From positions 1 to 64,000 of the forward strand of contig NZ_AJLE01000007.1 of the NCBI RefSeq assembly GCF_000296775.1: DNA of 64,000 bases, read 5' to 3'. Numbering within the stretch: position 1 is the first letter of the stretch; each line of letters opens with the position of its first letter. The position numbers were made by a program, and so were the translations under genes. The notes beneath the pieces were generated by a model. The model was not told the origin of the DNA. It saw only the letters and a program-made list of their open reading frames with translations, and did not search any database. Shown in pieces: positions 1 through 64,000 of this stretch. This DNA is from Sulfurovum sp. AR (GTDB taxonomy: Bacteria; Campylobacterota; Campylobacteria; Campylobacterales; Sulfurovaceae).

Positions 1-41
1 TGAAGTTTAAAATTTCATAAGATTTACTTATCTAATTTTAT

Positions 42-70
42 TTGACAATTAATTTAAATGATTGTACACT
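42..70 (+). promoter_or_regulatory. Sigma70-type promoter of the pseudopilin gene
   Basis: TTGACA at 42-47, a 17-base spacer and TACACT at 65-70 form a near-consensus promoter. It lies about 50 bases before the AGGAGG ribosome-binding site (103-108) of the pilin-like gene. The -35 box is unusually good for this window, where most promoters show only a -10. Confidence 0.55.
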
Positions 71-119
71 TTGTCATTAAACATATTATGTTGATAACTA
101 CTAGGAGGAAGGGAAAGAT

Positions 120-527
120 ATGAACACTCATTATGAAGAAACACCTACTATTTCTGCTATAAGAGAAGGATTTACAATGATCGAATTGATCTTTGTCATT
201 ATAGTTATAGGTATACTAGCTGCCATTGCGCTTCCTAGGCTGGCTGCAGTGAGAGATGATGCGGAACTCGCCAAGGATGTCTCTAATATGAGAGTTTGCA
301 TTGGTGATGTTGGGAGTCATTACACTTCAACTGGTCATAACTTAGCGGCAGGTGATTCTGAGTCCTGTGATAATGTTGTATGTTATACGATAACTTATGG
401 AACAGACAATTCAGACTTTACAGTGACCGCAAATCCTGATGGTGCCGAATTTTGTTCAAATATAGTTGAATTTGGCGGATACTTAGAAGGCACATACCAA
501 GTTAAGGGCACTGGTATCAGTCTTTAA
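120..527 (+). CDS. Type IV pilin-like protein (prepilin-type N-terminal methylation domain)
   Basis: A 135-residue exported pilin or pseudopilin. A hydrophilic 17-residue leader ends in Gly17, followed by Phe18 and the FTMIEL motif with Glu at mature position +5; this is the site where a prepilin peptidase cleaves and N-methylates. A hydrophobic helix follows (about residues 23-40). The globular part holds several cysteines (in VCIGD, ESCDN, VVCYT and EFCSN), probably paired in disulfides. No assembly ATPase, peptidase or secretin gene is nearby, so this is an orphan that must use machinery encoded elsewhere. The start is supported by AGGAGG at 103-108. Whether it is a major pilin or a type II secretion-like pseudopilin cannot be told. 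Confidence 0.8.
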   Translation: MNTHYEETPTISAIREGFTMIELIFVIIVIGILAAIALPRLAAVRDDAELAKDVSNMRVCIGDVGSHYTSTGHNLAAGDSESCDNVVCYTITYGTDNSDFTVTANPDGAEFCSNIVEFGGYLEGTYQVKGTGISL

Positions 528-566
528 TTATTTCTAAAAATACAAAATCAAAACAAAGGAAATTTT

Positions 567-1559
567 ATGCAGAAAATGCAATCTTCATTCAAAATAACAC
601 TTTTACTTTATCTTCTTGTGCTCATACTCCCTTTTAGTTTTTATTTTACCTATACCTCATTCCAAACAATGCAAAATGATACAAAGGTTGTACGACTTGT
701 CAGCCAGATATCTGGTGCTATAGAAAATCTTGCAATCCGTCCTTCAGAACAGGAGAGTACGCAAATGATCACAGAGGTCAATAAAAAACTTCAACATATC
801 TCTGAATGGGTGATGGATAATGATGATTCTGAACTCTATATAGGTGCAACAAAACTTTCTAAAGATTTTTCAGATGTGCAGTCTTGTTGGAATGCCTATA
901 TAGAAAAACTTTCAGGAGAAGATGAAAATACTATCAAACCGCATTCTCTTGACTGTTATGATTTAACCGAGAATTTAGCCATTATTATCGAAAAAATGGT
1001 TTATCTGAAACAGAATAAGATCATCAATGTATTTTACATGAGTCTTGCACTTGCTATGATCTTTGCTCTTTTGATGATCTATCTAGTAAGAGCCTATATT
1101 CATCAACAGATGAAAAAACATGCCATTCATGACCATGAGACCAAGCTCTTTAACAAACAGTATTTTTGTGCTGAACTGAAAACCTCTTGTGCCAGAGCGG
1201 TACGGAACAACGCTCCCCTCTCTCTTCTCTCTATTTCTATCGATGATTTTGGAAAAGAGAGTAAACACTATAGTCAAAAGATGCAAGCATACCTGCTTAA
1301 AAGCTTTGGAGGGTTGATCACCTCTTTGATCAGAGAAAGTGATGTGGCATGCCGATATGACGACAATCACTTTTCTATACTTCTGCCAGATACATCAGAA
1401 GAAAATGCATTGATTTTGGAGAAACGTGTACGTGAAACACTTGAGAAACACGATTTTGGTGCGATACCGGAACTCAACTTCAAGTTTGCAACAGCTCATC
1501 TTCACTACAAAGAGACACCTGAAGCATTCATGGGGCGTATCGAAACGTTGTTAAAATAA
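567..1559 (+). CDS. Membrane protein with degenerate GGDEF domain
   Basis: 330 residues: transmembrane helix about 10-32, an extracytoplasmic domain of about 115 residues, a second helix about 152-175, then a C-terminal domain laid out like a diguanylate cyclase. The early HDHETKLFNKQYF segment matches the usual D-x-L-T-x-L-x-N-R region. The signature GGDEF is replaced by residues 263-269 (RYDDNHF), so cyclic-di-GMP synthesis is unlikely. The protein may be a degenerate receptor or a signalling scaffold. It starts 40 bases after the pseudopilin gene and may be co-transcribed with it, which would fit a role in surface behaviour; this is inference. AAAGGAA upstream supports the start. Confidence 0.7.
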   Translation: MQKMQSSFKITLLLYLLVLILPFSFYFTYTSFQTMQNDTKVVRLVSQISGAIENLAIRPSEQESTQMITEVNKKLQHISEWVMDNDDSELYIGATKLSKDFSDVQSCWNAYIEKLSGEDENTIKPHSLDCYDLTENLAIIIEKMVYLKQNKIINVFYMSLALAMIFALLMIYLVRAYIHQQMKKHAIHDHETKLFNKQYFCAELKTSCARAVRNNAPLSLLSISIDDFGKESKHYSQKMQAYLLKSFGGLITSLIRESDVACRYDDNHFSILLPDTSEENALILEKRVRETLEKHDFGAIPELNFKFATAHLHYKETPEAFMGRIETLLK

Positions 1560-1575
1560 ACCCCGGAATGGTTTT

Positions 1576-1797
1576 TTATAGACCATCCAGAGTTTCAATA
1601 AGCAGTTCGATCTCATTTTCATAAGAGGTCGCCTGTTTGGCTAACCGCAGATAGGCCTTAAGCAGCTTATCTGGCTTGTTGTCTTGATGTAAGTTTACTC
1701 CTGCTGCTTCTAAGTCCTTGTTTACAAAGTCTGCAAAATCATCTTCAAGTTTGATCTCATAACGATTTCCTGAAACAGTAAGTCCAACATTTTTCAT
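1576..1797 (-). CDS. Small conserved protein, possibly ZapA-like
   Basis: 73 residues, acidic, with no signal peptide or membrane segment. The N-terminal VSGNRYEIKL resembles the start of ZapA-family division proteins (G-x-x-Y-x-I), and the C-terminal half is predicted helical. It follows a coiled-coil protein gene by 25 bases on the same strand, so the two probably form one transcript. The ZapA comparison rests on pattern only and is weak. An AAAGG ribosome-binding site precedes the ATG. Confidence 0.6.
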   Translation of the reverse strand: MKNVGLTVSGNRYEIKLEDDFADFVNKDLEAAGVNLHQDNKPDKLLKAYLRLAKQATSYENEIELLIETLDGL

Positions 1798-1822
1798 GGT
1801 ATACCTTTACTTATACTTATCT

Positions 1823-2053
1823 TTATGCTAAAAGTGCTTCAACCTGTGCAATGATCTTCTCTATCTCTGCATCTTTCTCTTCAAGTTCTGTTCTGAGAGC
1901 TGCTATTTGTGCCTCTTGTGCATTTTGAGATCCAGATACATTTGCAAGTTCTGCTTTAAGTTGAGCATTTTCACTTTTCAGTGCTTCATGGTCTGCTCTC
2001 CACTGTTCTATCTTCTCTTGTAATTTTTGTAATGCTGCCATTGTATTCTCCAT
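1823..2053 (-). CDS. Small coiled-coil protein (ZapB-like in appearance)
   Basis: 76 residues with almost continuous heptad pattern, rich in Glu, Lys, Ala, Gln and Leu; it should form a long parallel coiled coil. Size and composition resemble division factor ZapB, but coiled coils are poor evidence of homology. It is the first gene of a two-gene minus-strand unit and is divergent from uvrB across a 62-base gap. Confidence 0.6.
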   Translation of the reverse strand: MENTMAALQKLQEKIEQWRADHEALKSENAQLKAELANVSGSQNAQEAQIAALRTELEEKDAEIEKIIAQVEALLA

Positions 2054-2066
2054 AATTTCTTTGTGT

Positions 2067-2072
2067 TATAAT
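2067..2072 (+). promoter_or_regulatory. -10 element for uvrB
   Basis: TATAAT preceded by TGTGT, about 44 bases before the uvrB TTG start. No matching -35 box is visible, as is usual for Campylobacterota housekeeping promoters. Confidence 0.5.
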
Positions 2073-2115
2073 AGCAAAAATTTAAAAAGAAACAACATAA
2101 AAGTAAAGGTTTATT

Positions 2116-4089
2116 TTGCCAAATTTCACGGTATCAAGTCCATACCAACCTGCCGGTGATCAACCCCAGGCCATAGAGACACTTTCACGCTCCATAGAGG
2201 CAGGAAATCAATACCAGACCTTGCTTGGTGTTACAGGTTCAGGGAAAACCTACACCATGGCAAAGATCATAGAGAAAACAAAAAAACCCACCCTCATCAT
2301 GACCCATAACAAAACGTTGGCAGCACAACTCTACTCAGAGTTTAAAAGCTTTTTCCCCAACAACCATGTTGAGTACTTCATCTCATACTATGATTATTAT
2401 CAGCCCGAAGCCTATCTACCACGACAAGACCTATTCATAGAAAAAGACTCTTCCATCAACCAGGAGTTGGAACGTTTGCGTCTAAGTACAACAGCGAACC
2501 TGCTCTCACATGATGATGTCATCGTCATCGCTTCAGTCTCTGCCAACTATGGGTTGGGTAGTCCTGATGACTACCGCTCCATCGTACAGAAACTTTGTGT
2601 GGGAGATGAGTATAACCAAAAAGCCCTACTTCTTAGACTTGTAGATATGGGGTACAAACGTAATGACGAGTTCTTTGACAGAGGTGATTTTCGTGTGACA
2701 GGTGAGGTCATAGACATTTACCCTGCCTACTCTGAAGAGTTTGCCATACGTGTAGAGTTTTTTGGGGATGAGATAGAAGCCATCTATGGCTTTAACTCAC
2801 TCACTGGAGAAAAAGAAGAAGGTGTCAAAGAGGTCACCATCTACTCGGCCAATCAGTTCATTGTCTCTAAAGAGAAACTTGCCCGTGCCGTCAAAAGCAT
2901 AGAAGAGGAACTTGAGGAGAGACTTGCATACTTCCAAAAAGAAGACCGTATGATCGAGTACAACCGTCTCAAACAGCGTACGGAGTTTGATCTGGAGATG
3001 CTGGAAGGTACAGGGATGTGTAAAGGTATCGAAAATTATTCCCGACATCTTACTGGGAAAAAAGCAGGAGAGACACCTTATACCATGATGGACTACTTTG
3101 AAGCAATGCACGATGATTATCTTGTTATTGTAGATGAATCCCATGTCTCTTTGCCACAGTTCAGAGGGATGTATGCAGGAGACAGAAGCCGTAAAGAGGT
3201 CCTGGTGGACCACGGTTTCAGACTCCCTTCTGCACTGGACAACCGTCCATTGATGTTTGACGAGTATATCCATAAAGCACCTCATTTTCTCTTTGTCTCA
3301 GCTACCCCTGCTCCACTTGAACTAGAACTTTCTTCCGCCGTAGCGGAACAGGTCGTACGCCCTACAGGACTGCTTGACCCGGAGATAGAAGTCATTGACA
3401 GTACGTACCAGGTCGAAAACCTCCATGACAAGATGAAACCGGTCATAGCACGCGGTGAACGTGTACTTGTCACAGTGTTGACAAAAAAGATGGCAGAAGA
3501 GTTGACAACCTACTACAATGATCTTGGACTGAAAGCCCGCCATATGCATTCGGATATGGATGCGATAGAACGTAACCAAACCATACGTTCTCTACGTTTA
3601 GGCGAGTTCGATATTTTAGTGGGGATCAACCTGCTTAGAGAAGGACTTGACATTCCAGAAGTCAGTCTGGTCGCCATTCTCGATGCAGACAAAGAAGGGT
3701 TTTTACGTTCACGAACCTCTCTCATACAAACAGCAGGAAGGGCTGCAAGAAATGCCAATGGACATGTGCTTATGTACGCGAAAAAGATCACAGACTCCAT
3801 GCAGTTCACCATCGATACCACACAAGCCAGACGAGAAAAACAGATCACCTATAATAAAGAACATGGCATTACCCCTAAGACCACACTCAGGGTCCTTGAC
3901 ACAGACCTCAAAGTAGAAGATGCAGGCGAACTCTACAATAAACAGAGCAAACTGGACAAAATGCCAAAAGCAGAGCGCCAACAAATGGTCAAAGAACTCA
4001 AGGCAAAGATGCTTGCCGCTGCAAAAAATCTGGACTTTGAAGAGGCTGCCAGACTACGTGACCAGATAGCAAAAATCAAAAAATTGTAG
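2116..4089 (+). CDS. uvrB: Excinuclease ABC subunit B
   Basis: The DNA damage-verification helicase of nucleotide excision repair; it is loaded by UvrA and recruits UvrC. At 657 residues it is full length. Visible features are Walker A GVTGSGKT (residues 38-45), the Tyr-rich beta-hairpin [10 protein letters not shown] (91-100) that clamps DNA, the helicase motif II DESH (340-343), motif VI with QTAGRAARN, and a C-terminal UVR motif (about 620-655) for contact with UvrC. The start is TTG: the frame opens directly into the conserved N-terminus and there is no in-frame ATG. uvrA and uvrC are not in the window. Confidence 0.97.
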
Positions 4090-4097
4090 GTTTTTGC

Positions 4098-4103
4098 TAT
4101 AAT
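4098..4103 (+). promoter_or_regulatory. -10 element for ppk
   Basis: TGCTATAAT-type extended -10 right after the uvrB stop codon and about 34 bases before the ppk ATG. It implies that ppk has its own promoter. Confidence 0.5.
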
Positions 4104-4136
4104 ACACGTAAATCTTAAAGTATATAGGCAAAATGC

Positions 4137-6224
4137 ATGGCGTTAGATCTCTCTTCTTCACAACTCTATTTTAACCGTGAACTCTCATGGCTGCAGTTTA
4201 ACTCACGTGTTCTGGCACAAGCACTGGATGAACAACTACCACCACTTGAACGTCTTAAGTTTCTTGCTATCTACGGAACAAACCTTGATGAATTTTATAT
4301 GATACGTGTGGCAGGGCTTAAGGCACTCTATAAAGCAGGGATACAAGAGACCGGGCCAGACAAACTGACGCCAAGTCAGCAGCTCGAACAGATACATGGA
4401 TACCTACACAAAGAACACAAAGTGTTGGAATCATGTTACACTTCTATCATCTCTGAACTGCACACACATGGGGTCAATGTAAAGAACCACGATGCACTCA
4501 ACCAAGATGAAAAAGTGGAAATAAAAGAGAAGTTCTTTAATGAAATTTATCCTGTGATCATTCCCATAGCCGTCGATGCCACACACCCTTTCCCTCACCT
4601 CAACAACCTTAGTTTTGGTTTGGCGCTGACACTGGAAGATGACTCTAAACATATCAAACATGGACTTGTGCGTATCCCTAGGATACTCCCTAGGTTTATA
4701 CAGTTGGGACAAACATTTATTCCTATAGAATCTGTGGTTGAGCACTTTGCCTCTGAACTTTTCCCTGGATTCAGCCCTTTGGCCTCTACACCTTTCAGGG
4801 TCACAAGAAATGCAGATATCGAGATAGAGGAAGAGGAAGCCGATGACTTTTTAGAGATCCTTCAAGAAGGGTTGCGTTCCAGAAATAAAGGTTCGCTTAT
4901 CCGTCTTGAACTCATCGATGGTGCAGACGCTGATCTGATCAACTTTTTACTCTCTCATCTCAATCTTGATGACAAAGATATCTACTCTTACAAAACGCTC
5001 CCACTTAACCTGGGAGGTCTCTGGCAAATCGTAGGGGATAAAGCACTCTCGCACCTTGTCTTACCTACATTTAGCCCAAAGATCCTGCCTCCGTTGAACA
5101 GTGAAAATATCTTTGAGGCGATCGAAAAACAAGACGTACTGCTTTACCATCCTTTTGACAGTTTTGAGCCGGTCGTAAAGTTCATTAAACAAGCTGCCGT
5201 AGACCCCGAAACGATCACTATACGTATGACACTCTACCGAGCCGGTCCGAACTCTCCTATCGTCAAAGCCCTTATCGATGCCGTACGTGATGGGAAACAG
5301 GTGATGGTACTTGTCGAACTCAAAGCAAGATTTGACGAAGAGAACAACTTGCGCTGGGCAAGAGCACTTGAAGATGTGGGTGCACACGTGGTCTATGGTA
5401 TACCTGGGCTCAAAGTACATGCCAAGATCGCACAGGTGATCAAAAGACAAAATGGAAAACTGAAGAGTTACGTACATCTTGCAACAGGAAACTATAACCC
5501 TAGTACCTCGAAGATCTATACCGATATATCATATTTTACAACAAAAGAAATTTTCAGTACAGATGCGACGCACTTTTTTCACTTCCTCACAGGTTTCTCT
5601 ACCCATACCAAACTTGATACGCTTTTCATGTCACCTACACAGATCAAGCCAAAGCTTCTCAAGCTCATAGAGAAAGAGTATAAACATGGATCTGAAGGGC
5701 ATATCATTCTGAAAGCAAACTCTTTGGTAGACGCCGATATTATCAAAGCACTCTATATCGCTTCACAAAAAGGGTGCAAGGTTGATCTTATCATCCGTGG
5801 TATCTGTTGTTTAAGACCGGGGATCAAAGGCATCAGTGAAAACATTACGGTCTCTTCTGTCATAGGGAAATATCTGGAACATGCACGTGTCTACTTTTTT
5901 AAACACGACAAAATCAAATGCTACATCGCCTCTGCGGACCTCATGCCTCGTAATCTTGTCAGACGTGTAGAGCTTATGACCCCTATCTTGGAAGAGAACC
6001 TGAAACAAAAGATAGAGCAGATCTTGATGTTGCAGCTTGCAGATAATACCTTACGTTGGAAACTGCAAGAAGATGGAAACTACACCAAAGTACCACCTCT
6101 TGGTAAAACGGTCAACAACCATACTGTGTTGGAAGAGTATGTCAACAAGATTCATGATAAAACAAAAAAAGAGACACCTGACTATGTAAGCCGTTTGGCA
6201 AATCGTATATTAAAGGATAGTTAA
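4137..6224 (+). CDS. ppk: Polyphosphate kinase 1
   Basis: Reversibly makes inorganic polyphosphate from ATP. The 695 residues cover the four PPK1 domains: the N-terminal YFNRELSWLQFN motif, the head domain, and two phospholipase-D-like catalytic domains. The likely phosphorylated histidine is His428 in KVHAK, followed by the HLATGNYN motif. The stop codon overlaps the next ATG by one base (TAATG), so ppk and the gamma-carbonic anhydrase gene are translationally coupled. Confidence 0.97.
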   Translation: MALDLSSSQLYFNRELSWLQFNSRVLAQALDEQLPPLERLKFLAIYGTNLDEFYMIRVAGLKALYKAGIQETGPDKLTPSQQLEQIHGYLHKEHKVLESCYTSIISELHTHGVNVKNHDALNQDEKVEIKEKFFNEIYPVIIPIAVDATHPFPHLNNLSFGLALTLEDDSKHIKHGLVRIPRILPRFIQLGQTFIPIESVVEHFASELFPGFSPLASTPFRVTRNADIEIEEEEADDFLEILQEGLRSRNKGSLIRLELIDGADADLINFLLSHLNLDDKDIYSYKTLPLNLGGLWQIVGDKALSHLVLPTFSPKILPPLNSENIFEAIEKQDVLLYHPFDSFEPVVKFIKQAAVDPETITIRMTLYRAGPNSPIVKALIDAVRDGKQVMVLVELKARFDEENNLRWARALEDVGAHVVYGIPGLKVHAKIAQVIKRQNGKLKSYVHLATGNYNPSTSKIYTDISYFTTKEIFSTDATHFFHFLTGFSTHTKLDTLFMSPTQIKPKLLKLIEKEYKHGSEGHIILKANSLVDADIIKALYIASQKGCKVDLIIRGICCLRPGIKGISENITVSSVIGKYLEHARVYFFKHDKIKCYIASADLMPRNLVRRVELMTPILEENLKQKIEQILMLQLADNTLRWKLQEDGNYTKVPPLGKTVNNHTVLEEYVNKIHDKTKKETPDYVSRLANRILKDS

Positions 6225-6748
6225 TGATCATAAAATTTAAAGAGTGGACACCCAAGCTAGGACCTAATGCCTGGATCGCTGCAGGATCTTCTGTGATCGG
6301 ACGTGTAACCATGGGAGAAGATGCTGCTGTATGGTTTGGCTGTGTGGTACGTGGAGATGTGCACCACATTACCATAGGAGACAGAACCAACATCCAAGAC
6401 CTCAGTATGATACATGTCACACACCATAAAAAAGCGGATATGTCAGATGGACATCCTACGGTTATAGGTAATGATGTCACCGTAGGTCACCGTGTCATGC
6501 TTCATGGCTGCACAATAGAAGATGCCTGTCTCATAGGTATGTCTGCCACCATACTTGATGGGGCTGTCATAGGCAAGGAATCTATCGTGGGGGCAGACAG
6601 CCTGGTCACAAAGAACAAGGTCTTCCCTCCCCGAAGTCTCATCATGGGAAGTCCTGCAAAAGTCGTACGTGAGTTGACAGATGAAGAAGTAGCAGAACTC
6701 TATGCCTCTGCTAAACGGTATGTCAGTTTTAAAAATGAGTATCAGTAG
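6224..6748 (+). CDS. Gamma-class carbonic anhydrase-like protein
   Basis: 174 residues of left-handed beta-helix hexapeptide repeats (patterns such as IGDRTNIQD, VIGNDVTVG and LIGMSATIL). Histidines in HVTHH and VGHRVMLHG occupy the positions of the metal ligands in the gamma-carbonic anhydrase/YrdA family. Members coordinate Zn or Fe at trimer interfaces; many bacterial ones have weak or undetected hydratase activity, so the function is not certain. It follows ppk with a one-base overlap. Confidence 0.85.
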   Translation: MIIKFKEWTPKLGPNAWIAAGSSVIGRVTMGEDAAVWFGCVVRGDVHHITIGDRTNIQDLSMIHVTHHKKADMSDGHPTVIGNDVTVGHRVMLHGCTIEDACLIGMSATILDGAVIGKESIVGADSLVTKNKVFPPRSLIMGSPAKVVRELTDEEVAELYASAKRYVSFKNEYQ

Positions 6749-6765
6749 ACATCAGCTATTCAAAA

Positions 6766-7425
6766 ATGAAACAGATCATCACAAAAAGTCTACAGGATAT
6801 GCTCTCTAAAGATGTCATCCTTTTTGTCATCAAGATAGGATTCATTTCATTCGCTCTTATACTGCTGTTCGCATGGAATATGTGGGGTCTATTGACAGAC
6901 ATTATTGCTTCATATCTTTCATGGATCCCCTGGGAATGGCTACAGACATCAGGAGCATCTGTAGCAACTTTTTCATTGACCTATATGCTTTTTATCATCA
7001 TGGTCTCATTGCTTACTTCACTTTACAGTGAAAAGTTACTTCTCGCCTTAGCCAAAAAACGTTATCCTGATGTGCCTGTAGTCGGCAGTGCGAATATCAC
7101 GATTTCTCTTTTCTTAACCCTGAAAGCAAGTATCGTTTTTCTCATGCTCTTCATCCTCACACTGCCCTTACTTTTTATACCTATATTGGGTCAGGTATTG
7201 ATACTCTACCTGTGGTCCATCTTGCTCAAGGAGCCTACCATTTATGATGTAGGGGCGCTCTTCCTCAGTGACAAAACGGTACGCAAAGAGAAAAGGAAAA
7301 ACACAAGGATATTGGCTATGATAGCTGCACTCTTTAACTATATTCCCTTAGTCAATATCTTTGCCCCAGTATTTGCACAGATACTGTTCCTGCATCACAT
7401 TCTGGGAAAAGAAAATAACCTTTAA
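6766..7425 (+). CDS. EI24/CysZ-like integral membrane protein
   Basis: 219 residues with about four to six hydrophobic segments (for example near residues 18-45, 65-88, 115-150 and 178-205), matching the length and layout of the EI24/CysZ family. CysZ proteins bring in sulfate, but no sulfur-assimilation gene is adjacent, so the substrate is unknown. It starts 17 bases after the carbonic anhydrase-like gene with no clear ribosome-binding site. Its stop overlaps the stop of the convergent exonuclease gene by four bases (TTAA). Confidence 0.7.
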   Translation: MKQIITKSLQDMLSKDVILFVIKIGFISFALILLFAWNMWGLLTDIIASYLSWIPWEWLQTSGASVATFSLTYMLFIIMVSLLTSLYSEKLLLALAKKRYPDVPVVGSANITISLFLTLKASIVFLMLFILTLPLLFIPILGQVLILYLWSILLKEPTIYDVGALFLSDKTVRKEKRKNTRILAMIAALFNYIPLVNIFAPVFAQILFLHHILGKENNL

Positions 7426-8216
7426 CGCTCTTTTTCTTTTTTGATCCTTCGCTCTTTCTTACTGGAGACGGAAAAACGTAACAGTTCATCTGCACTCTTG
7501 ACATATTCCGGCACTGTTTCCAAGCTTTTTTCCATCACCTTTGCAGCACATAGCGCATCGCTAAAAGCACGATGATGCGTAGCCGTTTCTATCTCTAAAA
7601 AATCTATCAGATAGGCAAGACCATACCGTTCGCTCTCAAAGGTACGTCTGGCAAGATCGATCGTACAGAGCTTAGGGTTCCCGATGTGCCCCAGGCCAAA
7701 TCTGTCAAAAGAGGCATTCAAAAAACTATAATCAAAATTTGCATTATGTGCGACAAACACCGCATCACCCATGAAATGTCGTAATGCTGTCAATGCTTCT
7801 TTTCTAGTGGGTGCACCGATAAGATCCGTGGGTTCTATACCTGTGATCTTCGTAATATATTCCGGTAAAAACGCACATTCAACAAAAGTTTCAAAACGGT
7901 CTATGATCTCCCCGTTCTGCACCATCACTGCACCGATCTCTATGACCTGTGAAGTCCCTGGTTTACTCCCGTTCGTTTCTATATCTATGACACAATAACG
8001 CTGTTCTTTATGTGAAGTAAAACAGGTTTCAAGTCTATAATGTTCATCACTTAATTGAGAGATAGGATAGCCTGAAGCTTGAAGAAGAATGAAGATCGTT
8101 TCGGCATCTTCCAGTAGGGTTGTATACTTTGTAACAATATGTTTGTATTGTTCTTCATGCAATATGCCTCCATGTTTACGAAAGGCTGTAGTAAGTTCCT
8201 CAAAGACTTTTTGCAT
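7422..8216 (-). CDS. DnaQ-like 3'-5' exonuclease (DEDDh)
   Basis: 264 residues. An N-terminal helical extension of about 70 residues precedes the exonuclease domain. The DEDDh residues are visible: Asp78 and Glu80 in VIDIETNG, Asp162 in HNANFDYSF, and His215 and Asp220 in HHRAFSDA. This could be the proofreading epsilon subunit or one of the stand-alone DnaQ-family exonucleases found in Campylobacterota; the N-terminal extension favours the latter. The 5' end overlaps trpF by 17 bases, so translation is coupled to trpF. Confidence 0.85.
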   Translation of the reverse strand: MQKVFEELTTAFRKHGGILHEEQYKHIVTKYTTLLEDAETIFILLQASGYPISQLSDEHYRLETCFTSHKEQRYCVIDIETNGSKPGTSQVIEIGAVMVQNGEIIDRFETFVECAFLPEYITKITGIEPTDLIGAPTRKEALTALRHFMGDAVFVAHNANFDYSFLNASFDRFGLGHIGNPKLCTIDLARRTFESERYGLAYLIDFLEIETATHHRAFSDALCAAKVMEKSLETVPEYVKSADELLRFSVSSKKERRIKKEKER

Positions 8217-8790
8217 TGGCTATAAATTGTTGCACTTTTTTAGGGTCTTTTTTCCCCTTAATGGATTCTACACCAGAACTTACATCCACACCGTAAAAAC
8301 CAAGTTGTTTCACTTGTTCCAGATTCTCAGGGGTTAAACCTCCCGCCAAAATGATCTTAGAACAATCTATGCCATTGAACCATTCAAGATTCAGACGTTC
8401 TCCCGCACCGCCATAGACTTCACTGTAAGCGTCTACCAACCGGTATCTGTCTTGGAATTTTGTTAGATCCTCCGGACCTTTTGCACGTACCACAGGCAAA
8501 GTCTGTAAACCGATGGCAGCCAAAGACTCTTCATCAACATCAAAATGGATCTGTGCACGTGAAATATCAGAATATCTACACACCGTATCGATCGTCTCTA
8601 CACCTTCATTGACAAAAAGCCCTACTCTTTCCACAAAAGGGGGAAGTTGATCGATGATTCTTTTCGCTGCTGCCGGTGTGATGTAGCGTGGTGATTTATT
8701 ATAAAAAACAAAACCCAATGCATCTGCTCCACACTCTACGGCATGCAATGCATCTTTCAAGTTGGTAATACCACAAATCTTCACTCTCAT
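8200..8790 (-). CDS. trpF: Phosphoribosylanthranilate isomerase
   Basis: Third step of tryptophan synthesis, a TIM-barrel isomerase. The N-terminal KICGITN motif carries the catalytic Cys, and the barrel ends with the phosphate-binding LAGGLTPEN and GVDVSSGVE segments. I place the start at the ATG at 8790 (196 residues): AAGGG is eight bases upstream of it, whereas the in-frame GTG at 8796 lies too close to that site. No other trp gene is nearby. It lies 19 bases after rpe on the same strand. Confidence 0.93.
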   Translation of the reverse strand: MRVKICGITNLKDALHAVECGADALGFVFYNKSPRYITPAAAKRIIDQLPPFVERVGLFVNEGVETIDTVCRYSDISRAQIHFDVDEESLAAIGLQTLPVVRAKGPEDLTKFQDRYRLVDAYSEVYGGAGERLNLEWFNGIDCSKIILAGGLTPENLEQVKQLGFYGVDVSSGVESIKGKKDPKKVQQFIANAKSL

Positions 8791-8809
8791 ATACACTTCC
8801 CTTTTATTC

Positions 8810-9451
8810 TTATTTTAATGCAGAAATGGCTTTTTCTATACCGTCTGGATGTTTATAGACAAACGAACCGGCCACCACAACATCAACACCTGCTGCTTCC
8901 AACTCTTTGACATTTTCATCATTCACTCCGCCATCTACTTCTATCAGACATTTTGGATTGCGTTTCTCTATCAATGCTTTTAAGCGCTTTGCTTTTTCTA
9001 CAACCGAAGGAATAAATTTCTGTCCTCCATAACCTGGATTCACACTCATGAGAAGTACCATATCTACCTCTTCAATTAAAAACTCTATCGCTTCAATCGA
9101 CGTATGTGGATTCAGCGTGATCGCAGGACGTATACCCAACGCACGTATTTTTTGGATAAGTCTATGAGGATGTTTCTCCTCTTCGATATGAAACGATATA
9201 AACTCCGGTTTCAAAGGTGCGAAAAGGTCAACAAAAAATGTATTATTCTCTACCATAAGATGTATATCCAAAGGTTTGGTTGCAACTTGAGCTACTGCTT
9301 CCACAACAACAGGTCCTATGGTGAGGTTTGGTACAAAATGGCCATCCATCACATCGACATGGACAAGGTCACATCCACCCTCACAAATGGCGGCAACATC
9401 ACGCGCCAAATGTCCAAAATCGGCAGAAAGTATACTTGGGGCTACTAACAT
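8810..9451 (-). CDS. rpe: Ribulose-phosphate 3-epimerase
   Basis: Interconverts ribulose 5-phosphate and xylulose 5-phosphate in the pentose phosphate/Calvin pathways. It is a 213-residue TIM barrel with the family motifs APSILSADF, HVDVMDGHFVPN (metal-binding His and catalytic Asp), HLMVEN, MSVNPGYGGQKF and EVDGGVN. It is the first gene of an rpe-trpF-exonuclease unit, with a TGCTATAAT promoter at 9479-9484. Confidence 0.96.
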   Translation of the reverse strand: MLVAPSILSADFGHLARDVAAICEGGCDLVHVDVMDGHFVPNLTIGPVVVEAVAQVATKPLDIHLMVENNTFFVDLFAPLKPEFISFHIEEEKHPHRLIQKIRALGIRPAITLNPHTSIEAIEFLIEEVDMVLLMSVNPGYGGQKFIPSVVEKAKRLKALIEKRNPKCLIEVDGGVNDENVKELEAAGVDVVVAGSFVYKHPDGIEKAISALK

Positions 9452-9478
9452 AAATATCCTCTTGTGTTATTTTAATTT

Positions 9479-9484
9479 ATTATA
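9479..9484 (-). promoter_or_regulatory. -10 element for rpe-trpF-exonuclease
   Basis: TATAAT on the minus strand within TTTTGCTATAATA, 28 bases before the rpe start codon. Confidence 0.55.
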
Positions 9485-9657
9485 GCAAAATCAAACTTTT
9501 GACCTAGTGCTATGATACCGCATTACAGTACCATTCATCCAAGAATATGCTTATAAAAAATGTGCTGATTCTCTTATAAACTTCTCTATTTGTCCCTGTT
9601 TTCTATTTTGATACTTGCCAAAGAGGTATCTTAAGCAAATTTTATGCTCTAATCGTC

Positions 9658-9663
9658 TATAAT
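9658..9663 (+). promoter_or_regulatory. -10 element for rpmB
   Basis: TATAAT within TCTATAATCC, giving an rpmB leader of roughly 57 bases. The 9452-9727 gap holds this promoter, the divergent rpe promoter and the leader inverted repeat; I see no gene in it. Confidence 0.45.
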
Positions 9664-9677
9664 CCCACAAAATATTC

Positions 9678-9709
9678 ATCGTTTTACATTTGACTGATAC
9701 AAAAACGAT
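9678..9709 (+). repeat. Inverted repeat in the rpmB leader
   Basis: Perfect 8-bp inverted repeat (ATCGTTTT at 9678-9685 and AAAACGAT at 9702-9709) separated by 16 bases, lying between the predicted rpmB promoter and its start codon. It could form a leader hairpin ending shortly before the AAAGG ribosome-binding site. A regulatory role is inference. Confidence 0.4.
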
Positions 9710-9727
9710 TAACTTAAAGGACATACT

Positions 9728-9937
9728 ATGGCAAGAAGATGTGACATTACGGGGAAAGGCCCATTGACAGGAAACAACGTTTCTCACGCAAACAACAAAA
9801 CAAAAAGAAGACAACTTCCAAACTTAAGATCTGTAAAGATCACACTTGAAGATGGAACAACTAAAAGAGTTAAAGTGGCGGCTTCTACACTTAGAACAAT
9901 GAAGAAACGCGCTGCTCAAGCTGCTACAGCTGAGTAA
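9728..9937 (+). CDS. rpmB: 50S ribosomal protein L28
   Basis: 69-residue basic ribosomal protein with the standard N-terminus ([11 protein letters not shown], then [14 protein letters not shown]), typical of bacterial L28. The start has an AAAGG ribosome-binding site. A strong short hairpin directly follows the stop codon, before the K+ channel gene. Confidence 0.97.
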
Positions 9938-9971
9938 GTCCCTACCTTTGGGACTCTGGCTGTGAAAGCCA
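9937..9971 (+). repeat. Two tandem hairpins between rpmB and the K+ channel gene
   Basis: The first hairpin has AGTCCC (9937-9942) pairing with GGGACT (9950-9955). The second has TGGCT (9957-9961) pairing with AGCCA (9967-9971), and its five-base loop contains the GTG start codon of the channel gene (9962). Neither is followed by a T-run, so they are not typical terminators. They could limit initiation on the channel gene. Confidence 0.4.
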
Positions 9972-11092
9972 CACAAAAATTTAAAAAGTTTCTCGGTTGG
10001 AGAAGCGCACCCAAACCTCATATTACACTAAATGATGAGTATTATGGTCATTTAGCCCCCTTTAGACTACCCCTTATACTTACTGTAATTGTTATGCTTA
10101 TCGGTACGATGGGCTATATGCTTATTGACGGTTTTCCACTTATGGATGCCATTTATCAAACAGGTATCACATTTACTACCGTAGGTTTCGGAGAGATAAA
10201 GCCCATATCAGATATGGGACGTATTTTCACCATCACGCTTATTATCTTTGGCTTTATTGTCTTTTCTATCGCTATAGGTATTATCGCAGAAGTCGTCAAA
10301 AAAGGTGAATTTCAAAAAACTGTCAAGGAGCGTAAAATGCTTTACGAAATTGCTAGACTTAAACACCATTTTATTGTCTGTTATCATAATGAATTTACGA
10401 TACAGGTAACCAAACAACTTCGTGAAAACCACATCCCTTTTGTGGTGGTTGACCCTAGAGAAGATATGGAAGAGATAGCAAAGAAATACCATTACCCTTA
10501 CTTTGTAACAGCTGAACCCCATACAGAAGAAGGCATCTTAAAATCGCACCTCTCTTCAGCCAAAGGTGTGATCACGCTTGCAGACAACATTGCGGACAAT
10601 ATTGCGACCATTGCTTCTGCAAGACTCTATGAATCAGAGATACACCGCGGGAAAAAGTTCCTTATCATTGCTAATGCCAAAAGCAGTGAAGATGACCAAA
10701 AACTGCTTAAACTTGGTGCGGACAAGGTCGTCACTGCAACGAAACTCATGGCACAGCGTATCAATGCTATGGCAGCACGTCCGGACATGGAAAACCTTCT
10801 CCAAGAGTTCCTTTACAAAACAGATACCCCTCTTGATATGGAAGAGGGAAAAGTCTTTAAAACATCATGGCTTGCACTGAAAAAAATCAAAACTGCCCGT
10901 TTTAGAGATGTAGCAAATGTGACTGTGATCGGTATACGTCAGAAAGATGGCAGATTTATCCCTATGCCCAAAGGTGATACGATCATTATGCCAGAATCCA
11001 AGCTTTTACTTATCGGTACAGGTGAAGGTATCGCTAAAGCAAAAAAGATCATCCGTAAAAAAGAAAAACCTGAGGAACTTAAATATGTATAA
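9962..11092 (+). CDS. Potassium channel with RCK domain
   Basis: 376 residues. Two transmembrane helices (about 36-57 and 83-107) flank a pore loop with the K+ selectivity filter TVGFG (73-77). A cytoplasmic RCK/TrkA-N-like domain follows (about 126-240), then a TrkA-C-like domain (about 300-365). The usual nucleotide-binding GxGxxG at the start of the RCK domain is absent; the sequence there is VCYHNEF, so NAD(H) binding is doubtful. The only usable start is GTG at 9962, because an in-frame stop lies nine codons upstream. Its last eight bases overlap argJ. Confidence 0.88.
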   Translation: MKATQKFKKFLGWRSAPKPHITLNDEYYGHLAPFRLPLILTVIVMLIGTMGYMLIDGFPLMDAIYQTGITFTTVGFGEIKPISDMGRIFTITLIIFGFIVFSIAIGIIAEVVKKGEFQKTVKERKMLYEIARLKHHFIVCYHNEFTIQVTKQLRENHIPFVVVDPREDMEEIAKKYHYPYFVTAEPHTEEGILKSHLSSAKGVITLADNIADNIATIASARLYESEIHRGKKFLIIANAKSSEDDQKLLKLGADKVVTATKLMAQRINAMAARPDMENLLQEFLYKTDTPLDMEEGKVFKTSWLALKKIKTARFRDVANVTVIGIRQKDGRFIPMPKGDTIIMPESKLLLIGTGEGIAKAKKIIRKKEKPEELKYV

Positions 11093-12296
11093 GCTTATTC
11101 CACTTGAAAACGGTCTAGAGAATGTAGAAGGATTCTTCTGTGGAGCGACCAATGTTGGTATGAGAAAAAAACCTGTCAACTCTGATAGTTCTGAACTAGA
11201 TGGTGATGTTGCCTTTATACGAAGCGAAAAACCTTGTGATATCTCCGCTGTCTTTACGAGCAATACATTTCAAGCGGCACCTATCAAACATTTTCAAAAA
11301 TATCCTAAAGATTTTCAAACCAACTTTGTCCTCATCAATGCCAAAAATGCCAATGCCATGACAGGGAATAAAGGTATAGAAGATATAGAATCCATTATGT
11401 CTATACTCAGCACCAAACAAAAAGTACTGAACCCTGTAATGAGTTCTACGGGTGTCATAGGATACCGTTTGCCTATAGACAAGATCACCTCTGCGTTTGA
11501 TACACTGGACTTTAATGCTTCAAATTCGCATCAGGCAGCCCGTGCCATCATGACCACTGACAGCTTCAAAAAAGAGTTGGCATATCAAGTAGAACTTGAA
11601 GATGGCAACACATTTAATATCGCAGCTATCTGTAAAGGTGCAGGCATGATAAATCCTGCGATGGCTACCATGCTCTGTTTTGTCATTACCGATGCCAACA
11701 TCCCCAAGTCTGACATGGATGAACTGCTTACAGAGGCAACAAAGAGCTCATTTAACCGCATCTCTGTAGATGGTGATACCTCTACCAATGATACGGTCAT
11801 GTTACTTGCAAACAAACAAAGTTCCCATTACAACAAAGAAGCCTTTGCTGAAGCCCTCAACAAGATTATGTTTGAACTGGCGATGCTTATACTCAAGGAT
11901 GGAGAAGGGGCTAACAAACTGGTAGCCTTTGAAGTCAAGGGTGCCAAGAGTGAAGAAGACGCGAAGAGAGCAAGTATGGCATTAAGTAACTCTCTTCTGG
12001 TAAAGACTGCACTCTTTGGAGAAGATCCAAACTGGGGACGTATTGCTTCAACCATAGGCGCATCCGGTATAGCCTGTGATGATGAAACCCTTACCATACA
12101 TTATGATGACCTTCTTATCTACTCCAGTGAATTTAGGGAGTTAGACAAAGTACGTGAAGAGAAGGCATACAAGGTCATGAAACAAGAGCGTTTTAAAGTC
12201 ACTTGTGATATCGGCTTAGGTGATGCCAGTTATACATCCTATGGCTGCGACCTGAGTTACGAATATGTAAAAATAAATGCAGAATACCGAACGTAA
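11085..12296 (+). CDS. argJ: Bifunctional ornithine acetyltransferase/N-acetylglutamate synthase
   Basis: Recycles the acetyl group from N-acetylornithine to glutamate in the cyclic arginine pathway. The 403-residue precursor cleaves itself between Ala194 and Thr195 in the MATML motif; the new N-terminal Thr is the nucleophile. KGAGMI before the cleavage site and DGDTSTNDT after it are family signatures. I chose the ATG at 11085, which starts the conserved N-terminus; the frame stays open upstream but only inside the K+ channel gene. It is coupled to the channel gene by an eight-base overlap. Confidence 0.95.
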   Translation: MYKLIPLENGLENVEGFFCGATNVGMRKKPVNSDSSELDGDVAFIRSEKPCDISAVFTSNTFQAAPIKHFQKYPKDFQTNFVLINAKNANAMTGNKGIEDIESIMSILSTKQKVLNPVMSSTGVIGYRLPIDKITSAFDTLDFNASNSHQAARAIMTTDSFKKELAYQVELEDGNTFNIAAICKGAGMINPAMATMLCFVITDANIPKSDMDELLTEATKSSFNRISVDGDTSTNDTVMLLANKQSSHYNKEAFAEALNKIMFELAMLILKDGEGANKLVAFEVKGAKSEEDAKRASMALSNSLLVKTALFGEDPNWGRIASTIGASGIACDDETLTIHYDDLLIYSSEFRELDKVREEKAYKVMKQERFKVTCDIGLGDASYTSYGCDLSYEYVKINAEYRT

Positions 12297-12335
12297 AAAA
12301 TTGTAATTTTAACTCTTTGCTAACCACAAAAAAGT

Positions 12336-12341
12336 TATAAT
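12336..12341 (+). promoter_or_regulatory. -10 element for the YdcH-like gene
   Basis: TATAAT 29 bases before the ATG at 12370, in the 73-base gap after argJ. No -35 box is evident. Confidence 0.45.
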
Positions 12342-12369
12342 TATAGAAATATTAATACTAGGAATTACC

Positions 12370-12594
12370 ATGTTACACGAATACAGAGATGAAATACACG
12401 AACTTAAACAAAGTAATGCACATTTTGCAAATATCTTTGATAAACACAATGCACTTGATCAACAAGTAGAGGATGCAGAAGCTGGTCGTACGGTTTTAAC
12501 TGATGCAGAGCTTGAAACACTGAAAAAAGAAAAACTTCTTTTGAAAGACGAAGCGTATAAAATGATCTTAGACTATAAAAAATCTAAAGCATAA
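12370..12594 (+). CDS. YdcH-like protein (DUF465)
   Basis: 74-residue all-helical protein with the family pattern: an N-terminal HEYRDEIHELK helix, the central FDKHNALDQQV segment, and LTDAELETLKKEKLLLKDE leading into a C-terminal basic helix. The biochemical role of this widespread family is unknown. An AGGAAT ribosome-binding site precedes the ATG. Confidence 0.85.
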   Translation: MLHEYRDEIHELKQSNAHFANIFDKHNALDQQVEDAEAGRTVLTDAELETLKKEKLLLKDEAYKMILDYKKSKA

Positions 12595-12612
12595 TTATAG
12601 TCCTTAACATCC

Positions 12613-12630
12613 TATGGGCTCTTGCCCATA
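12613..12630 (+). terminator. Hairpin after the YdcH-like gene
   Basis: Perfect 7-bp stem TATGGGC/GCCCATA with a four-base loop, 19 bases past the stop codon. No T-run follows, so it may be a weak terminator or an mRNA 3'-end stabiliser. Confidence 0.4.
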
Positions 12631-12680
12631 TCTGAATTATCTTACCCTATACTCTCTTGAAACAATCTATAGGAATACCC

Positions 12681-13403
12681 ATGAAATTATTAACATTTAT
12701 ACTTCTTATCACCCTCTTTACAGCAACTCAAGCCGTAGGACCTCAAGCTATCTACTATGGAAAAGTATTAGAAGTACAAAGTGCTATGGGATACAAATAC
12801 CTTAAAGTAGATGAAAATGGTACTAAACATTGGGTCGCCATAGCAAATGCACCAGTTGTTTTAGGTGATAGGATCGGCTATGACAAGAGAACTGTAATGC
12901 ATGACTTTAAGAGTAAATCACTGGGGAAAACATTTAAAGAGATCATCTTCGCCTCAGATGTTTATCTTCCTCAAAAAGTACAAAGACCTAAAAGTATGAA
13001 AGAGATGCTGGGATTAGGCCATCAAGATCCCCACAAAGGTATGAGAAGAGGTATGTCACCCGAAGATGAGGAAAAACCTGCAAAGCCCTTTGTGAAAAAA
13101 GACTCTTATACGGTTGAAGAGGTACATATGTGGAGAAAAAGTCTGGAAGGTCAGATCATCTCTTTAGAAGGTACTGTCTTTAAAGTCTCTCATCAAATCA
13201 TGAAACGTGACTGGGTGCACATGGGCGATGGTACAGGTAATGAGAAAAAACTTACCGATGACCTGGTATTCACAGCTGCTTCAACCAGTATAAAAGCTGG
13301 AGACAAGGTCATTGCCACAGGTAAAGTTATTGTCAACAAAGATTTTGGATATGGTTACTTCTATAAAGTCCTGATCCAGGATGCTACATTTAAGGTGAAA
13401 TAA
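12681..13403 (+). CDS. Periplasmic protein with two OB-fold-like segments
   Basis: 240 residues from the ATG at 12681, chosen because AGGAAT precedes it and it opens a clean signal peptide (about residues 1-18, ending TQAVG). Two beta-rich segments follow: about 20-95 (GKVLEV...GYKYLKV...HWVAI) and about 155-240 (LEGTVFKV...DWVHMGDGTG...VFTA...VIATGKV). The second looks like the nucleic-acid-binding-type OB-fold of small exported bacterial proteins. A Lys/Met-rich linker joins them. The function is unknown. It ends one base before the helicase start, so the two are probably co-transcribed. Confidence 0.65.
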   Translation: MKLLTFILLITLFTATQAVGPQAIYYGKVLEVQSAMGYKYLKVDENGTKHWVAIANAPVVLGDRIGYDKRTVMHDFKSKSLGKTFKEIIFASDVYLPQKVQRPKSMKEMLGLGHQDPHKGMRRGMSPEDEEKPAKPFVKKDSYTVEEVHMWRKSLEGQIISLEGTVFKVSHQIMKRDWVHMGDGTGNEKKLTDDLVFTAASTSIKAGDKVIATGKVIVNKDFGYGYFYKVLIQDATFKVK

Positions 13404-13404
13404 T

Positions 13405-14766
13405 ATGGCTACGTTTAAAAGTATAGAAGCATTCCCGGAAGCGCTTCTAGAGACACTGGATATACTGGATTTCACTACGATGACCGAAATACAGGAAAAG
13501 GCTATCAGTCCTATCCTGGAAGGTAGAGACATTTTAGCGCAATCCAAGACAGGTTCCGGGAAGACATTAGCCTTTGGCTTGCCCTGTGTAATACAGACAG
13601 ATACCAATAACTATAAACCTCAGACCCTTATCATTACCCCAACACGTGAACTCTCCGATCAAGTAGCGGTGGAACTGAGAAAAGTTGCAGCCTACAAATC
13701 CAACCTCAAAATACTGACTCTCTATGGTGGTGTGCCACTTCGTGCACAAGCCGAATCACTCGCCAAAGGGGCACATATCCTCATCGGTACACCCGGACGG
13801 ATACAAGACCACTTGGCGAAAGGGACACTGATCCTTGACACTGTCAAAACACTTGTACTCGATGAAGCAGATCGTATGCTGGATATGGGCTTTTATGATG
13901 AGATAATCAAGATAGGGTCCAACATGCCACACACAAAACAGACCCTGCTCTTCTCAGCAACATTCCCGGAGAAAATAGAAAAACTCGCCAAAGCACTATT
14001 GAAACAGCCCATGACCATCAAAGTAGACACGGTTCAAGAGGGCGATAATATAGCTGAGATAGTCTATGAGACATCTGATAAATTGAAGACACTTACTACC
14101 CTGATCCAATCCTATAAACCAGAGTCACTCCTTATTTTCTGTAATACTAAGGCAGAAGTCGTTTCTCTCACTGATATATTACATCAAAAAGGGCATTCTG
14201 TGATAGACATCCATGGTGACCTTGAACAAAAAGACCGTAACGAATCTGTGATCGCTTTTTCCAATGGGTCCAAACGCATTATGGTGGCCACAGATGTTGC
14301 TTCAAGAGGTTTGGATATCAAAGACATCGAACTGGTCATCAATTATGATCTGCCCTTTGACCAAGAAGTCTACACCCACCGCATTGGACGTACAGGACGC
14401 GCAGATGCCAAAGGTACAGCCATCTCGCTCTATGGTCCAAGTGAGAGTGAAAAATGCGCTTACATTACCTCTGCTGCACGTACAGCAGAGATGAAAGAGT
14501 TACGTGTAGATGCAACTTTTAAGATGCTCTCTGAGTATGATACACTTTGCATTAACGGCGGTAAAAAAACCAAGCTTCGTGCAGGAGATATACTCGGTAC
14601 TTTATGTAAAGAGATAGGTATTGACCCTAAAATGATAGGAAAGATAAATATTACAGACACAAAGTCGTATGTTGCGCTACATCATACTGTCACAGACAAA
14701 GTATTGAAAGCATTAAAGAAAACACCGATCAAAAAGAAGAGATATATCACCTGGATATTGAACTAA
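13405..14766 (+). CDS. DEAD-box RNA helicase, DbpA-like
   Basis: 453 residues with all helicase motifs: Q-motif near residue 27 (TEIQEKAI), motif I AQSKTGSGKT (45-54), PTRELS, TPGR, DEAD (about 153-156), SATFPEK, and HRIGRTGR (motif VI). The C-terminal 70 residues (GGKKTKLRAGDIL...) match the DbpA RNA-recognition domain, which targets helix 92 of 23S rRNA, so a role in large-subunit assembly is likely. Its stop overlaps that of the convergent dedA gene by four bases (CTAA). Confidence 0.9.
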   Translation: MATFKSIEAFPEALLETLDILDFTTMTEIQEKAISPILEGRDILAQSKTGSGKTLAFGLPCVIQTDTNNYKPQTLIITPTRELSDQVAVELRKVAAYKSNLKILTLYGGVPLRAQAESLAKGAHILIGTPGRIQDHLAKGTLILDTVKTLVLDEADRMLDMGFYDEIIKIGSNMPHTKQTLLFSATFPEKIEKLAKALLKQPMTIKVDTVQEGDNIAEIVYETSDKLKTLTTLIQSYKPESLLIFCNTKAEVVSLTDILHQKGHSVIDIHGDLEQKDRNESVIAFSNGSKRIMVATDVASRGLDIKDIELVINYDLPFDQEVYTHRIGRTGRADAKGTAISLYGPSESEKCAYITSAARTAEMKELRVDATFKMLSEYDTLCINGGKKTKLRAGDILGTLCKEIGIDPKMIGKINITDTKSYVALHHTVTDKVLKALKKTPIKKKRYITWILN

Positions 14767-15377
14767 TCTTCCAATATCTTTTGTCTTCTTTTGTGTCTCA
14801 CGATATAGAAAAGTGTGATCAATATGACACAAAATAGTGCGATCAATGTGGCAGAATGAAGATACTCAGAGATAAGTGCTTCATTTGAGCCCAGTAGGTA
14901 CCCTAAGGCCACTAAAACGATCACCCATATTCCTGCACCGAATCCGGAATAAAAAGCAAATTTAGCCATATTCATACGTGCAAGTCCTGCAGGCAGAGAG
15001 ATGAGTTGCCGTATACCTGGAATGAGTCTACCGTTGAAAGTGGAGAGTTCTCCATGTTTAGTAAAAAAGGCTTCGAGTTTATCTAACGTTTCTTCTTTAA
15101 TAAAAAAGTATCTTCCATAACGTAAAATGAACTTTCTTCCAAAATGCATCGCCAGATAATAATTAAAAAGTGCTCCTGCTACAGAACCCACTATACCCGC
15201 TAAAACTACCATATACAGGTTCATTTCACCTTTAAATGCCAAATATCCTGCAGGTATCATAACAATTTCACTGGGAAAAGGGAAAAAAGTGCTCTCAAGG
15301 AACATAAGAAGGAAGATACCCCAGTACCCCATATCACCAATGTAACTTACAATGGTTTGGGCAATCTCGTGTATCAT
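14763..15377 (-). CDS. DedA family membrane protein
   Basis: 204 residues with four to five hydrophobic segments. It has the conserved FFPFPSEIVMIPAGYLA segment near residue 31 and the R-x-x-P-G-x-R-x-x-x-S-x-x-A-G motif (RLIPGIRQLISLPAG), hallmarks of DedA/SNARE-associated proteins, several of which flip undecaprenyl phosphate or phospholipids. It is the last gene of the acpP-fabF-accA-dedA unit, 16 bases after accA. Confidence 0.88.
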   Translation of the reverse strand: MIHEIAQTIVSYIGDMGYWGIFLLMFLESTFFPFPSEIVMIPAGYLAFKGEMNLYMVVLAGIVGSVAGALFNYYLAMHFGRKFILRYGRYFFIKEETLDKLEAFFTKHGELSTFNGRLIPGIRQLISLPAGLARMNMAKFAFYSGFGAGIWVIVLVALGYLLGSNEALISEYLHSATLIALFCVILITLFYIVRHKRRQKILED

Positions 15378-15393
15378 AAAAAGGTATTAGTCA

Positions 15394-16329
15394 CTATTCG
15401 CTATATGCGCCAACAGCTGTAAGTCTTTTATACCGCTGATCAAGCATTTCATCTACAGAAAGTTCTTTCAGTGCTTGTACATTCTCTAGGAAATACTTTT
15501 TAAGTACCTCTGCTGCGGTTTCTTTATCACGATGTGCACCTATAAGAGGCTCATCCAGTACATCATCTACCAAATTGTGTTCAAGTAGATCTGTTGGTGT
15601 GATCTTCAGTGCTTTCGTCGCAGCTTCTACTTTGCTCGGGTCATTCCATAAGATCGCAGAACACCCTTCAGGTGAAATAACGGCAAATACAGAGTACCGC
15701 ATCATAGCAAGTTTATCAGCAACACCGATGGCAAGTGCTCCACCTGAACCACCTTCACCTATCACAACAGAAACCATAGGTACTTTCACAGAAGCAAATT
15801 CAAACAGGTTTTTAGCGATAGCCTCACTCTGACCTCTCTCTTCTGCTCCAAGACCAGGGTATGCACCCGGAGTGTCTATCAGCATCAATACAGGAATGTC
15901 AAATTTTTCTGCCATTTTTACTGCACGTAGTGCTTTTCTATAGCCTTCAGGATTTGGCATACCAAAGTTTCTTTTGATCTTGTTTTTAACGCCACGTCCC
16001 TTTTGTTCACCGATAAGCATCGTCTTCTGTCCATTGATCCAACCAATATAACATAAAATAGCCGGATCATCTCTAAAGGCGCGATCACCGTGAATTTCAT
16101 ACGCATCATCCATCAAAAGTCTGATGTAATCCAAAGCATAAGGTCTATCCGGGTGGCGGGCAAGCTGAAGTTTTTGAAAGTCACTCAGTGAACCATACGT
16201 CTTGTGTACTTCTTTGTCCAGTTCAGTTTGATACTTATTTACAGCCTCGATATTTTCTATGGCTTGTGCCGATACAAGCTCTTCTTGTATCGATTCAATC
16301 TTGCTCTCAAAGTCTAAATAAGTTGCCAT
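15394..16329 (-). CDS. accA: Acetyl-CoA carboxylase carboxyltransferase subunit alpha
   Basis: 311 residues. With AccD it transfers the carboxyl group from biotin to acetyl-CoA, giving malonyl-CoA. Clear family segments are [50 protein letters not shown], and [14 protein letters not shown], which form the oxyanion holes. It lies ten bases after fabF in the fatty-acid synthesis operon; accD, accB and accC are elsewhere. Confidence 0.97.
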
Positions 16330-16339
16330 GCATATACCC

Positions 16340-17557
16340 TTATATCTTCTTAAAGATAACTACGCCGTTTGTTCCACCAAAACCAAATGAATTACTCATA
16401 ACAATATTGATATCTGCTTTTCTAGCTTCATTAGGTACATAATCCAAATCACAGTTTTCATCTGGCGTTGTATAATTGATCGTCGGAGGAAGTACCCCAT
16501 CTCTCATTGCCATAAGAGATACGACTGCTTCAATGGCACCTGCTGCACCAAGACAGTGACCCACTTGACCTTTGATAGAACTTACCGGAGGACAGTTCTC
16601 TTTCCCCCCAAACAACTCTTTAAGTGCTGCAGTTTCATTTTTGTCATTGATCGGTGTTGACGTACCATGCGCATTGACATAGTCTACTTTTGGCTCACCT
16701 GCCATCTTATACGCACCCTTCATCGCTCTGAGAGGCCCATCCATCGTTGGTGTAGTGATATGGTTTGCATCACCGCTTTCACCAAATCCGATCAGTTCAC
16801 CATAAATCGTTGCACCTCTTGCAACCGCATCTTCATACGTCTCTAATACCAATGCAGCGGCACCTTCACCCATTACAAAACCGTCACGACCACTGTCGAA
16901 TGGTCTAGAGGCAGTTTGAGGATCATCATTTCTTGTAGAGAGTGCTTTCATTGCAGCGAATCCACCGATACCCACTTCACAGATAGCAGATTCTGCACCC
17001 ACGACCAACATTTTATCTGCCGTACCGACCATGATAGATTTTGCAGCCTCACCGATAGCATGTGTACCTGCAGCACATGCAGTCACAGATGAAAGGTTTG
17101 GACCTTTAAGTCCTTGATAGATAGAGATAAAACCACCCAGCATATTCACCAAAGAAGATGGGATGAAGAACGGAGAGATCCTTCTTGGTCCTTTTGTTGC
17201 ACATACGACTGAGTTCTTTTCGATATTTGGTAATCCACCAATCCCTGAAGCAGAAGCCACACCGAATCTCTCCATATCTACATCTTCTGGAAGTTTAGCA
17301 TCTTCCATAGCTTCCAACGCAGCTTTAAGGCCAAGTTGTATAAATCTATCCGCTTTCTTTGCCTCTTTTGCATCAAGCACAGTGAGTGGATCAAAGTCTG
17401 TAATTTCACCAGCGATACTGACAGCATGCTTTTCTGTATCGAACGTCTCGATAGTTTTGATACCACATTTCCCTTCTAAGATTGCAGAAAATGCACTTTC
17501 TTTATCTAGCCCTAGAGAATTTATCATCCCTAAACCTGTCACTACAACTCTTTTCAC
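16340..17557 (-). CDS. fabF: 3-oxoacyl-ACP synthase II
   Basis: 405-residue condensing enzyme of fatty-acid elongation. The Cys-His-His triad is visible: Cys161 in VTACAAGTH, His297 in [11 protein letters not shown] and His334 in GHCLGAAGA. The C-terminal [10 protein letters not shown] motif is present. Translation starts at GTG (17557), with AGGAGA five bases upstream. It is the second gene of acpP-fabF-accA-dedA. Confidence 0.97.
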
Positions 17558-17649
17558 TGGCTCTCCTATTCCATTTTATATAAAATATATATGAATATTT
17601 TTTGAAATACTCATATCTATTTTATCAAATCCCCCGAAGGGAACTTAAC

Positions 17650-17877
17650 TTATACGTTTTCGATAAATTTGATAGCGTCAGCTACAGTTGCAATTGCCTC
17701 TGCTTGGTCATCAGGGATTTCGATATCGAATTTCTCTTCAAGTGCCATTACCAACTCAACAACATCAAGACTATCAGCCCCAAGATCTTCTACGAATTTA
17801 GATTCCTCTTTCACCTCATCTGGGCTCACATTTAGTTGCTCAACAACTACTTCTTTTACATCATCAAATAATGCCAT
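17650..17877 (-). CDS. acpP: Acyl carrier protein
   Basis: 75-residue acidic four-helix carrier. Ser36 in [11 protein letters not shown] receives the 4'-phosphopantetheine arm. AAGGAG is the ribosome-binding site and TATAAT at 17913-17918 (minus strand) the likely -10. It is the first gene of acpP-fabF-accA-dedA. fabG, which commonly sits just upstream of acpP in this phylum, is here about 6.3 kb away, beyond the TonB module. Confidence 0.97.
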
Positions 17878-17912
17878 TGACTTTCTCCTTAAGTTTGTTA
17901 AAAATACGGGTA

Positions 17913-17918
17913 ATTATA
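17913..17918 (-). promoter_or_regulatory. -10 element for the acpP operon
   Basis: TATAAT on the minus strand preceded by a T-rich run (TTTTTTTGT), about 36 bases before the acpP ATG. This T-rich, -35-less form fits Campylobacterota housekeeping promoters. Confidence 0.6.
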
Positions 17919-17999
17919 ACAAAAAAAGTATAAAAAGCTTATACGTTTCATCAAATAGGTGTTTGTACTATCCTAAAGTTGATTTTTTAATGAGGTAGT

Positions 18000-18025
18000 G
18001 GGAAGAGAAAGAAACATCTCTTCCC
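18000..18025 (-). terminator. Hairpin after the TonB-dependent receptor gene
   Basis: Perfect 9-bp stem GGGAAGAGA/TCTCTTCCC with an eight-base loop, just past the receptor stop codon. It separates the receptor gene from the acpP promoter. No T-run follows on the minus strand, so its terminator strength is uncertain. Confidence 0.5.
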
Positions 18026-18036
18026 GTAGTATTAGA

Positions 18037-20052
18037 TTAGAATTTATATTTTATATTTGTATAAAAATAACGTCCAGGCTCATTAAGAAGCATTACATCG
18101 CCACCACCTGCAGTAAGTAAAGTCAAATCTTTATAAGTGTTTGATACTGCATAAGTCTCATCAAATACATTGTCAATACCTACGGTAAGTTCAAAGTTTT
18201 TACCAAATTGTTTTGTTCCCTTTAGATTAAGTACGGCATACCCATCTAATTCTTGTTCACCATTGTCTGAATCAAAATCTGACCATTCATCAGATGCGAC
18301 TATTTCTGCTCTCAATGCCAAACTATCATCATAGTCATAGTTTACTGCCAAGTTAAGCTTAAATGGTGGGATCTCAGGCATATCTGTATCTGATTGTCCA
18401 CTTAGGGCATTTTCTTTTTCACCTCTTTGGTAAGACATTCCATAATCAAAGTAGAGTGCATCTGTTGCAACATATGTTCCACTTAAATCAAAACCATAGA
18501 TAGTCGCGTCTACATTTTCAAATGAATGCATCATGTTGTTTGCATTATAGGCAATAAAATCATCTAGTTTCGAATAGAATGCTTTTGCTTTGATCGTAGC
18601 ATTTTCATACTTCTTTTCAACACCTAGATCAAACTCATAATTAACGGTATTTTCCAAATCTGAGGTACCAACCATTGGGAAGGAAGGTGGCATACTCATC
18701 ATCATCATCTGAATAAAATACAACTCTCTTGCATCAGGTACTCTTGATGATTTACCAAATCCGGCAAAATATTGAGTACTTTCATTCGCTTGATACGTTC
18801 CAAATATATAACCATTAAGTTCATTATAGTCATTATCTGGCTGTTGTGTAGTATTAGGATTCTGAGAAGTGATCTTCGTATCATCATATCTTAGCCCAAT
18901 ATCTAGTGTCAATTTATCCATTTTAATCTCATCTTTAAGGAAAAATGCATAATTTTTAGTATCTACATCATCAATACTCTTTGTACCAGACCAAGACCCC
19001 ATTCCTATATATGCTCCATCCCAATTACGTATGCTATAGTCTAACCCTGCAGTAATAGTATGATTATCTACATCAAAACTGTTCTTAAGTTTTGCTCCCT
19101 GCATCTTCGTTGTAAGTGCATGTGTCGTTTCCATATTATTAGCAGAGTTTCTATATTTATTTGACATTGGATGATCCACTTCTGATTGAAAGAGTTTAAG
19201 GTTTAACTCTTTAGAATAAGTACCTAAATCCTTTGCAATATACTCGATATTATAAATATCTGAATCATCATAAAGGGCATCCATTCCAGAAGATGGGTAC
19301 AATACATCATCACTTCTATTTGCTGTATAGCTCAATCTTAACTCTTGATTATCTGTGATATCCCAGAAAAGTTTCGCCATAAATGTCTTTTTCGTATAAG
19401 CGTCCATATCCTTGTATGCTGGCTGATAACGTGTCATATTAGAAACTCCTGCCTCTTCCATCTGCTCTGCAAAATCGTTACCGTCACCATCTTCATACTG
19501 TTCACTTTTCTCAGTTGAACCAGAAAGTAAAACTCTTACATTGTCTGTGATACCCCCACTAAGTGAAAATGCACCTTTTTGGTAGCCCCAAGATCCTAAA
19601 CCTACGTTCAATTCACCTGCAAACTCTTCTTCTGGTTTCACTGTATGGATCTTTACATCTCCACTGAGTGAACCAAACTCTTCTACATTGAATGGACCTT
19701 CATTGATCTCAATATAATCTACATTGTTTGTCAATACATGAGAGACTGGCGGATCCATTCTGTTTGGACATGCACCATAGACTTTTGCGCCGTCTATTGT
19801 AATATTGATATTGTCTTTTTTCTGTCCTCTTAAGATAATATCATTTGCGACACCCGATCTTCTTACAAGTGAAACACTTGCTGACTGTTTAAAAAGTGCT
19901 TCTCCCAAATCGGCTGACTTAATGTCTTCTCCACTTACATCTTTAACCACTTCTGTATCTACTTTTGTGGCTACGTTTATCGATTCTAACTCAACTTCGG
20001 CAGCATTCAAACACACTGAACATACCAAAGAGAGGTAAATTCCCTTTTTCAT
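18037..20052 (-). CDS. TonB-dependent outer-membrane receptor, OprC/NosA copper type
   Basis: 671 residues: signal peptide about 1-18, plug domain about 30-140, then a 22-strand-type barrel ending in aromatic YKF. The plug has GACPNRMDPP, in which Cys95 and Met99 form the CxxxM element of OprC/NosA-like copper receptors. His294 and Met296 form a matching HxM (DHPM). A methionine cluster (Met449-454 and Met460) lies in a later barrel segment, possibly a further soft-metal site. The motif match is seen; copper as substrate is inferred from the family. The gene follows tonB, and a direct-repeat operator lies 41-58 bases before its ATG. GGAGAG is the ribosome-binding site. Confidence 0.88.
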   Translation of the reverse strand: MKKGIYLSLVCSVCLNAAEVELESINVATKVDTEVVKDVSGEDIKSADLGEALFKQSASVSLVRRSGVANDIILRGQKKDNINITIDGAKVYGACPNRMDPPVSHVLTNNVDYIEINEGPFNVEEFGSLSGDVKIHTVKPEEEFAGELNVGLGSWGYQKGAFSLSGGITDNVRVLLSGSTEKSEQYEDGDGNDFAEQMEEAGVSNMTRYQPAYKDMDAYTKKTFMAKLFWDITDNQELRLSYTANRSDDVLYPSSGMDALYDDSDIYNIEYIAKDLGTYSKELNLKLFQSEVDHPMSNKYRNSANNMETTHALTTKMQGAKLKNSFDVDNHTITAGLDYSIRNWDGAYIGMGSWSGTKSIDDVDTKNYAFFLKDEIKMDKLTLDIGLRYDDTKITSQNPNTTQQPDNDYNELNGYIFGTYQANESTQYFAGFGKSSRVPDARELYFIQMMMMSMPPSFPMVGTSDLENTVNYEFDLGVEKKYENATIKAKAFYSKLDDFIAYNANNMMHSFENVDATIYGFDLSGTYVATDALYFDYGMSYQRGEKENALSGQSDTDMPEIPPFKLNLAVNYDYDDSLALRAEIVASDEWSDFDSDNGEQELDGYAVLNLKGTKQFGKNFELTVGIDNVFDETYAVSNTYKDLTLLTAGGGDVMLLNEPGRYFYTNIKYKF

Positions 20053-20092
20053 ATAACTCTCCTCACTTAATTTGAGTTATGGTGTCATAGTT

Positions 20093-20110
20093 GTGTTAAT
20101 TAAGTGTTAA
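20093..20110 (-). promoter_or_regulatory. Direct-repeat operator, receptor copy
   Basis: Read on the minus strand: TTAACAC, spacer TTAA, TTAACAC. The two perfect 7-bp half-sites start 11 bp apart. It lies two bases after the tonB stop codon and 41-58 bases before the receptor ATG. A CATAAC hexamer 11 bases downstream may be the -10. It is one of four matching sites in this cluster. Confidence 0.7.
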
Positions 20111-20112
20111 AT

Positions 20113-20886
20113 CTATCTGATTTGATAGAGAAGTTTGATGGTAATACTTTTTGGTAGCGAAATAGGTGCATTTTTGGTATCTATAGGAAACGCACTTTTT
20201 ACAGCATTACGTGCAGAACTATGGAACACTTTAGGCCCGCTTACAGAGATATTTCCCACTTGTCCATTGCTCAAAATAGTAAATTCAATCTTGATCGTAC
20301 CCTGCATGCCTCTTCTTTGTGCAATACGTGGATATGATTTGTGCTTGTTTATTTTATCCCTGATACTTGCAAGAAATTGATTTTTCTGTGCAAGAGTGAT
20401 GTTTGCTCTTCGTGAAGAAGCTTTTTGTCTCCTCTGTTTTTTCTTGGCGATTTTCTTACTCGTTCTTGTCTTCGCTTTAGGTTTTGGTTTTTTCTTAACC
20501 TCTTTTACAACCGGTTTAGGTATTACTTTTTGCACTACAGGTTCATGCGTAGGTTCCTCTTTGACTTCAGGCTCCTCCTCAGGAACAAGTTCTTTAATGA
20601 TCTCAGGTTCAACAACAGGCTTTTCTTCGACAACAGGTTCTTCTTTAACGATAGGTTTCTCTATCACTTTTTCTTCTTTTATCTCCTCCTTTTCCACCTG
20701 TTCTACGGAAGCAACAGCTTCAGCTTGAAAAGAACATAAGCATAGCTGCGTCGTTTTCTCTTCTGTTTTTTGTGTTGAGACAAGATAACGATCTTCCATA
20801 TAAAAAAACAAACTTATCATGAAAAGGTATATAAGTGAAGTGCTAAAATAAGAGATAAAATGGCGATGTTTTAACATATTTAGCAT
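20113..20886 (-). CDS. TonB energy-transducing protein
   Basis: 257 residues with typical TonB architecture: a cytoplasmic start, one transmembrane helix (about 12-30), a long Glu/Lys/Val/Pro-rich periplasmic rod (about 65-150), and a C-terminal TonB domain (about 165-257) with SYPRIAQRRGMQGTIKIEF and the ILSNGQV segment. A CLC pair lies just after the membrane helix. No exbB or exbD is adjacent, so it must share a proton-motive motor encoded elsewhere. The ribosome-binding site is weak. Two direct-repeat operators lie upstream, and the receptor gene follows after 60 bases. Confidence 0.88.
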   Translation of the reverse strand: MLNMLKHRHFISYFSTSLIYLFMISLFFYMEDRYLVSTQKTEEKTTQLCLCSFQAEAVASVEQVEKEEIKEEKVIEKPIVKEEPVVEEKPVVEPEIIKELVPEEEPEVKEEPTHEPVVQKVIPKPVVKEVKKKPKPKAKTRTSKKIAKKKQRRQKASSRRANITLAQKNQFLASIRDKINKHKSYPRIAQRRGMQGTIKIEFTILSNGQVGNISVSGPKVFHSSARNAVKSAFPIDTKNAPISLPKSITIKLLYQIR

Positions 20887-20922
20887 AGAAGAGTCTTTTT
20901 TGGGATGTATTATGACGGAAAA

Positions 20923-20940
20923 ACGTTAAGGAAGTGTTAA
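20923..20940 (-). promoter_or_regulatory. Direct-repeat operator, proximal tonB copy
   Basis: Minus strand: TTAACAC, spacer TTCC, TTAACGT, with half-sites 11 bp apart; the second differs from consensus at two bases. A CATAAT -10-like hexamer follows after eight bases (20909-20914). The site is 37-54 bases before the tonB ATG. Confidence 0.6.
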
Positions 20941-21038
20941 AAAGAACAGAAGGAGTTTGTATGTAATGAGGGGGGTCATCCATACAAGACACCTTCTATG
21001 TTCCACTTATTTCGACGTAAAAGAATTATGACGAAGAA

Positions 21039-21056
21039 GTGTTAATTTAGTGTTAA
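21039..21056 (-). promoter_or_regulatory. Direct-repeat operator, distal tonB copy
   Basis: Minus strand: TTAACAC, spacer TAAA, TTAACAC, with perfect half-sites 11 bp apart, then eight bases and CATAAT (21025-21030). The spacing and the CGTCATAAT block match the proximal tonB promoter. A transcript starting here would have a leader of about 130 bases before tonB. Confidence 0.65.
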
Positions 21057-21075
21057 GCTAAATAAATATTTTGCA

Positions 21076-21789
21076 TTACTTTGTATTTGGATACTCAGGA
21101 TGACAATATTCAGTACCGAGTGAACAACATCCATCAGCAATACCTTGATTTTTCAGCCCTTTGTCAAATGACCAGTAATGGTTATAGCTACCATCGCGCA
21201 AGAAACTGAATACTGTAACAATATCTGTTGCATTTTCAGACTCTGCTAATGCAATATCTCGGTTCAAATCATTCACATCTACTACTTCAATAATACATCC
21301 AACTTTAAGCGCATCTATTTCTGATGGAGAACCCTGTGCAACAAGATTCTCATAGAGTGTTTGTATCGCTGAAATATCATAGGTTCCCGCATTCATCTCT
21401 TCTATGGGTGTGTTCATATATCCTAAAGGTTCCAAATCCACATTGGTAAAATTCACATCATCACTCAATTTATATTTTTGAATAAGCTCTTGTACCACAG
21501 CAATATGCTGATATTCTCCATTACTTGCAATTTTTGTAAACTGTTCTGTACCATATTGATCATACAAAGCATTGTAGACATCATATGCTAATCTTTCTTC
21601 ATTTCCCATATACGCAAGTGTATTAGTTAATTCTTGAGACAGTTTTGCAACAGGTGCATCAAGCGCAATTTCTACCTCAGTAGGTATTGAAGAGGATTCA
21701 ACCACACTGGAAGATCCACCACCACATCCCATGATACTCAACACTAGACCACCAACCAACACACTTTTGAATAAACTATTTTTTTTCAA
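21076..21789 (-). CDS. DUF2202 lipoprotein with ferritin-like domain
   Basis: 237 residues. A lipoprotein signal peptide ends at Cys22 (SIMGC), so the protein is predicted to be lipid-anchored outside the inner membrane. The DUF2202 domain (about 50-215) is helical with ferritin-like candidate metal ligands: Glu64/Glu65, Glu92 and His95 (EYQH), Glu168 and His204. The end is cysteine-rich (Cys221, Cys222, Cys229 followed by His230). The start is TTG, with AGGAG eight bases upstream and no in-frame ATG nearby. A direct-repeat operator lies 46-63 bases upstream. The family's function is not established; the link to metal handling is inferred from the ligands and the neighbours. Confidence 0.8.
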   Translation of the reverse strand: MKKNSLFKSVLVGGLVLSIMGCGGGSSSVVESSSIPTEVEIALDAPVAKLSQELTNTLAYMGNEERLAYDVYNALYDQYGTEQFTKIASNGEYQHIAVVQELIQKYKLSDDVNFTNVDLEPLGYMNTPIEEMNAGTYDISAIQTLYENLVAQGSPSEIDALKVGCIIEVVDVNDLNRDIALAESENATDIVTVFSFLRDGSYNHYWSFDKGLKNQGIADGCCSLGTEYCHPEYPNTK

Positions 21790-21834
21790 TGTACACTCTC
21801 CTTCTCTTTATATTTCTAATATCATAGTAGAGAA

Positions 21835-21852
21835 GTGTTAAGTAAGTGTGAA
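21835..21852 (-). promoter_or_regulatory. Direct-repeat operator, DUF2202 copy
   Basis: Minus strand: TTCACAC, spacer TTAC, TTAACAC, with half-sites 11 bp apart, then eight bases and TATGAT (21821-21826) as the likely -10. It is 46-63 bases before the TTG start of the DUF2202 gene. Confidence 0.65.
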
Positions 21853-21884
21853 ATTTATAATAAAAATAATATGAATTTATATTG

Positions 21885-22724
21885 TTAAGCGGTGTGAACT
21901 TTCTCCATGTTTAAACTCACCGTAGTACCAACACCTTTTTCCGACTTGAAATGGATCTCTATACCCTCTTCATCACAATATGCTTTAACCAACGCAAGTC
22001 CTATGCCTTCCCCGTCTTTTCTATCATCTGCCTGATAATAACGTTCATGCACACGTAAAAGTTCTGTACTTCCCATACCCACACCCTGATCTTCCACACT
22101 TAATATATGGTTATGCAGTGTCACATGTATCGGTGCATCCTTGGAAGAATACTTCATTGCATTGGAAACAATGTTGTCAAACATCTGTTCAAAACCTATT
22201 TTATCTACTTCTACCTCATACTGTTCCAGACTGAGTTCAAACGGATTCCGTCTCTGATCTTTGAATACTTCGATCCTATCTTCAATTAATGATTGAAGAT
22301 CAAAACGTTCTTTTTCTATCGTATGCATCTCTTTATGAATACTATAGACCAACTCATCATAGAGTTTTTTGAGTCTTACACTGGCATCTTCTATACGTTT
22401 GATACGCTTTAAGGATTTTTCATCTTCCATGGTTTTTTTTAACATGGATGTATTGGCTTTGATCGTAGAGAGCGGAATGTTAAGTTCATGAATAATATCA
22501 TTGGTAAGAGAAGTCAGCGTATCTTCCATCTGTTTTTTAGGTGCAAAAATAAGTGTAGAGAGCACATATCCCCATCCTATGGCTACGAGTAGAACCAAAG
22601 CACCTGCTATAAAAAAATTAATCTCAATGATATTCCAATTCCCTAAAAAACGATACACGGCAGTCAGCAGCGTGAACATAGTCACAAAGTAGATGACCGT
22701 ACCAACAATAATCTCTTTTCTCAT
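21885..22724 (-). CDS. Sensor histidine kinase
   Basis: 279 residues. Two transmembrane helices (about 6-26 and 34-58) are joined by only about eight residues, so there is no periplasmic sensor domain. The HisKA helix has His79 in NDIIHELNIPL. The ATPase domain has an N-box (FDNIVSNAMKYSS), G1 (DQGVGMG) and G2 (GEGIGLAL). It probably senses a signal within the membrane or through a partner protein. Its ATG overlaps the stop of the response regulator gene by four bases (ATGA), so the two are coupled. Confidence 0.92.
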   Translation of the reverse strand: MRKEIIVGTVIYFVTMFTLLTAVYRFLGNWNIIEINFFIAGALVLLVAIGWGYVLSTLIFAPKKQMEDTLTSLTNDIIHELNIPLSTIKANTSMLKKTMEDEKSLKRIKRIEDASVRLKKLYDELVYSIHKEMHTIEKERFDLQSLIEDRIEVFKDQRRNPFELSLEQYEVEVDKIGFEQMFDNIVSNAMKYSSKDAPIHVTLHNHILSVEDQGVGMGSTELLRVHERYYQADDRKDGEGIGLALVKAYCDEEGIEIHFKSEKGVGTTVSLNMEKVHTA

Positions 22725-23374
22725 TTAATGCTCATCTGGTACCCTACTCCGCGTACATTCTGTATCTGCGTAGGGAAATATTTTTTAAGTTGTGCGATAT
22801 AGACTCTCAAGGCACCATCACTGGCTTCCTCTGAAGCACTCCAAAGACGTTCTTTGATTTGATCTAAAGGGACCACGCGTCCCTGACCTTCTAACAAAGT
22901 GAGAAGAAGTTCACTTCCTTTCATACTCAACTCCAGTACCTGACCATTTTGATACAAAGTCTTTGTCAATATATCGAACTGATACGCTCCTATCTGTACG
23001 ATCTGACTGCGTACCTGTCTACGCAACACTGCCTGTATTCGCAGGAAAAGTTCATCCAGGTCGACAGGCTTCTGGATGTAATCATCTCCTCCTTTTTCAA
23101 ACCCCTCTTTGAGCGATGCTTTATCTTCTCTGGAGGTAATAAAGATACAAGGGGTTTCATCTCCGCTTTGACGTAATTTTTCTAAAAGTTCAAAACCATT
23201 TTCATACGGCAGATTGACATCAAAAAGATAGAGATCAAAAATATGCTCATAGGTGAGATCAAGTGCACTATAGGGATCTAGGGCACAGTGTAGAACATGT
23301 CCCTCTTCTTCCAAAAAGTCTTCCAGGGTTTCATTGAACAGTTTATCATCTTCTAATACCAGTATCCGTGCCAA
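22721..23374 (-). CDS. OmpR-family response regulator
   Basis: 217 residues. The receiver domain has acidic residues LEDD (7-10), the phosphoacceptor Asp52, Thr near 80 and Lys near 102 in QKPVDL. The C-terminal winged helix (about 125-217) has the OmpR/PhoB layout (SMKGSELLLTLLEGQGRVV, then LRVYIAQLKKYF and VRGVGYQM). The start is TTG with AGGA upstream. It heads the minus-strand cluster. Its DNA-binding type matches the 11-bp-periodic direct repeats found before three downstream genes, so it is the prime candidate for their regulator; this is inference. Confidence 0.93.
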   Translation of the reverse strand: MARILVLEDDKLFNETLEDFLEEEGHVLHCALDPYSALDLTYEHIFDLYLFDVNLPYENGFELLEKLRQSGDETPCIFITSREDKASLKEGFEKGGDDYIQKPVDLDELFLRIQAVLRRQVRSQIVQIGAYQFDILTKTLYQNGQVLELSMKGSELLLTLLEGQGRVVPLDQIKERLWSASEEASDGALRVYIAQLKKYFPTQIQNVRGVGYQMSIK

Positions 23375-23405
23375 TACTTTCCTTTGCTTGGATATTTCAT
23401 CTATG

Positions 23406-23411
23406 ATTATA
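23406..23411 (-). promoter_or_regulatory. -10 element for the two-component genes
   Basis: TATAAT on the minus strand 32 bases before the response regulator start. No copy of the direct-repeat operator lies here, so the regulator pair does not look self-controlled through that site. Confidence 0.45.
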
Positions 23412-23447
23412 CCTCAAAGTTATTTACATGCTAATCCAATTTCATGC

Positions 23448-23453
23448 TATACT
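23448..23453 (+). promoter_or_regulatory. -10 element for the small export-like membrane protein
   Basis: TGCTATACT extended -10, about 32 bases before the TTG start at 23485, divergent from the response regulator promoter. Confidence 0.45.
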
Positions 23454-23484
23454 TTGATTTCAAACCCAGATGGAAGGTAAATTA

Positions 23485-24141
23485 TTGAAACTCGATCAAT
23501 CATTTTTAAAACATAAAGAGGGGCAGATCTTGCTGCTTGGACTTATGTTATTAGGCGGCTACTTCATTCTTGTTTTACTTTGTGCTATTTTTTATTCAGA
23601 TTATTTTCAAGAATTACTCAGTATCACGGTCACGAATGTTATATTTGGACGAATGGCAGGACTCTCTATAGGTGTAGCTTCACAGATGAACACGACGTTT
23701 CTTGTGCTCTTCAACTTTTTCATTGAAACGATCATGGTTCTCATTTTATATCCGCTTTTCGTATTCAGTTGGAACAAGCTTGACTTCCTCTCATACCCTC
23801 CCCTTAGCCGATACCTGGAACGCTCTAAAATAAATGCCCATAAATATGAGCCCCTTATTAAACGTTATGGGATCATTGGGCTTATTTTATTTGTATTGAC
23901 ACCTTTTGCCATGACAGGTCCGGTGGCAGGAAGTTTTGTCGGATTTCTGATCGGATTTAGACATCGCGTGACTTTGACTATTGTACTTACAAGTACCTTT
24001 GTGGCGATCAATATATGGATCTATTTGATCAAGAATTTTGAAGAAGAACTGGTTGCATACAGTGACATACTTATGATAGGTCTGTTCATAGCTGTCGCTG
24101 TATTACTGTTGTGGTATTTTGTTAAGAAAAATTTTCGTTGA
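23485..24141 (+). CDS. Small integral membrane protein (COG2426-like, small multidrug export family)
   Basis: 218 residues with about five hydrophobic segments (near 14-38, 52-88, 122-142, 150-170 and 182-212). The GIIGLILFVLTPFAMTGPVAGSF segment resembles the conserved core of the small multidrug export family, which is distantly related to DedA/SNARE-type proteins; substrates are not proven. I prefer the TTG at 23485 because GAAGG lies eight bases before it, whereas the in-frame ATG at 23470 has no ribosome-binding site. It lies between the TonB module and fabG. Confidence 0.65.
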   Translation: MKLDQSFLKHKEGQILLLGLMLLGGYFILVLLCAIFYSDYFQELLSITVTNVIFGRMAGLSIGVASQMNTTFLVLFNFFIETIMVLILYPLFVFSWNKLDFLSYPPLSRYLERSKINAHKYEPLIKRYGIIGLILFVLTPFAMTGPVAGSFVGFLIGFRHRVTLTIVLTSTFVAINIWIYLIKNFEEELVAYSDILMIGLFIAVAVLLLWYFVKKNFR

Positions 24142-24151
24142 AATTTTTCTT
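24124..24151. terminator. Bidirectional hairpin between convergent genes
   Basis: Perfect 11-bp stem (24124-24134 with 24141-24151) and six-base loop. An A-run on one side and a T-run on the other make it usable in both directions. It covers the stop codon of the plus-strand gene and ends just before the fabG stop. Confidence 0.6.
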
Positions 24152-24156
24152 GGATA

Positions 24157-24900
24157 TTACATAAACATCCCGCCATTGACTTTAAGTGTCTCACCTGTAA
24201 TGTAAGAAGAGTGATCAGAGAGCAAAAATGCCACGGCTTCAGCGACCTCTTTAGGTTCACCGAATCGACCCATCGGTATCTTGGCTGTGAATGCATCTTT
24301 GACCTCATCTTTAAGCACATCTGTCATCTCTGTCGCGATGAAACCCGGAGTGATCGTATTGTAACGGATATTCCTAGGTGCTGCCTCGATCGCAAAACTT
24401 TTTGTCATTGCGATCGTTCCGCCTTTACTTGCCGAATAATTCGTTTGCCCGGCATTTCCTGTTTCACCTACGATGGAAGAGATATTTACCACAGAACCAA
24501 AACGCTTTTTCCCCATCACTTTGAGCGCTTCACGACACCCTATAAAGGTCGATGTTAAGTTTGCATTGATCACATCCATGAACTCTTCCGTTTTCATACG
24601 CATCGCCAGTTTATCTTTAGTAATACCTGCATTATTCACAAGATATGCAAGTTCACCGTCTGCATCAACAATGCTTTTTATCCCCGCTACAAAAGCTTCA
24701 TCATCACTTACGTCAAATCCTATCACTTCAGCTCTACCGCCTTCAGCTTCTATCCCTGCTTTTACAGCATTTGCTTCAGCCTCTCCGGAACGATAATTAA
24801 TCCAAACTTTCAAACCGAAAGTTGCAAGCCTTTTCGCTATCTCTGCACCTATCCCTCTGCTTGCTCCTGTGACTAAAACATTGTGACCTGTAAATTTCAT
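24157..24900 (-). CDS. fabG: 3-oxoacyl-ACP reductase
   Basis: 247-residue short-chain dehydrogenase that reduces 3-oxoacyl-ACP with NADPH. It has TGASRGIG (nucleotide binding), NNAG, Ser in NISSIVGETGN, the catalytic YSASK, and the C-terminal TGETLKVNGGM. The ATG at 24900 starts the conserved N-terminus and has AGGGT upstream; the frame continues upstream without homology. It is separated from acpP by the TonB module. Confidence 0.96.
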   Translation of the reverse strand: MKFTGHNVLVTGASRGIGAEIAKRLATFGLKVWINYRSGEAEANAVKAGIEAEGGRAEVIGFDVSDDEAFVAGIKSIVDADGELAYLVNNAGITKDKLAMRMKTEEFMDVINANLTSTFIGCREALKVMGKKRFGSVVNISSIVGETGNAGQTNYSASKGGTIAMTKSFAIEAAPRNIRYNTITPGFIATEMTDVLKDEVKDAFTAKIPMGRFGEPKEVAEAVAFLLSDHSSYITGETLKVNGGMFM

Positions 24901-24973
24901 TTTGACCCTTTTTTTATACTTTTGATAAAATTGTACCATGTTTTTATGGTACAATTGCAGAAAGGACAGATGC

Positions 24974-25312
24974 ATGGAAAATAAAATTAAAAAATCAGTA
25001 GCTACCTTACTTGCTCATATCATCAAAATTGATGATAGAGATATCGAAAAAGAAACACCGCTTTTCTGTAAACTGATGGAAATTGATTTTGGTTGTGGTC
25101 CTGAAGAAGCAAAAACCTTTTTAAAAGAAACCTTGCAAGAAGAGTATGACCTTGATGAGCATATTGCTATCATCAATGAGGCTTTATGTGATGACAAACT
25201 CAGCAAAATGCATATCCTCGAGCAACTGAATCATATTATCTACTCAGATACGATCACACCAAATGATTATGAAGAATTTGAAAAGATCAAAAAGGCACTT
25301 TTCTCCTGCTGA
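24974..25312 (+). CDS. TerB-like small helical protein
   Basis: 112 residues, acidic and all-helical. The spacing of helices and the final segment (LEQLNHIIYSDTITPNDYEEFEKIKKAL) recall the TerB/DjlA N-terminal fold, in which an A-D-G-x-x-x-x-E loop is typical; here that loop is degenerate. No function can be assigned. The ATG at 24974 is favoured by AAAGGA upstream. It is divergent from fabG and convergent with gpmI. Confidence 0.6.
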   Translation: MENKIKKSVATLLAHIIKIDDRDIEKETPLFCKLMEIDFGCGPEEAKTFLKETLQEEYDLDEHIAIINEALCDDKLSKMHILEQLNHIIYSDTITPNDYEEFEKIKKALFSC

Positions 25313-25336
25313 TCTAAAAATCTGTCTTAGATCAGC
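25308..25336. terminator. Bidirectional hairpin joining the TerB-like and gpmI gene ends
   Basis: Perfect 10-bp stem, GCTGATCTAA at 25308-25317 with TTAGATCAGC at 25327-25336, and a nine-base loop. Both stop codons lie inside the stem arms, so the last codons of the two convergent genes serve as terminator arms. Confidence 0.6.
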
Positions 25337-26805
25337 GGTGCATCCATCTCTTCAGGTATATCCAACCCCATCAGTTTCAGTACTGTAGGTGCAACATTAT
25401 TCAATCCACATCCCTCTTTTACTTCTGTGACGCCTTCAGCGATGACAAAACACCATACTTCACCTACCGTATGGTTGGTTAGTACATGTCCTTCACTGTC
25501 TTTCATCTCCTCACAGTTTCCATGATCAGAAGTAAGTACCACCGCATACCCATCCTCTTTTGCTTTATCGAGTATTAAGCCAAGTTCCGTGTCAACTGCA
25601 TTTACCGCTTTAAGTGCTGCTTCATAGTTACCCGTATGACCTACCATATCTCCATTGGCAAAATTCACTACGATAAGATCATAGGATTCATCCATCGCCG
25701 TTCGTACGGCTTCACCCACCTCTGTTGCAGACATCTCCGGTTTCATATCATAGGTCTTCACATCAGGGCTTGGGATGAGTACCCTACTCTCTCCTATCAT
25801 GGGCTCTTCCACACCGCCATTCAAAAAGAACGTAACATGTGCATACTTTTCTGTTTCTGCCGTGTGAAGCTGTCTCAGCCCTGCATCACTGACCACTTCT
25901 GCCAAAGTATGCTTCGGTGTCTCTTTAGGAAAGAGTATCGGATAAGGGAAAGTTGCATCATATTTTGTCATCGTTGCGATATTAAGGGGTGTAGCCTTGC
26001 ATGCAAACTCATCAAAATGTGCATCTCCCAAAGCTGTTGTGATCTCACGTACTCTGTCTGAACGGAAGTTCGTGATAAGTACCACATCATCCTCTTCCAT
26101 CCCTCCATACGATCCAAAGGCAACAGGTTCCATAAACTCATCGGTTTCATTCTTTGCATAACTCGCATCAATATACGCTTCCGGGCTCAATGAGGTTAAC
26201 GGTGTGGCCTCAGCAATAGCACGATACCCTTTTTCCACTCTCTCCCAACGGTTATCACGGTCCATCGTAAAGAAACGACCGCCTATAGTTGCAATAGAGA
26301 TATCTTCATCGCAGATCTCTTGTATTTGATCCACATAGGTTTTCGCCGAAGTAGGACTCACATCTCTCCCATCCGTGATCAAATGTAAAAAGACTTTTTT
26401 CCCTCTGCTTTTTGCAAGTTTTGCCAAACCGATCGTATGTTCGATATGTGAGTGTACGCCTCCATCACTCAGCAAACCTATCAAATGTACACGGTCACTC
26501 TTCTCCAAAATATCATTGAGCGCTTGGTTTTTTTCTATACTTCCATTTTCAAGTGCCAAAGAGATCTTTACCAGATCCTGGTACAAAATACGACCAGATC
26601 CTATGGTCATATGTCCTACTTCAGAGTTCCCCATCTGTCCTTCAGGCAGCCCTACGCTCAAACCATGTGTAGAGATAAGTGCTCTTGGTGCTGTTTCAAA
26701 AAGTGTGTCATAGGTAGGTTTAGTCGCATCCTTAAATGCATTACACGTACTGTCAGGTTTACACCCGATACCATCGGTGATGATTAAAACTGTTTTTTGT
26801 CTCAT
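25327..26805 (-). CDS. gpmI: Phosphoglycerate mutase, cofactor-independent
   Basis: 492-residue metal-dependent mutase of the alkaline phosphatase superfamily that interconverts 3- and 2-phosphoglycerate. It has ITDGIG (metal Asp), the nucleophile Ser in QMGNSEVGH, and late metal-binding motifs [12 protein letters not shown] and [10 protein letters not shown]. The ATG at 26805 begins the conserved N-terminus; the reading frame is open for another 65 codons upstream but that part resembles nothing. It is divergent from mraY. Confidence 0.95.
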
Positions 26806-26893
26806 ATTTTTTCTTTTCGTAGTATTTAATTGAAATAATAGTAAAATAAACTTTCTTAAATCTTTAATACAAAATTTTAAACGAAAGTCGCCC

Positions 26894-27952
26894 ATGCTAT
26901 ACGAACTCTCCCAACTCTTAGATATTAATCTATTCGGATACATCTCAGTACGTGCAGGCGTTGCATTTTTTCTCGCTTTTATACTGACACTCTTTATCAT
27001 GCCAAAATACCTTGCCTGGGCTATCTCAAAAAAAGCAAATCAACCCATCAGCAAATATGTGCCTGCACATGAAGGGAAACGTCATACACCAACCATGGGG
27101 GGTGCAATATTCCTGGTCTCTACACTCATTGCTGCCTTACTTACTGTAGACCTATCCAATATCTATATACTGGGCGGCCTAATCACGCTCATTGGTTTTG
27201 GTTTCGTTGGGTTTAAAGATGACCTGGGAAAAGTACTTGCAGGGGACAACCTGGAAGGCCTTACACCCAGAGGAAAGATGGGATTACAGATCATCGTTGC
27301 AGCAGTTTCCACAGGGCTGCTTCTCTACGGAGGGTTTCCAACAGAGTTCTATGTACCCTTTCTCAAAACACCTCTATTTGATCTAGGGTATGCAGCCATC
27401 CCTTTTTGGGTACTTGTGTTTTTGGCTACGACCAATGCGGTCAATCTTACCGATGGGCTTGATGGACTGGCAACGGTACCCTCTATCATTGCATTGGTTT
27501 CACTCGGCCTGATCATCTATGTGACAGGTCATGCCATCTTCAGTGAGTATCTACTGGTCCCGAACATCAAAGGTGTAGGGGAAGTGATGATACTTGCTGC
27601 CGCACTGATCGGTGGTCTGTTCGGTTTCTTATGGTACAACTGCTACCCTGCGGAGATCTTCATGGGAGATACCGGCAGCCTTGCGATCGGTGGTTTTCTG
27701 GCCTATCTTGCCATTTTAGGGAAAAGTGAGATCCTGCTTATTCTTATAGGTCTTATCTTTGTTATTGAAACTGTCTCTGTCATACTGCAGGTAGGAAGTT
27801 TCAAACTGCGTGGAAAACGTGTCTTCCTTATGGCTCCCATTCACCACCATTTTGAACTCAAAAAATGGGCAGAAAATAAGATCATCATCCGTTTTTGGAT
27901 GATCTCTTTCATTGCAAACATCCTTGCACTCATCTCATTTAAGTTCAGATAA
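26894..27952 (+). CDS. mraY: Phospho-N-acetylmuramoyl-pentapeptide transferase
   Basis: Forms lipid I on the inner face of the cytoplasmic membrane. 352 residues with about ten transmembrane helices and family motifs [26 protein letters not shown] (catalytic Asp residues), and MAPIHHHFE at the end. It is coupled to murD: the TAA of mraY shares its last base with the ATG of murD. Confidence 0.97.
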
Positions 27953-29169
27953 TGATGAAACAGACAAAACCCACACTCTTTGGATATGGTCTTACTACCA
28001 AAGCGATCGCAAAAAAACTAGGCGGCGGTTGTACTTTTTTTGATGACAATGTCACAGAAGCCTATACGGACGAAGCAGGTAATCACATACTCCCTTCTGC
28101 TCTTTTTGATCCCGAAAAAAGTCTTTTGGAAGTCACTACCCCTAGCCTGAAACCTGATCACCCACTGATCAGATCTGCCAAAAACCTGCTCAGCGAATAT
28201 GATTACTTTGAAAAAGAGATGCCTTTTAGCATCTGGATATCAGGGACCAACGGTAAAACAACGACCACGCAAATGCTGACCCACCTCTTGGCCAAACGTG
28301 GTGCACTCAGTGGAGGGAATATCGGTACACCTTTGGCAGAGCTCGATCCCAATGCCCCTATCTGGGTACTGGAAAGCTCTTCCTTTGCGCTTCATCACAC
28401 CAAGACAGCCTCACCGGACATTTATCTTCTGCTTCCTATCACGCCGGATCATTTAGACTGGCACGAAACACCTGAAGCATACGAGGCAGACAAACTCAGA
28501 CCTCTGCTCACTATGAAAGAGGGGGAACTGGCACTGGTACCCAAAGGGTTGAACCTTCCAAAGACCCATGCCTATGTCGTTGAGTACGACAGCAATGCAT
28601 TTATTGAAGCATATTTTGGGCTGGATAGTAGCCAGTTGCGCTTCAAAGGTGCATTTTTGCAGGATGCGCTCCTTGCACTTGCCGTGACCAAAGTACTGTT
28701 TGATGAAGCAGATTATGACTTGATGAATGCATTTATACTGGATGCCCATAGACAAGAAGAGTTCAAAGACGCAAAAGGAAGACTCTGGGTCAACGACTCC
28801 AAAGCAACCAATCTTGATGCTACGATACAGGCTGTCAAAGGCTATGCCGACAAACACATCCATCTCATCCTGGGCGGAGATGACAAAGGTGTAGATCTGA
28901 CCCCTCTTTTTGAAGTCATGGAACCGCTTAACCTTACACTATATACTATAGGGGCAAATGCTGACAGACTTTTAACCCTTGCCAAGAGATACCATGTGAA
29001 GGCTATAGAATCACTAACCATACAGAATGCTGTAAATCAGATAGACAATGTGCATACACAAGAGAGTGTTGCTCTTTTATCTCCTGCTGCAGCCAGTTTT
29101 GATCAGTTCAAATCTTATAAACACAGAGGTGAAACTTTTATGGCATTGGTAAAAGAATTAAAAAAATAA
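27952..29169 (+). CDS. murD: UDP-N-acetylmuramoylalanine--D-glutamate ligase
   Basis: Adds D-Glu to UDP-MurNAc-Ala in peptidoglycan synthesis. 405 residues, slightly short for the family because of a compact N-terminal domain. The ATP-binding loop SGTNGKTTT is near residue 97, with the Mur-ligase motifs LESSSFAL, PDHLDWH and NDSKATNLDA. Two ATGs stand in tandem (27952 and 27955); either may be used. Confidence 0.95.
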   Translation: MMKQTKPTLFGYGLTTKAIAKKLGGGCTFFDDNVTEAYTDEAGNHILPSALFDPEKSLLEVTTPSLKPDHPLIRSAKNLLSEYDYFEKEMPFSIWISGTNGKTTTTQMLTHLLAKRGALSGGNIGTPLAELDPNAPIWVLESSSFALHHTKTASPDIYLLLPITPDHLDWHETPEAYEADKLRPLLTMKEGELALVPKGLNLPKTHAYVVEYDSNAFIEAYFGLDSSQLRFKGAFLQDALLALAVTKVLFDEADYDLMNAFILDAHRQEEFKDAKGRLWVNDSKATNLDATIQAVKGYADKHIHLILGGDDKGVDLTPLFEVMEPLNLTLYTIGANADRLLTLAKRYHVKAIESLTIQNAVNQIDNVHTQESVALLSPAAASFDQFKSYKHRGETFMALVKELKK

Positions 29170-29211
29170 TTTATTTTTTATTTTATGTGTCGATTTTTAA
29201 GTTTCAGCTGT

Positions 29212-29217
29212 TATAAT
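29212..29217 (+). promoter_or_regulatory. -10 element for tRNA-Phe
   Basis: TATAAT 35 bases before the tRNA 5' end, within GCTGTTATAATTC. The predicted leader is about 29 bases, as for the tRNA-Arg gene in this window. Confidence 0.5.
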
Positions 29218-29252
29218 TCTATCCACTTAAACAGACATCCCGTCTTTAAGTT

Positions 29253-29328
29253 GGCTCCATAGCTCAGTTGGTAGAGCAAAGGATTGAAAATCCTTGTGTC
29301 GGCGGTTCGATTCCGTCTGGCGCCACCA
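29253..29328 (+). tRNA. tRNA-Phe (GAA)
   Basis: 76 bases with encoded CCA. The anticodon loop TTGAAAA gives GAA; the D-arm (TAGCTCAGTTGGTAGAGCA) and T-loop (TTCGATT) are canonical. The acceptor stem pairs GGCTCCA with TGGCGCC, leaving a U-C mismatch at the fourth pair (4:69). Confidence 0.95.
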
Positions 29329-29522
29329 TTAACCTTCAATAATCACCCAAAAAATATTAAAATCATTAACTAAAATCTTTAAAAATCTGTACATTTGCTT
29401 AAAAATCATTTAAAATAAGCTTCCTTCTGTAGATTATTTCCTATATGAAACCCTCTAAACCATACGTATACACGGGGCTTCTATACAATTATTAACTTTT
29501 TGTTAACTATTTATTAATTTTA

Positions 29523-29552
29523 TTGACATTATTCAAGAATTTAGGTTATACT
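29523..29552 (+). promoter_or_regulatory. Promoter of the porin gene
   Basis: TTGACA at 29523-29528, an 18-base spacer, and TATACT at 29547-29552 form a good sigma70 promoter 35 bases before the porin ATG. It is consistent with high expression. The rest of the 29329-29586 gap is AT-rich and shows nothing else. Confidence 0.6.
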
Positions 29553-29586
29553 TGTGCTGTATTCAAACAAATTCAAGGAGATTACA

Positions 29587-30843
29587 ATGAAAAAAACATT
29601 ATTACTTTCAGTAGTAGCGTCAACAATGATCATGGCGGGTGGAGATATCGCTCCAGTTGAGCCAGTAGTAGAAGCACCAGCAGCGGCGTCTGCATGGGAA
29701 TTCAGTGGAAATGCAGTAGTTTACTACCAATCAAATGATTACAATACATCAGATGTATTTGATCAAGAATCATCTCTAGCAACTGCTGGTATTGAGCTTA
29801 GAGCTACAAACAGCGATGTTTTCGCAGGAATCGGTGCAGGTGTTGCAGTAAACGGAGTTTCAACGCTTAACTTAGAAAACTTCATGGTTGATGGTGTTAT
29901 GCAAGGTGCAGGTAATAACGTAGCTGGGAATGATGTTGATGATATCACTGATGGTGGGTGGATCTCAGAAGCTTACTTGACTTACGGATTTGGTAACACA
30001 GGTATCAAAGCAGGTCGTCAAACACTTCCAAAAGCACTTTCTCCATTTGCTCACTCTGAAAACTGGAACGTATTTAAAAATACGTATGATGCAGTGACAG
30101 TTGTAAATACTGATATTACAGATACTACTTTGGTATATGCATTTGTATATGGTGCAAACCAAAACGGTTATGGTACTAATATGTCTGACTTCAACCATGT
30201 TAATAACGATAAGACTGCTGGTGTACATATGTTAACTGCTCAAAACAAATCATTTGAGGGTCTAACATTGACTGGTACATGGTATCATGGTGCTGATCAT
30301 TTACAAACTGAAACAGAAGATATGGATATCCTTTGGGGTGATGCAAGATTTACTGTTGCTGGTGTGAATGTAGCACTTCAAGGTGGTTCTGTAATGGGTG
30401 ATGCTATTGCAGTTAATCCTGAGGACACAACTGCATTTGGTGCGCAAGCAGGTTATGACTTTGGTATGATCAATGCTTCAGTTGCATACTCAACTGTAAA
30501 TGATGGGGATCTAGGTGTATTTAACATTGGTGGTCAACAAACAGTACTTTATACTCAAATGATCATCAATGAAGGAGCTATTGCTTCTGATAATGATACA
30601 TGGGTAGTTAGAGCAGATATGGACGCACTTGGTGGTAACTTTGCTGCTGCATATGGTATGACATCTGATAATTCAGCTGCTAATTTAGACTACAATGAGT
30701 TTGACCTTACTTATACAACAAATGTATTTGAGAATGTTAATATAGCTGCTTCATATGTAAATATGGATACAGATGTACCTGCAGGTGCTGCAGATATAAA
30801 TGCAGAAAATCTTGTACGTTTTGTTGCTAGATATAACTTCTAA
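29587..30843 (+). CDS. Outer-membrane porin (major outer membrane protein type)
   Basis: 418 residues from the ATG at 29587, which has AAGGAG upstream and begins a clean signal peptide (about 1-18, ending IMAGG). The mature part is glycine- and aspartate-rich with alternating beta strands and ends in an aromatic residue (VRFVARYNF), as in trimeric porins. The GIKAGRQTLPKALSPFAHSE segment matches Campylobacterota Opr/MOMP-type porins. Codon choice here is more uniform than in neighbours, as for highly expressed genes. The substrate range is unknown. Confidence 0.88.
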   Translation: MKKTLLLSVVASTMIMAGGDIAPVEPVVEAPAAASAWEFSGNAVVYYQSNDYNTSDVFDQESSLATAGIELRATNSDVFAGIGAGVAVNGVSTLNLENFMVDGVMQGAGNNVAGNDVDDITDGGWISEAYLTYGFGNTGIKAGRQTLPKALSPFAHSENWNVFKNTYDAVTVVNTDITDTTLVYAFVYGANQNGYGTNMSDFNHVNNDKTAGVHMLTAQNKSFEGLTLTGTWYHGADHLQTETEDMDILWGDARFTVAGVNVALQGGSVMGDAIAVNPEDTTAFGAQAGYDFGMINASVAYSTVNDGDLGVFNIGGQQTVLYTQMIINEGAIASDNDTWVVRADMDALGGNFAAAYGMTSDNSAANLDYNEFDLTYTTNVFENVNIAASYVNMDTDVPAGAADINAENLVRFVARYNF

Positions 30844-30863
30844 GAATCACTCTTAACAACTTT

Positions 30864-30908
30864 AGGGTTCAGGCTTTTGCCTGGCTCTATCCTTTCTTTT
30901 TTTCTTTC
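30864..30908 (+). terminator. Intrinsic terminator of the porin gene
   Basis: Hairpin CAGGC/GCCTG (30870-30874 with 30879-30883) with TTTT loop, extended by weaker outer pairs, then a T-rich tract (CCTTTCTTTTTTTC). It is the most classical terminator in the window. Confidence 0.65.
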
Positions 30909-30956
30909 CAAATTTTTACATTTTTTCTCTCTTATACATTTATCCTCTCTTTTTGC

Positions 30957-30962
30957 TATAAT
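30957..30962 (+). promoter_or_regulatory. -10 element for rimO-tilS
   Basis: TTTTTGCTATAAT extended -10, 34 bases before the rimO ATG. Confidence 0.5.
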
Positions 30963-30995
30963 GCTGAAAAAGTTTAAAACACAAATGAGATATGT

Positions 30996-32309
30996 ATGAA
31001 TAAAAAATTACACTTGGTCAGCCTCGGCTGTACCAAAAACCTTGTCGACAGCGAAGTGATGCTCGGTCGTCTAAAAGAGTATGAGATCACCGATGACAAT
31101 ACCGAGGCCGATGTCATCATCGTGAACACTTGCGGCTTCATCGATGCGGCTAAAGAAGAGAGCATTAACACTGTACTGAACCTCCATGACGAGCGTAAAG
31201 AGAACTCCATCCTGGTAATGAGCGGATGTCTAAGCGAGCGCTACAAAGAAGAACTTCAGGCAGATATGCCAGAGATAGACATCTTTACAGGTGTGGGTGA
31301 CTATGAGAAGATCGATGAACTCATCGCTTCCAAACAGAGTACCTTTTCTCCGGAGGTCTACCTTGCTACGGAAACATCCGGAAGGGTCATCACCGGTTCC
31401 AACTACCATGCCTACATCAAGATAGCAGAGGGGTGCAATCAAGCCTGTTCTTTCTGTGCTATTCCAAGTTTTAAAGGAAAGCTGCACTCACGCTCGCTCT
31501 CTTCTATCGTCAAAGAGGTAGAAAACCTTGTATCCCAAGGCTTTTATGACTTCTCTTTCATTTCACAGGACAGTTCCAGCTACGGACGTGACATGGGTCT
31601 AAAAGATGGACTGGTAGAACTCATCAAAGGTGTAGAAGCCATAGAAGGTGTACAATCTGCACGTATACTATACCTCTACCCTAGTACAACGACATTTGCA
31701 CTTGTTGATGCCATCGCGGACTCTGAGGTATTCCAAACCTATTATGATATGCCTATTCAGCATATCGATGATGGAATGCTCAAAACTATGAAACGCGGCT
31801 TTGGAGAGAAGAAGACCATCGAATTGCTTGAGTACATGAAAAGTAAACCCGGTGCTTTTTTACGTACCTCTGTGATCGCAGGACACCCTGGCGAAAGTGA
31901 AGAGAGTTTTAATCGCCTATGTGACTTCATGGAAACCTTCGAATTCGACAGATTTAACACCTTCCACTATTCTAATGAAGAGACAACCGCTGCCTACACC
32001 ATGGATCAGGTCGACGAAGAGACCATTGACCAAAGAGCACAAATTCTTGGAGAGATAGCAGAGAAGAGTACGCTCAAGTCACTTGAAAAGATGGTAGGTC
32101 AAACAGTCACTGTTGCTATAGATGGGGAAAGTGATGAACACGAGTACCTGCTTTCAGCTAGACCGCTTATCTGGGCCGTGGATATCGATGGAGAGATACT
32201 CATCAATGATACTTCTGATCTACCTGTGGAGTATGGAAAAAGATATGAGGCAAGAGTCACAGAGTTAGTGGGTACCCAGCTGCTTGCTACATTGATCAAG
32301 GCACTCTAA
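30996..32309 (+). CDS. rimO: Ribosomal protein S12 methylthiotransferase
   Basis: Radical-SAM enzyme that adds a methylthio group to Asp of ribosomal protein S12. 437 residues: the N-terminal domain has Cys12, Cys46 and Cys78 for the auxiliary [4Fe-4S] cluster; the radical-SAM motif has Cys147, Cys151 and Cys154; a TRAM domain is at the C-terminus (about 372-437). The SLGCTKNLVDSE start and YLYPS motif distinguish RimO from MiaB. It is followed by tilS after eight bases. Confidence 0.95.
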   Translation: MNKKLHLVSLGCTKNLVDSEVMLGRLKEYEITDDNTEADVIIVNTCGFIDAAKEESINTVLNLHDERKENSILVMSGCLSERYKEELQADMPEIDIFTGVGDYEKIDELIASKQSTFSPEVYLATETSGRVITGSNYHAYIKIAEGCNQACSFCAIPSFKGKLHSRSLSSIVKEVENLVSQGFYDFSFISQDSSSYGRDMGLKDGLVELIKGVEAIEGVQSARILYLYPSTTTFALVDAIADSEVFQTYYDMPIQHIDDGMLKTMKRGFGEKKTIELLEYMKSKPGAFLRTSVIAGHPGESEESFNRLCDFMETFEFDRFNTFHYSNEETTAAYTMDQVDEETIDQRAQILGEIAEKSTLKSLEKMVGQTVTVAIDGESDEHEYLLSARPLIWAVDIDGEILINDTSDLPVEYGKRYEARVTELVGTQLLATLIKAL

Positions 32310-32317
32310 ACAAGCTT

Positions 32318-33298
32318 ATGTTTACACTCGACCTCTCACACCTCAAAGAGAAAAAGAATTTATTGGCTTTTTCTGGGGGTGTGGACTCCTCTGCACTCTT
32401 CTTTTTACTCTTAGAGAACCATATAAAGTTCGATATTGCCATAGTCAATTATGGTACACGCGAAGCAAGTGATGAAGAAGAGATGCATGCAAAAGCCCTT
32501 GCTAAAAAACATAAACTCTACTGTCACAGCATTAAAGCTCCATCATTTCACAGCCATTTTGAAAAACAGGCTAGAGACTTTCGCTATGAATTTTTTGAGT
32601 CCCTTATTACCATAGAGGGATACGATACCCTCATTACAGCACATCAGCTCAATGACCAGTTGGAGTGGCTGCTTATGCGACTTAGTAAAGGAGCAGGCTT
32701 AAGTGAACTGCTGGGCCTTGAACCTGTGACAAAGAAGAGACACTATGCCCTCATACGTCCGCTGCTCGCCTACAGCAAACAAGAGTTGCTGCATTACCTT
32801 CAAACCAATGGACATCCCTATTTCATTGATGAGAGCAATGCGGATGAAACCTATGAGCGCAATAAATTCAGAAAACACTTCTCCGATGCACTGATTGCTG
32901 AATACAAAGAAGGCATCAAACGCAGTATGGAATACTTGAGAAAAGACAAAGAGGTACTTGAAAGCGGATTTGAAACGCTCTACAATAACAAACTGCTACA
33001 CATTGTCAAACTACATACTCCATCTGCCAAGGTCAAAGCAGCGGATATCACCCTCAAAAAACTCGGCTATCTCCTCTCGGCGAAACAGCGTCAAGAGATC
33101 GAAAAAGAACCCTCTTTGGTCATAGGTGGAGCTTGGAGTATAGTACAACAAGATGACCTGCTCTTTGTTGCCCCTTATCTCACTACTGATATGCCAAAGA
33201 AATTTAAAGAACTATGCAGGGTGTTAAACGTACCAGGTAAGATCAGGCCCTACCTTTTCAAGGAACATATTGATCCTTCAGAACTTGTTTTCAACTAG
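32318..33298 (+). CDS. tilS: tRNA(Ile)-lysidine synthase
   Basis: Converts C34 of the CAU-anticodon tRNA-Ile to lysidine so that it reads AUA. 326 residues, the short form lacking a full C-terminal domain. It has the PP-loop SGGVDS (19-24), TAHQLNDQLEWLLMRL, and the RPLL segment. The start follows rimO by eight bases. The stop overlaps the stop of the convergent recombinase gene by four bases (CTAG). Confidence 0.93.
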   Translation: MFTLDLSHLKEKKNLLAFSGGVDSSALFFLLLENHIKFDIAIVNYGTREASDEEEMHAKALAKKHKLYCHSIKAPSFHSHFEKQARDFRYEFFESLITIEGYDTLITAHQLNDQLEWLLMRLSKGAGLSELLGLEPVTKKRHYALIRPLLAYSKQELLHYLQTNGHPYFIDESNADETYERNKFRKHFSDALIAEYKEGIKRSMEYLRKDKEVLESGFETLYNNKLLHIVKLHTPSAKVKAADITLKKLGYLLSAKQRQEIEKEPSLVIGGAWSIVQQDDLLFVAPYLTTDMPKKFKELCRVLNVPGKIRPYLFKEHIDPSELVFN

Positions 33299-34137
33299 TG
33301 ATCTTTTGCATCTGCCAAAGGATGCGCTTTCATATACTCTTGCATTTTTTTCACGCTTCCAAGCTTTGTATAAACCTGTGTAGTTGCCATCGTTCCATGC
33401 CCTAACAGTTCACTTACATCTGCGATACGTGCACCATTATTGAGCAGATGGGTGGCAAAAGAGTGTCGCAGTTGATGCGGTGTTACTTTCAGACCTTGTG
33501 CCTTGAAAAGTTTTGTAAGCATATAACGTAACTGTGCAGCGTTCATATGTGAATTTCCTTTTTCAAACAGATACTTTTTAGGAGATCTGCTCTTGATATA
33601 TAGAGTGATGAGTGCCTGCAAACTCTCCAATAGAGGCAACTCTCTTACCTTGTTTCCTTTCCCATGGATCTGTATCCAGCCCTTATTGATATCTTCAAGT
33701 TTAAGACTACTCAGTTCAGAGATACGCAATCCCAATCCATACAGCATAGAAATAAGCAATTTCTCCTCTAGATTGGCACGACTCAATACTTCTTCAATGT
33801 AGTTCTCTTCAATGGGCTTAGGGAGGCTTTTAGGTACCTTTATCGACTCATCCCCAATAAGTTTGATATTCATATGACACTGATCTTCGAGGTATTTTGT
33901 AAATGAATGTACCGCTGAGAGTTTTTTGACGATGGTCTTTTTATGATTTTTAACGATCTTGAAACGAAAAGGGGTGATATCCAGTACAGTGACGCCATCT
34001 TCTTCATACACATGGCTCTCTTCGAGCATCTGCCTTAAAGCGATCTCATACGTCACGATAGACGTTTCAGAATAACCTCTGACATCAAACAGATAATTCA
34101 AAAACTCCTCAGATGCCTCTTGAAGTTTAGATTTCAT
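33295..34137 (-). CDS. Tyrosine recombinase, Xer type
   Basis: 280 residues, a full XerC/D-sized tyrosine recombinase. The N-terminal SAM-like DNA-binding domain is about 5-95. Catalytic residues are all present: Arg138 (GLRISEL), Lys160, His221 and Arg224 (HQLRHSF), His247 (LGHG) and Tyr256 (VYTKL). The context is housekeeping and there are no flanking repeats, so chromosome-dimer resolution is more likely than an integrase role. Campylobacterota usually carry one longer XerH; whether this is the sole Xer protein cannot be seen here. I did not find a dif-like site. Confidence 0.85.
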   Translation of the reverse strand: MKSKLQEASEEFLNYLFDVRGYSETSIVTYEIALRQMLEESHVYEEDGVTVLDITPFRFKIVKNHKKTIVKKLSAVHSFTKYLEDQCHMNIKLIGDESIKVPKSLPKPIEENYIEEVLSRANLEEKLLISMLYGLGLRISELSSLKLEDINKGWIQIHGKGNKVRELPLLESLQALITLYIKSRSPKKYLFEKGNSHMNAAQLRYMLTKLFKAQGLKVTPHQLRHSFATHLLNNGARIADVSELLGHGTMATTQVYTKLGSVKKMQEYMKAHPLADAKDH

Positions 34138-34140
34138 CTT

Positions 34141-34764
34141 TTAATGTACCGTATGTGCCAACATTTTTTCACGTAAAAATGTTCTGGCTTCATCCATTTC
34201 CATCCCTTCCAAAGAAACATTTTCCAAATAGAAATCGATGGTAGTGAAAGGTTTGGGAATGACAAATTTATCCCAACTGCCAAGTTGCCAATACGCTTTA
34301 GGTATATAATTCACTATCAATACTGGTGCTTTTGCCTTGTGTGCCAAGGCTATCGCACCATCACTGATACTGTGGCGTGGGCCTCTGGGTCCATCAGGGG
34401 TGACCAGAAGATCATCCCCTTTTTTAAGTGCTCTAAACGCTTCTAAGAGTACCTGTTTGGCTCCCCGACTGCTGGATCCTCGCAAAGGTGCTATAGAAAA
34501 ATACATCAATATCCTTGCGATCATCTCGCCATCAAAATGCCTTGAGATGATCCCTGAAGCCAACTGTTTTTTATGAAAATAGCGATAGGCTTGGGGAGAC
34601 ATCAGCAGTTCACCGTGCCAACAGACGACAATAGACTGTTCCTGTGTGATCTCACCTATAACATGAAAGTTTTTTTTAGAGGTCAACCAATAAAAACGCA
34701 TCAGAAGATAGCCCAGCGGGGGGAGTAAGACTTGAGCAATGCTTCTTGAGAGTGTTTTAAACAT
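34141..34764 (-). CDS. Lysophospholipid acyltransferase-like protein (DUF374)
   Basis: 207 residues with an N-terminal membrane-associated helix, then CWHGELLMSP in place of the HX4D region, GSSSRGAKQVLLEAF, and VTPDGPRGPRH. These are the marks of the DUF374 branch of glycerol-phosphate acyltransferase-like proteins, linked to lipid A or lipid assembly. The acceptor is unknown. It lies between miaB and the Xer gene with spacings of eight and three bases. Confidence 0.82.
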   Translation of the reverse strand: MFKTLSRSIAQVLLPPLGYLLMRFYWLTSKKNFHVIGEITQEQSIVVCWHGELLMSPQAYRYFHKKQLASGIISRHFDGEMIARILMYFSIAPLRGSSSRGAKQVLLEAFRALKKGDDLLVTPDGPRGPRHSISDGAIALAHKAKAPVLIVNYIPKAYWQLGSWDKFVIPKPFTTIDFYLENVSLEGMEMDEARTFLREKMLAHTVH

Positions 34765-34772
34765 TGGCTTTC

Positions 34773-36071
34773 CTAAACAAGCACTCCATCAAGAGCACCC
34801 CGAGAGGTTTTCGTCACTTTGACATCTACTATTTTACCTAAAAGCTCTTCACTTCCCTGAACAAAAAAGAGTTTACCGTCATCCGAACGTCCAGAAACCC
34901 TTCCGTTAGGCTTGAGTTCATCAAAATAGACCTGATGTACCGTACCTAACTGTGCATCCATGATCTCATCCAGGATCTCTGTATGTCTTGCCTGAAGTCG
35001 TGTCAACCTCTCTCCTGCTACATCGCTGTCTATCTGGTTATCAAACTCTGCTGCTTCAGTATGCGGACGAGGAGAATACTTGAATGAGAACATCTGCTCA
35101 AAACGTACTTTTTCCAGTACATCCATCGTATCTTCAAAGTCTGCATCGCTTTCACCCGGGAATCCAACGATAATATCTGTAGAGATGGTTGCTTCAGGAC
35201 ACAGTGTACGGATCTTTTCACAACGGTTCAGGAAATTCTCTTTGGTATATCCTCTTTTCATTGCTTTCAATAGTGAAGTAGATCCGCTTTGCAAAGGCAC
35301 ATGTATCTGTTTACATATCTTAGGATTAGAAGCAAACTCCTGAATAAAAGTATCATCCATATGTAAAGGGTGAGGAGAGGTAAATCGTATACGCTCTAAC
35401 CCTTCTATCTTAGAGATCTTTTGTAACAACTGCGTAAAATCACAGCTCTCTTCGGAGGAACCGAACCGTCTTCCGTAGTTATTGACATTCTGTCCAAGGA
35501 GCATCACTTCCTTTGCACCGGAAGCCACTGCTTTGGTGATCTCCTGGACAATGAGATCAGAAGGAATGGAAATCTCTTCTCCACGAGTTGCAGGTACGAT
35601 ACAGAAGGTACAGGATTTATCACATCCTATGGAGATATTGACCATCGCCTTGTAAGGGTTGCTTCTGTACTCACCAAAAGCATAGGTACTTTCATCAAAA
35701 TCTGTACTGACCTCTACAGCATGCTTTTTATGGACCACTTCAGTGATCTTCGAGACATTTCTTGCACCCAGTACAAAGTCTACAGAAGGTGCACGTTTGA
35801 TGATCTCATCGCCTAAATGAGAAGCGGTACATCCTGTCACACCTATTTTTGCAGAGGGTTTTTTGTGTTTGTTGAAGACACCGATCTCTGAAAAGAGTTT
35901 TGCTACAGGCTTCTCTCTGACAGAACAGGTATTAATGATAATAAGGTCAGCATCTTCTAGATTTTCAGTGATTTCGTAGGATTCTTTTTGGTTCAATTCT
36001 GCGATCATATGTTCACTATCACGAACGTTCATCGCACAACCAAGTGTTTCTATAAATAATTTTTTACTCAA
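34773..36071 (-). CDS. miaB: tRNA-2-methylthio-N6-dimethylallyladenosine synthase
   Basis: Radical-SAM methylthiotransferase acting on i6A37 in tRNAs that read UNN codons. 432 residues: Cys12, Cys49 and Cys81 bind the auxiliary cluster; Cys150, Cys154 and Cys157 bind the radical-SAM cluster; a TRAM domain is at the end. [13 protein letters not shown] marks MiaB rather than RimO. MiaA, which makes the i6A substrate, is encoded at 48584-49486. Confidence 0.96.
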
Positions 36072-36154
36072 ATGTTATCTCTTCTTTAATGGTGTAGTTT
36101 TCTGGACTAAAGCCCAAAAACTATGCTTACGCCAAGCCTACCTGAGAAGCAGTC

Positions 36155-36394
36155 TTATGCAATAATGTGTACTTCGTAGATATATTCATTATCATCCAGC
36201 CCGTACTTGACTTCTCTCATATATACAGAGAACCCTTTTTCTTCAAAATATTCAATTAACTCTTTCAGCTCTTTATGCGAGTTATCTTTATCAAAATAAA
36301 AGATAGATCTATTCGCTAGCTCGTCTTCTATTTTTTGCAACTCAATCGTTTTCGGCTTCGCTTTAAGTGTTGTTCTAGCAAGTTTCAGTTTCAT
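36155..36394 (-). CDS. HP0268-like small protein (putative nuclease)
   Basis: 79 residues resembling Helicobacter pylori HP0268: the same size, an N-terminal MKLKLARTTLK, a central SIFYFDKDNSHKE and a C-terminal EYIYEVHIIA. HP0268 has been reported as a small-MutS-related-fold nuclease with nicking and purine-specific RNase activity; I match it from memory. It sits just upstream of miaB. AAAGG is the ribosome-binding site. Confidence 0.75.
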   Translation of the reverse strand: MKLKLARTTLKAKPKTIELQKIEDELANRSIFYFDKDNSHKELKELIEYFEEKGFSVYMREVKYGLDDNEYIYEVHIIA

Positions 36395-36478
36395 CGATGG
36401 GTACCTTTTAAATTATATTATTTATTCTTCCGATTTATATAACAATTATACTTTATTTTCTGTAAAGCTTAGGTTAGC

Positions 36479-36484
36479 TATAAT
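36479..36484 (+). promoter_or_regulatory. -10 element for nusA
   Basis: TAGCTATAATAAT extended -10, 110 bases before the nusA ATG, implying a leader of about 100 bases. I see no strong structure in that leader. Confidence 0.4.
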
Positions 36485-36593
36485 AATCAACTTCAAAAAC
36501 AACACCTCCCAAGACGTTATTGACACTGTTATGTTACCTCTTGTAGCGGTATATTGTATTGATTAGAAAAAACATTTATAAATAGGAAAAATC

Positions 36594-37757
36594 ATGGAAA
36601 AAATATTAGACATCATTGAAGCGATCGCACATGAAAAAAATATCTCCAAAGAGCATGCGATAGAAGCCTTTAAAGAAGCTTTGATCAATACAGCTAAGAA
36701 ACTTACAAATTTTACAAGTACCTTTGAAGTGATCATTGACAATGATACAAAAAAATATTCTATCTATAAGGTCATCACCGTTGTAGCTGATGATGATGAA
36801 CAACTTTATGTAGAAGTCGGGAAAGAGGGAAACAAGCAAGAAATCGAGTCTGACAGTTTCATTGCCCTATCCGATGCACAAGAGTTTGATGACTCTTTAG
36901 AGATTGGAGACCAGTTAAAAGAGGAATTTATCCTGGAAGAGCACGGACGTACAGCTTCAGCAAATCTTTTCAGAGAACTGGAGTATCATGTACAAAGACG
37001 TATAGAACAGGACTTGTTTGAAAAATACAAAGAACAAGTAGGTACAGTCATGTTAGGTACCGTTAACCGTGTGGATGCAGATGACAACACGCATGTTGAG
37101 ATCGGTGAACTTAAAGGTATTCTTACACAGAGAAACCGTATCAAAGGTGAGAAGTTTAAGCGTGGAGACTCCATCCGTGCACTTCTCAGATATGTCAGTG
37201 TTGACCCGGATCATGGTCTTTTCCTGGAGCTGACAAGAACTTCACCTAAATTCCTGGAAGCACTTATGGCCAATGAAGTTCCAGAGATCGATGATGGTGT
37301 AGTGGAGATCGTTGCTGCAGCAAGAATCCCGGGAGAAAGAGCAAAAATAGCACTGAAGACAGAGCAGATGAATGTTGATCCTATCGGTGCAGCTGTGGGT
37401 GTCAAAGGGGTACGTATCAATGCAGTAAGCCAAGAGCTTAATGGTGAAAATATCGACTGTATCGAATTTTCTCCGATCCCTGAAGTTTTCATTACACGTG
37501 CATTGAGTCCTGCTATTTCACAAAGTATCAAAGTAGATGCAGATGCGAAAAAAGCAGTGGTCAATATTACAAGCGATCAAAAAGCAAAAGCGATCGGTAA
37601 ATCTGGAATTAATATCCGTCTAGCCTCGATGCTTACAGGATATACGATAGAGTTGAACGAAATTGAAGGGGTCACAGAAAGACAAGTAGACAGTTCAGAA
37701 ACTGCAGAAGCGACAAAAACAACTGATACATCAGCACTCGAAGATCTCTTTAGATAA
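36594..37757 (+). CDS. nusA: Transcription elongation/termination factor NusA
   Basis: 387 residues: N-terminal RNA-polymerase-binding domain (about 1-125), S1 domain (about 135-205) and two KH domains (about 230-360) with ARIPGERAKIAL, GVKGVRINAV and GKSGINIRLA. It lacks the C-terminal acidic repeats of enterobacterial NusA, as is usual for short NusA forms. It is single here, with a strong terminator after it and no rimP or infB neighbour. Confidence 0.95.
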   Translation: MEKILDIIEAIAHEKNISKEHAIEAFKEALINTAKKLTNFTSTFEVIIDNDTKKYSIYKVITVVADDDEQLYVEVGKEGNKQEIESDSFIALSDAQEFDDSLEIGDQLKEEFILEEHGRTASANLFRELEYHVQRRIEQDLFEKYKEQVGTVMLGTVNRVDADDNTHVEIGELKGILTQRNRIKGEKFKRGDSIRALLRYVSVDPDHGLFLELTRTSPKFLEALMANEVPEIDDGVVEIVAAARIPGERAKIALKTEQMNVDPIGAAVGVKGVRINAVSQELNGENIDCIEFSPIPEVFITRALSPAISQSIKVDADAKKAVVNITSDQKAKAIGKSGINIRLASMLTGYTIELNEIEGVTERQVDSSETAEATKTTDTSALEDLFR

Positions 37758-37767
37758 AAGAGATGCG

Positions 37768-37796
37768 TAAAAAGTGAGTCGTTAACTCACTTTTTA
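37768..37796. terminator. Bidirectional terminator between nusA and tpiA
   Basis: AAAAAGTGAGT (37769-37779) pairs with ACTCACTTTTT (37785-37795), plus one outer T-A pair, with a five-base loop. A-run and T-run flank the GC part on both strands. It serves nusA (plus) and gap-pgk-tpiA (minus). Confidence 0.8.
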
Positions 37797-37818
37797 ATGC
37801 GACAAGTCGTACTTTATT

Positions 37819-38511
37819 TTACTTCTCGCCTATCATCGTAGCAAAACTCTCCACATCCAAAGACGCAGATCCAACCAAAACACCATCCACACCACGAATT
37901 GCAGTGATCTCTTGAATATTTGCTGGCTTGACACTGCCTCCGTAGAGTAATGGTTTTTGTACGGTTTGCTTTAACGCTTGATGGGTAGAAGCTATCTCTT
38001 CAACCGTGGCAGATCTTCCTGTTCCTATCGCCCAGATAGGTTCATAAGCAACAATAAGATCTTTATAGCTGATATCAATACCGTCAAACTGTGCCAACAG
38101 ATACTCCATCACAGCTTCATCACCCTTTTCTCTTATCTCAAGCGGTTCACCGATACAGTAGAGTATTTCATATCCCTGCTCTTTAAAAAATGTAAATTTT
38201 TGGGCTACTTTATCTTGAGACTCACCTAAATGTTCTCGTCTTTCACTGTGTCCGATGAGTATGGTTTTGATACCAAATTCCTCAAGCTGCTCTGTACCTA
38301 TTTCTCCGGTATATGCACCGTTTTGTGTCGGATAGGCATTTTGTGCACCAATCGTAAAATCACCTTCATACTTGCCTAAGGCTGTTGCAGGGGGGAAGAT
38401 ATAGACTTGGTCTTCGGGTTTTTTTGCAAGCAACTTTTCATTCAATACTTCAATGTATTTTTCCGTTGATGCTCTGGTATGATTCGTTTTAAAATTTGCT
38501 GCAAAAATCAA
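37819..38511 (-). CDS. tpiA: Triosephosphate isomerase
   Basis: 230 residues, about 20 shorter than most bacterial enzymes but typical of this phylum. Catalytic residues: Lys8 in ANFKTN, His88 in IGHSERRE and Glu157 in AYEPIWAIGTG. The phosphate-binding GGSVKPAN and GVDGVLVGSASL follow. It is the last gene of gap-pgk-tpiA, 11 bases after pgk. Confidence 0.95.
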   Translation of the reverse strand: MIFAANFKTNHTRASTEKYIEVLNEKLLAKKPEDQVYIFPPATALGKYEGDFTIGAQNAYPTQNGAYTGEIGTEQLEEFGIKTILIGHSERREHLGESQDKVAQKFTFFKEQGYEILYCIGEPLEIREKGDEAVMEYLLAQFDGIDISYKDLIVAYEPIWAIGTGRSATVEEIASTHQALKQTVQKPLLYGGSVKPANIQEITAIRGVDGVLVGSASLDVESFATMIGEK

Positions 38512-38522
38512 TCAAAATCCTT

Positions 38523-39713
38523 TTAATCAAGTGCTTCAATTCCTGGCAGAGAAATACCTTCTATCAATTTCAGGCTTGCTCCACCACCTGTACTTACGAA
38601 GGTCATCTCATCTGCATCACCGGCACGTTGTGTTACATCGGCAGTGTCCCCACCCCCTACAATCGTCGTTGCATGTGTTTGTGCAATGTTATTTGACATG
38701 GCGAAACTACCTTTTGAATATCTATCCATCTCATAGACTCCCATAGGACCATTCCATATGATCGTTTGTGCATCATTGAGTGCTTCACGGAAAAGCCTTG
38801 AAGATGCAGGACCTATATCCAGTCCCATCCAACCTGCAGGGATCTCTTGTATAGGAAGAAATTTCACTGTCGTCTTCTCTGAAAACTCTGGCGCTACCAC
38901 CACATCAACCGGTAAATAGAGTTTAACCCCCAGCTCTTTGGCTTTGGTCATAATACCTTTTGCTTCATCCAACAGATCATCTTCAACCAATGAAGTACCT
39001 ACTTCATACCCTTGTGCCTTAAGGAAAGTAAAGGCCATTCCACCACCGATGATGATCTTGTCTACTTTATTGATAAGGTTTGTCAATGCCTGTAGCTTCC
39101 CAGATACTTTGGAACCTCCAACAACTGCAATAAAAGGACGAACAGGATTTTCAAGTACTTTAGAGAAGAAATTAATCTCTTTACTCATAAGGAAACCGGC
39201 TGCTTTATGGTCTGCATCAAAGAATTTGGTGATCGCATCGATAGATGCATGTTTTCTATGGCAGGCACCAAAGGCATCATTGATATAAAACTCTGCAAAA
39301 CTTGCCAACTGTTCTGCAAATACCATATCATTTTCTGTTTCCCCTGCTTCATAACGAAGATTTTCAAGTAAAAGCATATCGCCTTCTTTCATAGCCGCTG
39401 CTTTCGCTTTAGCATCTTCACCCACGACATCTTCTGCCATAAAGATATCATTTTCTACTTTGAGTAAGGTGCGCAGTCTTTTTGCGATAGGTGCCAAGGA
39501 ATACTTCTCTTCATACTTCCCTGGTTCCGGTCTTTCATAGTGTGAAGCAAGAATGATTTTACAGTCTCTGTCGATACAATAACGGATTGTCGCCAAAGCA
39601 GAACGTATACGTCTGTCATCTGTAATGTTCCCAAATTCATCCTTTGGTACATTAAAATCACATCTTATAAAAACTCTTTTACCATCAATCTTTAAATCTT
39701 TTAATGTTTTCAT
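38523..39713 (-). CDS. pgk: Phosphoglycerate kinase
   Basis: 396 residues with the expected motifs: [22 protein letters not shown] in place of SHLGRP, a central hinge, and the nucleotide-binding GGGDTADV near the end. The His-to-Tyr and Gly-to-Glu variation in the early SHxxRP motif leaves the Arg and Pro intact. It sits between gap and tpiA with gaps of 12 and 11 bases. Confidence 0.96.
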
Positions 39714-39725
39714 CTATTCCCTGTC

Positions 39726-40721
39726 TTACTTTTTACTTACATGTACTGCCATATCTACTAAACGGCGAGAGTATCCCCACTCATTGTCATACCAAGAGAG
39801 TACTTTTACCATGTTGTCTCCAATCACCTGTATAGTATCGAGCGGTACAACTGTACTTAACTCTTCACCCACAAAATCTTGAGAAACCCTGTACTCTTCA
39901 TCTACACCTAAAATACCTTTATGTGATCCTTCACTGGCTGTTTTAAATGCAGCCTGTACCTCTTCAACTGTCACGTTTGTGTTAAGGGTTACCGTCAGGT
40001 CGACCATAGAAACATCCGGTGTCGGTACTCTTATCGCCTGCCCGTTCAACTTGCCTGAAAGTGCCGGAAGTACTTTAGAAATGGCCTTAGCTGCACCCGT
40101 TGTTGTAGGTACCAAATTGGTTGCTCCAGCACGTCCTTTTCTCGGGTCTTTTTTATGTTTTGCATCCAAAATAGGCTGCGAAGAGGTATAAGAGTGGATC
40201 GTAGTCATCAACCCTTTTTCTATACCAAATACATCATCCAACACTTTTGCTACAGGCGCCAGTCCATTGGTCGTGCAACTTGCATTGGAGATGATCGCTT
40301 CACCTGCATAATCCTCTGCATTTGCTCCAAGTACGAATGTTGCCGTGTCATCTTTTGCCGGTGCAGAAAAAATCACCTTCTTTACACCATTGTCCAAATA
40401 AGGCTGTACACTCTCTGCTGTCAAGAATGCCCCGGTACACTCTAGAACAAGATCAGCACCACAAGAGGCAAAATCCAGCTTAGAGAGATCACGTTCTGCA
40501 AATATCTTTGCTTTCGTTTTACCGATGTTCAAATATCCGTCGGCTACAGTGACATCATTACGTCTTCCATGAACGGAGTCATATTTTAGGTTGTACTGGA
40601 TCATCTCATCGGTACCCGAAGCATTTACTGCAACAAGTTCAATATCATCCCTATCTGCAATAATACGCGCCACACATCTACCGATTCTTCCAAGTCCGTT
40701 AATTGCTACTTTTACAGCCAT
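39726..40721 (-). CDS. gap: Glyceraldehyde-3-phosphate dehydrogenase
   Basis: 331 residues. Rossmann motif NGLGRIGR, catalytic Cys149 in SNASCTTNGLAP, and His176 in TTIHSYT. The loop after the second strand reads VNASGTDE, with Ala34 where the NAD-specific Asp usually follows Asn33; this suggests relaxed or NADP-leaning cofactor use. First gene of gap-pgk-tpiA; AAGGG precedes the ATG. Confidence 0.95.
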   Translation of the reverse strand: MAVKVAINGLGRIGRCVARIIADRDDIELVAVNASGTDEMIQYNLKYDSVHGRRNDVTVADGYLNIGKTKAKIFAERDLSKLDFASCGADLVLECTGAFLTAESVQPYLDNGVKKVIFSAPAKDDTATFVLGANAEDYAGEAIISNASCTTNGLAPVAKVLDDVFGIEKGLMTTIHSYTSSQPILDAKHKKDPRKGRAGATNLVPTTTGAAKAISKVLPALSGKLNGQAIRVPTPDVSMVDLTVTLNTNVTVEEVQAAFKTASEGSHKGILGVDEEYRVSQDFVGEELSTVVPLDTIQVIGDNMVKVLSWYDNEWGYSRRLVDMAVHVSKK

Positions 40722-40782
40722 ACTTTACCCTTATGATTATTATGCTAAAATTACGCAATTTTACAGTAAATGAGGTTAGTAT

Positions 40783-41700
40783 TTGGTTAATCATCAAAAG
40801 CCTACTATAGCTATCTTTGGAGGGAGTTTTGACCCTCCTCACAAAGGACATCAACTTATCGTTGAAAAAGCTGTAGAAAAGTTGCAGATTGATCAACTGC
40901 TTGTCGTACCTGCTTATCTGAACCCTTTTAAAACATCTTCACTGGCTGATGCCTCTGCAAGGCTTGCTTGGTGTCATACACTGTTTGATCCCATAGAGCA
41001 TGTGAAAGTAGATGATTATGAGATCAAAGAAGGCAAAAGTACCGTAACCTCACAAAGCGTAAAACATTTTAACCAGAGATACCATGTCAAGTATCTGATC
41101 ATAGGATCTGACAACCTGTCAACATTGACAAAATGGCATGAATTTGAATGGCTGAATGATACAGTGACCTGGGTTATAGCAACACGGGATGATCACCATT
41201 TAGCTACGGATGAGCTAAAGAACTGGGAGGTTCTTCCTATAGAAGCACCTATGAGTTCAACGCAAATAAGAGAAGAAAAAGATTTACAATTTATTGACGA
41301 AAAGATCAGAGAATCTGTCAAACATATATTAGAAGGGCAACACCATATGACAATAGACGAAAGAATAGCAAACATCGTAAAAATACTTGACGATAAGAAA
41401 GCCGAAGAGATTGAGGTATTTAACCTTGATGATGCAGATTATATAGCAAAACGTGTAGTGATCGCTAACTCACTCAATGGAAAACACACGCTTGCACTTT
41501 TTGACCATCTCAAAAAAGAACTCAAAGAACAGGGGGAAACGTTTATCGCTTCAGACGCTACAGACGAATGGACCGTAGCTGACCTGGGAGATATCCTTAT
41601 CCATATCATGATACCTGAATACAGACAACGCTATTCACTTGAAACATTTTTGAATGAACTTGTTGAGAATCAGAAAAAGAAAGATAGTGATCCTGCATAG
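40783..41700 (+). CDS. nadD-rsfS: NadD-RsfS fusion protein
   Basis: One uninterrupted 305-residue frame joins two proteins that are usually separate. Residues 1-188 are nicotinate-nucleotide adenylyltransferase (NAD synthesis) with GGSFDPPHKGH (13-23) and the late SSTQIR motif. Residues 189-305 are the ribosomal silencing factor RsfS, with EIEVFNLDD, EWTVADLGDILIHI and the final R-x-x-YSLETFLNEL; RsfS binds L14 and blocks subunit joining. The start is TTG with GAGG seven bases upstream. Met189 (41347) has GAAGGG nine bases before it, so RsfS could also be made alone by internal initiation. The two genes are commonly adjacent in this phylum, so loss of a stop explains the fusion. Confidence 0.88.
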   Translation: MVNHQKPTIAIFGGSFDPPHKGHQLIVEKAVEKLQIDQLLVVPAYLNPFKTSSLADASARLAWCHTLFDPIEHVKVDDYEIKEGKSTVTSQSVKHFNQRYHVKYLIIGSDNLSTLTKWHEFEWLNDTVTWVIATRDDHHLATDELKNWEVLPIEAPMSSTQIREEKDLQFIDEKIRESVKHILEGQHHMTIDERIANIVKILDDKKAEEIEVFNLDDADYIAKRVVIANSLNGKHTLALFDHLKKELKEQGETFIASDATDEWTVADLGDILIHIMIPEYRQRYSLETFLNELVENQKKKDSDPA

Positions 41701-41721
41701 ATGAATTTCACTTCCAATACT

Positions 41722-41747
41722 GCAAATGACAATGATCTGTCATTTGC
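41722..41747. terminator. Bidirectional hairpin after nadD-rsfS
   Basis: Perfect 10-bp stem GCAAATGACA/TGTCATTTGC with a six-base loop. It lies exactly between the nadD-rsfS end and the stop codon of the convergent membrane-protein gene. No long T-run on either side. Confidence 0.55.
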
Positions 41748-42077
41748 CTAACCTAACTCATGCCCTGAACCTGTCAACCACTCCAATAACAAAAACAAGC
41801 CTATGGTCACCAGCGGCGAAAAAATGATCCACCCAACATATCTCTCCCTTACAAGATAGAGTATCAATCCTCCCCATGAAATAATCATCAAGATCAAATG
41901 TGCCAGATATATGGACATGACCGGACGTGTTACATTCCCCGCAACTGCCAATGATAGGATAACAACAAGCGTAAGAAGTGCTGTAAAAAGTTTTTTGAGA
42001 TTTTTACTTCGATGGTATTGAAAAAATATGATGCCAAGTGTAGCAAAGGTCACTAATATAATGAGTGCTTTCATCAA
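41748..42077 (-). CDS. Small four-helix membrane protein of unknown function
   Basis: 109 residues, almost wholly hydrophobic with about four transmembrane segments (near 4-20, 29-47, 54-76 and 81-100). No motif is recognised. It follows argS after 58 bases on the same strand. The ATG at 42077 is followed directly by a second ATG; either could start translation. Confidence 0.6.
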   Translation of the reverse strand: MMKALIILVTFATLGIIFFQYHRSKNLKKLFTALLTLVVILSLAVAGNVTRPVMSIYLAHLILMIISWGGLILYLVRERYVGWIIFSPLVTIGLFLLLEWLTGSGHELG

Positions 42078-42135
42078 TACTTCTCTCCTTTGAAGAAGCC
42101 AAATCCCTTCAAATTTTTGCTAAACGTTATAGATA

Positions 42136-43833
42136 TTATAACTTATCGACCGTCTCGATCCCGAGTATATCCAATCCTTGTTTGATGGTCTTAGCCGTCA
42201 AGTCAGCCAAGAGTAAACGACTCATCTTAGTTACTTCATCAACACCCTCTTTGAGGATAGGATTCTGTTCGTAAAAACGCATAAAGAGTGTTGCCAGTTC
42301 ATAAAGATAGGTCGTGATCTGGTTAGGTGCCGCATCTACTGCAGCACGGTCAAGTACATCTTCAAAACGGAGCAACATCGTAGAGAGTCTATGCTCCAAT
42401 GCATCACCGATAATGATATCACCCTCCATAGGACCATCATACTTTCTGAAGATACTCTGGATCCTTGCATAGGCATACTGCATATAGAGTGAAGTGTTAC
42501 CCTCAAAGCTCAACATCTTGTCCCAGTTAAAAATATAGTTGGATTCACGGTTGATCGAAAGGTCCGCATACTTTACGGCCCCGATTCCTATGATCTTGGC
42601 CAATCTTTCCAACTCTCCTTCCGAATAGTTCTCTTTGTCATTGATCGTCTCTTTGGCTTTTGCAACAGCCTCATCAAGCAATTCAATGAGTTTGACTGTA
42701 CCGCCTTCACGTGTTTTGAATGGTTTTCCGTCTTGACCCATCATTGTACCGAATGCGATATGTTCAAGCTTCACATCTTCAGGAACAAAGCCTGCTTCTT
42801 TTGCCACCCTGAAGACCTGTTTGAAGTGCTCTCCCTGTCTTGCATCCACCACATAAGAGATACGCTGTGCCCCTAATGTCTGTGCTCTGTAGCGTAATGC
42901 AGCAAGGTCTGTAGTGGCATAGAGGTACCCCCCATCACCCTTTTGAACGATAACCGGGACTTCCTCGCCTTCCAAGAATACACATTGTGCACCGTCACTC
43001 TGTGTCAATAATCCTTTTTCATCCAGATCGCTGATCACACTATGCAGGTCATCATTGTAAAAACTCTCTGCACGAACATCTTCACGTGTCAGATTGACAC
43101 CGAGTTTTTCATACACCTCTTCACAATGTCCCAAAGAGATATCTATAAATTTTTGCCAAAGTGCCAAACAATGGGTATCACCGCTTTGAATTTTTACCAC
43201 ATACTCTCTGGCTTTATCGGCAAATGCCTGATCCTCATCGAAACGTCCTTTTGCATCTTTGTAGAACTGCTCCAGGTCTTTTAAACTTACCGATCCCTCT
43301 TCATGTATCTCTTCGAGGTAGGCAATGAGCATTCCAAACTGAGTACCCCAATCTCCGATATGGTTTTGACGTATCACATCATCCCCTAGATAGGTTAAAA
43401 GGTTTGCCAGCGTATCACCGATGATAGAAGAGCGCAAGTGTCCTACATGCATTTGTTTAGCCATGTTCGGACCAGAATAGTCTACCACTACCTTGACAGG
43501 TGTTTCACGTTTTTCTACACCCAATCTGCTATCTTTACGTGCTGATTCACATTGTGAAGCAAGCCAAGAGGGATTAAGCCATAGGTTGATGAAACCGGGA
43601 CCTGCTATCTCTGCTTTTTCGAGTATTCCGGTCAGATCAAGGTTTTCTATGATCTCTGTAGCGATCATCCTAGGATTCTTACCTAAGGGTTTAGCTAAGG
43701 CCATTGCCCCATTGAACTGGAAATCACCGAATTCGGCTTTGGTCGCTTCGGTGACACTCATAGGCTCGTGTTCTATACCCGCCTTGGTAAAAGCTTCTTT
43801 GATAACGTTATTGATCTGTTGTTTTAATTTCAT
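42136..43833 (-). CDS. argS: Arginyl-tRNA synthetase
   Basis: 565-residue class I synthetase. It has the N-terminal Add-1 domain, the HIGH motif as HVGH (129-132), GDWGTQFG, and the C-terminal DALR anticodon-binding domain ending in LDILGIETVDKL. It belongs to a minus-strand cluster: acidic protein, gmk, tatA, argS, the same order I recall in Campylobacter jejuni. Confidence 0.96.
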   Translation of the reverse strand: MKLKQQINNVIKEAFTKAGIEHEPMSVTEATKAEFGDFQFNGAMALAKPLGKNPRMIATEIIENLDLTGILEKAEIAGPGFINLWLNPSWLASQCESARKDSRLGVEKRETPVKVVVDYSGPNMAKQMHVGHLRSSIIGDTLANLLTYLGDDVIRQNHIGDWGTQFGMLIAYLEEIHEEGSVSLKDLEQFYKDAKGRFDEDQAFADKAREYVVKIQSGDTHCLALWQKFIDISLGHCEEVYEKLGVNLTREDVRAESFYNDDLHSVISDLDEKGLLTQSDGAQCVFLEGEEVPVIVQKGDGGYLYATTDLAALRYRAQTLGAQRISYVVDARQGEHFKQVFRVAKEAGFVPEDVKLEHIAFGTMMGQDGKPFKTREGGTVKLIELLDEAVAKAKETINDKENYSEGELERLAKIIGIGAVKYADLSINRESNYIFNWDKMLSFEGNTSLYMQYAYARIQSIFRKYDGPMEGDIIIGDALEHRLSTMLLRFEDVLDRAAVDAAPNQITTYLYELATLFMRFYEQNPILKEGVDEVTKMSRLLLADLTAKTIKQGLDILGIETVDKL

Positions 43834-43939
43834 TGGTCTTCCGTCATAGTTAATATGGAATTGTAGTAGAAAATAGCTTCATAGCTATTTGGAGGAATAA
43901 TTATTTCAACACTGAGCAATGAACTGCTCAGTATCGAAC

Positions 43940-44161
43940 TTAAGCGTTTTCGCTTTTTTTCTCTTCTTTTGAAGCTTCAACCTTAGGCTCTTCTTTAGAA
44001 GCGATCTCTTTAGGCTCTTCTTCATCTTCTTTGATTGCTTTCTTGAAGTCTTTGATACCTCTTCCCATACCTTTAGCAAGATCTGGAATCTTTTTTGCTC
44101 CGAAAAGAAGTACAACAATCGCTAATACGATCAATAGTTCCGGCATACTTGGCATACCCAT
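43940..44161 (-). CDS. tatA: Sec-independent translocase protein TatA
   Basis: 73 residues: a short N-terminal transmembrane helix (about 6-21), the [14 protein letters not shown] hinge and amphipathic helix, then an acidic/basic tail. This is the pore-forming subunit of twin-arginine export. AAAGGA precedes the ATG. TatB and TatC are not in the window. Confidence 0.93.
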
Positions 44162-44227
44162 GTTAATCCTTTATATTTCGCTACAGAGAGCATTAATTTG
44201 AATAATTATACTGCAATATGTTTAATC

Positions 44228-44844
44228 TTAGTTATTTGCCAACCAATGTTCAACAAATTTTTCCTCATCTTCTGCACTTTGTTTCAATCTCGCTGCCTTG
44301 GCCACGATCACAAAACGCTTTGTCGCTTCCTCCACTGTATCATTGATAATGGTGAAGTCATACTCACCCACTGCTTTGATCTCACCTTTTGCATTTTCAA
44401 TACGCTTGACTATGACAGACTCATCATCGGTTGAGCGTGCACGAAGTCTTGTCTCCAACTCTTTGAGGGTCGGCGGTGTGATGAATGCGGATGTCGTAAT
44501 ATCGTTCATCTTTGCACGTACAAGCCTGTGGCCCTGCACATCGATATCGAATATCACCAGTTTTCCCTCATCCAAGGCTTCTCTTACAGGTTTGAGTGAT
44601 GTACCGTAATAGTTACCGTGTACCTCCGCATACTCAAGAAAATTTCCTGCTTTGATATCTTCTTCAAAACTCTCTTTACTTACAAAAAATAATCTTTACC
44701 ATCCTCTTCGCCTACTCTGGGAGCACGTGTGGTCGTAGATATGGAAAAATAATATTCACCGATCTCATCTGACGCTGCGTTGATAATGGTGCTTTTACCT
44801 GCACCGCTTGGACCTGAGAGTACTAAAATAGCCCCTTTTTGCAT
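44228..44844 (-). pseudogene. gmk: Guanylate kinase with an apparent frameshift
   Basis: Guanylate kinase (GMP to GDP) is present in full but split by a one-base shift. From the ATG at 44844 the frame gives the P-loop GPSGAGKST (residues 11-19) and [16 protein letters not shown], then stops. Adding one T in the six-T run (minus strand; 44684-44689) restores VSKESFEED...EYAEVHGNYYGTS and joins the downstream frame (FDIDVQGHRLV to the stop at 44228), giving 205 residues, the normal family length. gmk is normally essential, so a homopolymer sequencing error or slippage decoding is more likely than a dead gene. The ATG overlaps the stop of the upstream acidic-protein gene by one base; tatA follows. 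Confidence 0.85.
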
Positions 44845-45722
44845 TATTGATCATCCTCTAATTTTATTTTGATTTTCGTCTCTTTGCCTTTTAAAAGTTT
44901 TTTTATCTTTTTAGGTTTCATCTGACCCAGTGCAACCCAGATCGCTACTTCGATACGAGAAAGTTCCTCTTCATTTACTCCTGTCTCCTGCTTTGTCTTA
45001 GAAAGTGTCCCCTCTCTCTCTTCTGGAGCATTTACAGCATCATAACTCAATTCTTCGACTATTTCATTCTCTTCTACGATCTCCAATCCGTCAGCGATCA
45101 GTTGTTCTTTGATCACTTCCACTTTACGCGCTTCATAGTCATCATCGCTCAAAGAGATGGTATTTTCATTCTCTTCTATCTCATCATCCATCTCTAACAA
45201 TGCTTTGATCTTTGCTACTTCATCCCTGTCCAGTACTTCTGGAAGGCTCATATCCTCTTCCAGTTCCGACATAGTATCATCCTCTTTCTCTTCTGTAGAT
45301 CTAGAAACAATATCCGGTAAAATCTCATCCTCTGCCTCTTCATTTTCTAAAGAGAATGGAAAAATAGAGATATCTTCTTCTATTGCAGTTTCTTCTTCTC
45401 TTTCATCAGCATCATTCGGAGTAATACTTTCAATCACATTGATGATCTGCGAAGGTAAAAATGGTTTCTTGATAGTCTCATCAAAACCCATCATCGCTTC
45501 ACCAGCATAAGAGATAAAAACTTTTTTTCTTGCATCTAATACTTCAAGTAACACTTGCACATCATTGACATAAGAGACTTCATCCACAAAAATGATATCA
45601 TATGACGCTTTCTTCACTGCATCTGCACTCACTACTTCATCCAGTGCTATATTTTCATCTCTTGTACAAAGTGCGAGCAATCTTGAGACAACAGGATTGA
45701 TGTTAATGAGTAGAATGTTCAT
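44844..45722 (-). CDS. Highly acidic protein with receiver-like N-terminus
   Basis: 292 residues. Residues 1-95 resemble a response-regulator receiver (alternating strands, [10 protein letters not shown] near the phosphoacceptor position, and a [13 protein letters not shown] end like the conserved Lys-Pro switch). The rest is a low-complexity region dominated by Glu and Asp, then a basic C-terminus ([20 protein letters not shown]). The position upstream of gmk-tatA-argS matches the 'highly acidic protein' of Campylobacter jejuni. The function is unknown. Confidence 0.7.
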
Positions 45723-45750
45723 AAAAAGCTCTCTTGGATAATTTGTTATT

Positions 45751-45756
45751 ATTATA
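45751..45756 (-). promoter_or_regulatory. -10 element for the acidic protein-gmk-tatA-argS cluster
   Basis: TATAAT on the minus strand, 29 bases before the ATG at 45722. Confidence 0.45.
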
Positions 45757-45904
45757 ATATAAATCTGGTTAGGAGTTGGTTGTTTAAAGATAATGTATTG
45801 AAGTAAAATAGGCCTTCTTATACGTTGTGTTCAGATTTTACGTGATTTTATTGCGTTATACATTCAGCAGTAAAAGAAAACGCGTGATTGATACAAAAAA
45901 GAAG

Positions 45905-45981
45905 TGGTACACCCATCAGGATTCGAACCTGAGACCTTCGGTACCGCAAACCGATGCTCTATCCAGCTGAGCTATGAGTGC
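45905..45981 (-). tRNA. tRNA-Arg (GCG)
   Basis: 77 bases with encoded CCA on the minus strand. The anticodon loop TTGCGGT gives GCG; the D-arm (TAGCTCAGCTGGATAGAGCA) and T-loop (TTCGAAT) are canonical, and the acceptor stem closes with a G-U pair at 1:72. A GCG (not ACG) anticodon means that reading CGC/CGU does not require A-to-I editing by TadA. Confidence 0.95.
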
Positions 45982-46016
45982 ACATTTAAAATGTAGTAGC
46001 GATAATTTAGAGCGCA

Positions 46017-46022
46017 ATTATA
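46017..46022 (-). promoter_or_regulatory. -10 element for tRNA-Arg
   Basis: TGCTATAAT on the minus strand, 36 bases before the tRNA 5' end. Confidence 0.5.
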
Positions 46023-46034
46023 GCAGAGAAATCT

Positions 46035-46736
46035 TTATTTATCAAGTAAATTCATAGGGCCAAATAATTTGATTGCTTTGGGGTTGGAAATGAATGTATG
46101 ATTGTAGGGATGTTCCAGTTCGATCGTTTCAAATCTATCGAGTGAAAATTGTCTCTTTAAGTCCTTTGCATGCGTACCGAACAAGATAAGTTTTGGTGCA
46201 TTCTCTTCCATAGCATTCAACAGTGTTTGGATAAAAGGTTTCCATGCTTTGATATGTTTTTTCGTACTTTTTTTGTCTGTAAATATCAGTGCCGTATTTA
46301 AAAGAAGTACCCCGTTTTTTTCAAAGTTACGCCGAAGGTCATCTATAGAATCGATCATTGCTGTTTTATCTAATTTGGTAATGGCTTCCTGGGAAGTATC
46401 ATCTGTTGTCAACCTATGGCTAGCGACGAGGGCCATCTTCATAAAATTACGCAGACTTGTTGCACGGTTGACCTCTTTACTTAAACCAGAGGCTGAAAAA
46501 AGGTTCTGCACTTTAGTATCGATAAAAGCATACCCCCCGGCGCTCTCTTTTCTTGGATAAGGGTCCTGTCCAAAGAGGATGTATTTTACTTTCTCCTTAG
46601 GAAGTGTGTTAAAGGCATTCAGGTAGTTTTCTTTGGTAGGGAAGTAGTCCGCATCTTCTTCTAAAAATCTCTGATACTCTGCTTCAAGAGAGGCATACGC
46701 TTCAGATAAAACTCTTTCCCATGAGCTCTTGGACAT
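46035..46736 (-). CDS. ung: Divergent uracil-DNA glycosylase
   Basis: 233 residues. The water-activating motif GQDPY (56-60, Asp58) and the GVLLLNTALIF segment match family-1 uracil-DNA glycosylases, which remove uracil from DNA. The second signature HPSPLS is replaced by HPYNHTF (His near 214), and the residue after GQDPY is Pro rather than the usual His. The fold assignment is good, but substrate range could differ from classical Ung. It overlaps the upstream gene by one base. Confidence 0.78.
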   Translation of the reverse strand: MSKSSWERVLSEAYASLEAEYQRFLEEDADYFPTKENYLNAFNTLPKEKVKYILFGQDPYPRKESAGGYAFIDTKVQNLFSASGLSKEVNRATSLRNFMKMALVASHRLTTDDTSQEAITKLDKTAMIDSIDDLRRNFEKNGVLLLNTALIFTDKKSTKKHIKAWKPFIQTLLNAMEENAPKLILFGTHAKDLKRQFSLDRFETIELEHPYNHTFISNPKAIKLFGPMNLLDK

Positions 46737-47059
46737 TAATCTCTCTTTTTGAGTTTATCAAACTTGATGATCAGTTCTATCTTACTTACAGGGATACCCA
46801 GTTTTTCAGAGACAGAAGCTTTACTTTCACCTGCATTGATCAATTCCATCACATCATCCAAAGAGGAGAAGTTCTCTATCACATCTTTCACTGCAACACG
46901 TGATGCTTCATAGTTTGCTATCGTCACATTTTTGACGTCCAGTATTTCATTGAGTTTTTTATTCTCTTTTGCTAATTTACTGTTTCTACCCACAAGCATC
47001 AACAGTATGATCACCAACAGTGCCAATAATCCTAAAACTGTCATATCCATCATTTCCAT
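46736..47059 (-). CDS. Membrane-anchored protein with C-terminal helix-turn-helix-like segment
   Basis: 107 residues: one N-terminal transmembrane helix (about 7-24), a coiled-coil stretch (about 25-55), then a helical C-terminus (INAGESKASVSEKLGIPVSKIELII) that reads like a small helix-turn-helix. GGAGG supports the first ATG of three nearby. The layout recalls small bitopic proteins found in this phylum; no function is known. It is coupled to the glycosylase gene by a one-base overlap. Confidence 0.6.
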   Translation of the reverse strand: MEMMDMTVLGLLALLVIILLMLVGRNSKLAKENKKLNEILDVKNVTIANYEASRVAVKDVIENFSSLDDVMELINAGESKASVSEKLGIPVSKIELIIKFDKLKKRD

Positions 47060-47086
47060 CTTATAGAACCTCCACGATAATTAAAA

Positions 47087-47914
47087 TTAAAAAACAAATC
47101 CCAGGTAACCATTCACTGTAAAAAAGGCTTTGTCTATTTTTGTAAAATCTTTGTTGACGATGTAGTGTTCATAACCCAACATGATAGTAGAAAAAACTAT
47201 AGCGAGCTGTGCCCAAAAAGCCAACCCTGCAGCCACTACAAAAGCAGCCCAAAACACAATGGCAAAAAAGTGGAATAGCCTTGCGATCCACATGGTCTTG
47301 TTTGCCCCAAACTTAGAAGGGATAGAGTGCAACCCATGGGCTTTATCAAATTCGATATCTTGCAGAGAGTATAGCAGGTCAAATCCTGCGACCCAGAACA
47401 TCACACCCATTGCCAGATAAATAGACCATAAAGTGATCTCGCCGTTTACTGCCACTACACCTGCTATAGGTGCCAGTCCCAAACTTACCCCTAAAATAAG
47501 GTGTGCCATTGAAGAGAAACGCTTAAAAAATGTATAGGCCCCTAGTACAATCAAAATAGGCAATGAGAGCTTAAAAGCCAAACTGTTCACGAAATATGCA
47601 ACCACCATAAACAACAAGGCATTCAATACTATAAATCCTACCATTTGTTCATTTGACACTCTGCCGTCTACAGAAGGACGACCTTTGGTACGAGGATTCA
47701 GTCTGTCAATATCTCTATCAAGATAACGGTTCACCCCCATAGCAAAGTTTCTCGCAGTGACTGCTGCCATTGTACCTAAAAACAGCAGCTTCCAGCCAAA
47801 CCAACCTTGTGCAGCAACAAGCATTGCTATAAAGATAAAGGGTAAGGAGAACACTGAATGCTTAAACATGACCAATTCTGAAAAATGGTTCAATTTCTCT
47901 TTAAAACGATTCAC
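47087..47914 (-). CDS. mqnP: Menaquinone-type UbiA prenyltransferase
   Basis: 275 residues, about eight transmembrane helices. The two Asp-rich UbiA motifs are NRYLDRDID (near residue 62) and LLYSLQDIEFDKAHG (near 184). Campylobacterota make menaquinone by the futalosine route, in which MqnP does this prenylation, so I favour that over ubiquinone UbiA; the choice rests on taxonomy. It is nine bases after pssA. Confidence 0.82.
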   Translation of the reverse strand: MNRFKEKLNHFSELVMFKHSVFSLPFIFIAMLVAAQGWFGWKLLFLGTMAAVTARNFAMGVNRYLDRDIDRLNPRTKGRPSVDGRVSNEQMVGFIVLNALLFMVVAYFVNSLAFKLSLPILIVLGAYTFFKRFSSMAHLILGVSLGLAPIAGVVAVNGEITLWSIYLAMGVMFWVAGFDLLYSLQDIEFDKAHGLHSIPSKFGANKTMWIARLFHFFAIVFWAAFVVAAGLAFWAQLAIVFSTIMLGYEHYIVNKDFTKIDKAFFTVNGYLGFVF

Positions 47915-47923
47915 TGTTTCACT

Positions 47924-48484
47924 CTACGGATGAGGGATTTTCAGTTTAGAGTTCAGTGACCATGCGATGATCAGTACTAAAACAACGATAACGTATACAT
48001 TTGTGATCACTCCATAAGCATTCAGGAGATAGAGGATCCATAAAAGAATAGCACCTAAAGGTGTAGGCACACCTTCAAAGTACTTTTCAACCTCTCCAAC
48101 ATCCACTTTAAGGTTAAATTCTACCAGTCTTCTCAAACCATTGATGATATACCAGATAAATACCAAACCCAACAGCAGTTCTTCTACACCACTAATACCA
48201 CTATAGTGTTTGACTGCATAAAAAAGTAAAAACGGCGGCATGACCACAAAAGAGAGGAAATCTGCAAAACTGTCAAGTTGGATCCCAAACTCTGTTGAAA
48301 GACTGTATTTACGTGCCAGCTTGCCATCAATAATGTCACAGGCACCGCCTATCCATGCTAAAACGATAGCGGTGAAGAAATCACCTTTCACGATAAAAAA
48401 TATTGCCATGATACCTGCTGAGACATTCAAATAGGTTACCAGGTTGGCAATGTTAAAACGGTTGTTCTTGTCAAATAAATTCAT
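47924..48484 (-). CDS. pssA: CDP-diacylglycerol--serine O-phosphatidyltransferase
   Basis: 186 residues with several membrane helices and the CDP-alcohol phosphatidyltransferase signature D-G-x2-A-R-x8-G-x3-D-x3-D (from DGKLARKY to QLDSFAD). The N-terminus NIANLVTYLNVSAG and overall size fit PssA better than PgsA, though substrate cannot be proven from sequence. It is the first gene before mqnP. Confidence 0.8.
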   Translation of the reverse strand: MNLFDKNNRFNIANLVTYLNVSAGIMAIFFIVKGDFFTAIVLAWIGGACDIIDGKLARKYSLSTEFGIQLDSFADFLSFVVMPPFLLFYAVKHYSGISGVEELLLGLVFIWYIINGLRRLVEFNLKVDVGEVEKYFEGVPTPLGAILLWILYLLNAYGVITNVYVIVVLVLIIAWSLNSKLKIPHP

Positions 48485-48583
48485 TCCTGCCCTTCTATAT
48501 CTATAGTGGTATTTTATCCTTTTTGGGGTTATGGTATGATTACGCTATGAGAAGTATCAAAATACACTACAGTGAGGCACTAA

Positions 48584-49486
48584 ATGCCGAGTCTTAAAAC
48601 CTTTAAACAGCTTGCACTCATCGGTCCTACTGCCTCAGGAAAGACAGCACTTTCCATCAAAATAGCACAACAGATGAATGCCTATATTCTATCACTGGAT
48701 TCACTCTCTATCTATAAGGATATTGATATTGTCTCTGCAAAACCTACGTTGAGTGAACGAGAAGGTATTGTACATTTTGGTATAGATCACCTCTACCCTA
48801 ATGAAAATTTTGATGTCACGACCTTTATCAGGCTTTATCATGAGGTACATAGACGCTGCCTGGAGGGTAGGAAAAACCTTGTGATCGTTGGTGGGACCAG
48901 TTTTTACCTCAAAATGCTCATAGAAGGTATCAGTGAATTACCCAACATTTCAAATGAGACCGATGCAAAAACCAAAATATATTTACAAGATTTACAAAAG
49001 AGCTATATGTGGCTTCATGGGTTAGATACACAGTACATGTCAAAGATCGAGCCCAATGATCCCTACCGTATAGAAAAAGCATTGAACATCTATTTGGAAA
49101 CCGGCCTGACCCCCACACAATATTTTAAACAATTTCCACCGCAACCTACTGTAACTGAACCACTTCCTATCTATCAGATAGAGATTGAAAGAGAAAAACT
49201 TCGTGAACGTATCGCCTTGCGTACTAAAATAATGATCAATGATGGTTTGATTGATGAGATATGTACACTGGAGAAGAAGTATACACGCTCACCCAACTGT
49301 ATGAAATCTATAGGGATCAAAGAGACATTGGCTTACCTGGACGGGATCTATGACAAAAAAATGCTTAGTGAAAAAATCACTACCAATACTGCACGATTGG
49401 CTAAACGCCAGACAACGTTTAATAACTCTCAGTTTGATAACGTGATAAAAGGGGATGTAAAAATGTTGGAAAAATTGTTATTGTAA
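48584..49486 (+). CDS. miaA: tRNA dimethylallyltransferase
   Basis: Adds the isopentenyl group to A37 of tRNAs that read UNN codons, the step before MiaB. 300 residues, P-loop GPTASGKT (14-21). The usual MQVYRGMDIGTAKP motif appears as LSIYKDIDIVSAKP, keeping the key Tyr, Asp and KP residues. The VGGTSFYLKML and later IGIKETLAYLDG segments are typical. It is convergent with nuoN. Confidence 0.92.
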   Translation: MPSLKTFKQLALIGPTASGKTALSIKIAQQMNAYILSLDSLSIYKDIDIVSAKPTLSEREGIVHFGIDHLYPNENFDVTTFIRLYHEVHRRCLEGRKNLVIVGGTSFYLKMLIEGISELPNISNETDAKTKIYLQDLQKSYMWLHGLDTQYMSKIEPNDPYRIEKALNIYLETGLTPTQYFKQFPPQPTVTEPLPIYQIEIEREKLRERIALRTKIMINDGLIDEICTLEKKYTRSPNCMKSIGIKETLAYLDGIYDKKMLSEKITTNTARLAKRQTTFNNSQFDNVIKGDVKMLEKLLL

Positions 49487-49490
49487 GAGA

Positions 49491-49537
49491 AAAGGTCGGA
49501 ACATCAACCTTTCTACACGCTCAGCGCTCAACGCTGA
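49491..49537. terminator. Tandem hairpins between miaA and nuoN
   Basis: Two short inverted repeats: AAAGGT/ACCTTT (49491-49496 with 49507-49512) and TCAGCG/CGCTGA (49521-49526 with 49532-49537). They fill the 61-base convergent gap and could end transcription of both miaA and the nuo operon. No T-run. Confidence 0.4.
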
Positions 49538-49547
49538 ACGCTAAATC

Positions 49548-51038
49548 TTAGTACCCGCTGGCACTGATCATATAATAGATATATGATACAAGCGGCTGTA
49601 CATAGAAAATGGCTGCAACAGTTGCAACAGTCGCGAAACCGACCATGGCCATCAATGGTTTAGAGATGTTATAGTAGACTACATCCACATCTTTTACCGG
49701 ATCTTTCAAGAACATATACACCACAAGTTTCATATAGTAATATGCAGCGATCGCTGAGTTAAGCCCCATGATGATCGCTAACCAGATATAACCAGCATTT
49801 ACCGCTGCCTGCATCACATAGACTTTACCCCAAAACACTGAGAATGGAGGTACACCCGCAAGCGAGAACATAAAGAGTCCCATGATAACTGCACCCATCG
49901 GCATGATCTGGATCAGACCTGCAAACTTTTCATACGGATGGTCATAACGTGAATCAAATCTTCTCTTTTTATGACGTGAGATCCACAACATTGAGAATGC
50001 ACCAAGGTTTGTAAACATAAAGAGTGCATAGTATAAGAATATTGCTGTGTTACCCTCTGTGGTATCTAGAGCCAATGCTGCGATGATAAAACCTGCATGA
50101 GATATAGATGAGTATGCAAGCATACGCTTGACATCATTTTGTACCAATGCCATGATATTTGAAAGTGTCATCGTAAGTACTGCAATGATAAGGATCGTCC
50201 ATCTTACCCATTCGATACCAAGATCAATATACATACCAAAGAGTCTGATACTCACTACAAACGCAGCAATTTTAGGTACCACTGACATATATCCAGCCAA
50301 CGCTGCAGATGCCCCTTCATAAACATCCGGTACCCATGTATGGAACGGGAAGAGAGAAAGTTTGAAAGCAAAAGCAACAAGTAACAATACGGATGAACCA
50401 AATACAGCGATCATTAATCCTGTTTCATTCAAGCGCGTCGCCATAACCTCTGCCACTTTATAAAGTTCTACTGAACCTGTGAGTGCATAAACAACCGCTG
50501 AACCCATAGCAAAGAATCCTGCTGCCAGTGCACCCATAGTAAAATACTTCACTGCAGCTTCATACGAGTTCGCTCTGTTATGCAATGCGATCAGTGTATA
50601 GAGTGCAAGCGATGCTGTCTCAAGTCCAACAAAGATAAGGATTAAATTGTCTGTCGCTACCATGAACTGGAATCCTGCGATCATAAATAAGAAAAGTGCA
50701 AAGAATTCAGGATAAGAATACTCATGGAATCTTTTGGATGTCAATGCTAATGGTATGAATATCATTGAACCACCAATGATCATCAGCTGAGATACAATAG
50801 ATATACCATCAATCAACATCACATCAAAGAATCCGCGTTCATTGACATTGAGTCCCAATACAGAACCAAAATCAACGAATAGTACCAAGATCGTTAACAT
50901 GACATACAATGATTTATGTAATTTTCCATTAAGAAGATCAATGATCAAAATAATCAAACCACCAGCAATCGCTATAAGCATAGGTGCTAGTGTAATAAGG
51001 TTCAGGCTTTCTAAACTCACATTAATTGGCTCTAACAT
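49548..51038 (-). CDS. nuoN: NADH-quinone oxidoreductase subunit N
   Basis: 496-residue antiporter-like proton-pumping subunit of complex I with about 14 transmembrane helices. Characteristic segments are GLETASLALYTLIA, FKLSLFPFHTWVPDVYEGA (with the Lys of the proton path) and AYSSISHAGFI. Last gene of the operon; its ATG overlaps the end of nuoM. Confidence 0.95.
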   Translation of the reverse strand: MLEPINVSLESLNLITLAPMLIAIAGGLIILIIDLLNGKLHKSLYVMLTILVLFVDFGSVLGLNVNERGFFDVMLIDGISIVSQLMIIGGSMIFIPLALTSKRFHEYSYPEFFALFLFMIAGFQFMVATDNLILIFVGLETASLALYTLIALHNRANSYEAAVKYFTMGALAAGFFAMGSAVVYALTGSVELYKVAEVMATRLNETGLMIAVFGSSVLLLVAFAFKLSLFPFHTWVPDVYEGASAALAGYMSVVPKIAAFVVSIRLFGMYIDLGIEWVRWTILIIAVLTMTLSNIMALVQNDVKRMLAYSSISHAGFIIAALALDTTEGNTAIFLYYALFMFTNLGAFSMLWISRHKKRRFDSRYDHPYEKFAGLIQIMPMGAVIMGLFMFSLAGVPPFSVFWGKVYVMQAAVNAGYIWLAIIMGLNSAIAAYYYMKLVVYMFLKDPVKDVDVVYYNISKPLMAMVGFATVATVAAIFYVQPLVSYIYYMISASGY

Positions 51039-52564
51039 TAGTTTGCCTCCTTACTTGATTTTGCAACACTTATCATATCTTTTGCCTCTTGTGTAATTGC
51101 TTTTTCATCCATAAAGCTTAACAATGCTTTTACAGAGTTGTCTATCGGTTCAAGTACTGGTTTAGGATATACCCCTAACCAAATGACTATTGCTACCAAT
51201 GGGATAAGTGACCATGTTTCTCTACCATTGAGATCTTTGAGTTTTTTGTTCTCTTCATTATTCAATGGACCAAAGAAAGTACGTTTCATGACTCTTAGCA
51301 TATAAACGGCACCTAATATAATAGAGGTTCCTGCCAAAATAGTCATTATTGGTGATACTTGGTAGAAACCAAGAAGTACAAGGAACTCACCGACAAAACC
51401 GATAGTCAACGGTAGTCCGACCGATGCCATCAGCATGATCCCGAATATCACCGCAAACTTAGGCATCACGGATGCTATACCACCAAATTCAGACATTAAC
51501 TTGGTATGTCTTCTATCATAGATCATACCCACAAGCATAAAGAGTGCACCCGACACGATACCATGAGACAACATTTGGAATACTGAACCTGACAAACCTT
51601 CTGCATTCATTGCAAAAAGACCAAGCATAATAATACCCATGTGTGATACTGAAGAGTATGCAATCACTTGCTTCATATCTTTTTGCGCATAAGCGATCAT
51701 TGCTGTATAGATAATCATAATAAGTGATAACACTGCAATCGGTGTGATAGCCAAGACAGAGGCATCCGGGAACATTGGAAGCGAGAACCTTACAAATCCA
51801 TAGGTACCCATTTTAAGAAGTACCGCAGCAAGAATAACCGAACCGATCGTAGGTGCCTGCCCGTGTGCATAAGGGATCCATGTGTGGAACGGGAACATCG
51901 GTACTTTGATCGCAAATCCGATAAAGAATGCGGCAAACAACCATAACTGGTAATTCACAGGTAAAACCAATGCATACCAATCTGTAATGGCAAAACTCCA
52001 TACTCCTGTAAGGTTATGGTAAATGTATGCGACAAACAACATACCTACAAGCATGATAAGTGAACCCATGAATGTATAAAGGAAGAATTTGATCGCCGCA
52101 TAGACTCTTAATGGTCCACCCCACGCACCAACGATATAAAGCATCGGTACAAGAGAAAGCTCCCAGAATAAATAGAAGATGATCGCATCAAGTGCAACAA
52201 ATACACCTACCATTGTCATCTCTAGGAAAAGAAGTGTTACGATCATATTTTTGATATTTTTTGTTTCACCCATACTTGCCATACCGATCAGTGTCATCAA
52301 TGTTGTCATAAGAATAATGAACAATGAGATACCATCAGCACCAAGATAATAGGAGATACCCATATCAGGGATCAACGGGATCATCTCTACAAACTGCATA
52401 CCTGCGTTTGATGTATCAAAACTAAACCATAACCATAAAGAAAGCAAAAATTCAATTGCAGCTACAGTAATACCATAGGTTCTTGCACTCTCTTTATCTA
52501 CTATAAACCCAAGCAATCCTGCAACTGCCGGGAAGAAGACCAATATACTTAAAATATTTTCCAT
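51038..52564 (-). CDS. nuoM: NADH-quinone oxidoreductase subunit M
   Basis: 508-residue antiporter-like subunit with about 14 transmembrane helices. It has YLFWELSLVPMLYIVGAWGG (the conserved Glu), FAIKVPMFPFHTWIPYAHGQAP (Lys) and AYSSVSHMGII. It overlaps nuoN by one base and follows nuoL after nine. Confidence 0.96.
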   Translation of the reverse strand: MENILSILVFFPAVAGLLGFIVDKESARTYGITVAAIEFLLSLWLWFSFDTSNAGMQFVEMIPLIPDMGISYYLGADGISLFIILMTTLMTLIGMASMGETKNIKNMIVTLLFLEMTMVGVFVALDAIIFYLFWELSLVPMLYIVGAWGGPLRVYAAIKFFLYTFMGSLIMLVGMLFVAYIYHNLTGVWSFAITDWYALVLPVNYQLWLFAAFFIGFAIKVPMFPFHTWIPYAHGQAPTIGSVILAAVLLKMGTYGFVRFSLPMFPDASVLAITPIAVLSLIMIIYTAMIAYAQKDMKQVIAYSSVSHMGIIMLGLFAMNAEGLSGSVFQMLSHGIVSGALFMLVGMIYDRRHTKLMSEFGGIASVMPKFAVIFGIMLMASVGLPLTIGFVGEFLVLLGFYQVSPIMTILAGTSIILGAVYMLRVMKRTFFGPLNNEENKKLKDLNGRETWSLIPLVAIVIWLGVYPKPVLEPIDNSVKALLSFMDEKAITQEAKDMISVAKSSKEAN

Positions 52565-52573
52565 TTTTACCCC

Positions 52574-54493
52574 TTAACCTATCATCGCTGAAATCGCAGC
52601 GATTACCAATAACAGTACAGCACCAACAGCCATCCAGTTTAGATAGTTTGAAAGGTTACCTGTTTGCATACTTCTTGTTTTATCACCAGAACCGTAAAGG
52701 AACTTCGCAATGTTGTCTACAGTTGCATCTACTATTTTCAGATCCACCTGTGTCCAGAATTTCTCAGAGATCATCATATATGGTTTAGTGATGAACTCTT
52801 CATAGAATTTAGGCACATAATATTGGTTAGCAAGTAGTTTATAGAAGAAACCGTTCTCAACTTTCTCACTTCTTTCCCAAGCATTCTCACCTGTTCTTGC
52901 ATATCTATAGTACGCATACGCGATACCTGAAATTGCGAAAAAGATAACAATCAGCCCTAAATAGGTTGCCAGGTGGTGTGTATGCTCAGACATTTCATAC
53001 TGTACACTGTTTCCTATCTCATAGATAAATGCTTTGTATTGTCCCATAAACCAACCGGTGATGATAGCCAATACTGCAAGAGGTGACATTGCTACGAGTA
53101 CAAACTTATACATTTCATGTGGATGGAATCCTAACGGCGTATGGCGGTCTTCACCATGGAACGATAGGAATATTTGTCTAAATGAATAGAATGCTGTCAT
53201 ACCAGCTGTGATGACCAACATAGCCCATAAAACATAGGTATGTTCGTTAAATGCTGTCTCAATAATCGCATCTTTGGACCAGAATCCTGCAAGTGGCGGT
53301 AGACCAGCAAGTGCAATCGAAGCGATGGTCATGTAGATCCATGTCCCTCTCATCTTCTTTCTTAGTGCACCCATCTTAAAGAGATCTAGTTCATCATGCA
53401 TTGCATGCATTACGTTACCTCCACCAAGGAAGAGGAGTGCTTTAAAGAATGCGTGCGCTGCTAGGTGGAACATTGCGATCCAGTACGCACCAAGTCCTGC
53501 TGCTGCAAACATATACCCTAACTGTGAAAGTGTAGAGTATGCAATAATTCTTTTCAGGTCACGTTCAACCAATGCCATAGAGGCTGCGTAGAATGCAACA
53601 AAGGTACCAAGGGATGCAATGAAGAAACTCACCCCTGCAACTTCTTCCATACTGTACAGAGGGTTAGATCTAATAACCAGGAAAACCCCTGCTGTTACCA
53701 TTGTTGCTGCGTGGATCAATGCAGAAACAGGAGTAGGACCTTCCATTGCATCTGTTAGCCATGTGTGAAGCGGGAATTGTGCTGATTTACCCATCGCACC
53801 GATAAAGAGTGCGATCGCAGCCGTTACTAACACTGTTTCACCAAGATATGGAAGTTGTGCAAATACTTCATCATACTGCAAAGAACCCGTGTTCCAATAA
53901 AGGATAAAGATACCGACCAACATACCAAGGTCAGCGATACGGTTCATAATAAATGCTTCATTTGCTGCCCATGAAGGGGAAATAGAAGGATTGTCTTCTC
54001 TTGCCTGGTCCGGCTTATGGTACCAGAAACCAACCAGTAGCCATGAACAGACACCAACACCTTCCCAACCTATAAACAGACCGGCAAAGTTATCTGACAT
54101 TACAAGTATCATCATAGAGAATACAAAGGCAGAGAGGTATGAGAAGAATCTGTTGAAACTCTTATCATGGTCCATATAACCAATCGCATAGATATGTACT
54201 ACAGTAGAAACCAAAGTCACCACTGTCATCATCGTTACCGAGATCTGATCAACCACAAAACCAAACGGTATGTTAAGATCTCCTGCATTGATCCAATCCA
54301 TCATCGTTACATGTACAACTGTACCTGTCGTGTAAAGATTGTATGCCAAGGTTGCAGAAGCAACGAATGCTACACCTATAAGTATAGAACCAACAATACC
54401 TACAAATATTTTTCTTTCACTCATACCAAATAAAGCTGCAAAAAGAGAACTTACAAATGGTGCAAAAAGTGCTACATATACTAAATTTTCCAT
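52574..54493 (-). CDS. nuoL: NADH-quinone oxidoreductase subunit L
   Basis: 639 residues: about 14 antiporter-type helices plus the long C-terminal lateral helix and a final anchor (last 20 residues). It has GWEGVGVCSWLLVGFWY, GAMGKSAQFPLHTWLTDAMEGPTPVSALIHAATMV (in part) and AYSTLSQLGYM. It is the distal proton-pumping subunit. It begins two bases after nuoK. Confidence 0.96.
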   Translation of the reverse strand: MENLVYVALFAPFVSSLFAALFGMSERKIFVGIVGSILIGVAFVASATLAYNLYTTGTVVHVTMMDWINAGDLNIPFGFVVDQISVTMMTVVTLVSTVVHIYAIGYMDHDKSFNRFFSYLSAFVFSMMILVMSDNFAGLFIGWEGVGVCSWLLVGFWYHKPDQAREDNPSISPSWAANEAFIMNRIADLGMLVGIFILYWNTGSLQYDEVFAQLPYLGETVLVTAAIALFIGAMGKSAQFPLHTWLTDAMEGPTPVSALIHAATMVTAGVFLVIRSNPLYSMEEVAGVSFFIASLGTFVAFYAASMALVERDLKRIIAYSTLSQLGYMFAAAGLGAYWIAMFHLAAHAFFKALLFLGGGNVMHAMHDELDLFKMGALRKKMRGTWIYMTIASIALAGLPPLAGFWSKDAIIETAFNEHTYVLWAMLVITAGMTAFYSFRQIFLSFHGEDRHTPLGFHPHEMYKFVLVAMSPLAVLAIITGWFMGQYKAFIYEIGNSVQYEMSEHTHHLATYLGLIVIFFAISGIAYAYYRYARTGENAWERSEKVENGFFYKLLANQYYVPKFYEEFITKPYMMISEKFWTQVDLKIVDATVDNIAKFLYGSGDKTRSMQTGNLSNYLNWMAVGAVLLLVIAAISAMIG

Positions 54494-54495
54494 TA

Positions 54496-54801
54496 TTATC
54501 CTCTCATACTTGCAAGGTCGTCAAGATCAAGACTTCCCTGTTTTTTATACAACACGATCAATATACCCAGACCCACTGCCACTTCACTCGCTGCAATCGC
54601 AATGATAAAGAATGCAAACATTTGACCTGTCAGATCATTGTAATAGTGTGAAATCGCTGCAAAGGCTATATTGACTGCATTCAGCATTACTTCTGTTGCG
54701 AAGAAAAGCATTAAAAGGTTTCTTCTTCTAAGTACACCGACCAATCCTATAGAGAAGAGTATCGCAGATACGATCAAATAGTGAGAAAGACCTATCATCA
54801 T
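54496..54801 (-). CDS. nuoK: NADH-quinone oxidoreductase subunit K
   Basis: 101 residues, three transmembrane helices, with Glu residues in FATEVMLNAVN and AIAASEVAVGLGI that belong to the central proton path. Overlaps nuoJ by four bases. Confidence 0.95.
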   Translation of the reverse strand: MMIGLSHYLIVSAILFSIGLVGVLRRRNLLMLFFATEVMLNAVNIAFAAISHYYNDLTGQMFAFFIIAIAASEVAVGLGILIVLYKKQGSLDLDDLASMRG

Positions 54802-55361
54802 TTTTCATCCTTTACTATCATAATTTCATCATCTGCACCCATATCTTCAGTGAGACTCACATCCATTTTCTTACCAGCAAGTATAATTCCAGCGATCATT
54901 GCTACGAGCAACATGAGTGCTGCTACTTCAAACGGTACAAGATACTTTGTAAAGAGCACGATTCCAACATCTTGTGCATTACCTACACCTTCATGCATTG
55001 GGTAAAGTGCCTGGATATTCTCGCTGAAGATCGGTGCTGCGAACATCAGTACCAATACCAATGCTGAGAGTCCGCCAAGCAAGAAGACTAAAGCATTGTT
55101 TGTATTTTTCTCTTTGATATCTCTTGTTGCATCAAAGAACATCATCGCAAAGGCATAAAGGGCCATGACAGCCCCAACATAAACAACAAGTTGAACGACA
55201 CCAAGGAAGTCTGCACCCAAAATGAAAAAGAATCCAGAGATAAGTACCATGCCTGCTGCGAGAGATGTCATCGCATAAAGTATGTTTTTACTCATCACTG
55301 TGATCAAGAAAAGTCCTATTATTAAAGCCGAAAATAGGTAAAAGGCTACGATTTCATACAT
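54798..55361 (-). CDS. nuoJ: NADH-quinone oxidoreductase subunit J
   Basis: 187 residues with five hydrophobic segments; the FLGVVQLVVYVGAVMALYAFAMM segment is the conserved TM3 with the pi-bulge that couples quinone reduction to pumping. The charged C-terminus (EDMGADDEIMIVKDEK) is longer than the minimal form. It overlaps nuoK. Confidence 0.93.
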   Translation of the reverse strand: MYEIVAFYLFSALIIGLFLITVMSKNILYAMTSLAAGMVLISGFFFILGADFLGVVQLVVYVGAVMALYAFAMMFFDATRDIKEKNTNNALVFLLGGLSALVLVLMFAAPIFSENIQALYPMHEGVGNAQDVGIVLFTKYLVPFEVAALMLLVAMIAGIILAGKKMDVSLTEDMGADDEIMIVKDEK

Positions 55362-55371
55362 TCTACTCTCC

Positions 55372-55995
55372 CTAATATGCTAGTGGTGTTTTTTTAATGT
55401 TTTCATCTGCATTTGGAGATATTGCACCAAATCCGTCATACTCTTGCTGTAAGTTCAGTTTGTCAAGAGGTGTTAACATATCTTCAAAAAGAGAGAATCC
55501 AGCCCTTTGCTCTGCAGCGTTCTCATAACGCGGTCCGTGAACAATAGCAAGTTCCGGACAAACCTCTGCACAATACCCACAGAAGATACAACGACCGAAG
55601 TTAATGGTATATTCACTCACTTCTTTACGTTGGTTTTCATCATATCTTGTATCCATAGAGATACAATTCGAGATACATATCTTTTCGCAAAGACCACAAC
55701 CGATACATCTGTAGTTACCTGATTCAAGTAATCTAAGCATGTCATGGATCGCTCTGTATCTCGGAGAGATTGGCATTTTTTCAAATGGGTACTTGACTGT
55801 ATGCATATCTCCTTTAAACAGTGCTTTAAACATTGATCTCATTGTAACCCATAACCCTACAAAAAGCTCACCTTTCACGGTTCTTTTCGCCACTTGCGAG
55901 AACTGTTCCATCGCTGTTTCGGGTTTACGCCCTACATCAACTGTCATGTAGTTCTGCGTGCCTACATTTCTGTTTTTAAATTGTTCTAAACTCAT
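55372..55995 (-). CDS. nuoI: NADH-quinone oxidoreductase subunit I
   Basis: 207 residues carrying clusters N6a and N6b: Cys97, Cys100, Cys103, Cys107 and Cys136, Cys139, Cys142, Cys146. The second motif continues into CPELAIVHG. It has N- and C-terminal extensions relative to the Escherichia coli subunit. It relays electrons from NuoG toward NuoB. Confidence 0.96.
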   Translation of the reverse strand: MSLEQFKNRNVGTQNYMTVDVGRKPETAMEQFSQVAKRTVKGELFVGLWVTMRSMFKALFKGDMHTVKYPFEKMPISPRYRAIHDMLRLLESGNYRCIGCGLCEKICISNCISMDTRYDENQRKEVSEYTINFGRCIFCGYCAEVCPELAIVHGPRYENAAEQRAGFSLFEDMLTPLDKLNLQQEYDGFGAISPNADENIKKTPLAY

Positions 55996-56004
55996 ACCTA
56001 CTCC

Positions 56005-57039
56005 TTATACCATTACCACGATAGCAGTGATCAAGATATTGATGACTGCGATTGGCATTAATACTTTCCAACAAAGCCACATTAACTGATCTGGTCTAAT
56101 ATGTGGCCATGATGCTCTTACCCATAACATCAAGAAGAAGAAAAATGCAATTTTAAGGATAATAAACAACCATCCGAAGGCACCTGCTGCATCAAATCCA
56201 CCTAAGAATACGATCGATGCAATAATAGCAACGGTGATCATGTTCGCATACTCACCGATAAAGAACATACCCCATCTCATACCAGAATACTCGGTTGCAT
56301 AACCAGAAACAACTTCTGCTTCATGCTCAAGAAGGTCGAATGGTGTTCTGTTCGTCTCTGCGAATCCTGCAATGAGGAACAGTACAAACGCTACTGGTTG
56401 TTGCCAGATCAGCCATGAACCGATACCACCAGCTTGTGCTTCATTAAAGTCCACAAATGACAGTGAGCCCACTAACATGATCGGTGCCAAGATAGAAAGC
56501 CCTGTGACTACTTCATAAGATAAAAACTGAATCGCTGTTCTCGCTGATCCTATAATACCCCATTTATTTGCCTGTGACATACCTGCCAAAAGCGGTCCGT
56601 AAAGTCCTGCTGCCATCATACCAAGTACAAACAACACACCGATGTTCAAATCAGATGCAATAGAGGGTACAAAGGTACCACCAAGCAAAGGAATAAACTC
56701 AGGAATTGTAAAGTCTGGAAAAACCGGTACAGCAGAGAGAGCAATAAATGCTGTTGCTGCTGTAATCACAGGTGCAATCATAAAGATGAATTTGTTCGCA
56801 TTCTGCGGGATGATATCCTCTTTTGTGAAGAGTTTAATACCATCTGCCGCAATTTGTAGTAAACCATACGGTCCTACGTGCATCGGCCCAAGACGTCTTT
56901 GCATAAATGCAAGCACTTTTCTTTCTATGTATGTACCAAAACCTGCAATTGCTGAAATCACTGCCAAAATAATAATGGCCTTAATGATCACACCTAATGC
57001 AGTAACTTCTGGTAAGTTTTCTATAAGTGTTGTTTCCAT
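56005..57039 (-). CDS. nuoH: NADH-quinone oxidoreductase subunit H
   Basis: 344 residues with about eight transmembrane helices. It has GPMHVGPYGLLQIAADGIKLFTKEDIIP near the start, and the quinone-site loop with ETNRTPFDLLEHEAEVVSGY. It anchors the peripheral arm to the membrane. Confidence 0.96.
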   Translation of the reverse strand: METTLIENLPEVTALGVIIKAIIILAVISAIAGFGTYIERKVLAFMQRRLGPMHVGPYGLLQIAADGIKLFTKEDIIPQNANKFIFMIAPVITAATAFIALSAVPVFPDFTIPEFIPLLGGTFVPSIASDLNIGVLFVLGMMAAGLYGPLLAGMSQANKWGIIGSARTAIQFLSYEVVTGLSILAPIMLVGSLSFVDFNEAQAGGIGSWLIWQQPVAFVLFLIAGFAETNRTPFDLLEHEAEVVSGYATEYSGMRWGMFFIGEYANMITVAIIASIVFLGGFDAAGAFGWLFIILKIAFFFFLMLWVRASWPHIRPDQLMWLCWKVLMPIAVINILITAIVVMV

Positions 57040-57040
57040 A

Positions 57041-59521
57041 TTACACCTTTCTCAATGTTACTGTTTGATATCTAGATCCGCCAAAGAGACCATATACATC
57101 TTTAGCAGCTTTAAAATCTGGAACTTTTACAATGTCACCTTCGATCTTTTCATCAGCAACTACATCTAAAGTAATGCTTCCATTTTCAAAGACTACTTCT
57201 ACTTTTTCGCCCAAGCTCTCTGCTTTGGCTGGACTTGCATAAAGTGCGAATGCTTCAAAGATCTCATGTGCTTTATCTGTAAAGTCATTGAACTGTCTCG
57301 CAGGGTTACATCTGTATGCGATCTCACCTTCAAGTGCTGCACTCTCATCAAACTTCTCAACTGTCGGTAATCCTACCTCTTGCACGGTGACATCCAGTTT
57401 ATATCCGCGGTTATCTACACCGGCATTCGTATATGAATTTGGTAAAGAGTCAAATGCTACAGCTTTAAAGCCTTTAGACACAGGAAGCATCTCTGTCCAG
57501 TCAATCGTTAACTCTGGTGCACCTACAAGTGCTTTTACAATGTCATTTAACTCATATCCATCGTATTCTAATGCCGCATTGGTAGGGAGTACTCTTTTCG
57601 CCATAGAGGTCAATGTTCCCTCTTGTTGGTTCATTGCCGGCATATCCAGGTCGCCATCACCCAGTGCAGAGAGTCTAAAGTCACCATTTTCGTTGTACCC
57701 GACTGTATAACCAGAACATTCATCATCAAGATCACAGATCAATGCAACACCCAGTGCATTTGACTTTGGTGGCGTCATCACAACATCAATGTTACAAGTT
57801 GCTTCAACAAGTGCTACAAGTTTAGCAAGATTTTCAGCTTTTTCATGGAAGTAAAGATCTTCACCTACCATCAATGAGAAAGCCTCTTTTTTCTTCATCA
57901 TTTTGTCAAATGCATCATCAAATTTCTCAGAATCCTTACCTAAAAGTGTCACAAGTCCGTTGATCGTTACAGTGATCTCTTTTTCAACAGTCTCTTTTAC
58001 TTTTTTAGATACTTCTTCCTCTTCACCAGTCTCTTCATTTTTTACCATCTCTTTGACAGTCTTCATGACCTGCTCTTTTACTGTTCTTGTCTCAGAACTC
58101 TTAAAGCTATCAATATACTCTTTTACATCTGCAGGAAGTTTCTCTTTGTCTGCAAATAGATCTAAGATAAGGTAAAGTGCTGCTTCTTCCAGACCTGCTT
58201 TGTGAACAAATGTTTCAACCGTCTTACCAAATGTAGGGATCAATGTGTCACCTACCGGGTGGAAGTAAAGTCCTGCACCTTTGTTAAGCTTTTGTACGTT
58301 GTTGAACGCATATTTAAGTGCTGGAGAGTCATTTCTAAGTGCCGCACCTACAGAAATAACAAAATCACTCTTCTTCATGATCGCATCTGTATCTGTAGAG
58401 TATAAAGAGCTACCTGATGCGGCTGCATAGTGACCTAAGAATTTTTGGAATGCTCTGACCTCTGGATTATAGAGTTTAAGCCCCATTTTTTCTTTCAGTG
58501 TCTGAAGCATCATCGCTTCTTCATTGGTGATCATAGCATTAAAACGGATAGTATCCGATTTTTTAAACGCTTCAAGTGCTGCATTGAATGCTGCTTCATC
58601 TTTCGTTACATCTCTGTTTTCAAAGTCATAGGCAAAACGTGCTGAACCATCCAATGAGACATAAGACCATTCATTCGTAACACGGTAGATCTTTTCAGAT
58701 CTGTCTTCAATCGATGTATGTTTCACTTCATAATAAATTTGTGCACCATCACTCGAGTGTGCTGCTACAGCAGGTATTCTTCTTAAATCCCATGCATTTG
58801 ACTGATAGACAAAGTCACGGCTTACGAGTGCACCCACCGGGCATACTGCGATACATTCACCACAGTCTGAACAGTTTGTCTCACCTGTACCATTGCTCGG
58901 TGCGATCACAGACTTTTGAAGTTTATTCCACATCGCGTATGCATCTTTAGGCATCGTGTCTTTATAACCCTTATCAAGATCTGCACCGCCTCTTTTTGCC
59001 GTAGTGATCGCTGCATCCCCTACCATATCTTTACAGACAGTAGTACAACGTTCACACACGATACAGAGACCCGGGTCATAATGCAATACTGATGACCAGT
59101 TTGTTGTCTCTCTTTTTGTATCCGGGATCATATACGATTGTGAGTCTACCCCAAGTTCAAGTGTATAATTCTGTAATTCACACTCACCAGACTTATCACA
59201 TACACCACACTGAAGTGGATGGTTAACATCATAGACTTCCATGATAGCTCTACGTTCTTCGAGGATATTTGGTGTCTCAGTAGTGACTTCCATACCCTCT
59301 TTGACTTTAGCGTTACATGCATATACCTGCTTACCATCTGCCTCTACTAGACAAATACGACATGCCAATGTTGGCGAACATCTTGTAAGGTAACATATAG
59401 CCGGGATGAAAACATCATTAGCACGAGCAGCATTAAGGATATATTCACCTTCCTTTGCTTTGTACTCTATACCATCAATCGAAATTGAGACCATATTATC
59501 TACTGTTTGTACTTCACTCAT
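57041..59521 (-). CDS. nuoG: NADH-quinone oxidoreductase subunit G
   Basis: 826 residues. The N-terminal ferredoxin-like domain holds the [2Fe-2S] ligands (C-Y-L-T-R-C, then C-R-I-C, then C further on), the HPLQCGVCDKSGEC motif (His plus three Cys), and two [4Fe-4S] motifs (CIVCERC and CSDCGEC with downstream Cys). The rest is a molybdopterin-oxidoreductase-like domain without cofactor, interrupted by a Lys/Glu-rich insert (about residues 485-525, VKEQVMKTVKEMV). The C-terminal half is paralogous to the next gene upstream. Overlaps that gene by eight bases. Confidence 0.93.
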   Translation of the reverse strand: MSEVQTVDNMVSISIDGIEYKAKEGEYILNAARANDVFIPAICYLTRCSPTLACRICLVEADGKQVYACNAKVKEGMEVTTETPNILEERRAIMEVYDVNHPLQCGVCDKSGECELQNYTLELGVDSQSYMIPDTKRETTNWSSVLHYDPGLCIVCERCTTVCKDMVGDAAITTAKRGGADLDKGYKDTMPKDAYAMWNKLQKSVIAPSNGTGETNCSDCGECIAVCPVGALVSRDFVYQSNAWDLRRIPAVAAHSSDGAQIYYEVKHTSIEDRSEKIYRVTNEWSYVSLDGSARFAYDFENRDVTKDEAAFNAALEAFKKSDTIRFNAMITNEEAMMLQTLKEKMGLKLYNPEVRAFQKFLGHYAAASGSSLYSTDTDAIMKKSDFVISVGAALRNDSPALKYAFNNVQKLNKGAGLYFHPVGDTLIPTFGKTVETFVHKAGLEEAALYLILDLFADKEKLPADVKEYIDSFKSSETRTVKEQVMKTVKEMVKNEETGEEEEVSKKVKETVEKEITVTINGLVTLLGKDSEKFDDAFDKMMKKKEAFSLMVGEDLYFHEKAENLAKLVALVEATCNIDVVMTPPKSNALGVALICDLDDECSGYTVGYNENGDFRLSALGDGDLDMPAMNQQEGTLTSMAKRVLPTNAALEYDGYELNDIVKALVGAPELTIDWTEMLPVSKGFKAVAFDSLPNSYTNAGVDNRGYKLDVTVQEVGLPTVEKFDESAALEGEIAYRCNPARQFNDFTDKAHEIFEAFALYASPAKAESLGEKVEVVFENGSITLDVVADEKIEGDIVKVPDFKAAKDVYGLFGGSRYQTVTLRKV

Positions 59522-60860
59522 CGTTGTTTCCTATTTTTTGATTATTTATTTTTTCAAAAGCTAGTCTGCTAAATCTATAGGAGGATAGCAAAGATGCACT
59601 TAAGTTTATGGCAAAAGTCGGATTTAATGCAATGGTTCCTTTCATAGATGTATCAATTTTAAACACACGTACAAATTTAACCCCCTCGATCTCAAAAGAA
59701 ATCAAGTCCCCATCTTGTAATTTTGTGGCCGTGGAAAACTGTTTAGAACCGATCAAAACATCCTCTACTTGACCCTTTTCGATAGCATTTTCAACTTTTT
59801 TATAGGTATAGATCACTGCACCATCATACACCGGGAGATCATCGATTTCATCGAGGGTAAAATCCCTTATTCTCTCTTTGGGTATCACTCTGCTGATACA
59901 AGGATTCTTTAGATCATCATCACTAAGTATCTGAAAGCCTTTATCTTTAGGTAATTGGTTGCTGTAGTCTATAAAATTCTTGGCATCCAGTCCTACTATA
60001 GTGGCAATGTTATTTAATCCACTTATATTTAAGGTTTCTGTATCATTATTAATATACACACATTTATCACTATTTACATAAGTGCCTTCTTCGCAAGTAT
60101 CATAGTTCACACTTTGCCCCTGGACGTCATCATCGAGGTCACAAATCAATACTACACCTAAAGCATTTCGTAGGGGTGGTATACATAAAACATTGATTCC
60201 TGCGTATTTTTCCAGCAACGCTATCAACTTTGCTATCTGTTCTGCTTTTGGATGCGTATAGAGATCATTTCCTATGATCAAAGATACTGTCGTTTTATTA
60301 CCAATGAGGCTATGCATCGATTCCAGCTCTTCTTCTCCTACATTGCTTTCCGCACTGAGATAACCGATATCAAGGTCATCCAAAATATCTTCTGTCTCTT
60401 CAGGAAGTGCTACATCTTGCAGTAGTGCATATGCCAACAGTGCCGCTACACCCTCTTCACTCCCTACTTCGTATTTTATAAACTGTGTGATACTTGTTTG
60501 AAGTCTTGCATCTTCTATAGGATGCATGTAGACAAATTGAGGCTTTTTTTCTCCCAGCACTTTGTGAATCAAAGATGTTGCCTCTGTACTTTCATCCTGA
60601 AACCATACACCAAAAGATATCACTACATCCGAAGCAGACAACGTATCTACATCTCCTTTAAAAATATGATACCCGCTACTGCTGCTATATGCCTTTAAAA
60701 AATCCTGATACACTTTTGCTTCAGGGCATATCAAACGTTTACCCTGTCTCTCTTTTAATAATTGAAAGATATATGCTTCTTCATTCGTAATAGCTGCTGA
60801 AAAAACTATACTGTCAGCTTCAACTATTTTCTCTTTTTGACTTTCATATGTGGACTCCAC
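59514..60860 (-). CDS. NuoG-like paralogue lacking Fe-S domains
   Basis: 448 residues matching only the C-terminal part of NuoG. Shared blocks include NALGV-LICDLDD, SL--G-DLY-H-KAE--AKL-AL, and -ITNEEA---Q-LKE. There are no Cys clusters, so it cannot carry the N1b/N3-type centres. It occupies the place where nuoF stands in other bacteria and is probably a structural subunit specific to Campylobacterota complex I, comparable with the poorly understood NuoF-position protein of Helicobacter and Campylobacter. The start is GTG with AGGAGG upstream. It begins a separate transcription unit because the gene before it runs the other way. Confidence 0.75.
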   Translation of the reverse strand: MESTYESQKEKIVEADSIVFSAAITNEEAYIFQLLKERQGKRLICPEAKVYQDFLKAYSSSSGYHIFKGDVDTLSASDVVISFGVWFQDESTEATSLIHKVLGEKKPQFVYMHPIEDARLQTSITQFIKYEVGSEEGVAALLAYALLQDVALPEETEDILDDLDIGYLSAESNVGEEELESMHSLIGNKTTVSLIIGNDLYTHPKAEQIAKLIALLEKYAGINVLCIPPLRNALGVVLICDLDDDVQGQSVNYDTCEEGTYVNSDKCVYINNDTETLNISGLNNIATIVGLDAKNFIDYSNQLPKDKGFQILSDDDLKNPCISRVIPKERIRDFTLDEIDDLPVYDGAVIYTYKKVENAIEKGQVEDVLIGSKQFSTATKLQDGDLISFEIEGVKFVRVFKIDTSMKGTIALNPTFAINLSASLLSSYRFSRLAFEKINNQKIGNNDE

Positions 60861-61159
60861 GATCGTCTCTTCCTCCTGCTGATCTTGCCTTTAATTACCT
60901 TGGACAATCCTACCCTATTGTCTTTGTATAAAAATGCTTGGGGTGATTGTATTAGAAAACAAATTAAAAAACAAAGTTCTGTGTTAAAATGTATCACTAG
61001 TGATTCATAGAGCTCTGTTTTAAGCCTTTATCATACTTCCTTATGTTACGTATACTCACATCGAAGCTCAACTTATGAAAATTATAAATTCCATATAGAT
61101 ATTTTTTCAATTCTCTATGTTACAATTTACATCAAAATAAAGTTTTATAAGGGTAAATC
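60861..61159. other. Divergent intergenic region within the nuo cluster
   Basis: 299 bases, AT-rich, no gene seen. It must carry the promoter for the nuoG2-nuoG-to-nuoN unit on the minus strand (candidates TATACA at 60925-60930 and TATAAT at 61081-61086, both weak) and that of the flavoenzyme on the plus strand. Confidence 0.5.
61121..61126 (+). promoter_or_regulatory. -10 element for the FAD/NAD(P) oxidoreductase gene
   Basis: TACAAT preceded by TATGT, 34 bases before the ATG at 61160. Confidence 0.4.
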
Positions 61160-62176
61160 ATGATACATGAAAACGGAAAAGTAGTAGACATTGCAATTAT
61201 TGGTGCCGGACCTGGTGGTATGGCAGCTGCTATCGAAGCAAAACTTGCGGGTATTGAGAATATTGTTGTGATCGACAAAGCGCCTCACCACAATGATATG
61301 ATCCACAAGTTTTACAAAAAAGGTAAACGTGTTGATAAAGACTGGATGGGTATCAAATTTGAATTCACTGGTAACGTTACTTTTGAAGAGTGTTCTAAAG
61401 AAGAGTACATTGAGCAAATGGATAAAAAACTTACTGATGCTGGTGTACTTGACAGATTTGAGTATAACCATGAGATCATGAGAGTTGAAAAAGGTGAAGA
61501 TGGTCTTTTCTCAATTATTTATGGTACTGACGGTGTAGATGAAGCGTTGGAAACGTTGAGAGCTAGAAACGTTATCCTTTCAGTGGGTCGTATGGGTAAA
61601 CCAAACAAACCTAAATATAAGTTCCCTAGAGAGCTTAAAGATGTGCTTAACTTCAACCTTTCAAAAGTTCAAAACGGCGAGCACGTTATGGTTGTTGGTG
61701 GTGGGGACACTGCAGGTGAGTACGCGTATGGTTTAGTAGAATTAGAAGGTATGGAAGATTGTGTGGTAACACTTAACTACCGTAAAGCTGAAATTACACG
61801 TATGAACCCGATCAATACTGAAATGTGTACAAAGTATCTTGACAATGGCAAAATTGTTAACAAAATGGGTGTAGATGTTGAGAGCGTTGAGCCTTCAGCA
61901 GCTGGTAAGATCCAAGTAAACTTTACTGATGGTTCAACTGGTGAGTACGACAGAGCGGTATATGCACTTGGAGGAACAACTCCAAAAGATATCCTTGTAA
62001 ACTCTGGTGTCAAAACTGGTGAGTGGGATGTACCTGTATACAATGAGGCAACATTTGAGACAAATGTAGAAGGTCTTTACACTATCGGTGATGTTGTAAC
62101 AGATCAAGGTAGTATTGCACTTGCATTCAACCATGCAAGTGATGCAGTAAAAGATATCGCATCTAAACTAAAATAA
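61160..62176 (+). CDS. FAD/NAD(P)-dependent oxidoreductase (thioredoxin reductase/YpdA superfamily)
   Basis: 338 residues with two Rossmann modules: FAD-binding GAGPGG (15-20) followed by an acidic strand end, and NAD(P)-binding GGGDTAGE (180-187); the C-terminal TIGDV--DQGSIALAFNHA completes the FAD site. There is no CxxC redox pair, so it is not a classical thioredoxin reductase; it fits the YpdA or ferredoxin/flavodoxin-NAD(P) reductase-like branch. It lies on the plus strand inside the minus-strand nuo cluster, between the NuoE-like and NuoG-like genes. A role in passing electrons between NAD(P)H and the carrier that feeds complex I is plausible but only inferred. Confidence 0.82.
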   Translation: MIHENGKVVDIAIIGAGPGGMAAAIEAKLAGIENIVVIDKAPHHNDMIHKFYKKGKRVDKDWMGIKFEFTGNVTFEECSKEEYIEQMDKKLTDAGVLDRFEYNHEIMRVEKGEDGLFSIIYGTDGVDEALETLRARNVILSVGRMGKPNKPKYKFPRELKDVLNFNLSKVQNGEHVMVVGGGDTAGEYAYGLVELEGMEDCVVTLNYRKAEITRMNPINTEMCTKYLDNGKIVNKMGVDVESVEPSAAGKIQVNFTDGSTGEYDRAVYALGGTTPKDILVNSGVKTGEWDVPVYNEATFETNVEGLYTIGDVVTDQGSIALAFNHASDAVKDIASKLK

Positions 62177-62185
62177 ATCCACTAT

Positions 62186-62245
62186 GCTATGCTCTTTATT
62201 GAGCATGGTATGCTATAGACGTACTCTAAGACTTTTTTAGAGTAC
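62186..62245 (+). terminator. Tandem hairpins after the flavoenzyme gene
   Basis: First hairpin: GCTATGCTC (62186-62194) with GAGCATGGT (62201-62209), nine pairs including two wobbles. Second: GTACTCTAA (62221-62229) with TTAGAGTAC (62237-62245), nine perfect pairs. They can stop transcription toward the nuoE-like gene; the following tract is only moderately T-rich. Confidence 0.5.
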
Positions 62246-62325
62246 ATACTCCAACTTTTAATTTTCCACTTAACAATATTATACAGTATAGTTTGATTGA
62301 TATTTTGTGTTGTAGGATCATATAA

Positions 62326-62347
62326 CATCTTCACACAAGAGAAGATG
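62326..62347 (-). terminator. Hairpin after the nuoE-like gene
   Basis: CATCTTC (62326-62332) pairs with GAAGATG (62341-62347) around an eight-base loop, just beyond the nuoE-like stop codon on the minus strand. Together with the facing tandem hairpins it isolates the upstream nuo unit from the flavoenzyme gene. Confidence 0.4.
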
Positions 62348-62373
62348 CTATATTATATAAAAACAGCAGGCTT

Positions 62374-62703
62374 CTATTCAGCCTTTTCTGTTTCAGCTTC
62401 TGTCTCAGTCTCTTCAGATTCAGCTGCAGCTTTTTCAGCCTCTAGCTTTGCAGCTCTCTCCTGCTTTGTCGCTTCATCTACTTTTTTGACGACGATCGTC
62501 CAGTCCACTTCATTGAACTTAAGAGAATTCATCAAATCATGGCCAGTAGCCTTGATGACATCTGCAGACTTTTGGATAGAAGTAAAATCCCCTACTTCAA
62601 AAAGGAAAATTCCCACTTCCCCTACTTTTAGTCCCTGATCAATAAGCTCGACCATTCTATCATAGAAATCATCTTTTAAGTGTCTTAAATCATATCTTTT
62701 CAT
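62374..62703 (-). CDS. Campylobacterota-type NuoE-like subunit
   Basis: 109 residues. The first 75 (KRYDLRHLKDDFYDRMVEL...LMNSLKFNEVDWTIVVKK) resemble the Helicobacter HP1264 protein that occupies the NuoE position; the remainder is a Glu/Ala-rich tail. It has none of the four Cys of canonical NuoE and cannot hold a [2Fe-2S] cluster. It follows nuoD after nine bases and ends the upstream nuo transcription unit. Confidence 0.75.
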   Translation of the reverse strand: MKRYDLRHLKDDFYDRMVELIDQGLKVGEVGIFLFEVGDFTSIQKSADVIKATGHDLMNSLKFNEVDWTIVVKKVDEATKQERAAKLEAEKAAAESEETETEAETEKAE

Positions 62704-62712
62704 GGCCTCTCC

Positions 62713-63942
62713 TTATCTATCAACTTCACCGAATACGATGTTGGTAGAACCAATGATCGTAACGACGTCTGCAATGTATGTACCAACGAGAAGCTCTTGA
62801 AGCAGCCCTGTATGGAAGAAACTCGGTGCTCTACATTTCAGTCTGTAAGCGTACGGCTCACCCTCTGACTTGATATAGAACCCAAGTTCACCCTTTGGTG
62901 ACTCTGTCGGACTGTACACTTCCCCTTTAGGTGGTCTCATACCTTGAGTCACAAGAACAAAGTGCTGCATCAATGCATAGTTTTGTGTCATGATCTCTTC
63001 TTTTGGTGCTGAGATATACTGTGGCGAGTGTGCCATCAACTGAGGCTCAGTCTCAGCATACATAGGAATGAGCTGTCTTATGATTCTTGTGGATTGTCTT
63101 ATCTCTTCCATATAAAGTCTATAACGTCCATAAGAATCACATCTTTCACTCACTGGAACATCAAAGTCAAGCTCTGAATACAATTCGTACGGCTCTTCTT
63201 TTCTGATATCATACTTCACACCAGAACCTCTAAGCATAGGACCTGTACAACCCCATGAAAGTGCATCTTCCGCAGAGATAACCCCTACATCTTCCAAACG
63301 CATTTTCCAGATACGGTTTTCTGTAAGCAGTGCTTCATACGTATGCTCTACCTCATAGTCTACTTTATCACAGAATGCTGCGATATTTTCTAGCCAACCC
63401 GCAGGTAGGTCAAGAGGTACACCTCCGATACGTACTGCAGAGTGTGTCAATCTTGCACCACAATAGTCTTCCATCAAGTCCATCGCAAATTCACGTTCAC
63501 GGAATGCATAAAGGAATACGGACATTGCACCGACATCCAGAGCATGCGTTGCAATGAAGAAGAGGTGTGAAATAACACGGTTAAGTTCAAGCAACATCGT
63601 TCTGATCACTTGTGCTCTTCTTGGTGCCTCTACCCCGATCAGTTTTTCAACAGCCAATGCATACGCATAGTTGTTTGAAGTTGAAGCAATATAGTCAAGT
63701 CTATCTGTCGTTGGCAAAAACTCATTATACGTCATGTTTTCTGCCATTTTCTCGATACCTCTGTGAAGGTAACCGATATCCGGATAGGCTTTAACTACTT
63801 GCTCACCGTCGAGTTCAAGCACAAGTCTTAACTGACCATGTGCCGAAGGGTGCTGAGGACCAAAGTTGATAACCATAGTGTTGTCGTCACGCTCAAAATT
63901 GAGGTTCTCAAAAAATGGCGTTAATTTATTAGCTACTTGCAT
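62713..63942 (-). CDS. nuoD: NADH-quinone oxidoreductase subunit D
   Basis: 409 residues, full length. It has [22 protein letters not shown], the quinone-site [35 protein letters not shown], and the C-terminal [14 protein letters not shown] with the conserved Asp/Arg. It is the 49-kDa homologue that forms the quinone-binding site with NuoB. Confidence 0.97.
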
Positions 63943-63950
63943 CGGCTCCC

Positions 63951-64000
63951 CTATTTTCTTTCGTCTAATTGCTTAGCTGATTTTTTATTATAGTTCACTA
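63951..64000 (-). CDS. nuoC: C-terminal end of the preceding gene, probably nuoC (partial)
   Basis: An open frame runs from the window edge to a TAG at 63951-63953, eight bases before the nuoD ATG, and encodes a basic tail ending KQLDERK. Position directly upstream of nuoD makes nuoC the expected identity; the visible part is too short to confirm. Confidence 0.45.

Follow-up and report, generated by a model that had tools for sequence, protein, structure and literature searches.

The OmpR-type response regulator encoded at 22721-23374 of the window (the whole stretch of DNA that was analysed, 64,000 nucleotides from Sulfurovum sp. AR) acts, in the reading that we hold to be probable, on PhoB-like operators that govern a copper-acquisition regulon, with a probable damping of copper enzymes. 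The regulon is genome-wide and class-wide, and its common theme is copper. Through this class-wide promoter signal, a single two-component sensor very probably induces copper uptake and tunes copper enzymes, including the one that destroys the greenhouse gas N2O. In both statements, binding, the copper signal and the starvation direction are inferred, whereas the sites, their geometry and conservation, the gene content and the co-occurrence are observed. The operators, promoters and genes concerned are as follows.

18037..20052, minus strand: OprC/NosA-like TonB-dependent receptor with GACPNRMD (CxxxM copper motif); OprC 6fok, E 2e-25; best NCBIfam TIGR01778, below cutoff
20076..20081, minus strand: -10-like CATAAC of the receptor gene, 11-bp gap, departing from the 8-bp rule; from sequence
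20093..20110, minus strand: operator TTAACAC-N4-TTAACAC before the receptor gene; motif scans
20113..20886, minus strand: TonB, regulon member; PF03544
20909..20914, minus strand: -10 element CATAAT of P2, 8-bp gap; from sequence
20923..20940, minus strand: operator TTAACAC-N4-TTAACGT, proximal promoter P2 of tonB; motif scans
20939..21016, minus strand: putative short RNA from P1, 5' GTCGAAATAA, with a terminator-like hairpin with C-rich loop and a U-run; fold z = -4.4
21025..21030, minus strand: -10 element CATAAT of P1, 8-bp gap; from sequence
21039..21056, minus strand: operator TTAACAC-N4-TTAACAC, distal promoter P1 upstream of tonB; motif scans
21076..21789, minus strand: DUF2202 lipoprotein, regulon member; PF09968
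21821..21826, minus strand: -10 element TATGAT, 8 bp past the DUF2202 operator; from sequence, spacing kept in 98/107 promoters
21835..21852, minus strand: operator TTCACAC-N4-TTAACAC before the DUF2202 gene; motif scans, orthologous site in a related species (L119)
21885..22724, minus strand: histidine kinase, two membrane helices and only a very short loop outside; PF00512 and PF02518, alignment A2
22721..23374, minus strand: OmpR-type response regulator, proposed binder; PF00072 and PF00486 above cutoffs, orthologues in 58/61 genus genomes

The four direct repeats do exist, and they are far from what chance would produce. A preliminary description of this DNA had reported TTAACAC-N4-TTAACAC four times on the minus strand; all four sites exist, but the repeat is perfect in only two of them (21039-21056 and 20093-20110). 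The 11-bp period that it gave for every site was borne out by sequence inspection and by the scan, and its spacing of the -10 element also stands, at 8 bp three times (CATAAT, CATAAT and TATGAT) and 11 bp once (CATAAC). At the receptor gene, a third half-site (ATGACAC, 20082-20088) makes the operator a triple repeat extending over 20082-20110. A loose scan of the window with up to three mismatches returned 14 matches against 9 expected, a mild enrichment that does not discriminate. Scanned in strict degenerate form over the genome and its relatives, the motif held up: seven matches were found in the 2.1-Mb genome versus none for the reversed control, with four of the seven falling inside 1.8 kb, and 61 genus genomes yielded 130 sites versus 18 control matches.

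Outside the window's cluster, the remaining three strict sites of the genome lie upstream of genes for a multihaem cytochrome-like lipoprotein, a second TonB receptor and a YkuD L,D-transpeptidase. Three additional sites with one mismatch, all intergenic and with a -10 element at 8-9 bp, precede exbB (with exbD adjoining), a DsbD_2-type gene and a DHH-type gene. The same genome also carries three copies of TTCACAC-N4-TTCACAC with TATACT at 8 bp (L017, L028 and L031, on C3, C9 and C10, each at 1501-1518), which precede genes, nearly identical to one another, that encode a secreted peptide of 47 aa (MKKLTAILLLTIGLASSAMAHHPAPVDQAG...); these sites resemble a TTCAC-N6-TTCAC box and may be under a different regulator.

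Beyond the genus, TTAACAC-N4-TTAACAY was present in 25 of 150 class genomes, each at least 90% complete, from families f1, f6, f7, f8, f10 and f11, and the heavily sampled families f2 and f3 had none apart from one match within a coding frame (G195). In the fetched DNA, 127 of 129 distinct sites are intergenic and 107 have a same-strand start codon within 200 bp, the mode being 41-47 bp. Many of the sites precede TonB receptor or TonB genes, and the DUF2202 site recurs in a related species (L119). The 107 promoters share an extended -10 element, TGnYATAAT, with its hexamer at operator positions 27-32 (A 93%, T 92%). At a gap of 8 bp the key A and T positions of the hexamer are matched in 98 of the 107, versus no more than 40 at any other gap. 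No conserved element other than the operator and the extended -10, and no separate -35, was found in the aligned promoters. Tandem half-sites that repeat every 11 bp where the -35 would be, together with a -10 element at fixed distance, thus fit the definition of a PhoB-like promoter; judged from sequence, the layout is that of a direct-repeat activator whose site takes the place of the -35, with activation and binding of a phosphorylated regulator being only inferred.

The protein at 22721-23374 qualifies as an OmpR/PhoB-type regulator, having a receiver domain, a winged-helix Trans_reg_C domain and an invariant D52, and an orthologue at least 59% identical to it occurs in 58 of 61 genus genomes. 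Across the class, a close relative of the regulator (E about 1e-50 or better) and the site occur together in 22 genomes, the regulator alone in 14, the site alone in two and neither in 111 (Fisher p = 7e-15). Of the two genomes with the site only, G104 has a diverged pair of response regulator and histidine kinase of the same short-loop type (L233), and in G195 the site is the one located within a coding frame. The order regulator-kinase-exbB recurs in other families of the class, where the operator was found between the kinase gene and exbB (L208, L212, L245), in three genomes immediately ahead of the gene for the regulator itself (L207, L217, L248) and between the regulator and an adjoining NosL gene (L206); in G118, the regulator adjoins nosZ and the nosZ neighbours (L248). 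In the regulator tree, sequences group by family, but those linked to operators are not recovered as a single clade, and orthology therefore rests on gene order as well. The strict motif is absent from 14 of the 36 class genomes with the regulator, and in G040 (93% complete) the site is present with no regulator detected. A scan of named genomes, limited by its peptide patterns, gave few close relatives and no operator near the regulators at those loci.

That the operator is bound instead by a different regulator, for example the second OmpR-type regulator (~40% identical) encoded near the orthologue, appears highly improbable. Such a paralogue does lie a few kb from the orthologue in several genus genomes (among them L136, L137, L139, L140 and L172), and 5 of 56 paralogues also have a site within 10 kb, versus 27 of 58 orthologues. 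In other families, the sites stand at the orthologue's regulator-kinase-exbB operons and before its own gene, with no second regulator in the stretches read. Additionally, recognition-helix residues G187, R190, V191, Y192 and K197 are invariant in an alignment of 16 diverse orthologues, and the GxxRVY signature of this helix is missing from the paralogues. Assignment of the window repeats as operators of the 22721-23374 regulator is consequently supported by co-occurrence, proximity, gene order and the own-gene sites, and remains an inference because no binding data exist; expression data are likewise lacking. The earlier proposal that this regulator activates a local regulon therefore survives in its choice of regulator but not in its scope, since sites occur elsewhere in the same genome and, within the class, in families other than its own.

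By inspection of alignment A2, the partner kinase has no obvious periplasmic copper-sensing domain of the CusRS type, and, being nearly without an outside loop, it probably senses in the membrane or via a partner protein. A cytosolic C250-D251 pair in its catalytic domain is invariant in all 15 relatives compared (alignment A2). The two helices, the short loop and this pair together indicate that the kinase is not a CusS-like periplasmic copper sensor.

The copper theme emerges from the genes behind the operators. The receptor's best PDB relative, and its closest solved one, is OprC (6fok), to which its GACPNRMD aligns with the CxxxM ligands of the plug (the first half of CxxxM-HxM) retained. 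Its best NCBIfam model is TIGR01778 (TonB-copper) at 190.7 bits over the full length; this is below the equivalog cutoff of 472.45, and the receptor is therefore described as OprC-like and not filed as a TIGR01778 equivalog. Gene clusters behind the sites comprise TonB receptors (40), TonB (21), NosL (11 + 2), ExbB (6) and DUF2202 (4), with PCuAC, HMA, MbnP, CcoN and others as single cases in relatives; NosL, PCuAC, HMA, NosZ, CcoN, MbnP and SCO1 all adjoin operators in relatives. DUF2202, YkuD and the multihaem cytochrome are regulon genes without a known copper role. OprC/NosA-type TonB receptors are a known route of copper uptake, and OprC is repressed at high copper (PMC7558416). The copper-type targets, the OprC-like receptor and the drop of OprC under high copper together lead us to read the regulon as one of copper acquisition, most likely turned on by copper scarcity, with both signal and direction inferred.

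Two other readings accept the operator and the regulator and differ in the signal. The first, a response to copper excess of the CusRS/CopRS/CrdRS kind in which the targets buffer copper, is improbable to us. The copper two-component systems named in a review all answer excess (PMC7558416), and in H. pylori CrdRS is connected with copper homeostasis and with resistance (PMC9449129). However, the genes under forward operators serve import and handling and do not fit an export or resistance system of the CusRS/CrdRS type: among the genes directly behind these operators, none was recognised as coding for a CopA-type ATPase, a Cus-type RND pump or a multicopper oxidase, the operator of the sole outer-membrane efflux protein found is reversed (L188), and TonB-driven copper import under excess would be harmful. 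In the second, judged quite improbable, copper genes form only one part of a regulon that answers to something else: haem, a complex of nickel or iron, or a signal of respiratory or redox nature. The TonB receptors match haem and siderophore families too, the targets include multihaem cytochromes, a bd-like protein and DUF4405, and nosZ was not detectable in the Sulfurovum sp. AR genome, so that denitrification is not the reason for the regulon there. Weighing against another ligand, the best solved relative of the receptor is OprC with the copper motif kept, and NosL, PCuAC, MbnP, HMA and NosZ recur across different families.

Under the copper-acquisition reading, a dimer of the phosphorylated regulator would occupy both 7-bp half-sites in a head-to-tail arrangement along a single face of the helix, as the 11-bp period would allow; the bound dimer would overlap the place of the -35 and recruit RNA polymerase to the extended -10 element 8 bp downstream. 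The genes switched on would supply the outer-membrane copper receptor, its TonB/ExbB energy supply and periplasmic copper handling (NosL, PCuAC and MbnP in relatives), and in the Sulfurovum sp. AR genome would also include DUF2202, the multihaem cytochrome, the second TonB receptor and the L,D-transpeptidase. In relatives, a reversed operator or one within the core promoter would probably dampen copper-consuming enzymes (nosZ, cytochrome oxidase).

This last step rests on the placement of the reversed sites. The nosZ operator points away from the gene in all 15 genomes having one (L163, L130, L036, L104, L111, L126, L182, L183 and others), and three layouts were distinguished by inspection. 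In the majority of genus members, it stands upstream of an FNR-like box (TTGAT-N4-ATCAA), at a distance of 4 bp, and this box is centred near -41.5 from TATAAT; in G034, G035 and G038 the operator takes up the whole 17-bp spacer between TTGACA and TAACAT of a promoter; and in two f8 genomes it is located between TATAAT and the ribosome-binding site. The second and third layouts are repressor positions and the first is ambiguous. Additionally, the operator abuts TATAAT at a cbb3 ccoN gene (L114) and is reversed at a second ccoN (L197) and at a SCO1-oxidase cluster (L192). These placements suggest that the same regulator lowers copper-consuming enzymes ('copper sparing'); they come from few lineages and are not proof. 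A fuller proposal, which we offer tentatively and with more doubt than belief, is a phosphorelay copper economy switch in which one regulator acts through one operator and the orientation and position of that operator set the outcome, with TonB import going up, clade II nosZ and the cbb3 and aa3-type oxidases going down, and a small terminator-ended RNA with a C-rich loop added in a subclade. If true, bacteria relevant to N2O removal would possess a copper equivalent of Fur/RyhB-style iron sparing.

OmpR-type direct-repeat operators and copper two-component systems are both already known kinds. In pho promoters, the pho box consists of 7-bp direct repeats with a 4-bp spacer and a -10 element about 10 bp away. 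The window operators share its 7-bp half-sites, AT-rich 4-bp spacer, 11-bp period, replaced -35 and fixed-distance -10, but differ in the TTAACAC half-site, the 8 bp to an extended -10, the copper-type genes and the short-loop kinase. The box of Campylobacter jejuni DccRS, TTCAC-N6-TTCAC, has the same 11-bp period. DccRS is likewise an OmpR-type regulator system of periplasmic and membrane protein genes in Campylobacterota (PMC9449129), whereas its half-site sequence and target genes differ from those found here. CusRS, CopRS/PcoRS and CrdRS also pair an OmpR-type regulator with a membrane kinase to control copper genes. Unlike them, the window kinase has no periplasmic sensor domain, and the window system would activate import genes, whereas CusRS and PcoRS answer copper excess (PMC7558416), as does CrdRS to judge by the title of Waidner 2005, cited in PMC9449129. 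OprC of Pseudomonas aeruginosa is under CueR (PMC7558416), whereas the window receptor stands under a two-component operator whose binding is inferred.

Searches for TTAACAC as a response-regulator operator returned only unrelated papers, and those joining nosZ, TonB, copper and two-component systems, or DUF2202 and copper, returned nothing on such a regulon. No acquisition-type copper regulon with such an operator was found in the literature searched, from which most subscription journals were excluded. So far as the sources show, Gram-negative copper two-component systems answer excess, and a conserved acquisition system would fill a gap. In Campylobacterota with clade II nosZ, it would also tie N2O reductase expression to copper supply in a way that can be tested, and the operator would serve as a DNA signature from which DUF2202 and further unnamed proteins could be given a function.

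In a subclade, the distal of the two tonB operators seems to drive a short terminator-ended RNA, which would lie between both promoters and be about 55-80 nt long. Its predicted start, GUCGAAAUAA, lies at window position 21016, and GTCGAAATAA recurs at this point in 13 of 78 genus genomes (15 matches to the pattern versus 0 in the control); where it is kept, the hairpin varies in sequence and length. The putative RNA matched no Rfam family. Two roles are conceivable, that of a small RNA responsive to copper and that of an attenuated tonB leader, neither of which has been shown. A perfect operator with a good -10 element in G104 (L176/L243) has no same-strand gene called downstream and possibly serves another short RNA. 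In L005 and L118, the 5' leader of the multihaem cytochrome gene contains a G-run, AGGGGG, which could pair with the C-rich loop of the same genome's short RNA.
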